Source of the DNA: Bacteroidales bacterium
Lineage (GTDB): Bacteria > Bacteroidota > Bacteroidia > Bacteroidales > JAFGXI01
DNA: 32,880 nucleotides
Assembly (NCBI GenBank): GCA_030627705.1
Contig: DAOVTE010000006.1
Span: forward strand, 1-32,880
Reading direction: 5' to 3'
Numbering within the stretch: the first letter of the stretch is position 1; every line of letters begins with the position of its first letter. The notes under the pieces are model-generated. The model worked only from the letters and a program-made list of their open reading frames with translations, searched no databases and had not been told where the DNA came from. Both the position numbers and the translations under genes were made by a program. Shown one piece after another: positions 1 through 32,880 of the stretch.

Positions 1-104
1 CTTCGTAGCATGAGATGTCTCGACAAGCTCGATATGACAATATTTTTTATGTAATGCGAACATTCTTGTTCGCTATAGAAATATGAACAAGAATGTTCGT
101 TTTA
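1..104. repeat. 104-bp direct repeat, copy A (truncated by window start)
   Basis: Bases 1-104 are identical to 213-316 (offset 212); the match stops at 105/317. The copy opens with the right half of a dispersed palindromic repeat (ending near 38 in GATATGAC) and continues into a 15-bp perfect inverted repeat, CGAACATTCTTGTTC at 57-71 and its reverse complement at 85-99, with a 13-nt loop. Each arm is itself nearly palindromic (GAAC...GTTC). The copy may extend left of the window. Confidence 0.95.
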
Positions 105-135
105 TAGACTTTTGTAAAGTGGGGCAGTAGCAGTT

Positions 136-164
136 CCCTCTCCTTTGGAGAGGGCTAGGGTGAG
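136..164. repeat. Dispersed palindromic repeat, CCCTCTCC/GGAGAGGG type
   Basis: An 8-bp perfect inverted repeat (CCCTCTCC 136-143, GGAGAGGG 147-154, loop TTT) is followed by CTAGGGTGAGGC. This is a commonly seen intergenic repeat type in Bacteroidota. A diverged relative lies at 27145-27179, sharing the trailing GGTGAGGCTT. No coding function is apparent. Confidence 0.7.
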
Positions 165-174
165 GCTTTTCTTT

Positions 175-250
175 GTCATTTCGACCATTGTGGAGAAATC
201 TTTTAAACAGAACTTCGTAGCATGAGATGTCTCGACAAGCTCGATATGAC
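175..250. repeat. Dispersed hairpin repeat, GTCATTTCGA ... TCGATATGAC type
   Basis: GTCATTTCGA at 175-184 pairs with TCGATATGAC at 241-250 (9 of 10 positions), giving a hairpin-forming unit of about 76 bp with internal GAGAAATC and GAGATGTCTCGAC modules. Repeats of this form are frequent between genes in Bacteroidota. Its right part is the start of the 104-bp direct repeat, so the duplication includes half of this element. Confidence 0.65.
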
Positions 251-316
251 AATATTTTTTATGTAATGCGAACATTCTTGTTCGCTATAGAAATATGAAC
301 AAGAATGTTCGTTTTA
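213..316. repeat. 104-bp direct repeat, copy B
   Basis: Perfect second copy of bases 1-104. Its hairpin arms are at 269-283 and 297-311. The roughly 108 bp between the copies hold the CCCTCTCC palindrome and the left half of the GTCATTTCGA hairpin repeat, so the layout is [half-repeat + hairpin] - spacer - [half-repeat + hairpin]. Confidence 0.95.
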
Positions 317-321
317 CATTT

Positions 322-343
322 TGCCTACGAAGGTGGGTATCCA
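322..343 (-). repeat. Dispersed palindromic repeat, TGGATACCC...TTCG type
   Basis: Read on the minus strand this is TGGATACCCACCTTCGTAGG, a diverged member of the Bacteroidota intergenic repeat whose usual form is a TGGATTCCC-stem, TTCG-containing loop and GGGAATGA. A related palindrome (GGATACCC...GGGTATGA) is at 27091-27114. The rest of the gene-free stretch, 344-500, shows only a weak TCTAGT/ACTAGA hairpin (363-383) and AT-rich sequence. Confidence 0.5.
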
Positions 344-500
344 GTTTTTTATTTTTGTCTTTTCTAGTTTTTCTCTTACTAGAGAATAAAAATACCGTAA
401 GGATTATACGTTTATAAAATAAGTTTTTAATATGTTTACTTCGACTCCAATAGGGTTCGAACTATATAGATTTTGTTATTTTAATAAACTTTTAAAAATT

Positions 501-2015
501 CTAAAACCCAGGCATATCACCTTGATCATCAAAATTAGTGTTTAAAAAATCACTAGGAAGCTCCATGTTTTCTTCTTTGTTCATTTTAGAAGATATTGTC
601 ATTGTTTGTGGATCTGAATCTAGAGCATTAAAATCAAAATCTTCTCTTTCTACAAATTGAGCAAATTCTGGTTTAAATGTCAAATCAATATCTGTAACTT
701 CACCATTACGATGTTTAGCAATAATTATTTGTGCTAATCCTTTTTCTGCATCTTCGTCTTCATTTTGGTAATATTCTGGCCTGTGAATAAATAATACCAT
801 ATCTGCATCTTGTTCTATAGCACCAGATTCGCGTAAATCTGAAAGTTGAGGTCTTTTGTTCCCTCCACGTAATTCTACAGCACGACTAAGCTGCGATAGA
901 GCAATAATTGGAATATTTAATTCTTTTGCTAGAGCTTTTAACGACCTAGAGATCATAGATATTTCTTGTTCTCTATTTCCTTTGTTCATAGAGTCGCCAC
1001 TCATAAGTTGAAGGTAATCAATAACCACAATTTCTATATTATATTGTGCTTTTAGTCTTCGGCATTTAGCTCTAAGTTCAAAAACATTTATTGCAGGTGT
1101 ATCGTCGATAAAAATAGGCGCCTCTATTAATTTTTGTATTTTAGTTTCTAGTTCTATCCATTCGTCGTCTCGGAGTTTACCAGTTTTTATCTTTTTAGAA
1201 TCTATTTGTGTTTCGCTAACAATTAATCGTTTTACTAATTGCTCGTTAGACATCTCTAAAGAGAAAAATGCAACGGGTCTTTTATGATCTACTGCTATAT
1301 TTCTAGCCATTGTTAAAACAAAAGCTGTTTTCCCCATTGCAGGTCTGGCAGCAATTATTACCAAGTCAGACTGTTGCCACCCAGACGTTACTCTATCCAT
1401 TGCAGTAAATCCAGAAGGCACTCCACTTAATCCATCTTCTCTTTTTCCTGCTTCTTTTATTTGCTTTAACGCATCATCAATAATGGAATCTATTTTTTTA
1501 GCTTCAGATTTTATTGTTCCTTCTGCAACTTCAAATATTGCAGATTCAGAGTAATTTATTAAGTCGTTAACGTCTTCGTCATCAGCGTAAGATCTTCGCT
1601 GAATTTCTGACGATATTTCTATTAATTTTCGTTGAATATGTTTTTGTACAATTATCTTAGCATGAAATTCTAAATGGGTTGCAGAGGCTACTTTAGATGT
1701 AAGTTGAGCAATATATGTTGCTCCACCAACTTCTTCTAATTTCCCTTTACTTTTTAAATTTTCTGTTACAGTTAATAAGTCTACGGGGTTCGTATCCTTA
1801 AATAAATCCATTACCGATAAAAATATTGTTTGATGTGTAGGATTATAAAAACTTTCGGCAGTTAATACATCGGCAACAGAATGAATAGCAGTTTTTTCTA
1901 TCATTATTGCTCCTAAAACAGCTTCTTCTAACTCATTTGATTGTGGTGGTAATTTCCCTAATTCTATATTTAATTTTTCTATTGCAGAACTGCTATTCTT
2001 ATTTTTTGATGCCAT
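501..2015 (-). CDS. dnaB: Replicative DNA helicase DnaB
   Basis: Hexameric 5'-3' helicase that unwinds DNA ahead of the replication fork and interacts with primase. The 504-residue product has the DnaB N-terminal helical domain (about 23-125) and the RecA-like C-terminal ATPase domain (about 195-460). Visible motifs are Walker A ARPAMGKT (223-230), Walker B VVIDYLQLM (330-338), the SDLRESGAIEQDADMVLFIHR region (392-412) and the final AKHRNG...FKPEFAQF segment (433-454). Length is usual for Bacteroidota DnaB, which carry a low-complexity acidic tail. No intein or insertion is present. The gene stands alone on the minus strand, diverging from lgt. Start is ATG, with a candidate -7 box 33-40 bases upstream. 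Confidence 0.98.
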   Translation of the reverse strand: MASKNKNSSSAIEKLNIELGKLPPQSNELEEAVLGAIMIEKTAIHSVADVLTAESFYNPTHQTIFLSVMDLFKDTNPVDLLTVTENLKSKGKLEEVGGATYIAQLTSKVASATHLEFHAKIIVQKHIQRKLIEISSEIQRRSYADDEDVNDLINYSESAIFEVAEGTIKSEAKKIDSIIDDALKQIKEAGKREDGLSGVPSGFTAMDRVTSGWQQSDLVIIAARPAMGKTAFVLTMARNIAVDHKRPVAFFSLEMSNEQLVKRLIVSETQIDSKKIKTGKLRDDEWIELETKIQKLIEAPIFIDDTPAINVFELRAKCRRLKAQYNIEIVVIDYLQLMSGDSMNKGNREQEISMISRSLKALAKELNIPIIALSQLSRAVELRGGNKRPQLSDLRESGAIEQDADMVLFIHRPEYYQNEDEDAEKGLAQIIIAKHRNGEVTDIDLTFKPEFAQFVEREDFDFNALDSDPQTMTISSKMNKEENMELPSDFLNTNFDDQGDMPGF

Positions 2016-2047
2016 TTTATGTAATAATTTTTATGAGGAAAAGGATT

Positions 2048-2055
2048 CAAAAGTA
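2048..2055 (-). promoter_or_regulatory. Candidate -7 promoter box for dnaB
   Basis: Minus-strand TACTTTTG fits the Bacteroidota -7 consensus TAnnTTTG and sits 33-40 bases before the dnaB start. No clear TTTG -33 box is visible at the expected distance, so this rests on one element in AT-rich DNA. Confidence 0.35.
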
Positions 2056-2263
2056 ATAAATGATATTTTAGTACAACTTTTATTACACCACTCTTTATAA
2101 ACATAATTTTTTTAAGAAAATGTTAATAAAAAGATGTTTGTTTAGAAAGTAATAATTTAATATTTGTAACTCTGTAATTAATAAATAAATTGTTAATTAT
2201 GTGTAATAATATATATTTCAAGTTTTTTAACAAATAAATTATAATAGAGTATTTGTAAAATTC

Positions 2264-2271
2264 TAAATTTG
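2264..2271 (+). promoter_or_regulatory. Candidate -7 promoter box for lgt
   Basis: TAAATTTG matches TAnnTTTG and lies 15-22 bases before the lgt ATG, implying a very short leader. No -33 TTTG at usual spacing. The 270-bp divergent dnaB-lgt region holds nothing else that I can support. Confidence 0.35.
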
Positions 2272-2285
2272 TAAAAAATAAACTT

Positions 2286-3110
2286 ATGGTATTGAATTTT
2301 ATTAATTGGAATGTTGCTCCCGAAATTTTTTCTTTTGGAGGTTTCGAGATTAGGTGGTATGGACTTTTATTTGCATCTGCTTTTATGTTCTCGTATTATA
2401 TAATACAAAATATATTTAAAAGAGAAGGCATTTCAGAAGAAGTATTAGATAAGCTAACAATTTATGTAGGTTTAGGAACAATTCTGGGTGCTAGATTAGG
2501 GCATGTGCTTTTTTATCAACCCGATTATTATTTGCAACATCCGTTAGAGGTATTACAAATATGGAAAGGCGGTTTGGCTAGTCATGGTGCAGCTTTGGGA
2601 ATCTTAATTGCACTTTGGTTTTTTTCGAGAGTCGCAAAGCGTTCATATCTTTGGATATTAGATAGAATAGTAATTGTAGTTGCTTTATCTGGAGCATTAA
2701 TTAGACTAGGTAATTTAATAAATTCTGAAATTTATGGTGGACAAACAACATTGCCTTGGGGAGTTAAATTTATACAAAACTACCCGCAAGGAACTCCATT
2801 AGATTTAATACCTGCAAATCATCCAACTCAAATATACGAATCCATATCTCTATTTTTAGTATTTGCTCTTTTAGCATTTTTATATTACAAAAAAGATGCA
2901 GGAAAGAAACCTGGTTTATTATTTTCTTTATTCTTAATCCCTGTTTTTGTGTTTAGATTTTTAATTGAATTTATTAAAAATACACAAGTTGGATTCGAAG
3001 AAGAAATGGTAATAAATATGGGTCAAATATTAAGTATTCCATTTGTATTGGTGGGGATATTTATTCTTTTTAAATTATTTATGCCTGTTTTAAAGAGTAA
3101 TAATTCGTAA
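2286..3110 (+). CDS. lgt: Prolipoprotein diacylglyceryl transferase Lgt
   Basis: Inner-membrane enzyme that moves diacylglyceryl from phosphatidylglycerol to the lipobox cysteine of prolipoproteins. The 274-residue protein has about seven membrane segments. Conserved residues by comparison with E. coli Lgt are Y25 (RWYGL), H100 (GGLASHG), the signature RLGNLINSE (R140, N143, E148), HPTQIYE (179-185) and RFLIEF (R224, E228), followed by MGQILSIP near the end. Length is typical. Its product would be needed by the several lipoproteins encoded in this window. Start is ATG at 2286. The next gene begins 19 bp after its stop and probably shares the transcript. Confidence 0.96.
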   Translation: MVLNFINWNVAPEIFSFGGFEIRWYGLLFASAFMFSYYIIQNIFKREGISEEVLDKLTIYVGLGTILGARLGHVLFYQPDYYLQHPLEVLQIWKGGLASHGAALGILIALWFFSRVAKRSYLWILDRIVIVVALSGALIRLGNLINSEIYGGQTTLPWGVKFIQNYPQGTPLDLIPANHPTQIYESISLFLVFALLAFLYYKKDAGKKPGLLFSLFLIPVFVFRFLIEFIKNTQVGFEEEMVINMGQILSIPFVLVGIFILFKLFMPVLKSNNS

Positions 3111-3129
3111 AAGATAAAATTCTAGACAA

Positions 3130-3810
3130 ATGAAAAACTTTATAAAATTCTTGCTTCCAAAATCTGATAAGGAAAAATTAAAAGCATTATCAAGCTTATT
3201 TTACCACGGAAAATACAAAGAGTGTGTTACGGAAAGTAAGATTATTATTAATTCTAAGAATTCTGCATTAGCATTAGATGCAAAAAGGTTTTGTGGTTTA
3301 TCAAATTATAAATTACGAAGATTCGAAGATGCAAAGAATTTATTTAGTGAGATTGCAGAAGTATCTAATAATCAAGATGATTGGTTTAATTTGTGCACAT
3401 CAGCTACTAGAGCAAAAGATATAAATTTGGGTAAACAAGCTTTTGATAATTTCTTTAAATCGGGAGTTGTACAAGCAGAAAACAAAATGCTTTCTATGCC
3501 TAATGTTGTTTATCAGTATGTAATTGCTTTGCGAGATATTAAAGAATATGAACTTGCTTTGGATCAATATAAACAATTAATAGGTGTTTATGCTAAATTG
3601 CAATGTACGGAAGAAATTCATTTGCAAAAACGTGGTGTCCCATTCTTGTATCAAACTCTAGTAATTGGCAAGGAAATAATGCAGAATAATTATACCGTTC
3701 CAGAATACGATTTATGGCTTACTAAACTAGCAAAACAAGTAGATATTTTTGGAAAAGAATCTATTGATGAATTTAGAGAACGCGAAAATATTGGTGAGAG
3801 AGATAATTGA
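3130..3810 (+). CDS. TPR-like hypothetical protein
   Basis: A 226-residue soluble, helix-rich protein with no signal peptide. It shows loose tetratricopeptide-like spacing: YHGKYKECVTESKIIINSK near 25-43, YKLRRFEDAKNLFSEIAEVS near 60-79, and IKEYELALDQYKQLIGVYAK near 137-156. This suggests an alpha-solenoid protein-protein interaction module, but no catalytic motif or specific family is recognised. It follows lgt by 19 bp on the same strand and converges with the diacylglycerol kinase gene on the other side, with no clear terminator in the 33-bp gap. Confidence 0.8.
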   Translation: MKNFIKFLLPKSDKEKLKALSSLFYHGKYKECVTESKIIINSKNSALALDAKRFCGLSNYKLRRFEDAKNLFSEIAEVSNNQDDWFNLCTSATRAKDINLGKQAFDNFFKSGVVQAENKMLSMPNVVYQYVIALRDIKEYELALDQYKQLIGVYAKLQCTEEIHLQKRGVPFLYQTLVIGKEIMQNNYTVPEYDLWLTKLAKQVDIFGKESIDEFRERENIGERDN

Positions 3811-3843
3811 TAAATTATTTTAACTACAGATCTTTTTAACGAA

Positions 3844-4710
3844 CTAACAAATAACTCTTAACGATTTGGAGTTTATTTTTACATCAATTTGTTTACCAAA
3901 AGAGTATGGCTCACCATCTAAATGAACCTTTATATTTTCATTGCATTTTATTGTCATCTTATCTGTAGTAAAGGTATTAACTCTTTTAGAACTATTAATT
4001 CGTTTTGTAAATGCTCTAGCTACAAAAGGTATAGATTCTAAAAATGCAGGTTTATCTACTAAAACTATATTTAATTTTCCATCGTCTATAAATGCTTTAG
4101 GCGCAATATAAAAATTGTTACCAAATTGCGATGAGTTTGCAAATACAATTAGAAACTTTACAATATTTATCGACTTATTGTCGTAATTTATGCTTGCTTT
4201 TATAGGTTGGTACTTTATTAATTCTCGTATTGTTAATTTTGCATATGATAAAAAACCTCTTTTACCATATTTATCAAATAAATGTGCAATATGAGCATCA
4301 AAGCCTAAACCTGCAATATTTACAAACTTTTCGTTATTAATTTCAACAGTATCTATAAGTTTATATCTACCATTATTTATTAGCTCTATTGCTTTATTTA
4401 TTTTTAAAGGAATGTTTAAATGCCTTGCTAATCCATTACCTGAACCTAAAGGAATAATTCCTAATTTACAATTGGTGTTAACTAATCCTCTAAAAATCTC
4501 ATTTATTGAGCCATCTCCGCCAACTGCAACTATAGTATCAAATTTAGATTTATTTTCATTTGCTAACTCAATAGCGTGTTTAGCAGCCTTAGTGTAAATA
4601 ATTTCTTTATAGATGCTTGTATCAACTAATTTATTGATTTGTTCTACAATATTATTTTTATTTGTAGCTCCAGAAATTGGGTTAATTATAAATAATATCT
4701 TACGTTTCAA
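3844..4710 (-). CDS. Diacylglycerol/lipid kinase family protein (YegS/DgkB-like), TTG start
   Basis: Predicted cytoplasmic or membrane-associated lipid kinase that phosphorylates diacylglycerol or a similar lipid using ATP. The 288-residue protein has the DAGK catalytic fold: nucleotide-binding FIINPISG (7-14), GGDGSINE (64-71), PLGSGNGLARHL (87-98), and the C-terminal lobe with FIDDGKL and DGEPY (265-269). The start is TTG at 4708-4710; there is no nearby ATG and family members begin just before the KILFIINP strand, so TTG fits. Its start codon directly follows the TAA of the upstream LtaS-like gene, indicating translational coupling. A role in recycling diacylglycerol released by that neighbour is inferred from context. 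Confidence 0.9.
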   Translation of the reverse strand: MKRKILFIINPISGATNKNNIVEQINKLVDTSIYKEIIYTKAAKHAIELANENKSKFDTIVAVGGDGSINEIFRGLVNTNCKLGIIPLGSGNGLARHLNIPLKINKAIELINNGRYKLIDTVEINNEKFVNIAGLGFDAHIAHLFDKYGKRGFLSYAKLTIRELIKYQPIKASINYDNKSINIVKFLIVFANSSQFGNNFYIAPKAFIDDGKLNIVLVDKPAFLESIPFVARAFTKRINSSKRVNTFTTDKMTIKCNENIKVHLDGEPYSFGKQIDVKINSKSLRVIC

Positions 4711-6609
4711 TTATTCTACTGTTAAATTATTATTTATCATTCTGTTGTTAAATGATTGAATTATTGCTTTAATTTCGTTTTCAAGTGTTATCTTATTATT
4801 CGAATAAGCTTTGTTTTCTATTAGGTTGTTTTTTAATAAAGTATCATCATTAAATTTATACAGAGCAATACTTGTTTTTCCGTCAAATTGTAGCATATAA
4901 TCGTCTTTTATTATTTGATAGATTCCGTTTATATAGTTAATGCTAAAACTATTATTATTATCGAAGATGCTGTTTCCGTACGAAATAAATTCCTTCTTGT
5001 AATTTATATAATCTAATACCGATGGCATAATATCGCAATGTTGACATATTTTATCACTTACTCCAACTAAGGTATCGTTGCTTGGATCGAAGAAAATAAT
5101 TGGAACAGAATAAATGCCAACTTTATTTTTATATAACTTACTTCTTGTTAAGGATGTGTGATCTGCGGTTATAATAAAAATTGTATTCTTAAACCATTCT
5201 GTTTTTTTTGCATCATTAAAAAACAACATTAACGAATAATCGGTGTATTGTATGCTTTTGTGTATTGGTAACGTGCCTGAAATAAATTTATCTTTGTATA
5301 TATCGGGCACATTGTATGGGTGGTGCGACGATAGTGTAAATACTGTAGAAAAGAAAGGTTGTTTTTTGCTAGATAATTCAGTGCAGAAATACTTTAGATA
5401 TTGTTTATCTAAAATTCCCCAGTTTCCGTCATAATCATTATTGGCTTTTGGGTATTCGTTTCTTCCAAAATATTTGTCGACCCCCGCTAATTTAGAGAAA
5501 GTATCAAATCCCATTGTGCCATTATTACCTCCGTGATAGAAGCTTGTATTAAACCCTTTAGTTTTTAAGATACTCGCTAATGAGTTTATTTCGTTTGCAG
5601 AAAATTTAGATGTTATAAACGGATTGGTTATTAACGACGGTATAGATGCAATAATAGAAGGAACAGCTTCCATAGATTTTTTTCCGTTTGCGTAACTATT
5701 CTTGAAACTTAACGAAACATTTATAAGCGAATCTAGGAATGGAGTATATCCTTTGTAATTATTGTAAAAACCAGTATATTCTTTACCAAAACTTTCTAAT
5801 ATTATTATTACAACATTTTTGTTTGTAAACTTATTTTCTGAGGAGTATTTATTTATTGGAGAAAAGTGTTTTCTTAGATTATTTTCTGTAAAGTATTCTT
5901 TTTTCTCTAAATCATCTTTAAATGATGTTCTAATAAACGTAAATGTAGAATTTAGTACTAATGGTATATTTTCTGCTGATGAATATTTTGCAGCAGAAAT
6001 AATACTTAATGGTCTGTAATCAATACCTCTATACAATAAAAAAAATAATACAATTAATAAACCAGAAGCAATAGATTTAATAATTGTAGTTTTATAAGAT
6101 AATATATTGGTAATATTTATTGTAAATTTAGGGTATAATTTCCAGCTAGCTACCATACTTATAATAAATAGGAGCAATATATACCAATAGTCGATAATAA
6201 ATTTTAATGATATGTTTTGCATATCATTACCAGTTGTAATTAGGTTTAGTAAATCGAATGTAGAGCGTTTGTTTGTGAATTTGAAGTATTCTATATCTAC
6301 AAAATTTATAAATAAGAAGAATCCATTTACAATAAAGAATAATATTTTTAATACCTTCTGATAAGTAATGTTTTTCTTAAAATTACCTGGAATAATATGC
6401 AGTAATAATATTAGAATATTTGTTATTGCAATAGCCGAAATATCAAACCTTATACCATAGAACAGTGCTTTAAACATATCAATAGTATCATTACCACTGA
6501 ATGCGCTAATATTGAATATTAAGAATAATAAGCGACTAATTTGATATAAAACTAATACCAATAATAATCGCTTAAGAAGTAGAAATATATTTTCTAAGTA
6601 GAATTTCAA
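4711..6609 (-). CDS. LTA-synthase-like membrane sulfatase-fold transferase, TTG start
   Basis: The 632-residue protein has about five N-terminal membrane segments (roughly 8-34, 55-73, 86-106, 137-157, 177-193) and an extracytoplasmic sulfatase-type domain (about 264-580). Metal and catalytic positions by LtaS comparison are E272 (ILESFG), a serine nucleophile S312 (NGKKSMEAVPS) where LtaS has threonine, histidines in SSHHPYNVP (429-430) and D483/H484 (FIITADHTS). Gram-negative Bacteroidota do not make lipoteichoic acid, so a phosphoglycerol or phosphoethanolamine transferase to a periplasmic or surface glycan is more likely. The start is TTG at 6607-6609; it keeps the first membrane segment, and the next Met is residue 45. 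A hairpin with a T tract ends three bases before it. It is followed without a gap by the lipid kinase gene. Confidence 0.9.
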   Translation of the reverse strand: MKFYLENIFLLLKRLLLVLVLYQISRLLFLIFNISAFSGNDTIDMFKALFYGIRFDISAIAITNILILLLHIIPGNFKKNITYQKVLKILFFIVNGFFLFINFVDIEYFKFTNKRSTFDLLNLITTGNDMQNISLKFIIDYWYILLLFIISMVASWKLYPKFTINITNILSYKTTIIKSIASGLLIVLFFLLYRGIDYRPLSIISAAKYSSAENIPLVLNSTFTFIRTSFKDDLEKKEYFTENNLRKHFSPINKYSSENKFTNKNVVIIILESFGKEYTGFYNNYKGYTPFLDSLINVSLSFKNSYANGKKSMEAVPSIIASIPSLITNPFITSKFSANEINSLASILKTKGFNTSFYHGGNNGTMGFDTFSKLAGVDKYFGRNEYPKANNDYDGNWGILDKQYLKYFCTELSSKKQPFFSTVFTLSSHHPYNVPDIYKDKFISGTLPIHKSIQYTDYSLMLFFNDAKKTEWFKNTIFIITADHTSLTRSKLYKNKVGIYSVPIIFFDPSNDTLVGVSDKICQHCDIMPSVLDYINYKKEFISYGNSIFDNNNSFSINYINGIYQIIKDDYMLQFDGKTSIALYKFNDDTLLKNNLIENKAYSNNKITLENEIKAIIQSFNNRMINNNLTVE

Positions 6610-6611
6610 GA

Positions 6612-6638
6612 TAAAAAAAGCTACAATTAAGTAGCTTT
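6612..6638 (-). terminator. Terminator-like hairpin between lipoprotein and LtaS-like genes
   Basis: An 8-bp perfect stem (6617-6624 with 6631-6638, loop AATTAA) is followed on the minus strand by a run of T (6613-6619). It lies 6 bases after the lipoprotein stop (6644) and ends just before the TTG start of the LtaS-like gene (6609), so it could also act as an attenuator or a structure masking the start. Confidence 0.75.
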
Positions 6639-6643
6639 AATAT

Positions 6644-7450
6644 TTATTTTTTTGTGTAAATTTCAATTACATCGTCAGAGCCTACTCTACCGCCTGCTGT
6701 ACCGTCAGAATTTATTTCGTGTCTATCTATTTGATATTTTATTGTGAATTTGAAATCATCAACAAAATTTATAAAATAACAATGATCATCTACACCTTTC
6801 ACCCTGTAAATAAAACCGTCTTCATCTTTTATTTCTTGAGGTTCAATAAGTATAGATATCGAATCGGTAACGTAAGTAGTAATTGTGTCTGGTCCGTTAA
6901 TTTCATATACGGGAACGTCATACCTTTTTAAATCGCCGTATACGCCACTCACTTCACCAGATAATTTTTTAAAGATAATTCTATCATTAACTTTTTTATC
7001 AGCTACTAAGTCTACCTCTTTTTGTAGATAATCAGGCCACATAGCGTTATTTACTAAACTTTCTTTGTCAACATAATAAGTTACACAAAATTCTTGGTCT
7101 GTATTAAAAACACTAACAGTTCTAGCTGCAGTACCAATATTTCCTTCTTTGTCTGTAACTGAATAGGTAATAGTGTACGTTCCTGTTCTTGTGGTGTTAC
7201 CATATATTGTTCCATCAGAAGTTTCTAAATCAGATGATTTATTAACAGCAGAAGTTACGTCTCCATCAACATTGTCGTGTGCGGTATAACCCACTTCTGA
7301 TTCTTCTTGTGGCTCAACGAATGCTGTACCAAGAATAATACTTGTTTCAGTATCTCCTTCTAAATAGATTACAGGAAGTTTTGTGTCCTTAGGTGTACAA
7401 GATAATATTACAACACTTAAAACGCCTACAAAAAAAAGTGACTTTTTCAT
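6644..7450 (-). CDS. DUF5011-like Ig-fold surface lipoprotein
   Basis: A 268-residue lipoprotein with an N-terminal signal and lipobox VILSC (C18). After the cysteine, residues about 28-115 look like a bacterial Ig-like / DUF5011 (HYR-type) domain: VDGDVT, then TGTYTITYSVTDKEGNIG and ARTVSVF, a pattern typical of such modules. The remaining 150 residues are beta-rich with no recognised domain and contain two cysteines (C122, about C226). Probably anchored in the outer membrane; binding partner unknown. A -7-like box lies 33-40 bases upstream and a terminator-like hairpin directly downstream, so it may be its own transcription unit. Confidence 0.85.
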   Translation of the reverse strand: MKKSLFFVGVLSVVILSCTPKDTKLPVIYLEGDTETSIILGTAFVEPQEESEVGYTAHDNVDGDVTSAVNKSSDLETSDGTIYGNTTRTGTYTITYSVTDKEGNIGTAARTVSVFNTDQEFCVTYYVDKESLVNNAMWPDYLQKEVDLVADKKVNDRIIFKKLSGEVSGVYGDLKRYDVPVYEINGPDTITTYVTDSISILIEPQEIKDEDGFIYRVKGVDDHCYFINFVDDFKFTIKYQIDRHEINSDGTAGGRVGSDDVIEIYTKK

Positions 7451-7481
7451 TTCTTAAATAATTTTAGATTTTCAATAACCA

Positions 7482-7489
7482 CAAATATA
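7482..7489 (-). promoter_or_regulatory. Candidate -7 promoter box for the lipoprotein gene
   Basis: Minus-strand TATATTTG matches TAnnTTTG, 32-39 bases before the start at 7450. No -33 box is evident. Confidence 0.4.
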
Positions 7490-7696
7490 AACTATTTTTT
7501 TTTAAAAATGTAAATAAATGACAGTTGTGCTAGAATAATAACGGTATTTTTACTAAAATATTTTGTTTTTAATAGTTTTGAGGTGTATTCTTAGGCAAGT
7601 TGGTGTTTAACAAATATCTAAAAATGTTAATGTTTGCTATTCTTTTTAGATTTATTATATGAATAGTGTGGGGTGATTTATAATAAGATTTCTTAC

Positions 7697-7728
7697 AAAA
7701 AAAAAGTTGCCCAAGGCAACTTTTTTTT
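7697..7728. terminator. Bidirectional rho-independent terminator
   Basis: A 6-bp stem GTTGCC (7706-7711) / GGCAAC (7715-7720), loop CAA, is flanked by A9 on the left and T8 on the right, so pairing can extend much further. It lies 15-47 bases after the stop of the minus-strand HNH/AP2-like gene and would work in either direction. Confidence 0.85.
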
Positions 7729-7743
7729 AATATAAATAAACAA

Positions 7744-8232
7744 TTATTTAGTAATACCGGTATTTCTTTTAATAAATTCGAAAGAAGCTTCTTCGGGAGT
7801 ATTATAACTGCCAATAGATTTACCATTATAAATAGCGTCAAATTTAGCGCCATCCATTTTTACGCCTTCGTAACCTAATGTGCTATTTAGTTTTTGTGTT
7901 TTTTTAGAATTTGGGAAAGAATCCCAAGATAAGTTTTCTATTCTACAATCTTGAACGTTAGAATTGTTAAACCTTACAAATACTCTGCCTTTTTTATTGT
8001 GTTCGCCAATAAATTTAGCAGCAATTAATTTATGTAAGTAAATAGTTTCATTTTTATACACTCCTACAGCAAATCTCCAATTTTTTTGATAAAATGCATA
8101 ACCACTAGCATGTTGTCGTAAGTTTCCAAGGAAGTCAATTCTCTTGTAGTACTCTTGAGAGTTAATGTAATCATAGACATTCTCATCAATCATAATGGTG
8201 TCTTGGCTGTTTTTTAATTTAATTTTTTTCAT
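7744..8232 (-). CDS. Degenerate HNH-like plus AP2-like domain protein
   Basis: A 162-residue basic protein without a signal peptide. Residues about 60-105 follow the HNH_3 pattern of phage and homing-type endonucleases (LHKLIAAKFI, H67; then VFVRFNNSNVQDCRIENLSW), but the second histidine is R87 and the usual Asn of the D-N-R motif is C96, so nuclease activity is doubtful. Residues about 120-155 (GYEGVKMDGAKFDAIYNGK then GSYNTPEEASFEF) resemble an AP2-type DNA-binding unit. The HNH-AP2 order is common in mobile endonucleases; here it looks like a domesticated DNA-binding protein. It has its own -7-like box and a strong terminator. Function unknown; the domain calls rest on motif reading only. 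Confidence 0.75.
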   Translation of the reverse strand: MKKIKLKNSQDTIMIDENVYDYINSQEYYKRIDFLGNLRQHASGYAFYQKNWRFAVGVYKNETIYLHKLIAAKFIGEHNKKGRVFVRFNNSNVQDCRIENLSWDSFPNSKKTQKLNSTLGYEGVKMDGAKFDAIYNGKSIGSYNTPEEASFEFIKRNTGITK

Positions 8233-8274
8233 AATAGTTAAAAGTTTTTGTGTGAATTTATTTAAATATCAACA

Positions 8275-8282
8275 CAAATATA
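8275..8282 (-). promoter_or_regulatory. Candidate -7 promoter box for the HNH/AP2-like gene
   Basis: Minus-strand TATATTTG (TAnnTTTG) is 43-50 bases before the ATG at 8232. A TTTG is present further upstream (8297-8300, minus strand), but the 14-base gap is shorter than the usual 19-21. Confidence 0.4.
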
Positions 8283-8452
8283 TGAATTTTGTTACTCAAA
8301 ACAAGTTTTATCTAATTTTTTTTAACAATATATCTACATATATTCAGTATAACATTGAATTTGTAATTTTTTCAATTAAAAAAAGTAAAATAATTAACCG
8401 AAAATAGAGTTATTATATCAAAACTTATACATTTACACAAAATATTTTAACA

Positions 8453-9007
8453 TTGAGTTTAGAAGTTACATATAAGAAGTTTAATAAGATTGATTTTGAA
8501 AACTTATTTAAAGAATATTTCGAGCCTCTTTGCAGATATGCTTTAAATTTCGTTTCTGATAATGATACATCAAAAGAAATAGTGCAAGATGTATTTATAA
8601 ATTTGTGGAATAAAAGAGAAACTTTAGATACAACAAAACCAATAAAATCTTATTTGTATACTTCTATTAGGAATAGGTGTTTAAACTATATTAGAGATAA
8701 TAAAAAATTTAGATCTAACGTTTTAGATGTTGAAATTGCAGATTATGATTTAGCTTTTGAATATGATGATTTTGAAGAAACCGATTTGCAAAAGAAGATT
8801 GACAATACATTAGATTTATTACCGACTAAATGCAGACAAATATTTAAGTTAAGTAGATTTGAGGAACTTAAATACAAAGAAATATCTCAAAAATTAGATA
8901 TTTCTGTAAAAACTGTAGAAGCCCAAATGTCTAAAGCATTAAGGATATTTAGGGAAAACTTAAAAGACTACATAAATATAATAATAATAACTGTAATTAA
9001 TTTATAA
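8453..9007 (+). CDS. ECF RNA polymerase sigma factor (Bacteroidota FecI-like), TTG start
   Basis: A 184-residue ECF sigma factor. Region 2 covers about 17-85 (LFKEYFEPLCRYA, then EIVQDVFINLWNKR and SYLYTSIRNRCLNYIRD) and region 4 about 115-168 (LPTKCRQIFKLSRFE, then the helix-turn-helix YKEISQKLDISVKTVEAQMSKAL). It matches the Bacteroidota sigma-70 subfamily that pairs with FecR-like anti-sigma factors. The start must be TTG at 8453, since no ATG or GTG lies near the N-terminus and region 2 begins soon after. The anti-sigma gene follows 47 bp downstream. By analogy with FecIRA it should direct transcription of the receptor operon, but no target promoter can be assigned here. Confidence 0.93.
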   Translation: MSLEVTYKKFNKIDFENLFKEYFEPLCRYALNFVSDNDTSKEIVQDVFINLWNKRETLDTTKPIKSYLYTSIRNRCLNYIRDNKKFRSNVLDVEIADYDLAFEYDDFEETDLQKKIDNTLDLLPTKCRQIFKLSRFEELKYKEISQKLDISVKTVEAQMSKALRIFRENLKDYINIIIITVINL

Positions 9008-9054
9008 AAATCATAAGGGTTAAGAAGCAATTTTGTGTATAATATATTGACAAG

Positions 9055-10026
9055 ATGAATAAAGAGATAAATGACATAGATATTACTGAGCTTATTGGCA
9101 AGTATCTTGCATGTGAAACTACTAAGAAAGAAGTCTCTTTGCTTGAGAATTGGGTTTTAGAAAGTACTGAAAATAAAAATATTTTTAATAATTATAAGCA
9201 AGTTTGGCTACTTACACAACAACAAACTGAAGATATTGATGTAAACTTTGAGTGGAACAATATTAGCTCGCGTTTATTTACGAAAGAAAAAATCAACAAA
9301 ACAAATAACCTTTTCTTAAAAATTGCAGCAGCAGTAATTGTGTTAATTGTATCATCATATTCTGTACTTTATTTATCAGCAGATAGATATGAAACTCTAA
9401 TTGCAGATAATTCTATAGTTGAGACTACACTTGCTGATGGCTCATTAATTACGTTAAATCATAATTCAAAACTAGAAATTAATAACAGCTTTAACGAAAA
9501 AAAGCGAAAAGTTAAGTTAAGTGGTAATGCATTTTTTAATGTTCACAAAGATAAAAACAAACCATTTGTAATAGAGTGTAATTCTGTAGAAGTAGAAGTA
9601 TTAGGAACTTCCTTTTATATTAAATCAGATGGTAATACTAGCGAAGTTATTGTAGAAAGTGGTACAGTATCAGTGAAGATGAGAAATGACGATTCCAAAA
9701 TAATTATAATTACAGAAAACGAAAAATGTGTTTACAAAGGTAACGAATTATCAAAATTAGAAAATGATGATCAAAACTTTATGGCATGGAAAACAAAGGT
9801 TCTTAGTTTTAATAACCAAGAACTTTACAAAGTTATTGATAAAATAAACGAAACATATCACACTAAAATAAGAATAAACTCTCCAGAAATACAAATGTGT
9901 AAAATTACCGCTACATTTGATAATAAACCAATTGAAGCAGTATTAAACATTCTTAAAGCTACCTTAGATTTAAAAGTAGAAGAAAAAAAATCAGAGATAA
10001 TTATCACCGGGAAACCTTGTGAGTAG
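9055..10026 (+). CDS. FecR-family anti-sigma factor with DUF4974 domain
   Basis: A 323-residue inner-membrane signal relay. The cytoplasmic N-terminal part (about 1-84) would hold the sigma factor, a single membrane segment is at about 86-108, and the periplasmic FecR domain is at about 115-205 (TTLADGSLITLNHNSKLEI, later KVKLSGNAFFNVHKDKNKPF and VLGTSFYIK). The C-terminal region about 250-320 (LSFNNQELYKVIDKINETYH ... ATFDNKPIEAVLNILK) is the STN-like DUF4974 domain common to Bacteroidota members. The periplasmic part is expected to contact the N-terminal STN domain of the TonB receptor encoded 43 bp downstream. Confidence 0.95.
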   Translation: MNKEINDIDITELIGKYLACETTKKEVSLLENWVLESTENKNIFNNYKQVWLLTQQQTEDIDVNFEWNNISSRLFTKEKINKTNNLFLKIAAAVIVLIVSSYSVLYLSADRYETLIADNSIVETTLADGSLITLNHNSKLEINNSFNEKKRKVKLSGNAFFNVHKDKNKPFVIECNSVEVEVLGTSFYIKSDGNTSEVIVESGTVSVKMRNDDSKIIIITENEKCVYKGNELSKLENDDQNFMAWKTKVLSFNNQELYKVIDKINETYHTKIRINSPEIQMCKITATFDNKPIEAVLNILKATLDLKVEEKKSEIIITGKPCE

Positions 10027-10069
10027 CAAAAAAAAACTTATTTTTGAATAAACTATATTTAATTCTCTT

Positions 10070-12700
10070 ATGATAATTAGAGTTGTTGCATTTTTATTGT
10101 TTATTTTATATTCTACCGTTGGGTTTAACCAAGAAATAAGTCTATTAAATAAAATATCAATCAATATTGAGAATGCTTCTATTTATGAGGCTTTGCAAGA
10201 AATAAATAATAAAAGCAATATAAATTTTTCTTATAGCAATCAAGCAATAAATAGTAAAAGAACAATTAGCTTAAATGTTGAAGATAAAACTGTAGAAGAG
10301 ATTTTATCAATTATATGTAAAGAGTATAAGGTAAAGTATTCTCTTATAGAAAATCAGATAGTTATACGTAAATCTTATGCTCTTAATGAGATGCAACATA
10401 AAGAAACAAAATATACAATAAGTGGGTTTGTTAAAGATAGTGAAACAGGAGAGAGCTTAATAGGCGCTGCCGTAATTATTGAGGGTACTAATATTGGGTC
10501 TATTACAAATTCGTATGGATTTTATTCTGTAACACTTCCGCTAAACAACTATGAAATTAAATATTCATATTTAGGATATGTTAGTAAATCTGAAATAATC
10601 TTATTGAATAAAAATATTTATTTAAGTCATAACCTGGTATATAATAACGAACTATTAACAGAAGTAGAAATAAACAGAAATGAACAAAGCGAAATAATAA
10701 GTATTAATAAAATAGGCAAAATTAGGTTGAAACCTAGGGATTTTAAAAACATGCCTGAGCTATTAGGCGAAACAGGATTAATAAAGAATTTACAAACTTT
10801 ACCTGGAATAAAAAGCCTAGGCGATGGATCTGCTTTCTTTTTTGTTCGTGGAGGAAATAAAGATCACAACTTAATACTAATAGACGAAGCTCCAATTTAT
10901 AATGTATCGCATTTATTTGGTTTATATTCTGTAGTAATACCTGATGTAACTAAAGATATTAAAATATATAAAGGAGATTTGCCAGTTTCGCAAGGCGATA
11001 GGTTATCTTCAGTTATTGATATTAGAACAAAAGATGGTAACTTAAACAAATTTGAATATCACGGTGTATTAAATCCTTTAATTTACAGATTTTCAGTAGA
11101 AGGTCCTATTGTAAAGCAAAAGAGCTCATTTTTTACATCATTTAGACATTCAAATTTTAAATGGTTATACAAATCTGCTAGCCCAGACTTAAATTTATAT
11201 TTTTACGATTTTACTTCAAAGTTTAATATTAAAATAAACAATAATAACAGAATATTTTTTACAATCTATTCTGGAAAAGATGATTTTTCTAGTAATGAAA
11301 TTGATGCATCAAACTTTGGAATAAATTGGCAAAATTTTGCGTCTACACTTAGATGGAACCATATTTATAACGAAAAATTGTTTTCCAACACAATGGTTTA
11401 TTTAAGTTCTTACGATTACAATCTAAATTTTTTAGATATGGAGAATTATTCGTGGAATTCTGCGATTACAAATTTCACAATTAAATCAGATTATACATAC
11501 TATTCGTCGCCACGATTAAAAATTAATTTTGGTGGCGCTTTCAATGCGCATAATTTCAACCCAGGAAATATTAATCTAGATTCTCTTTTAAGAATTCCTA
11601 AGATATCAAAATATAAATCTAACGAAAAAGCATTTTATTTTAATGCAGAGAATAAACTAACTAAGAGGTTCTCTTATAATGTAGGAATAAGAGTTCCTAT
11701 ATGGAAAAATATAGGTCCTACAACAATATATACTTTTGATGCAGGATATAATATTGCAGACACATTAGTTTTTGATTCTACACAAACAGCAAGTAAATTT
11801 TTTGATATTGATCCTAGAATAAGTTTTAAATACAACTTAAGTTCTACCTCTGCAATAAAAGCGAGCTATGGTGTTTATCATCAATATATTCAGTTATTAT
11901 CTAACACAACTACTCCATTTTCGTCGTTAGAAGTATGGTTACCAAGTGGGCAAAACATTAAGCCACAACAAGCAAGGCTTTTTTCGTTGGGATATGTTAA
12001 ATATTTAGAAAAGCATAAGTTAAAAATTAATGCTGAGATATATTATAAGCGAATGGAAAATCAAATAGAATATGAGCCGCATGCAAATATGCTATTAAAC
12101 CCATACTTAGAAGGAGAGCTGAGGTTTGGTAACGCTTGGAGTTATGGTGCAGAATTTATTGTAAAGAAGATTATTGGTCGTGTTACAGGATGGGTAAGCT
12201 ACACATATTCGCGTGCAATAAAGCAAACTAAAGATATAAATAATAACGAGCCTTATAATGCGTTTTATGATATTCCACACGATTTTTCTTCGTTTCTTGC
12301 TTATCAATACACTAAAAGACTTAATATATCGGCAAACTTTACTTATAATACAGGTTTAGCAATTACAACACCTACCGGATTTTATAATTATAATGGAAAT
12401 ATTGTGCCTTTTTATGCACAAAAAAACAATGATAGGTTGCCAGATTATCATAGGCTAGATCTTTCTATAACTTATAAATTAAACAAACTCAATGAGAAAA
12501 AATTTAAGCACTATTTAACTTTTGCTGTTTATAATATTTATAATAGGCATAATCCTATATCGTTAAATTTTAATAAAGTAAAAACAAAGAATGGAAATTT
12601 TGTTGTCCCAGCAGATATTTATGGTACTAGCAGCATAATTCCAACTCAGATTAATTTGCTTGGCACAATTCCATCATTAACATATAAATTTAACTTTTAG
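10070..12700 (+). CDS. TonB-dependent receptor with STN signalling domain
   Basis: An 876-residue outer-membrane receptor. In order: signal peptide (1-20), secretin/TonB N-terminal (STN) signalling domain (about 29-100), carboxypeptidase-regulatory-like beta-sandwich (about 116-195, ISGFVKDSETGESLIGAAV), plug (about 225-325, with FVRGGNKDHNLILIDEAPIY) and a beta-barrel ending in a terminal aromatic residue (YKFNF). The STN domain together with the preceding sigma and anti-sigma genes indicates ligand-responsive regulation. There is no SusD-like partner; a DUF4249 lipoprotein starts on the base after the stop (TAG then ATG) and probably takes the partner role. The ligand is unknown. Confidence 0.95.
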   Translation: MIIRVVAFLLFILYSTVGFNQEISLLNKISINIENASIYEALQEINNKSNINFSYSNQAINSKRTISLNVEDKTVEEILSIICKEYKVKYSLIENQIVIRKSYALNEMQHKETKYTISGFVKDSETGESLIGAAVIIEGTNIGSITNSYGFYSVTLPLNNYEIKYSYLGYVSKSEIILLNKNIYLSHNLVYNNELLTEVEINRNEQSEIISINKIGKIRLKPRDFKNMPELLGETGLIKNLQTLPGIKSLGDGSAFFFVRGGNKDHNLILIDEAPIYNVSHLFGLYSVVIPDVTKDIKIYKGDLPVSQGDRLSSVIDIRTKDGNLNKFEYHGVLNPLIYRFSVEGPIVKQKSSFFTSFRHSNFKWLYKSASPDLNLYFYDFTSKFNIKINNNNRIFFTIYSGKDDFSSNEIDASNFGINWQNFASTLRWNHIYNEKLFSNTMVYLSSYDYNLNFLDMENYSWNSAITNFTIKSDYTYYSSPRLKINFGGAFNAHNFNPGNINLDSLLRIPKISKYKSNEKAFYFNAENKLTKRFSYNVGIRVPIWKNIGPTTIYTFDAGYNIADTLVFDSTQTASKFFDIDPRISFKYNLSSTSAIKASYGVYHQYIQLLSNTTTPFSSLEVWLPSGQNIKPQQARLFSLGYVKYLEKHKLKINAEIYYKRMENQIEYEPHANMLLNPYLEGELRFGNAWSYGAEFIVKKIIGRVTGWVSYTYSRAIKQTKDINNNEPYNAFYDIPHDFSSFLAYQYTKRLNISANFTYNTGLAITTPTGFYNYNGNIVPFYAQKNNDRLPDYHRLDLSITYKLNKLNEKKFKHYLTFAVYNIYNRHNPISLNFNKVKTKNGNFVVPADIYGTSSIIPTQINLLGTIPSLTYKFNF

Positions 12701-13519
12701 ATGGTAAGAATATTTATTTACATATTAATTATTGCTTCGCTAATTTCTTGCGAAAAAGAAATAAATTGGACTGTAGACAATCAAGATATAGATTATTTGA
12801 TTGTAGAATCAATTATTACAAACGAAGATAAACATCAAGTAGTAAAACTTTCTAACCCATCTAAGGATATTAACTACAAATTTATTCCTGTTTCAGATGC
12901 TTTGGTTTCTGTTACGATTAACGATTCTGTTTATAATTTTATTGAAGATATTAATAACCTAGGTAATTATATTAGCAAAGTTAAATTTATTGCAATAATA
13001 GAGAGCATGTATTATTTGAATATAGAAATAAAAGAAGAAAAATATTTTGCGGAATCTAATATATTATCGGCAACTCCTTTCGAACCATTAGTTTACCAAC
13101 CAATTTCTGATAATTCTAATTTATATAAAATTAGCTTTATTGCTCCGGAATATGATCAAAACGAAGAAGCAATGTATGAAATTTGTATAGATTGGACACA
13201 TTTGGTAGGCTCTAGTTTAACCGATACAATTACACAAGCAAAATTATTTCATTATACATTAAAAACAGTAGATGTTTCGCAGATATTTTCGCCAGAGATT
13301 GAAGAAGTACATTTCCCGAAAGGAAGTATTATTATAGAAAAAAAGTATTCTGTAACCGAAAAATATGGAGAATTTTTACGCTCTATGCTTGCCGAAAAAA
13401 ATTGGAAAGGAAGTTTTTTCGATGAGGCACCAGGAAATTTAGTATCAAATATTAGTAATAATGCAAAAGGATTCTTTACTGCTAGCACAATTATAACTGA
13501 TACAATAATTGTTCATTAA
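12701..13519 (+). CDS. DUF4249-like lipoprotein, receptor partner
   Basis: A 272-residue lipoprotein with signal peptide and lipobox LISC (C17). Its pattern of an early VESIITNED/VVKLSNPS strand pair, VSDALVSVTINDSVYNF and a later YEICIDWTH region fits the Bacteroidota DUF4249 family, whose genes usually sit beside TonB receptors of this type. The ATG directly follows the receptor TAG, so the two are translationally coupled. At 272 residues it is on the short side for the family. A weak ACTCTT/AAGAGT hairpin (13532-13546) follows the stop. Family assignment comes from pattern and context. Confidence 0.82.
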   Translation: MVRIFIYILIIASLISCEKEINWTVDNQDIDYLIVESIITNEDKHQVVKLSNPSKDINYKFIPVSDALVSVTINDSVYNFIEDINNLGNYISKVKFIAIIESMYYLNIEIKEEKYFAESNILSATPFEPLVYQPISDNSNLYKISFIAPEYDQNEEAMYEICIDWTHLVGSSLTDTITQAKLFHYTLKTVDVSQIFSPEIEEVHFPKGSIIIEKKYSVTEKYGEFLRSMLAEKNWKGSFFDEAPGNLVSNISNNAKGFFTASTIITDTIIVH

Positions 13520-13654
13520 CCTATATTAAATACTCTTGCAAAGAGTTGTTTGTGGTTAGATATTAGATTTTTATAAAATAAGGGTGTTTATAAAACTTTG
13601 TGTATTATAATCGAGCTCGAAAAACTTAAAAATAATTAACTTAAAAATATCATT

Positions 13655-14770
13655 ATGAAAATTTTAAATTTAATTCTTGCATCAACAGTTCTTATTGCTG
13701 GAATTTCTTTACAATCTTGTAAAAAAGATATAGAAGAAATTCTAGATAATGAAAATAGCATAATTCCTATTAATTTTAAAATTGATATTCCAGAATCTAT
13801 TTCTAGCTCTAATTTGCAAAAATCTTTGATGGTCACAAACGACAGTTTAGAAGGTGGAGAAATATATAATCACTTAAGAACATTTATACATGTAGGTGAG
13901 AGTGCTGCTGAAATAGTGAATAATATTATGGCGACAATATCAACACAAAATATTAACCAAGCTATGTCATTATCATATCAGAGCGATGATGATGGTAGAG
14001 TAAAAAACCTTGTTGTTGTTGAGAATTCTACTTTTGATGGATTAAGTTGGGAATATGAATTAACAATTACCGATGCTGATAATGCAACAAATATAGATTT
14101 AGGAAATGCATTACAAGTTTTTTGGAACACAAGTCCAGTAAAGGGAATAGCTACTCTTAAGCCATTTAATATTGATCTGAGTCAAAACACAGCATATCCA
14201 GATGCAATGTATAAAATCGAATATAGCGAAGAAGTGACAGGTGTTTACGAGAAGCATATGATAGTTTCTATTAACGGATTGCCTTTAGCAGATCCTGCTA
14301 TAGAGCCATATTCTATGAGTTCTCTTAAAATGTTTGCTGGGAAAAATGGTGATATTATTGATGTTTATGGTAACTCAGAACACCCAAATGCGTGGTTTTT
14401 TCACCAAGATACAACTGGGTTTGACTGGGCATTTGTTGCATCTAGTAATGGAACTTCTGATATTGCAGTTGCAGAGGTTGGATTACCATCGATTAGTGTA
14501 GATGCTATTGATAGAGGTACTTTGTTAGTTACAAATTCTATGCAAAACGTATTTACAGATCTTATTTATATTGAATACCCTAACATTGATAGCGCATCTG
14601 TAGCTAATTATTTAGTAAACACAAATCCTCCTGGTTATTTCAATAATGCAGGTTTTATACAAGCAGGTATTGCCCCAAACGCAAGCTATATAGGACTTGT
14701 AAGCAATATTGCTAGCTTAACGCCGTATAATCCTACAGATATAAACAATATAACTATAAGTTTTAAATAG
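13655..14770 (+). CDS. Hypothetical surface lipoprotein downstream of the TonB locus
   Basis: A 371-residue lipoprotein with lipobox LQSC (C22) after a clear signal peptide, followed by an acidic linker (KKDIEEILDNEN). The body is beta-rich with no recognised domain. Residues around 110-190 include WEYELTITDADNATNIDLGN and FWNTSPVKGIATLKPFNIDL, and residues about 240-275 include NAWFFHQDTTGFDWAFVAS, but I cannot name a family. It starts 135 bp after the DUF4249 gene on the same strand and ends before a strong bidirectional terminator, so it is either the last gene of the locus or separately transcribed. A substrate-binding or surface role linked to the receptor is inference from position. Confidence 0.8.
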   Translation: MKILNLILASTVLIAGISLQSCKKDIEEILDNENSIIPINFKIDIPESISSSNLQKSLMVTNDSLEGGEIYNHLRTFIHVGESAAEIVNNIMATISTQNINQAMSLSYQSDDDGRVKNLVVVENSTFDGLSWEYELTITDADNATNIDLGNALQVFWNTSPVKGIATLKPFNIDLSQNTAYPDAMYKIEYSEEVTGVYEKHMIVSINGLPLADPAIEPYSMSSLKMFAGKNGDIIDVYGNSEHPNAWFFHQDTTGFDWAFVASSNGTSDIAVAEVGLPSISVDAIDRGTLLVTNSMQNVFTDLIYIEYPNIDSASVANYLVNTNPPGYFNNAGFIQAGIAPNASYIGLVSNIASLTPYNPTDINNITISFK

Positions 14771-14788
14771 GGTATTAATTTTTGGACC

Positions 14789-14823
14789 AAAAAAAAGCTG
14801 CTAATTAATTAGCAGCTTTCTTT
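14789..14823. terminator. Strong bidirectional rho-independent terminator
   Basis: The perfect palindrome AAAGCTGCTAATT / AATTAGCAGCTTT (14794-14806 with 14807-14819) sits between convergent genes. On the minus strand it ends in a run of eight T, serving gdhA; on the plus strand a T-rich TTTCTTTA follows, serving the lipoprotein gene. Confidence 0.92.
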
Positions 14824-14837
14824 ATTGAATTATTTTG

Positions 14838-16175
14838 TTAAACAACTCCTTGGTCAATCATTGCATCTGCAACTTTAATAAAACCAGCAATATTAGCACC
14901 TTTTACATAGTTAATAAAACCATCTTCTTCTGTACCATAAGTTTTTGCAGCTTCGTGTATGCTAATCATAATAGCTTGAAGTTTATCATCAACTTCTTTA
15001 GCTGACCAATTTAATTTCATTCCATTTTGAGACATCTCTAATCCAGAAACAGCAACACCACCTGCGTTAGATGCTTTACCAGGACCGAATAATATTTTGT
15101 TTTCTAAGAATATTTCTGTAGCTTCTAATGTTGTTGGCATATTAGCACCCTCAGAAACACAAATTACACCATTAGCAACTAACGCTTTAGCATCGTCTGC
15201 ATGAATTTCGTTTTGTGTAGCACAAGGTAATGCAATATCAACTTTTTGTTCCCAAGGTTTTTTACCTGCGAAGAATTCAACACCATCAAATTCTGTAGCC
15301 ATAGGAGCAACAACATCGTTGTTAGAAGCACGTAACTCTAACATATAATCAATCATGTCAGCTGTTATACCGTCTTTAATAAATACATATCCATCAGGAC
15401 CAGAAATAGTAACTACTTTACCACCGAATTCTGTTGCTTTTGCAGCAGCACCCCATGCAACGTTACCAAAACCTGAAACCGCAACTGTTTTGCCTTGTAA
15501 AGTTTCACCTTTTGTAGCTAACATTTCTTTTGCAAAATATACATTACCATAACCTGTAGCTTCAGGACGCATTAAAGAACCACCCCAGCCTAAACCTTTT
15601 CCTGTTAATACACCTGTATGTTCGTTTTTTAGTTTTTTGTACATTCCGTACATGAAACCTATTTCACGACCACCTACACCAATATCACCAGCAGGAATAT
15701 CAGTATCAGGACCAATATGACGAAATAATTCTGACATAAATGCTTGACAGAATCTCATAATTTCGATATCAGATTTTCCTTTAGGATCGAAGTCAGATCC
15801 ACCTTTACCACCACCCATAGGTAATGTAGTTAAAGAATTTTTGAAAATTTGCTCGAAACCAAGAAATTTAAGAATACTAATATTAACACTTGGATGAAAA
15901 CGTAAACCACCTTTATAAGGTCCAATAGCGCTGTTAAATTCAACTCTGTAACCTCTATTTACTTGGATGCTTCCGCTATCATCTATCCAATTTACTCTAA
16001 ATTGTAATTGACGTTCTGGCTCAACAATTCTTTCGATAATTTTGTGAGCATCATATTGAGGATTTTCGTTTACAAAACCTTCAATTGATTCTAAAACTTC
16101 GCGTGCAGCTTGTAAGAATTCAACTTGTCCAGGATTCTTTTTTTCTAAGTCTGCTAGGATATTATTAATGTCCAT
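14838..16175 (-). CDS. gdhA: NADP-type glutamate dehydrogenase GdhA
   Basis: Cytosolic hexameric enzyme that aminates 2-oxoglutarate to glutamate, linking ammonium assimilation to the TCA cycle. The 445-residue protein matches the usual short hexameric class. Visible motifs are GPYKGGLRFHPSVN (85-98), LPMGGGKGGSDFDPKGKS (118-135, catalytic K124), PAGDIGVGGREIG (161-173, D164) and the Rossmann turn SGFGNVAWGAA (about 219-229). NADP preference is expected for this class but not proven from the sequence. It is monocistronic, with a -7-like box about 41-48 bases upstream and a strong terminator downstream. Confidence 0.96.
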   Translation of the reverse strand: MDINNILADLEKKNPGQVEFLQAAREVLESIEGFVNENPQYDAHKIIERIVEPERQLQFRVNWIDDSGSIQVNRGYRVEFNSAIGPYKGGLRFHPSVNISILKFLGFEQIFKNSLTTLPMGGGKGGSDFDPKGKSDIEIMRFCQAFMSELFRHIGPDTDIPAGDIGVGGREIGFMYGMYKKLKNEHTGVLTGKGLGWGGSLMRPEATGYGNVYFAKEMLATKGETLQGKTVAVSGFGNVAWGAAAKATEFGGKVVTISGPDGYVFIKDGITADMIDYMLELRASNNDVVAPMATEFDGVEFFAGKKPWEQKVDIALPCATQNEIHADDAKALVANGVICVSEGANMPTTLEATEIFLENKILFGPGKASNAGGVAVSGLEMSQNGMKLNWSAKEVDDKLQAIMISIHEAAKTYGTEEDGFINYVKGANIAGFIKVADAMIDQGVV

Positions 16176-16215
16176 AATATTATATTTATTATTTAATTAT
16201 TGAATTATTTTTCTA

Positions 16216-16223
16216 CAAATATA
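16216..16223 (-). promoter_or_regulatory. Candidate -7 promoter box for gdhA
   Basis: Minus-strand TATATTTG fits TAnnTTTG, 41-48 bases before the gdhA ATG. No matching -33 TTTG. Confidence 0.4.
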
Positions 16224-16333
16224 TATTTATTTTATCATCAGAACTGTTAATATTTATCATATTAAAACATTTTCTTAAACATAATCTTAATAACACAAAT
16301 CAAACGTCTGTAACAAATACTATTTTTGGTAAT

Positions 16334-19297
16334 TTAGTTGACTGGTTTTAGTATGATGCTTTTTTTATTCTTCCCATCAATTTTAATAATTGCAGGATTT
16401 TTAAATTTTATATGTCTAATATATTCATTTTCGAAAATAGTTTCCTCATTATTTAAGAAGTCTAAATCGTAAATGCCATCATTAATGTATGGGTCTATTG
16501 TAAAATATCCTACTCTAAATGATGTAAGATTCTGAAAGAAATGTGTTCCTTGGCTTGGATCTATTCTGAAATTTTCTAAACCTGACTCTATAATTACTCT
16601 TGCATTAGATATCTGGGACCATTGTACTGGAATTCCTAACCAAGGGTCGCTAGACCCCCATCTACCAGGTCCAACAAGTATATAGTTCTTGTTTTCTTTA
16701 ATAAATTCGTTATTTATTTCTTCTATTTGATTTGCTAAATCTTTAGTTACCGAAGGATCGAACTTTTCTGGTTTAACGTAAACAAAATCAACAATATCGT
16801 CTATCACTCCATTCCCTAATGCGTTATTAGAAACAATTATGCAATCTTCAACGTTATAATTATCAATTTCTAAAGATTTTTGATCTGTTTCTTCTACAAT
16901 AGGTCTTATTTGTAACAGATTAAATACATTGTCACCTGTTTCTGTATTTAAATTTACAGCAAACTCCATTTCTATTGGGTTGCCAATTTCTTGCTGGAAT
17001 ATATTTAGAATATCTTTTAATATTTTGGCTAATGGAAATTTATCAAATTGTAGAACTGGAGCAAATGTTAATACTCTTTTTCCTTTGTAATTTGTTCCGT
17101 GTTTTATCGTTTGGTTCTGAAAATCGTATGTAGATGCTATTTTTTTAAGTACAGGTAGATGATCATCGGTTATTCTTAGCTTGTCTAAATTAATTCCATC
17201 GTTAGTTGATGTAGATGGCTTTGAATTTATATCAATAGCATAAAAATATTTTTGTGTGTTTTTTAATATTGCTGATGTTGAAGATAATTGAATAATCTTT
17301 TTTGGGTATTCGGGAGAAAATTGTAACGACATTCCTCCATCTACAATATATTTTCCTAATCCCATTGCAATACTTGCTGTCCCGTCTTCTGGTTTTTCTG
17401 GCTTTATAGGATAGAAATTTATAGATCTTGCTACTCCTGAAAAAGTTGGGTAATAATATTTGCCGTGATTAGTGCCGCATATTTCTTGAATTACAACACT
17501 CATTTTCTCTTCGTCTAATGAGTTTGATGTAGCTTTAAAATACGATTTGCTGTTTTTAAAGAAAACCGATGCATATACACTTTTTATGGAGTTAGTTAAG
17601 TTAGTAAACATTTCTTTTTTATCTGCACTATTAGGAATCATATATGTAGAATATATTCCAGCAAAAGGCTGATAGTGAGAATCTTCTAATAGGCTTGACG
17701 AGCGAATTGCCAAAGGTTTATCGGTGTAATTCATAACGGCTACTAAATCAACTAATACGCTTTTAGGTAGTTCACTTTCAATAAACTTATTTAGTATTTC
17801 ATCATCTGATGAATCTTCAGATAAAGCGAGAAAATACAGGTCGTTTGATTCCATAAATTCGTCGAAAATATCAGTTGAGATAACTACTGTTTTGGGAATT
17901 GTTATTAATGTGCCTTCGTATTTATTTAGTAAGCTCTTTTGTTTAATTATTAGATCCATAAATGCAATGCCCCTAGCTTTTCCACCAATAGAGCCGTTTC
18001 CTATTCTAGAAAACATAATGTATTCATCAAAGTTTTTACTTTCAAACTTAGAAATTACACCTCTACCTTTAGATAGCCTGTAATTTCTAATAACGTTATA
18101 TATAAAAGCTCTTAATTCCGATCCGTTCTTAAAATCTTTGGATTCTATTGGTCGTATTATTTCTGCTATTTGAAAAAGTGCTCTAGCATTTAGCCATCTA
18201 GAAAAACTATTTTTTTTACTATGGTAACACAATGATTCTTCAGGAATAGAGAGTATCATTTTTTGAAATTCTCGCAAATTATTTGCTCTTGCTATTTCCT
18301 CTAAATTATCAGGCATTCTAAAAACAAAATCACCAAAAGCTAATGATCTTTTTAAATATTTTCTAAGTTCAATTAATAATGTGTTAGAGTATTTATGAAT
18401 AAAAGCAAAACCTTGCTCTTCTGCCTTTTGTTTGTTTTTTATATCTGAAGATTGAAGTAAAATAGGAATTAATTTGTCGTAACCACGTATTTTATTTGCA
18501 ATCTTAAACCCTGCTTGTTTATCTCTAATACCATTATGTTTATAATTTATGTCAGAAATTATTCCTAATAAATTATCTTTATATTTGTGATATAAATAAA
18601 TTGCTTCTTCGTATGTTGTAGCTAATAATATCTTTGGTCGCCCTCTCATTCGAAGAGTTTTTATATGTTGATTTACGCCTTCTGCCATAAACTTCTCTGC
18701 TTGTTGTAAAACAAGTTTGTATATATTTGGCAAATATGATGAGTAAAACCGTATTGAATCTTCTATCAACAAGATTGCTTGCACACCAACTTCTTTTACG
18801 TCGTGCCCAACATTCATTTTATCTTCAATAAGTTTTATTATTGCAAGCAAGATATTAGTGTCGCCAAGCCAAGAAAATACGTAATCTATTGCACTTAAAT
18901 CTTCATTTTCTATTTTCAACCTTATTTCTCTAGAGAAGTGTGTAAGAACAACAATTGGTGTGTAAGAATATTCTCTTTTTATTTCTTTAGCAAGCGCGAA
19001 TGCATCTGTTCCGCCAACGCTTAACATTGTAATTACAAGGTCTATTTTTTCATTCTGTAATATTTTAAATGCTTCAATTGTATTACTAGCCTGAATAAAA
19101 ACTGGTGGATATCTTAAATTTAAAGATACATATTCGTTAAAAATTTGCTCATTTATTCTACCGTCTTCTTCTAATGTAAAAGCATCGTAATTACTACAAA
19201 TTAAAAGAACTTTTCTAATTCTATTTTGCATTAATGTATCAAATGCTGTGTCGGTAAATTTATAACTATATGGATTTATTTTTTCTTCGTGAGTCAT
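16334..19297 (-). CDS. Double-receiver / PEP-synthase-type ATP-grasp fusion protein
   Basis: A 987-residue cytosolic protein. Residues about 28-160 form a receiver-like fold whose acceptor position is M91 rather than Asp, so it is probably inert. Residues about 172-315 form a second receiver with the expected residues: E179/D180, acceptor D249 (IISDI), S283/S284 and K302 (FIHKYS). After a helical linker, residues about 430-802 are a PPDK/PEP-synthase nucleotide-binding domain: GGKARGIAFM, PLAIRSSSLLEDS, FAGIYSTY, FSGVARSINFYP, MGLGKYIVDGG and LLQIRPI. The phosphohistidine swivel domain (GGxTSH) and PEP/pyruvate-binding barrel are absent. Instead there is a C-terminal domain of about 185 residues with VGPGRWGSSDPWLGIP and SQGTHFFQNLTSFR. 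Annotation as PEP synthase would therefore mislead; a response-regulated ATP-dependent phosphotransferase is plausible but unproven. It starts 26 bp after mnmA on the same strand. Confidence 0.9.
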   Translation of the reverse strand: MTHEEKINPYSYKFTDTAFDTLMQNRIRKVLLICSNYDAFTLEEDGRINEQIFNEYVSLNLRYPPVFIQASNTIEAFKILQNEKIDLVITMLSVGGTDAFALAKEIKREYSYTPIVVLTHFSREIRLKIENEDLSAIDYVFSWLGDTNILLAIIKLIEDKMNVGHDVKEVGVQAILLIEDSIRFYSSYLPNIYKLVLQQAEKFMAEGVNQHIKTLRMRGRPKILLATTYEEAIYLYHKYKDNLLGIISDINYKHNGIRDKQAGFKIANKIRGYDKLIPILLQSSDIKNKQKAEEQGFAFIHKYSNTLLIELRKYLKRSLAFGDFVFRMPDNLEEIARANNLREFQKMILSIPEESLCYHSKKNSFSRWLNARALFQIAEIIRPIESKDFKNGSELRAFIYNVIRNYRLSKGRGVISKFESKNFDEYIMFSRIGNGSIGGKARGIAFMDLIIKQKSLLNKYEGTLITIPKTVVISTDIFDEFMESNDLYFLALSEDSSDDEILNKFIESELPKSVLVDLVAVMNYTDKPLAIRSSSLLEDSHYQPFAGIYSTYMIPNSADKKEMFTNLTNSIKSVYASVFFKNSKSYFKATSNSLDEEKMSVVIQEICGTNHGKYYYPTFSGVARSINFYPIKPEKPEDGTASIAMGLGKYIVDGGMSLQFSPEYPKKIIQLSSTSAILKNTQKYFYAIDINSKPSTSTNDGINLDKLRITDDHLPVLKKIASTYDFQNQTIKHGTNYKGKRVLTFAPVLQFDKFPLAKILKDILNIFQQEIGNPIEMEFAVNLNTETGDNVFNLLQIRPIVEETDQKSLEIDNYNVEDCIIVSNNALGNGVIDDIVDFVYVKPEKFDPSVTKDLANQIEEINNEFIKENKNYILVGPGRWGSSDPWLGIPVQWSQISNARVIIESGLENFRIDPSQGTHFFQNLTSFRVGYFTIDPYINDGIYDLDFLNNEETIFENEYIRHIKFKNPAIIKIDGKNKKSIILKPVN

Positions 19298-19323
19298 TTG
19301 TAATGTTTTTTTTAATTTATAGA

Positions 19324-20388
19324 CTATTCTACAATAATTCCACCGCCAACAATATCATTTCCTTCATAAAAAACAGCAGATTGTCCGGGGCTTACGCCTT
19401 GAATATCATCGTAAAATTCGAGATTTATATAATCCTTATCTATACTAACAATTTTAGAATTAAAACCTTTGCTTTTGTATCTAATTTTAGTTTCAACCTC
19501 CATCCCTATATGAAGAGTGTCGTATTTTATTAAGTTGTAATTTTCTACTTTCAAAGTTCTTTGATTTAAGTCTTCTTTTATACCAAGTACAACTTCATTT
19601 TCTTTAGCATTTATTTTTATTACATATATTGGATATCCAAGAGCAATCTCAAGTCCCCTACGTTGTCCTATTGTGTAGTTTACGATTCCTTTATGTGTAC
19701 CTATAATTTTGCCTTTTGTGTCGACAAAATTACCTGTAAGTACTTTTTTATCATAATCGTTAATAGCATTTTTCAAGAACGAACGATAATCATCGTTTTC
19801 TATAAAACAAATCTCACTACTTTCTTTTTTTGCAGCAATTTGTGTTAATCCGTATTTTAGGGCAAGCTTTTTTACTTCCGACTTTTGATATTCTGCAAGT
19901 GGAAAAATAGCTCGACTAAAACTTTCCTGAGAAACAGCCCAAAGAAAATATGATTGATCTTTAAAATCGTCTTCAGCTTTTGATATTACATATCTATCGT
20001 TTTCGTATCTAAGTTTAATGTAATGACCAGATGCTAAATAATCGCAATTATATTTATCTGCAAATTCCATAAATGCACCCCATTTTATTGTTTTATTACA
20101 TAAAACACAGGGGTTAGGGGTTTTCCCACTTAAATATTCTGAAATAAAGTATTTTATTATTGTTTCTTCGAATCTGTCTTCAATATCAATAACGTGAAAT
20201 GGAAATCCAAGTTCTTCGGCAATTTTTTTAGTTTGCTCTATAGCGCCATCATTTCGCCATCTATTATTTGAATAATCCCAAACACGCATGGTTAACCCTA
20301 CGATTTCGTATCCTTGTTCTTTAAGTAAAAATGCAGAAACAGAACTATCTACTCCTCCGCTCATTGCTAATAATACTCTTTTTTTCAT
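19324..20388 (-). CDS. mnmA: tRNA-specific 2-thiouridylase MnmA
   Basis: Makes 2-thiouridine at wobble position 34 of tRNA Lys, Glu and Gln, using ATP and a relayed persulfide. The 354-residue protein has the PP-loop MSGGVDSS (9-16), the first catalytic cysteine in NPCVLCN (C97 by E. coli comparison), the second in SSEICFIE (C194), and GQRRGLEIALGYPIYVI in the central domain. The C-terminal beta-barrel ends with SPGQSAVFYEGNDIVGGGII. It lacks extra insertions, consistent with the shorter MnmA forms. The ATP-grasp fusion gene begins 26 bp after its stop, so the two are probably co-transcribed. Confidence 0.96.
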   Translation of the reverse strand: MKKRVLLAMSGGVDSSVSAFLLKEQGYEIVGLTMRVWDYSNNRWRNDGAIEQTKKIAEELGFPFHVIDIEDRFEETIIKYFISEYLSGKTPNPCVLCNKTIKWGAFMEFADKYNCDYLASGHYIKLRYENDRYVISKAEDDFKDQSYFLWAVSQESFSRAIFPLAEYQKSEVKKLALKYGLTQIAAKKESSEICFIENDDYRSFLKNAINDYDKKVLTGNFVDTKGKIIGTHKGIVNYTIGQRRGLEIALGYPIYVIKINAKENEVVLGIKEDLNQRTLKVENYNLIKYDTLHIGMEVETKIRYKSKGFNSKIVSIDKDYINLEFYDDIQGVSPGQSAVFYEGNDIVGGGIIVE

Positions 20389-20436
20389 TGTTGAAATTTT
20401 AATAGTTTTAAATCAATTTTATTAATTTAAAATATA

Positions 20437-21237
20437 TTATCTACCATAAATATTTTTGGAACTTGGTTCCGTAAATTTCCCTTTATTTTTCTCAAATTCT
20501 TCAATCAACTTCGTCTCTACTGAATCTAGTTCGGCTTGGTTTGTTGCTATTCCATTAATATATTCTATAGTTTTATAAATTGTACCATCTTTTTCTGAAT
20601 ATGTCCAAATTCCCTGTTTAATATTATTTACATATTTCCCTTTTATATACAACCTGCCAGATTGATAAAAAACATGAAATGGTCCATATAGCTTATTGTT
20701 TTTATAAACGGTTTCCATCCTAGTACTTCCGTTGTCATAATATTTTCGCCAAATGCCATTTTTTATGTCACTTTCCCACATTACTTCCTCAGATACGCTA
20801 CCGTTTCTGTAATAATCTTTAGACAATCCGTTTTTAATATTTCTATTATAAATAACTGTAGACATTAATTTTTCATCTACACCATAAAAATTCCAAATAC
20901 TATCTTTTACATTTTTATTAATATATTTTCCATAAGCCATAAGTTTACCAGTATCCCAGAAAAGTTTTGCCATTCCAGATTGGTTGTTATTATATGTAAT
21001 CTCTAGCATTGGTTTGCTAGTAACGCTATAATAACGTTTGTAATCGCCATATAGCTTATTGTTCACAAAAGTTGCAGTATAAGCAATTCTCCCATTTTCG
21101 TATGTCTTCTTCCAATATCCTTGTTTATTTCCATTAATATCGGTGTAGTTTATTATAGAATCGCCTTTTTGTCCAACATTTTGGCTAAATAATTCTGTTG
21201 TAATAAATACTAAAATTAATAATAATATTGTTTTCAT
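20437..21237 (-). CDS. Secreted MORN/YwqK-like repeat protein
   Basis: A 266-residue protein with a signal peptide (about 1-18, ending LFSQN) and no lipobox. The rest is a run of MORN-variant repeats of about 22-24 residues with the pattern NGxxxxYYxNGxL, for example GNKQGYWKKTYENGRIAYTA, KDSIWNFYGVDEKLMSTVIY, KNGLSKDYYRNGSVSEEVMW and KNGIWRKYYDNGSTRMETVY. Such proteins are often annotated as the YwqK antitoxin family, but no toxin gene is next to it and the export signal argues against an antitoxin role. It precedes mnmA by 48 bp on the same strand. Function unknown. Confidence 0.85.
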   Translation of the reverse strand: MKTILLLILVFITTELFSQNVGQKGDSIINYTDINGNKQGYWKKTYENGRIAYTATFVNNKLYGDYKRYYSVTSKPMLEITYNNNQSGMAKLFWDTGKLMAYGKYINKNVKDSIWNFYGVDEKLMSTVIYNRNIKNGLSKDYYRNGSVSEEVMWESDIKNGIWRKYYDNGSTRMETVYKNNKLYGPFHVFYQSGRLYIKGKYVNNIKQGIWTYSEKDGTIYKTIEYINGIATNQAELDSVETKLIEEFEKNKGKFTEPSSKNIYGR

Positions 21238-21324
21238 ATTTTGTAAATTATTATATTAAATTAATTAATAAACGAAATTAATAATATAAATTGTTTAATA
21301 AACATTATTATAACAAATAAGTGC

Positions 21325-21332
21325 TAAATTTG
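21325..21332 (+). promoter_or_regulatory. Candidate -7 promoter box for hldD
   Basis: TAAATTTG fits TAnnTTTG, 18-25 bases before the hldD ATG, with no clear -33 element. Confidence 0.4.
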
Positions 21333-21349
21333 AGCAAAAAAGAATAATA

Positions 21350-22315
21350 ATGATTATTATAACAGGTGCTGCAGGATTTATTGCTAGTAATTTAGTTAGT
21401 AAATTAAATCATAATAACTTTAAAGATATTATTTTGGTTGATGATTTTTCTAATTTGGAGAAAAATAAGAACTTCGAGAGCAGTGAATATTCAAGTAAAG
21501 TGGATAGGGAAGACTTTATTTTGTGGTTAGACGATAATCATAAGTTAGTTCAATTTGTTTTTCATCTTGGTGCAAGAACTGATACTACTGAATTTAATAA
21601 AGATATTTTCGATAAACTGAATTTAAATTATTCTAAAGATATTTGGAAATCATGTGTGAAATATGGAATTCCTTTAGTTTATGCTTCATCAGCTGCAACA
21701 TATGGAATGGGGGAGTTTGGCTACGAAGATAATCACGAACTTGTATCTAAATTAAAACCTCTTAATCCTTACGGAGAGTCAAAAAATGACTTTGATATTT
21801 GGGCTTTAAAGCAAGATAAGAAACCATTTTTTTGGGCTGGGCTAAAGTTTTTTAATGTTTATGGGCCAAACGAATATCATAAGGCACGTATGGCCTCTGT
21901 AGTTTTTCACGCATTTAATCAGATAAAACTTACCAAAAAGATGAAGCTTTTTAGGTCACATAAAAAAGATTATAAAGATGGAGAGCAAATTAGAGATTTC
22001 GTTTATGTAAAAGATGTTGCCGAAGTAATGTATTTTTTCTTGCATCATAGAAAAGATTCTGGCATTTATAATTTAGGAACAGGAAAAGCACGTACTTTTT
22101 TAGATTTAGCAAAAGGAACCTTCGCGGCATTAGGTTTAAAACATGAAATTGGCTTTATTGATACTCCCGAAGATATTAGAGATAAATATCAATATTTTAC
22201 CGAAGCAAAAATGGATAAACTAATTTCTATTGGTTACGATAAAGGATTCCGTACTCTAGAAGAAGGCATTTTCGATTACGTGAATAACTATTTAAAAAAC
22301 AATAAATATAATTAG
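21350..22315 (+). CDS. hldD: ADP-L-glycero-D-manno-heptose 6-epimerase
   Basis: Short-chain dehydrogenase-type epimerase that converts ADP-D,D-heptose to ADP-L,D-heptose for the LPS inner core. The 321-residue protein has the nucleotide-binding GAAGFIAS (6-13), the HLGARTDTTE segment (72-81) characteristic of HldD, the YASSAATYG strand (111-119), catalytic Tyr/Lys in PYGESK (Y141, K145), KFFNVYGPNEYHK, and QIRDFVYVKDV near 220-230. Length is standard. The MATE gene begins 7 bases after the stop, suggesting one transcript. Confidence 0.93.
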   Translation: MIIITGAAGFIASNLVSKLNHNNFKDIILVDDFSNLEKNKNFESSEYSSKVDREDFILWLDDNHKLVQFVFHLGARTDTTEFNKDIFDKLNLNYSKDIWKSCVKYGIPLVYASSAATYGMGEFGYEDNHELVSKLKPLNPYGESKNDFDIWALKQDKKPFFWAGLKFFNVYGPNEYHKARMASVVFHAFNQIKLTKKMKLFRSHKKDYKDGEQIRDFVYVKDVAEVMYFFLHHRKDSGIYNLGTGKARTFLDLAKGTFAALGLKHEIGFIDTPEDIRDKYQYFTEAKMDKLISIGYDKGFRTLEEGIFDYVNNYLKNNKYN

Positions 22316-22322
22316 AAGCAGC

Positions 22323-23663
22323 TTGCAAGATTTAACCACAGGAATAGAACGAAAGCGGATTTTTAAATTTGCTGTACCAATGCTTATTGGTAACGTTTTT
22401 CAACAACTATATAATGTTATTGATAGTATTATTGTAGGTAATTTTATTGGTGAATATGCACTTGCAGCTGTTGGAGCATCATTCCCTATAATTTTTTTAC
22501 TTATTTCATTAGTATTAGGCTTATCAACAGGAGCAACTATTCTAATATCTCAATTCTTTGGGTCTAAAGATCTAAAAAAAGTAAAGCTCACCATAGATAC
22601 AATTAATATTACTTTATTTATCTCTGCAATTATTATTTCAATTATAGGAACAATATTTAGTAAAGATATTTTCATTCTACTACAATTACCTAAAGATATA
22701 TTACCTCTAGCAACCGAATATTTAGACATCTATTTACTTGGTTTTGTAGCGTTTTTTGGCTTTTACGGAATAAGTTCTATATTAAGAGGTTTAGGCGATT
22801 CAAAAACACCTCTTTATTTTCTTGTAATAGCTACAATTACAAATATTATTTTAGACTTAGTTTTTATAGTAGTTTTAGAACTTGGGGTTGCTGGTGCAGC
22901 TTATGCAACAATTATTTCTCAAGGTGGAGCATTTATTACAGCAATTATTTATTTAAATAAATATCATAAATTAATAAGAATCTCTATTTTTAATGTAAAA
23001 TTTGATAAAAAAATATTTTTACAAAGTATAAAAATAGGATTGCCATCGGGAATACAAACCTCATTCGTAGCTTTGGGAATGATGGCTTTGTTCGGAATAG
23101 TAAACAAGTTTGGAGTAACAATTATTGCTGCTTATTCAGTTGCGCTTAGAATAGATGCTTTTGCAATATTACCTGCAATGGCTTTTGCAATGGCGCTTAC
23201 AACTTTTGTTGGCCAAAATATTGGTGCAAATAAATACGATAGAGTAAAAGTAGGATTAATTTCTACCATTAAGATGGTGCTAGTTGTAACTGCAACTATT
23301 AGTTTAATAATAGTTTTTGGTGCTGAATATCTAATGATGATGTTTACTAAAGAAGTTGATATTATTAGATTAGGTGCTGAATATTTAAGAATTGTAGGGT
23401 CGTTTTATATTTTATTTTCTGTAATGTTTGCTGTAAATGCAGTAATGAGAGGAGCAGGAGATACACTTATTCCAATGTTCATAACATTATTTGCGTTATG
23501 GTTTGTGCGAATTCCTATAGCATTTTATTTATCTGATATTTATGGTGAAAAGGGTATTTGGTGGTCAGTTCCAATTGCTTGGGCTGTTGGTTTAAGCTTG
23601 TCTTTTTTATATTATAAAACAAAAAGATGGAAAAGAATGTCTCTTGTTAAGAAACAAGATTAA
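22323..23663 (+). CDS. MATE-family multidrug/cation efflux transporter, TTG start
   Basis: Inner-membrane antiporter with about 12 membrane segments in two homologous halves, each a MatE domain. The 446-residue product starts with the classic pre-helix ERKRIFKFAVPMLIGNVFQQLYNVIDSIIVGNFIG; the paired second-half signature is AYSVALRIDAFAILPAMAFAMA near 273-294. The TTG at 22323 is chosen because the next Met (residue 20) would remove part of the first helix and the conserved charged segment before it. It follows hldD by 7 bp. The substrate cannot be told from sequence; a drug or metabolite exported by proton or sodium antiport is usual. Confidence 0.92.
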   Translation: MQDLTTGIERKRIFKFAVPMLIGNVFQQLYNVIDSIIVGNFIGEYALAAVGASFPIIFLLISLVLGLSTGATILISQFFGSKDLKKVKLTIDTINITLFISAIIISIIGTIFSKDIFILLQLPKDILPLATEYLDIYLLGFVAFFGFYGISSILRGLGDSKTPLYFLVIATITNIILDLVFIVVLELGVAGAAYATIISQGGAFITAIIYLNKYHKLIRISIFNVKFDKKIFLQSIKIGLPSGIQTSFVALGMMALFGIVNKFGVTIIAAYSVALRIDAFAILPAMAFAMALTTFVGQNIGANKYDRVKVGLISTIKMVLVVTATISLIIVFGAEYLMMMFTKEVDIIRLGAEYLRIVGSFYILFSVMFAVNAVMRGAGDTLIPMFITLFALWFVRIPIAFYLSDIYGEKGIWWSVPIAWAVGLSLSFLYYKTKRWKRMSLVKKQD

Positions 23664-23776
23664 TATATATAATAGTAATATTCTTAAGTTTTTTGCTAAA
23701 TTTATTGCATCAAAATCTTTTTTATATAGTAACAAAACAAACACAATTTACGTCTAGATTAATAAAAACTAATAAT

Positions 23777-26700
23777 ATGAGAACCTTAAACATTACCTTA
23801 ATTTTTATTCTTGCATTTAGTATATTCTCTGTTGCAGGAAACAAAAAATCAGAAACTAAAAACGATACATTAAAATCATCAACATTTTCTGGACTAAAAT
23901 GGCGAAGTATAGGGCCTGCTTTTGCATCTGGTAGAATTGCAGATTTTGCTGTAGATCCAAGAAATAGTGCGCATTACTACGTTGCAGTTTCTGCTGGTCA
24001 CGTGTGGGAAACTACAAATAACGGTTACACATTCTCGCCTATTTTTGATAATCACGGAGTTTACTCAATAGGTGTAATTTCTATGGACCCAAGCAATCCT
24101 AATATATTATGGATAGGAACAGGCGAAAATAATCATCAACGTGCAATTGGATATGGAAACGGAATTTACAAATCTGTAGATGGTGGAAAATCATGGAAAA
24201 ATATGGGTTTAAAGGAATCGCGACAAATTGGTGAAATAATAATCCATCCTACAAATTCTGATATAATTTATGTTGCTGCTGAAGGTTCTATTTGGACAGA
24301 TAACGAAGAACGTGGAGTTTTTAAATCTACCGATGGCGGAAAAACTTGGACAAAATCATTATACGTAAGCAAAAATACAGGAATTGCGAGCCTTTGCTTC
24401 GACCCAAATAACCCAGAAGTAATATACGCAGGAGCAGAGCAACGACGCAGAAAACAATACACAAAAATTGGTGGCGGGCCAGAATCAGCATTTTATAAAA
24501 CTACAGACAGTGGCAGATCGTGGAACAAACTAGAAAACGGAATTCCTAAAGTTGATAAAGGAGGAATGGCAATAACTGTTTCTTCGGTAAACTCAGATAT
24601 TGTTTATGCAATGTTCGAGGCATCAGAGGGCAAAGGCGGTTTTTATCGCTCCACAAATCGAGGTGGCTCATTTACAAAAATGAACGATTACTATTCTAGT
24701 GGACAATATTATAGCGAAATTTACTGCGACCCAGTAGACGAAAACAAAGTTTATTCTGTTGATACACGTTCTAGATTCTCTTATGATGGTGGAAAAACTT
24801 GGAAAAATATAAGCACAAAAAATCGTCACGTCGATGATCACGCTTTGTGGATAGACCCTCAAAATAATAAACACTTTTTAATTGGAGGCGATGGAGGAGC
24901 ATACGAAACTTGGGACGAAGGTAAGTCGTTTATCCATAAAACTACATTGCCTGTTGTTCAATATTATAGAGTAAATACAGATAATTCGTATCCATATTAC
25001 TGGGTTTATGGTGGAACTCAAGATAATAATAGTATGGGCGGACCATCACAAAACTTATATAACGGAGGTGTTACATCTGCAGAATGGGTTGTAACCCTTG
25101 GTGGCGATGGATTTTGGCAAGCTATAGACCCAACAGATCAAAATATTGTTTACTCAGCTTATCAGTACGGAAATATTTTTAGGTTTGATAAAAAATCTGG
25201 CGAAAAGATAAAAGTTAGACCAGAACCTAGAAAAGATGAATTTACTTATAGGTGGAATTGGGACAGTCCTTTTATTCTTAGCAAGCACAATAATAAACGC
25301 TTGTATATTGCTGCAAATAAGTTATTTAAGTCTGACGATAGAGGAAATACTTGGCAGGTTATTAGCGAAGATTTAACTAGAAATGAAGATAGAAATCAAT
25401 TTAAAGTAATGGGCAAATATTGGCCTGCAAATGCGGTTGCTAAAGATGTTTCTACATCGCAATGGGGGACGATTGTTTCTTTATCAGAATCTCCAATTAA
25501 GCAAGGTTTAATTTACGTTGGAACTGATGATGGATTAATTCAAATTACTGAAGACGATGGTAAAACTTGGCGAAAAGTTTCTGAGTTCCCTAATATTCAG
25601 AAATACACATTTGTAAGTGATAGTGTAGCATGTAAACATAACGAAAATGTAGTTTATGCAACTTTCAATAATCTTAAAGAAGACGATTTTAAACCATACG
25701 TTTTAGTTAGTTCTGATAAAGGAAAAACTTGGAAATCCATAAGTTCAGACTTGCCAGAGAACGGTTCTGTGCATACAATTAATCAAGATCCTGTAAAAGA
25801 TAATTTATTATTTATAGGAACTGAGTTTGGTATATATTTCTCTATTAATTCAGGTAAAAACTGGATAGAACTTGCTTCTGGAATTCCTGATATAGCAGTT
25901 AGAGATATTGCAATTCAAGAGCGCGAAAAAGACTTGGTAATTGCAACTTTTGGTAGAGGATTTTATATTCTCGACGATTATTCGTCGCTAAGAGAAATTA
26001 CAGAAGAAAAACTTAAGACAGAAAATGCAATTTTATTTCCTATTAAAGATGCCTTAATGTACGTGCAAAAAGGCTCTAGATACGGAGCAGGTGACGCTTA
26101 CTACAAAGCAAAAAATCCTGAATTTGGAGCAAGTTTTACATATTTTATTAATGATATTCCTAAAACTAAAAAAGCAATCCGTTTAGAAAAGGAAAAGGAA
26201 CTTTTTAAAAATGGCGAAAGAATTCCTCAACCAAAAAAACAACAATTAGACGAAGAAAAGAATGAAACAGAGCCGTATTTAATTTTTACTATTAAAGATA
26301 GTAAGGGCTCAATTGTTCGAAAAATTTTCAAAAAGGCATCTAAAGGTATAAATAAAGTGAATTGGAATTTACGATATTCTACAACTACACCTATTAATAT
26401 TTCTAACAATACTTATGATAATCTAAAAAATGGTGGAGATAGATTTTACGCTTTACCTGGTAAATATTCCGTAGAATTATCAATGGCTTTTACCGATTCT
26501 GTTGTAAAATTAACAAACAGTCAGGAATTTAATACCAAGTTTATTAATAACTCTAGCATTAAAGTGGAAAACAGAGCAGAAATAGATAAATTTTATAATA
26601 ATGTAGCTGAACTTTGGAGAGTAACATCAGGCGCCGAAAAATACTTAAATAATCTAATTTCAAAAACAAATTATATTGCACAGGCATTACATAATGTAAA

Positions 26701-27043
26701 CAACTCTACACTAGAGCAAGAAAAATCAGCAAAAGCGATATTAATAGATTTAGAAAAAATAGAATTCAAATTAGACGGAACAAAGGCCAAAGCAAGTTGG
26801 GAAGAAGTTCCGCCAGCACAAATGCCTTTAAATGTAAGATTAGGCGAATTGCTTTGGGCTTCGTGGCAATCTAGCGGAAATCCAACAAGTACACAAAAAA
26901 TGAATTACTCAATTCTTTTAGAAGAATACAAATCTGTATTAGAATCAATAAAAAATCAAGACAATAAAATAAAAGAATTAGACAAAACACTAGATAAAAT
27001 TAATGCGCCTTATACACCAGATAGATTACCAATATTAAAATAG
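23777..27043 (+). CDS. Large secreted Asp-box (BNR / sortilin-like beta-propeller) protein
   Basis: A 1088-residue exported protein with an N-terminal signal peptide (about 1-21, ending FSVAGN). It has about ten Asp-box repeats of the S/T-x-D-x-G-x-T/S-W type, for example SVDGGKSW (133-140), STDGGKTW (184-191), TTDSGRSW (242-249), then SYDGGKTW, SDDRGNTW, TEDDGKTW and SSDKGKTW, consistent with one or two beta-propellers of the VPS10/BNR kind. The last 300 residues are helix-rich and end without a visible type IX secretion signal. Start 23777 (ATG) is preferred over an in-frame TTG 84 bases upstream, because the signal peptide begins right after it. Such proteins are often called glycosyl hydrolases, but no catalytic residues support that here. 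Confidence 0.85.
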   Translation: MRTLNITLIFILAFSIFSVAGNKKSETKNDTLKSSTFSGLKWRSIGPAFASGRIADFAVDPRNSAHYYVAVSAGHVWETTNNGYTFSPIFDNHGVYSIGVISMDPSNPNILWIGTGENNHQRAIGYGNGIYKSVDGGKSWKNMGLKESRQIGEIIIHPTNSDIIYVAAEGSIWTDNEERGVFKSTDGGKTWTKSLYVSKNTGIASLCFDPNNPEVIYAGAEQRRRKQYTKIGGGPESAFYKTTDSGRSWNKLENGIPKVDKGGMAITVSSVNSDIVYAMFEASEGKGGFYRSTNRGGSFTKMNDYYSSGQYYSEIYCDPVDENKVYSVDTRSRFSYDGGKTWKNISTKNRHVDDHALWIDPQNNKHFLIGGDGGAYETWDEGKSFIHKTTLPVVQYYRVNTDNSYPYYWVYGGTQDNNSMGGPSQNLYNGGVTSAEWVVTLGGDGFWQAIDPTDQNIVYSAYQYGNIFRFDKKSGEKIKVRPEPRKDEFTYRWNWDSPFILSKHNNKRLYIAANKLFKSDDRGNTWQVISEDLTRNEDRNQFKVMGKYWPANAVAKDVSTSQWGTIVSLSESPIKQGLIYVGTDDGLIQITEDDGKTWRKVSEFPNIQKYTFVSDSVACKHNENVVYATFNNLKEDDFKPYVLVSSDKGKTWKSISSDLPENGSVHTINQDPVKDNLLFIGTEFGIYFSINSGKNWIELASGIPDIAVRDIAIQEREKDLVIATFGRGFYILDDYSSLREITEEKLKTENAILFPIKDALMYVQKGSRYGAGDAYYKAKNPEFGASFTYFINDIPKTKKAIRLEKEKELFKNGERIPQPKKQQLDEEKNETEPYLIFTIKDSKGSIVRKIFKKASKGINKVNWNLRYSTTTPINISNNTYDNLKNGGDRFYALPGKYSVELSMAFTDSVVKLTNSQEFNTKFINNSSIKVENRAEIDKFYNNVAELWRVTSGAEKYLNNLISKTNYIAQALHNVNNSTLEQEKSAKAILIDLEKIEFKLDGTKAKASWEEVPPAQMPLNVRLGELLWASWQSSGNPTSTQKMNYSILLEEYKSVLESIKNQDNKIKELDKTLDKINAPYTPDRLPILK

Positions 27044-27090
27044 ATATAAGTAAAAAGTTTATAAAGTGTAAAGTTTAAAACAGTAAAAAA

Positions 27091-27114
27091 GGATACCCTA
27101 TTACTCGGGTATGA
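27091..27114 (+). repeat. Dispersed palindromic repeat, GGATACCC...GGGTATGA type
   Basis: ATACCC (27093-27098) and GGGTAT (27107-27112) form a 6-bp stem around an 8-nt loop, the same family as the element at 322-343. It lies 48 bases after the Asp-box gene and could also act as a transcript 3' hairpin, though no T tract follows. Confidence 0.6.
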
Positions 27115-27144
27115 AATAAAAAATAAAATAGCACAAACCAAAAG

Positions 27145-27179
27145 TCCTTCTCCAATGAAGAGGAGTTGTGGTGAGGCTT
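27145..27179 (+). repeat. Dispersed palindromic repeat, CCTTCTCC...GGTGAGGC type (diverged)
   Basis: TCCTTCTCC and GAAGAGGAG pair imperfectly and are followed by TTGTGGTGAGGCTT, matching the tail of the element at 136-164. It ends only 13 bases before the DUF4199 ATG, so it probably forms part of that gene's leader. Confidence 0.55.
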
Positions 27180-27192
27180 CTAAACAAAAGTT

Positions 27193-27702
27193 ATGGAAGA
27201 AAAATTAAGTACTTGGAAAAATTCATTACAATACGGGGCAATTACAGGATTAGGACTTGTAGTTTTTTCGTTAATACTATTTTTTTTAGATTTAGTAAAT
27301 AACCAATATTTACAGATTTTATCTTATGCAATATTAATAGCAGGAATAGTTTATGGTTCTATTAATCTAAAAAATAGCAACGATAACTTTATTTCTTACA
27401 GTGCAGCTCTTGGTTCAGGGACACTTATTGGAGTTTTTGCTAGTATCATTATTGGGTTTTATACTTATGTATTTTACATTTATATAGATCCAGATGCAAT
27501 GGCAAAAATATTCGAGATGATGGAGCAGGGCTTGTTAGATAGAGGTATGTCGCAAGATCAAATTGAAATGTCGATAGAAATGAGCAAGAATTTTATGTCG
27601 CCTTTAACATTATTTGTAGGGTCAGTTTTATCATTTTCTTTATATGGGTTTGTATTTTCACTAATTACATCTATTTTTGTTAAGTCGAAAAATCCAAATT
27701 AA
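27193..27702 (+). CDS. DUF4199 integral membrane protein
   Basis: A 169-residue membrane protein with four hydrophobic segments (about 12-34, 37-56, 66-95, 134-161) and a more polar loop between the third and fourth (DPDAMAKIFEMMEQGLLDRGMSQDQIEMSIE). This layout, with the methionine-rich acidic loop, fits the DUF4199 family, which in Bacteroidota is commonly found directly before a dolichyl-phosphate-mannose-synthase-like GT2, exactly as here (6-bp gap). Its function is not known; the neighbour suggests a role with lipid-linked sugars at the inner membrane. Confidence 0.85.
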   Translation: MEEKLSTWKNSLQYGAITGLGLVVFSLILFFLDLVNNQYLQILSYAILIAGIVYGSINLKNSNDNFISYSAALGSGTLIGVFASIIIGFYTYVFYIYIDPDAMAKIFEMMEQGLLDRGMSQDQIEMSIEMSKNFMSPLTLFVGSVLSFSLYGFVFSLITSIFVKSKNPN

Positions 27703-27707
27703 CAAAA

Positions 27708-28655
27708 ATGAACATATCTGTAGTAGTACCATTATTTAACGAAGAAGAATCTTTACCAGAATTATTTGCTTGGATAAAACGAGTAATGACTGAAAATAAC
27801 TTTTCCTACGAGGTTGTAATGGTAGACGATGGTAGTTCCGATGGTTCGTGGAAAGTTATTAACGGCTTAGTAGAAAAAAATCCAGAAATAAAAGGAATAA
27901 AATTCAGACGAAATTACGGTAAATCTGCTGCACTTTATAGTGGGTTTGCAAAAGCATCGGGCAATGTTGTTATTACTATGGATGCCGACTTACAGGATAG
28001 CCCAGACGAAATACCAGAACTTTATAGAATGGTTGTAGAAGACGACTTTGATGTTGTCTCTGGATGGAAAAAGAAGCGTTTCGATCCTTTTGTGAAAAGA
28101 ATAACTAGTAAATTCTATAACGGAACATCACGTAAAGTAACAGGCATAGATCTTCACGACATGAATTGTGGACTTAAAGCCTACAAAAATACAGTTGTAA
28201 AGAGTATAGAAGTTTACGGCGAAATGCATCGCTATATTCCTGTTCTAGCAAAAAGAGCAGGTTTTACTAAAATTGGCGAGAAAGTAGTTGTTCATCAAGA
28301 AAGAAAATACGGAGTAACAAAATTTGGTTTAGAAAGGTTCATAAACGGGTTTTTAGATTTAATGTCGGTTACATTTATGACAAAATTCGGTAAACGACCA
28401 ATGCACTTTTTTGGTGTTTTAGGAACTTTAATGTTTTTTATTGGTGGTATTATTACTTTTTGGATAATAGGCGAAAAATTATACCACAGCTTTACTAATG
28501 TTATTACAAGAGACGTTACAGACCAACCTTTGTTTTTTATTGCACTAATTTTAGTATTAATTGGTGTGCAATTATTCTTAGCAGGTTTTATAGGCGAATT
28601 AGTTTCTAGAAATTCTAGTGATAGAAACGATTATATTGTCGAGGAGGAAGTGTAG
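27708..28655 (+). CDS. Family 2 glycosyltransferase, DPM1/GtrB-like
   Basis: A 315-residue inner-membrane glycosyltransferase. The N-terminal GT-A domain (about 1-225) has VVVPLFNEEESL (5-16), VMVDDGSSDGSW (37-48, nucleotide-binding D40/D41) and the metal-binding MDADLQDSPDEIP (91-103). Two C-terminal membrane helices (about 233-257 and 274-300) follow, as in GtrB and polyprenyl-phosphate sugar synthases. It likely moves a sugar from a nucleotide donor to undecaprenyl phosphate. The sugar cannot be named. It is coupled to DUF4199, and a hairpin follows its stop. Confidence 0.92.
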   Translation: MNISVVVPLFNEEESLPELFAWIKRVMTENNFSYEVVMVDDGSSDGSWKVINGLVEKNPEIKGIKFRRNYGKSAALYSGFAKASGNVVITMDADLQDSPDEIPELYRMVVEDDFDVVSGWKKKRFDPFVKRITSKFYNGTSRKVTGIDLHDMNCGLKAYKNTVVKSIEVYGEMHRYIPVLAKRAGFTKIGEKVVVHQERKYGVTKFGLERFINGFLDLMSVTFMTKFGKRPMHFFGVLGTLMFFIGGIITFWIIGEKLYHSFTNVITRDVTDQPLFFIALILVLIGVQLFLAGFIGELVSRNSSDRNDYIVEEEV

Positions 28656-28682
28656 GGCTAAGTTAATAATGAAATGCACAAA

Positions 28683-28705
28683 AAGGCTGTAAAGATTGCA
28701 GTTTT
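28683..28705 (+). terminator. Possible terminator after the GT2 gene
   Basis: A 10-bp imperfect stem (28683-28692 with 28696-28705, three wobble pairs at RNA level, loop AGA) ends in TTTT-ATT. It lies 27 bases after the GT2 stop. The T run is short. The rest of the 28656-28836 gap is AT-rich and unremarkable. Confidence 0.4.
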
Positions 28706-28836
28706 ATTCATTAAGTCAGTTTAGAGAACTTTAAGTCGCTATCTATAAATATATTAAACACAACTAACAAAGTCTCTTTATACAATAAACAATTTGTTAT
28801 TAACTATAATTATACTTTCAAAAAATATTATTATCA

Positions 28837-29676
28837 ATGAAAATTAAAGAATACACAAAATATATCGACAGCGACGAGGTACTAACAGGAACAGAGATAT
28901 ACGATAGTAAAAACAGAAAGACTTCTGATCTGATTTTCGATATTAATGGAAATCAGGAAATTAGAATTGATTACATATTCGAAGAGGATGAAAACTTTGA
29001 AAAAATATTAAATTTTGATGAGAATAATAATTTAATAGAAGAAAAAATCATACACTACAACAATGATAAGAAGACAATAAAAACACAATCTTCTTTCCCT
29101 GATGGATCATTAACTATTAATACTTACGATAGAACTGAGAATCGATTATTTATTAAATCAGAAGACGAAAATGGTGACTTTGAGGGCTCTACGGAAAGGT
29201 TTTTTGATAATAATTCTAATTTATTGGAATACATCCAAATAAATGATTTTGAGAAAAAAGAAAAACATGTTCTTAATAAGTATGACAATAATGGGTATTT
29301 AATACAATCAGACGAAAAAGATGAAAGAGGTAAACCACTAGCATCATATAAATTTTCTTTAGATGAAAAGGGTAATTGCATCCTCGAAGAGAAATTTAAC
29401 AATAAAGGCAAGTCCTTAGAAAAAACATCATTTCAATACGATGAAAATGGAAATATTATAAAGTCTAGATCTACAAATGCTAATATTAATTACGAATATG
29501 CGAACAATAAACTTGTAAGAGAAGAAAGAATTGGAGTCGATGGAATAAGGCATATCACATTTTATAATTTTATTGATGATAAAATTTCAAGTATTAAGAC
29601 ACATCAACTTCCGTTTGAAGAAGATTTAGATAATAGTCTTCCTGTTTCTGAAGTAAGATATGAATATATAGATTAA
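28837..29676 (+). CDS. YD-repeat-like hypothetical protein
   Basis: A 279-residue acidic protein without a signal peptide. It consists mostly of 20-25-residue strands in the YD/RHS-like pattern (YDxxGNxIxxxxxDxxGK), for example NFDENNNLIEEKIIHYNN, KYDNNGYLIQSDEKDERGK, SLDEKGNCILEEKFNNKGK and QYDENGNIIKSRS. That suggests a beta-solenoid or sheet repeat like those in RHS shells and some secreted Bacteroidota proteins, but it is far too short for an RHS toxin cage and lacks a toxin tip. It stands alone between the GT2 and citrate lyase genes. Start is ATG. Function unknown. Confidence 0.78.
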   Translation: MKIKEYTKYIDSDEVLTGTEIYDSKNRKTSDLIFDINGNQEIRIDYIFEEDENFEKILNFDENNNLIEEKIIHYNNDKKTIKTQSSFPDGSLTINTYDRTENRLFIKSEDENGDFEGSTERFFDNNSNLLEYIQINDFEKKEKHVLNKYDNNGYLIQSDEKDERGKPLASYKFSLDEKGNCILEEKFNNKGKSLEKTSFQYDENGNIIKSRSTNANINYEYANNKLVREERIGVDGIRHITFYNFIDDKISSIKTHQLPFEEDLDNSLPVSEVRYEYID

Positions 29677-29739
29677 AAATACATTAATACAAAGAGGCTT
29701 TTATAAATAGTCTGAGCAGATTAAGTATAATTAAATATT

Positions 29740-29747
29740 TATCTTTG
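29740..29747 (+). promoter_or_regulatory. Candidate -7 promoter box for the citrate lyase genes
   Basis: TATCTTTG fits TAnnTTTG and ends 25 bases before the citDE ATG. No -33 TTTG at standard spacing. Confidence 0.45.
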
Positions 29748-29772
29748 TTGAATAAAATTCAAAATCTATAAA

Positions 29773-30987
29773 ATGGCGAAAAATATTATAGCAAAATCAG
29801 GAAGCTTAGAACCAAAAACAAGATCAGATTGCGAATTGCAATTAGAATTAACTCAAACAGCAGGTATAGAAATCGACTTAAAATCTAAGGTCGATGTAAT
29901 GTTTGGTAAAGCCAACAGAGAACTTATTAAAGATGTTTTTAAGACTTTTGAGATTAAGAATGCAAAACTTACAATAATAGACAAAGGTGCTTTACCATTT
30001 GTTATAGCTGCAAGAATGGAAGCTGCAATCAAAGATTTAATAGACACAGAAAAAGAGTATTTGTTAGATATTATTGATGCAAACAAAAACACATCAGAAA
30101 AAGAGCAATTCCGCTTTTCACGTTTATATTTACCTGGTAACTCACCATCTATGATGCTAAACGCAGGAGTTCATAATCCTAACGGAATAATTCTAGATTT
30201 AGAAGATGCCGTTGCTCCTACAAAAAAACACGAAGCTAGATTTATGGTTCGTAACGCTCTTCGTTCTGTAAATTTTTATGGAGCCGAGCGTATGGTTAGA
30301 ATTAATCAAGGCAAAATGGGAATTAACGACTTAAAATATATTGTTCCTCATAATGTGAACTTAATTCTTATTCCAAAATGCGAATCTGCTGAGGAAATTA
30401 AGAATATTGATATAGAAATTGATAGAATTAAGAAAGAAAGAAATATAGATTATCCAATTTGGTATATGCCAATTATAGAGTCAGCTTTGGGTATAGAACG
30501 AGCTTTTGAAATAGCAACAGCATCCCCAAACGTATCTTCAATGGCAATTGGCTTAGAAGATTTTACTGCAGATTTAGGTGTTCGTAGAACAAATGAAGCT
30601 ACAGAATCAATTTATGCAAGAACCAGAATGGTTAACGCTTGTAAATCAGCAGGTATTCAGCCTATAGATTCTGTTTTTTCAGATGTTTCGGATATGGAAG
30701 CATTGGCTGTAAATGTTAAAACATCAAAGTCATTAGGTTTCGAAGGTATGGGTTGTATTCACCCACGACAGATTCCTGTAATAATGCAAAATTTTGCACC
30801 AGAGCAGGCAGAAATAGAAAAAGCTCAAGAAATTATTCTTGCTTTTGAAAATGCTAAAGCAAAAGGACTTGGTGTTGTTTCTTTAGGAACAAAAATGATT
30901 GATGCACCTGTAGTTAAAAGAGCAGAGACTACTATTAATTTGGCTGTAAAGTTGGGCTTTATTTCTAAAGATTGGATAACCCTTTAG
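29773..30987 (+). CDS. citE: Fused citrate lyase acyl-carrier (CitD) and beta (CitE) subunit
   Basis: Citrate lyase cleaves citrate to acetate and oxaloacetate; CitD carries the phosphoribosyl-dephospho-CoA arm and CitE is the citryl-ACP lyase. In this 404-residue protein residues about 5-100 are CitD-like (SGSLE at 9-13, IDLKSKVDVMFG, IIDKGALPFVIAARMEAAI) and residues about 113-400 are CitE (RLYLPGNSPSMM, LDLEDAV 141-147, GLEDFTADLG 260-269, GFEGMGCIHPRQI). In E. coli CitD the modified serine follows GTLE directly; here GSLE is followed by PKTR and the likely equivalent is S18 (RSDC), so the prosthetic site is shifted by four residues. Fusion of D and E is unusual against the separate genes of enterobacterial loci. 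citF follows after an inserted small gene. citC, citX and citG are not in this window. Confidence 0.93.
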   Translation: MAKNIIAKSGSLEPKTRSDCELQLELTQTAGIEIDLKSKVDVMFGKANRELIKDVFKTFEIKNAKLTIIDKGALPFVIAARMEAAIKDLIDTEKEYLLDIIDANKNTSEKEQFRFSRLYLPGNSPSMMLNAGVHNPNGIILDLEDAVAPTKKHEARFMVRNALRSVNFYGAERMVRINQGKMGINDLKYIVPHNVNLILIPKCESAEEIKNIDIEIDRIKKERNIDYPIWYMPIIESALGIERAFEIATASPNVSSMAIGLEDFTADLGVRRTNEATESIYARTRMVNACKSAGIQPIDSVFSDVSDMEALAVNVKTSKSLGFEGMGCIHPRQIPVIMQNFAPEQAEIEKAQEIILAFENAKAKGLGVVSLGTKMIDAPVVKRAETTINLAVKLGFISKDWITL

Positions 30988-30995
30988 AAAATGTT

Positions 30996-31009
30996 AAATT
31001 ATGAATTAT
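30996..31009. repeat. Left 14-bp inverted repeat of the four-helix-bundle cassette
   Basis: AAATTATGAATTAT is the exact reverse complement of 31365-31378. It lies between the citDE stop (30987) and the four-helix-bundle ATG (31024). A second motif, AATTTTGAATT (31011-31021), is the reverse complement of the first unit of the heptamer tract at 31405. Sequence composition is AT-only apart from one G, so chance matches are a concern. Confidence 0.7.
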
Positions 31010-31023
31010 TAATTTTGAATTAA

Positions 31024-31368
31024 ATGAAGCAGAATATTATTTACAATAAAAGCTTTGATTTTGCTCTTAAGATAATTGGATTATACAAAATTCTATTGTC
31101 CAATAAAGAGTATATTATCTCGAAGCAATTATTACGTTCTGCTACTAGTATTGGGGCAAATGTGACAGAATCAACAGCTGCTCAGTCGAAAAAAGATTTT
31201 ATTTCAAAATTATCAATTTCATCTAAAGAAGCCAGAGAAACAAAATATTGGTTACTATTATTAGATAAAAGTAAATTAGTCAATTTAGATTATACCGAAT
31301 ATATAAATGATATAGAGGAAATAATTAGGATATTAACTTCTATTATTAAAACAAGTCAAGAAAGATAA
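31024..31368 (+). CDS. Four-helix-bundle protein (S23 / 23S rRNA IVS family)
   Basis: A 114-residue helical protein matching the family first seen in 23S rRNA intervening sequences and related in fold to the accessory Avd protein of diversity-generating retroelements. The conserved core is present: SFDFALKIIGLYKIL, then SKQLLRSATSIGANVTEST (39-57), AQSKKDFISKLSISSKEARE and TKYWLLLL. It sits in the same direction between citDE and citF (36 and 76 bp gaps), which are otherwise partners of one enzyme, and is framed by inverted AT-rich repeats, one of which contains its stop codon. It has no known role in citrate lyase, so an inserted cassette is the simplest reading. Basic surfaces in this family suggest nucleic-acid binding. 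Confidence 0.9.
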   Translation: MKQNIIYNKSFDFALKIIGLYKILLSNKEYIISKQLLRSATSIGANVTESTAAQSKKDFISKLSISSKEARETKYWLLLLDKSKLVNLDYTEYINDIEEIIRILTSIIKTSQER

Positions 31369-31378
31369 TTCATAATTT
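31365..31378. repeat. Right 14-bp inverted repeat of the four-helix-bundle cassette
   Basis: ATAATTCATAATTT is the exact reverse complement of 30996-31009. The TAA stop of the four-helix-bundle gene (31366-31368) is inside this repeat. Confidence 0.7.
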
Positions 31379-31404
31379 TGATAATGGGTTTGAGGTTGTA
31401 TTTC

Positions 31405-31436
31405 AATTCAAAATTCAAAATTCAAAATTCAAAATT
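31405..31436. repeat. AATTCAA heptamer tandem repeat (about four units) before citF
   Basis: The C residues at 31409, 31416, 31423 and 31430 show an exact 7-base period over four units (AATTCAA). The tract ends 8 bases before the citF ATG and its unit is the reverse complement of a motif just before the four-helix-bundle gene (31011-31021). Confidence 0.9.
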
Positions 31437-31444
31437 TCATAAAA

Positions 31445-32880
31445 ATGAAACTTGAAAAAAATGCAGTCGGAAGACTAGTGCCAACAGAAATAAATGGAGA
31501 AAAAGCAGTGCCTTTTCAAGGAGTTGGAAAATACAAACCAGAAGGTCGTAGATTCTCTCATGCAATAACATCAAACAAAGATTTTCCTGCAGATGGAAAC
31601 AAGCAAGTGGCCAGCATTAAAGAAGCACTTGTAAAAGCAGGTTTAAAAGACGGAATGACAATCTCGTCGCATCATCATTTTAGAAATGGAGATTTAATAA
31701 TGAACCATATTTTTGATATTGCTAAAGAAATGGGCGTTAAAAACCTACGTTGGTTCCCGTCAGCATCTTTCCCTTGTCACGAGCATTTAATACAATATTT
31801 AGACGATGGAACTATTTCGCACATAGAAGGATCTATGAACGGAGCTTTGGGTCGTTACACATCTCACGGAAAAATGAGTAAAATGGCAGTGCTTCGTTCT
31901 CACGGAGGGCGTTACCAAGCAGTTCAAGATGGAGAAGTGCAAATAGACATTGCTATTATTGGAGCAGGAACAGCCGATTCATTCGGGAACGCAAACGGAC
32001 TTTATGGCGATAGTGCATCAGGCCTTTTAGGTTTTGCTTTAGCAGATTCGGAATACGCCGATAAGGTGATTGTAATTACCGACAATATGGTTCCATTCCC
32101 TTGTATGCCTTGGCAAATTCAAGGAAATAATGTCGATTATACTGTAAAAATTGATAAGGTTGGAGAACCAGAAAAAATTATCTCTGGAACAACTAAAATT
32201 ACAAAAAGCCCAGATCGCTTACTTCTAGCAGAAATGACAGCTAAATTTTGCGATGCTACAGGATTACTAAAAAATGGTTTTTCGTTTCAAACAGGAGCAG
32301 GAGGAACATCATTAGCAGTAAGCGATTATTTCTCTAAAATAATGAAAGAGAAAAATATTAAAGCAAGATTTGCCCGTGGAGGTTCAAATAAATATTTAGT
32401 GCGAATGCTAGAAGAAGGTCAGATAGATTACCTTTTAGATGGACAAACTTTCGATTTAGAAGGTGTGCGTTCTATGGGCGAAAACCCAAATCATACATGG
32501 ACAAGCCCATTTACAAGCTATAATTATCATAGCAAAGGAAATTTTGCGGGTATGGTAGATATTGTAATTCTTGGTGCAACCGAAGTTGATGTTAATTTTA
32601 ACGCAAATGTAGTAACTCATTCCGATGGCTTATTATTACACGGAATTGGAGGATGGCAAAACTGCTTATTCTCGAAAACAGTGATTCTACCAATTCCATT
32701 ATTCAGAGATAGAATTCCTGTGGTGATGGATGAGGTAACAACTATATGTGGTCCTGGCGAACTAATAGACGTAATAGTAACCGAGCGTGGAATTGCAATT
32801 AATCCTTTACGTAAAGATTTAATTAAAGCAGCCAAAGATTCGGGTTTACCAATAAAAACAATTCAAGAACTTAAAGACGA
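31445..32880 (+). CDS. citF: Citrate lyase alpha subunit CitF (partial, cut by window end)
   Basis: The alpha subunit swaps acetyl for citryl on the acyl carrier, forming citryl-ACP. The reading frame is open from ATG 31445 to the window edge (478 codons); the E. coli protein is about 510 residues, so roughly the last 30-40 residues are missing. Recognisable segments are AGLKDGMTISSHHHFRNGDL, the GAGTADSFGNANGLYG loop, QTGAGGTSLAVSDYF, HSDGLLLHGIGGWQN and VTERGIAINPLRKDL; all align in order with E. coli CitF. It belongs with citDE upstream, separated by the four-helix-bundle cassette, and its leader is the AATTCAA heptamer tract. citC, citX or citG could lie beyond the window. Confidence 0.95.
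   Translation, partial: MKLEKNAVGRLVPTEINGEKAVPFQGVGKYKPEGRRFSHAITSNKDFPADGNKQVASIKEALVKAGLKDGMTISSHHHFRNGDLIMNHIFDIAKEMGVKNLRWFPSASFPCHEHLIQYLDDGTISHIEGSMNGALGRYTSHGKMSKMAVLRSHGGRYQAVQDGEVQIDIAIIGAGTADSFGNANGLYGDSASGLLGFALADSEYADKVIVITDNMVPFPCMPWQIQGNNVDYTVKIDKVGEPEKIISGTTKITKSPDRLLLAEMTAKFCDATGLLKNGFSFQTGAGGTSLAVSDYFSKIMKEKNIKARFARGGSNKYLVRMLEEGQIDYLLDGQTFDLEGVRSMGENPNHTWTSPFTSYNYHSKGNFAGMVDIVILGATEVDVNFNANVVTHSDGLLLHGIGGWQNCLFSKTVILPIPLFRDRIPVVMDEVTTICGPGELIDVIVTERGIAINPLRKDLIKAAKDSGLPIKTIQELKD

Follow-up and report, generated by a model that had tools for sequence, protein, structure and literature searches.

The window, by which the whole analysed stretch of 32,880 nucleotides is meant, carries the citrate lyase genes citDE and citF and, between them, an S23/IVP gene enclosed by short tandem repeats. 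The following features were located:

29773–30987, plus strand: citDE, citrate lyase acyl carrier protein fused to the beta subunit (PF06857, PF03328, TIGR01588), the host gene to the left of the insertion
30989–31021, minus strand: left array with a period of 7, inverted relative to the right array; its lag-7 score of 14 was attained in 0.2% of simulations
30996–31009, no strand assigned: left copy of a 14-bp perfect inverted repeat, noted in the preliminary description
31024–31368, plus strand: S23/IVP four-helix-bundle protein of 114 aa (PF05635, 2.3e-26; TIGR02436, 1.3e-30; pLDDT 96.3; matches 2RLD and 2GSC)
31365–31378, no strand assigned: right copy of the 14-bp perfect inverted repeat, overlapping the S23 stop codon
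31405–31436, plus strand: right array, (AATTCAA) × 4.6, perfect (TRF, 100% matches; lag-7 score 25, reached in 0 of 2000 simulations)
31445–32880, plus strand: citF, citrate lyase alpha subunit (PF04223, TIGR01584), the host gene to the right of the insertion, continuing past the window end

A preliminary description of this DNA had placed an S23/IVS-family gene between citDE and citF on the same strand. Gene, orientation and family (PF05635, TIGR02436) were confirmed, and the scores of the ORF at 31024–31368 exceeded the curated cut-offs of both models (PF05635, 92.5 bits against 33.8; TIGR02436, 105.8 against 24). The AlphaFold2 model of the protein was a confident four-helix bundle (pLDDT 96.3) of the 2RLD/2GSC type, with a TM score of 0.87–0.91 against 2RLD; both matched entries, 2RLD and 2GSC, are five-chain crystal structures. 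The S23 ORF was the sole ORF between the arrays, no transposase gene of the kind that marks an insertion sequence being found there, and the segment gave no match in Rfam.

The 14-bp inverted repeat was perfect, with the stop codon inside its right copy, as had been described. It was the longest perfect inverted repeat in 30988–31444 and was matched in 0 of 60 Markov-1 simulations. The flanking inverted repeats are real and are better described as two period-7 arrays, of which the 14-bp repeat forms part. Read on the minus strand, the left array (30989–31021) gives the right-type words AATTCAA, AATTCAT and AATTAAT; it ends 2 nt upstream of the S23 start codon. None of 2000 simulations gave an inverted score between left and right arrays as high as the observed 23, and no other lag-7 arrays scoring at least 13 were present in all 32,880 bases. 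Elsewhere in the window, a 30-bp AT-rich tandem duplication (21245–21303, TRF score 81) is apparently unrelated to the S23 arrays.

The arrangement was compared with that of the intervening sequences (IVSs) of rRNA genes that carry an S23p ORF. In the 23S rRNA IVS of Coxiella burnetii, three GACAGAT heptamers and one GACAGAA heptamer stand directly before the S23 start codon, the number of heptamers varies among strains, and the element has a 28-bp terminal stem and is excised by RNase III (PMC4990558). The window element has the same anatomy, which that paper left ungeneralised: heptamers in tandem before the S23 start codon (30989–31021, period 7), an ORF in the orientation of the host transcript, complementary ends and sporadic presence. 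It differs in that it lies between citDE and citF, in a protein-coding operon, and not in a 23S rRNA gene, so that it falls outside the literal definition of an IVS, and in that arrays on both sides are a family-wide rule, with words specific to each copy. The Coxiella paper is the basis of this comparison, since no retrieved S23 copy could be placed within an rRNA gene. Like those of rRNA IVSs, the arms of the window element are able to pair around the ORF (inverted score 23), yet the element's RNA folded only slightly better than shuffled sequences (z = −1.57, not significant), and the structured-RNA unit proposed in the preliminary description was not supported. RNA structure was also discarded as the main signal, given this z value and the weak pairing of arms in groups of close orthologs.

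The genome of the window (G000) contains four S23 copies, of which two are damaged. The flanks of the three further copies (L001 on G000:C32, L002 on C133 and L004 on C134) show, by eye, 7–9 nt periodic runs of different words. An intact copy between serC-like and serA-like genes has AACCTGT-type words; another, truncated by the contig end and interrupted by frame stops, has 9-nt words of the AACTTTA type; a decayed copy has TTTAAT-type words. The exact words of the window are absent beside these genes because every copy carries its own word. The preliminary description had taken recurrence of the same repeat beside other family members as a test of the reading, which would have misled, since the architecture is common and the word is copy- or subfamily-specific. 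A genome search with the exact words, in which the other near-matches lay mostly within coding sequences with no S23 gene seen nearby, was dropped on the same ground. The citDE–citF insertion itself was found with the same word in one further genome (G002), at 86% identity of the S23 proteins.

From the same order, 80 S23 copies were gathered, and the 78 with full flanks were analysed. Arrays with a period of 6–9 were present in a flank of 76% of these 78 genes, compared with 9% of control genes; about a quarter of the copies were without a detectable array. Lag-7 arrays scoring at least 14 were found in 37% of the upstream and 40% of the downstream S23 flanks (n = 78); the corresponding figures for 376 control genes were 2.1% and 2.4%. 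In the lag spectrum at S23 flanks, 7, 8 and 14 were raised and 9 weakly so; 5, 10, 11 and 13 were not raised. The arms were inverted within each copy (median score 18, against 9 when the right flanks of other copies were used; 78 copies), and the copy's own right flank ranked top of 78 in 47% of cases. Left arrays were G-rich in 48 of 55 cases and right arrays C-rich in 45 of 49. Outside Bacteroidota, strong inverted arms accompanied 86% of 37 S23 copies (from Chloroflexota, Nitrospirota, Planctomycetota, Verrucomicrobiota, Clostridia, Desulfobacterota and others) and 3% of 31 control genes; in about a dozen phyla, relatives show this layout with words of their own. Where an S23 gene lay between co-directional genes, it was in sense orientation 136 times and antisense 7 times, counts that are partly dependent through ortholog groups. 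Other sites included sdhA|sdhB and hisA|hisF, as well as serC|serA in the genome of the window (gene names assigned by sequence reading). The window element is confirmed as a member of a widespread group of S23 elements outside rRNA.

The S23 word goes with the protein subfamily, even at unrelated sites. L024-like S23 proteins mostly carry AGGCA/TGCCT words regardless of host, in a set of named genomes that is biased to the AGGCA subfamily by the use of a single S23 protein as the query of the scan, and the window's S23 subfamily carries AT-rich words across Bacteroidota. Among pairs without a homologous neighbour gene, words were shared by 2–4% below 50% protein identity, by 37% at 60–70% and by 73% at 70–95%. 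Linkage of word and protein would likewise be expected if arrays and gene are inherited as one unit. In the AGGCA subfamily, 88 of 226 successive core pairs were spaced at 7 nt and 51 at 8 nt, the remainder mostly at multiples, compared with 2 core pairs in all in shuffles. The median array of this subfamily comprised 5.3 units (arrays were picked by score, and short ones are under-counted).

S23 units have a history of insertion. Empty sites, as foreseen if the unit is mobile, exist at the citE–citF junction: by hand count from the sequences, 3 of the 54 junctions in which both genes could be read had S23, 9 had arrays without S23, and 42 had neither. Within a single genus (g65), the junction was occupied in G262, empty in G330 and G066, and reduced to array remnants in G390 and G170. 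In L015 (G001), citE is followed by an unrelated ORF, with no citF within the stretch examined. The sdhA–sdhB junction of Flavobacterium, readable in 27 cases, held S23 in five, ORF-less arrays in two and other ORFs in two; the 18 empty junctions had gaps mostly of 6–9 bp. AGGCA was the word in four of the five occupied junctions and AATTAGTG in one (L329), and the two ORF-less arrays carry the L329-type word. Occupied L329 is sister to empty L339 (support 100/99), and for the AGGCA-type S23 the tree needs four changes, gains or losses, two of which are forced by well-supported branches. The presence and absence of the unit may in part be due to loss. AAATA-like runs flank the sdhA–sdhB insertions on both sides, in AT-rich DNA, and are only suggestive of target duplication. 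The inserts of L341 and L345 (gaps of 702 and 597 bp) are non-S23 ORFs, and the spot therefore accepts several kinds of insert.

Arrays without an ORF were also counted in random intergenic DNA, where 15 per 61 kb were found in S23-bearing genomes and 1 per 56 kb in S23-free genomes (p = 0.0006, kinship ignored; control lags gave 2 and 1). All ten of the checked genomes with ORF-less arrays at citE–citF or sdhA–sdhB have S23 elsewhere, and an eleventh, G073, has 15 copies. The citE–citF junction of G073 (L275) holds AAGTATC-, CGTAACT- and AGTCTAA-type arrays next to one another within 200 bp and no S23 gene. The word of an ORF-less junction matched that of a resident S23 gene in one clear case (G795, AATCACT word, L340 and L352); G004 and G054, with four S23 copies each, gave no match. 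In G058, in which no S23 gene was detected, three AATTCGT/AATTATC-type arrays lie close together (L287, 5221–5380); this genome may harbour a lost or undetected element.

Arrays of this kind could be ordinary slippage minisatellites of separate origin, into or near which S23 genes insert. Such an origin would account for the ORF-less arrays at both junctions in other genomes, for the arrays of S23-free G058, and for heptamers reported without S23: TAACTGA-like heptamers in Beggiatoaceae, Cyanobacteria and Bacteroidetes (PMC4679880) and heptamer repeats in Chloroflexus (PMC6749651), the origin of both being unexplained. The heptamers of PMC4679880 resemble the S23 arrays in being intergenic, tandem, near start codons and scattered over the same kinds of lineages; a link to S23 is not drawn there, and none was found in PMC6749651. 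Against a separate origin stand the words, which track the S23 subfamily across unrelated contexts and distant phyla, the inversion of the arms around the gene, the rarity of arrays in S23-free genomes and the lack of an array at most empty junctions; we regard it as unlikely.

It is less probable still, indeed quite improbable, that the gene belongs to the host and was recruited for tuning the citrate lyase operon, through attenuation or RNA processing in the citDE–citF interval, with the repeats as its regulatory site. The insertion and word shared by G000 and G002 at 86% protein identity were therefore kept over time, the array adjoins the start codon, and the sense bias is strong, all as such a role would have it; however, 42 of the 54 citE–citF junctions have neither gene nor array, units of the same type occur in unrelated operons, and damaged copies are present within the same genome. 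An equally improbable origin is that of a retroelement part: a reverse transcriptase acting in trans would be the partner of S23, as of Avd, and the arrays would be built up by copying a short template again and again. Among nucleic-acid proteins, Avd of diversity-generating retroelements (PDB 4DWL, 8UB7) is the closest, though weaker, structural match behind 2RLD and 2GSC, it shares the fold and pentameric assembly common to S23 family structures (the pentamer of the window protein being predicted from homologues), and PF05635 has been noted as Avd-like (PMC10053308), but the window locus has neither a reverse transcriptase nor a variable or template repeat, and the lack of association between reverse transcriptase and S23 across genomes (41/84 against 16/35, p = 0.84) led to its rejection as a helper. 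In the window's own genome, with its four S23 copies, no PF00078 match at E ≤ 1e-8 was found (assembly 92.7% complete).

The segment 30989–31436 is thus read, with fair though not high confidence, as an IVS-type mini mobile element outside rRNA, capped by arrays that the S23 protein probably reads. The small non-autonomous mobile element of the preliminary description is supported by the empty sites, the presence or absence between close species, the ORF-less derivatives and the word-capped ends; its structured-RNA part is not. The pentameric S23 protein would recognise the word of its own element, the target probably being RNA or DNA in single-stranded or hairpin form; a 5-nt core, a 2–3 nt spacer and some five units in each array would fit a ring of five subunits on a single strand. 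Binding to the array beside its own start codon could bring about autoregulation, and binding to both ends of the element could serve mobility; the transcript may pair the left with the right arm around the ORF, as in the RNase III-cut rRNA IVSs. The trp RNA-binding attenuation protein (TRAP) forms a ring that recognises repeats of a short motif separated by 2–3 nt spacers. It provides a working analogy only, the two proteins being unrelated and the binding of S23 to its words putative. To our knowledge, S23 has no recognised catalytic fold. Units of the REPIN/RAYT system (PMC3116915) are likewise short, palindromic, ORF-less and intergenic and rely on a protein whose gene lies elsewhere in the genome; RAYT, however, is a catalytic HUH transposase, whereas S23 is a small helix bundle with no known catalysis, and S23 units are 7–8 nt arrays, whereas REPINs consist of fixed REP sequences.

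More tentatively, and with somewhat more doubt than conviction, S23 may be a large family of word-specific readers, each subfamily a pentameric ring with a 7–8 nt word of its own. Bounded by the arrays, these would constitute a novel class of word-coded mini mobile elements, the source of many unexplained heptamer arrays, and the rRNA IVSs would be the few members that landed in rRNA. In the open-access literature searched, no general description of such S23 elements was found. Protein subfamily and word go together, and specificity is therefore directly testable with a few purified proteins and matching or swapped arrays.

The architecture joins three puzzles: S23/IVP proteins, long known but without a function, bacterial heptamers without a mechanism of spreading, and the presence of S23 genes in operons. 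S23 genes within cas or metabolic operons are annotated as parts of the pathway. In Pleurocapsa, an S23 gene between cmr3 and cmr2 was noted as having a CRISPR-Cas-associated function (PMC3936711), and insertion is the likelier reading. For annotators, an S23 gene in an operon (sdhAB, hisAF, citEF, cmr) is more likely to be an insertion than a component of the pathway.
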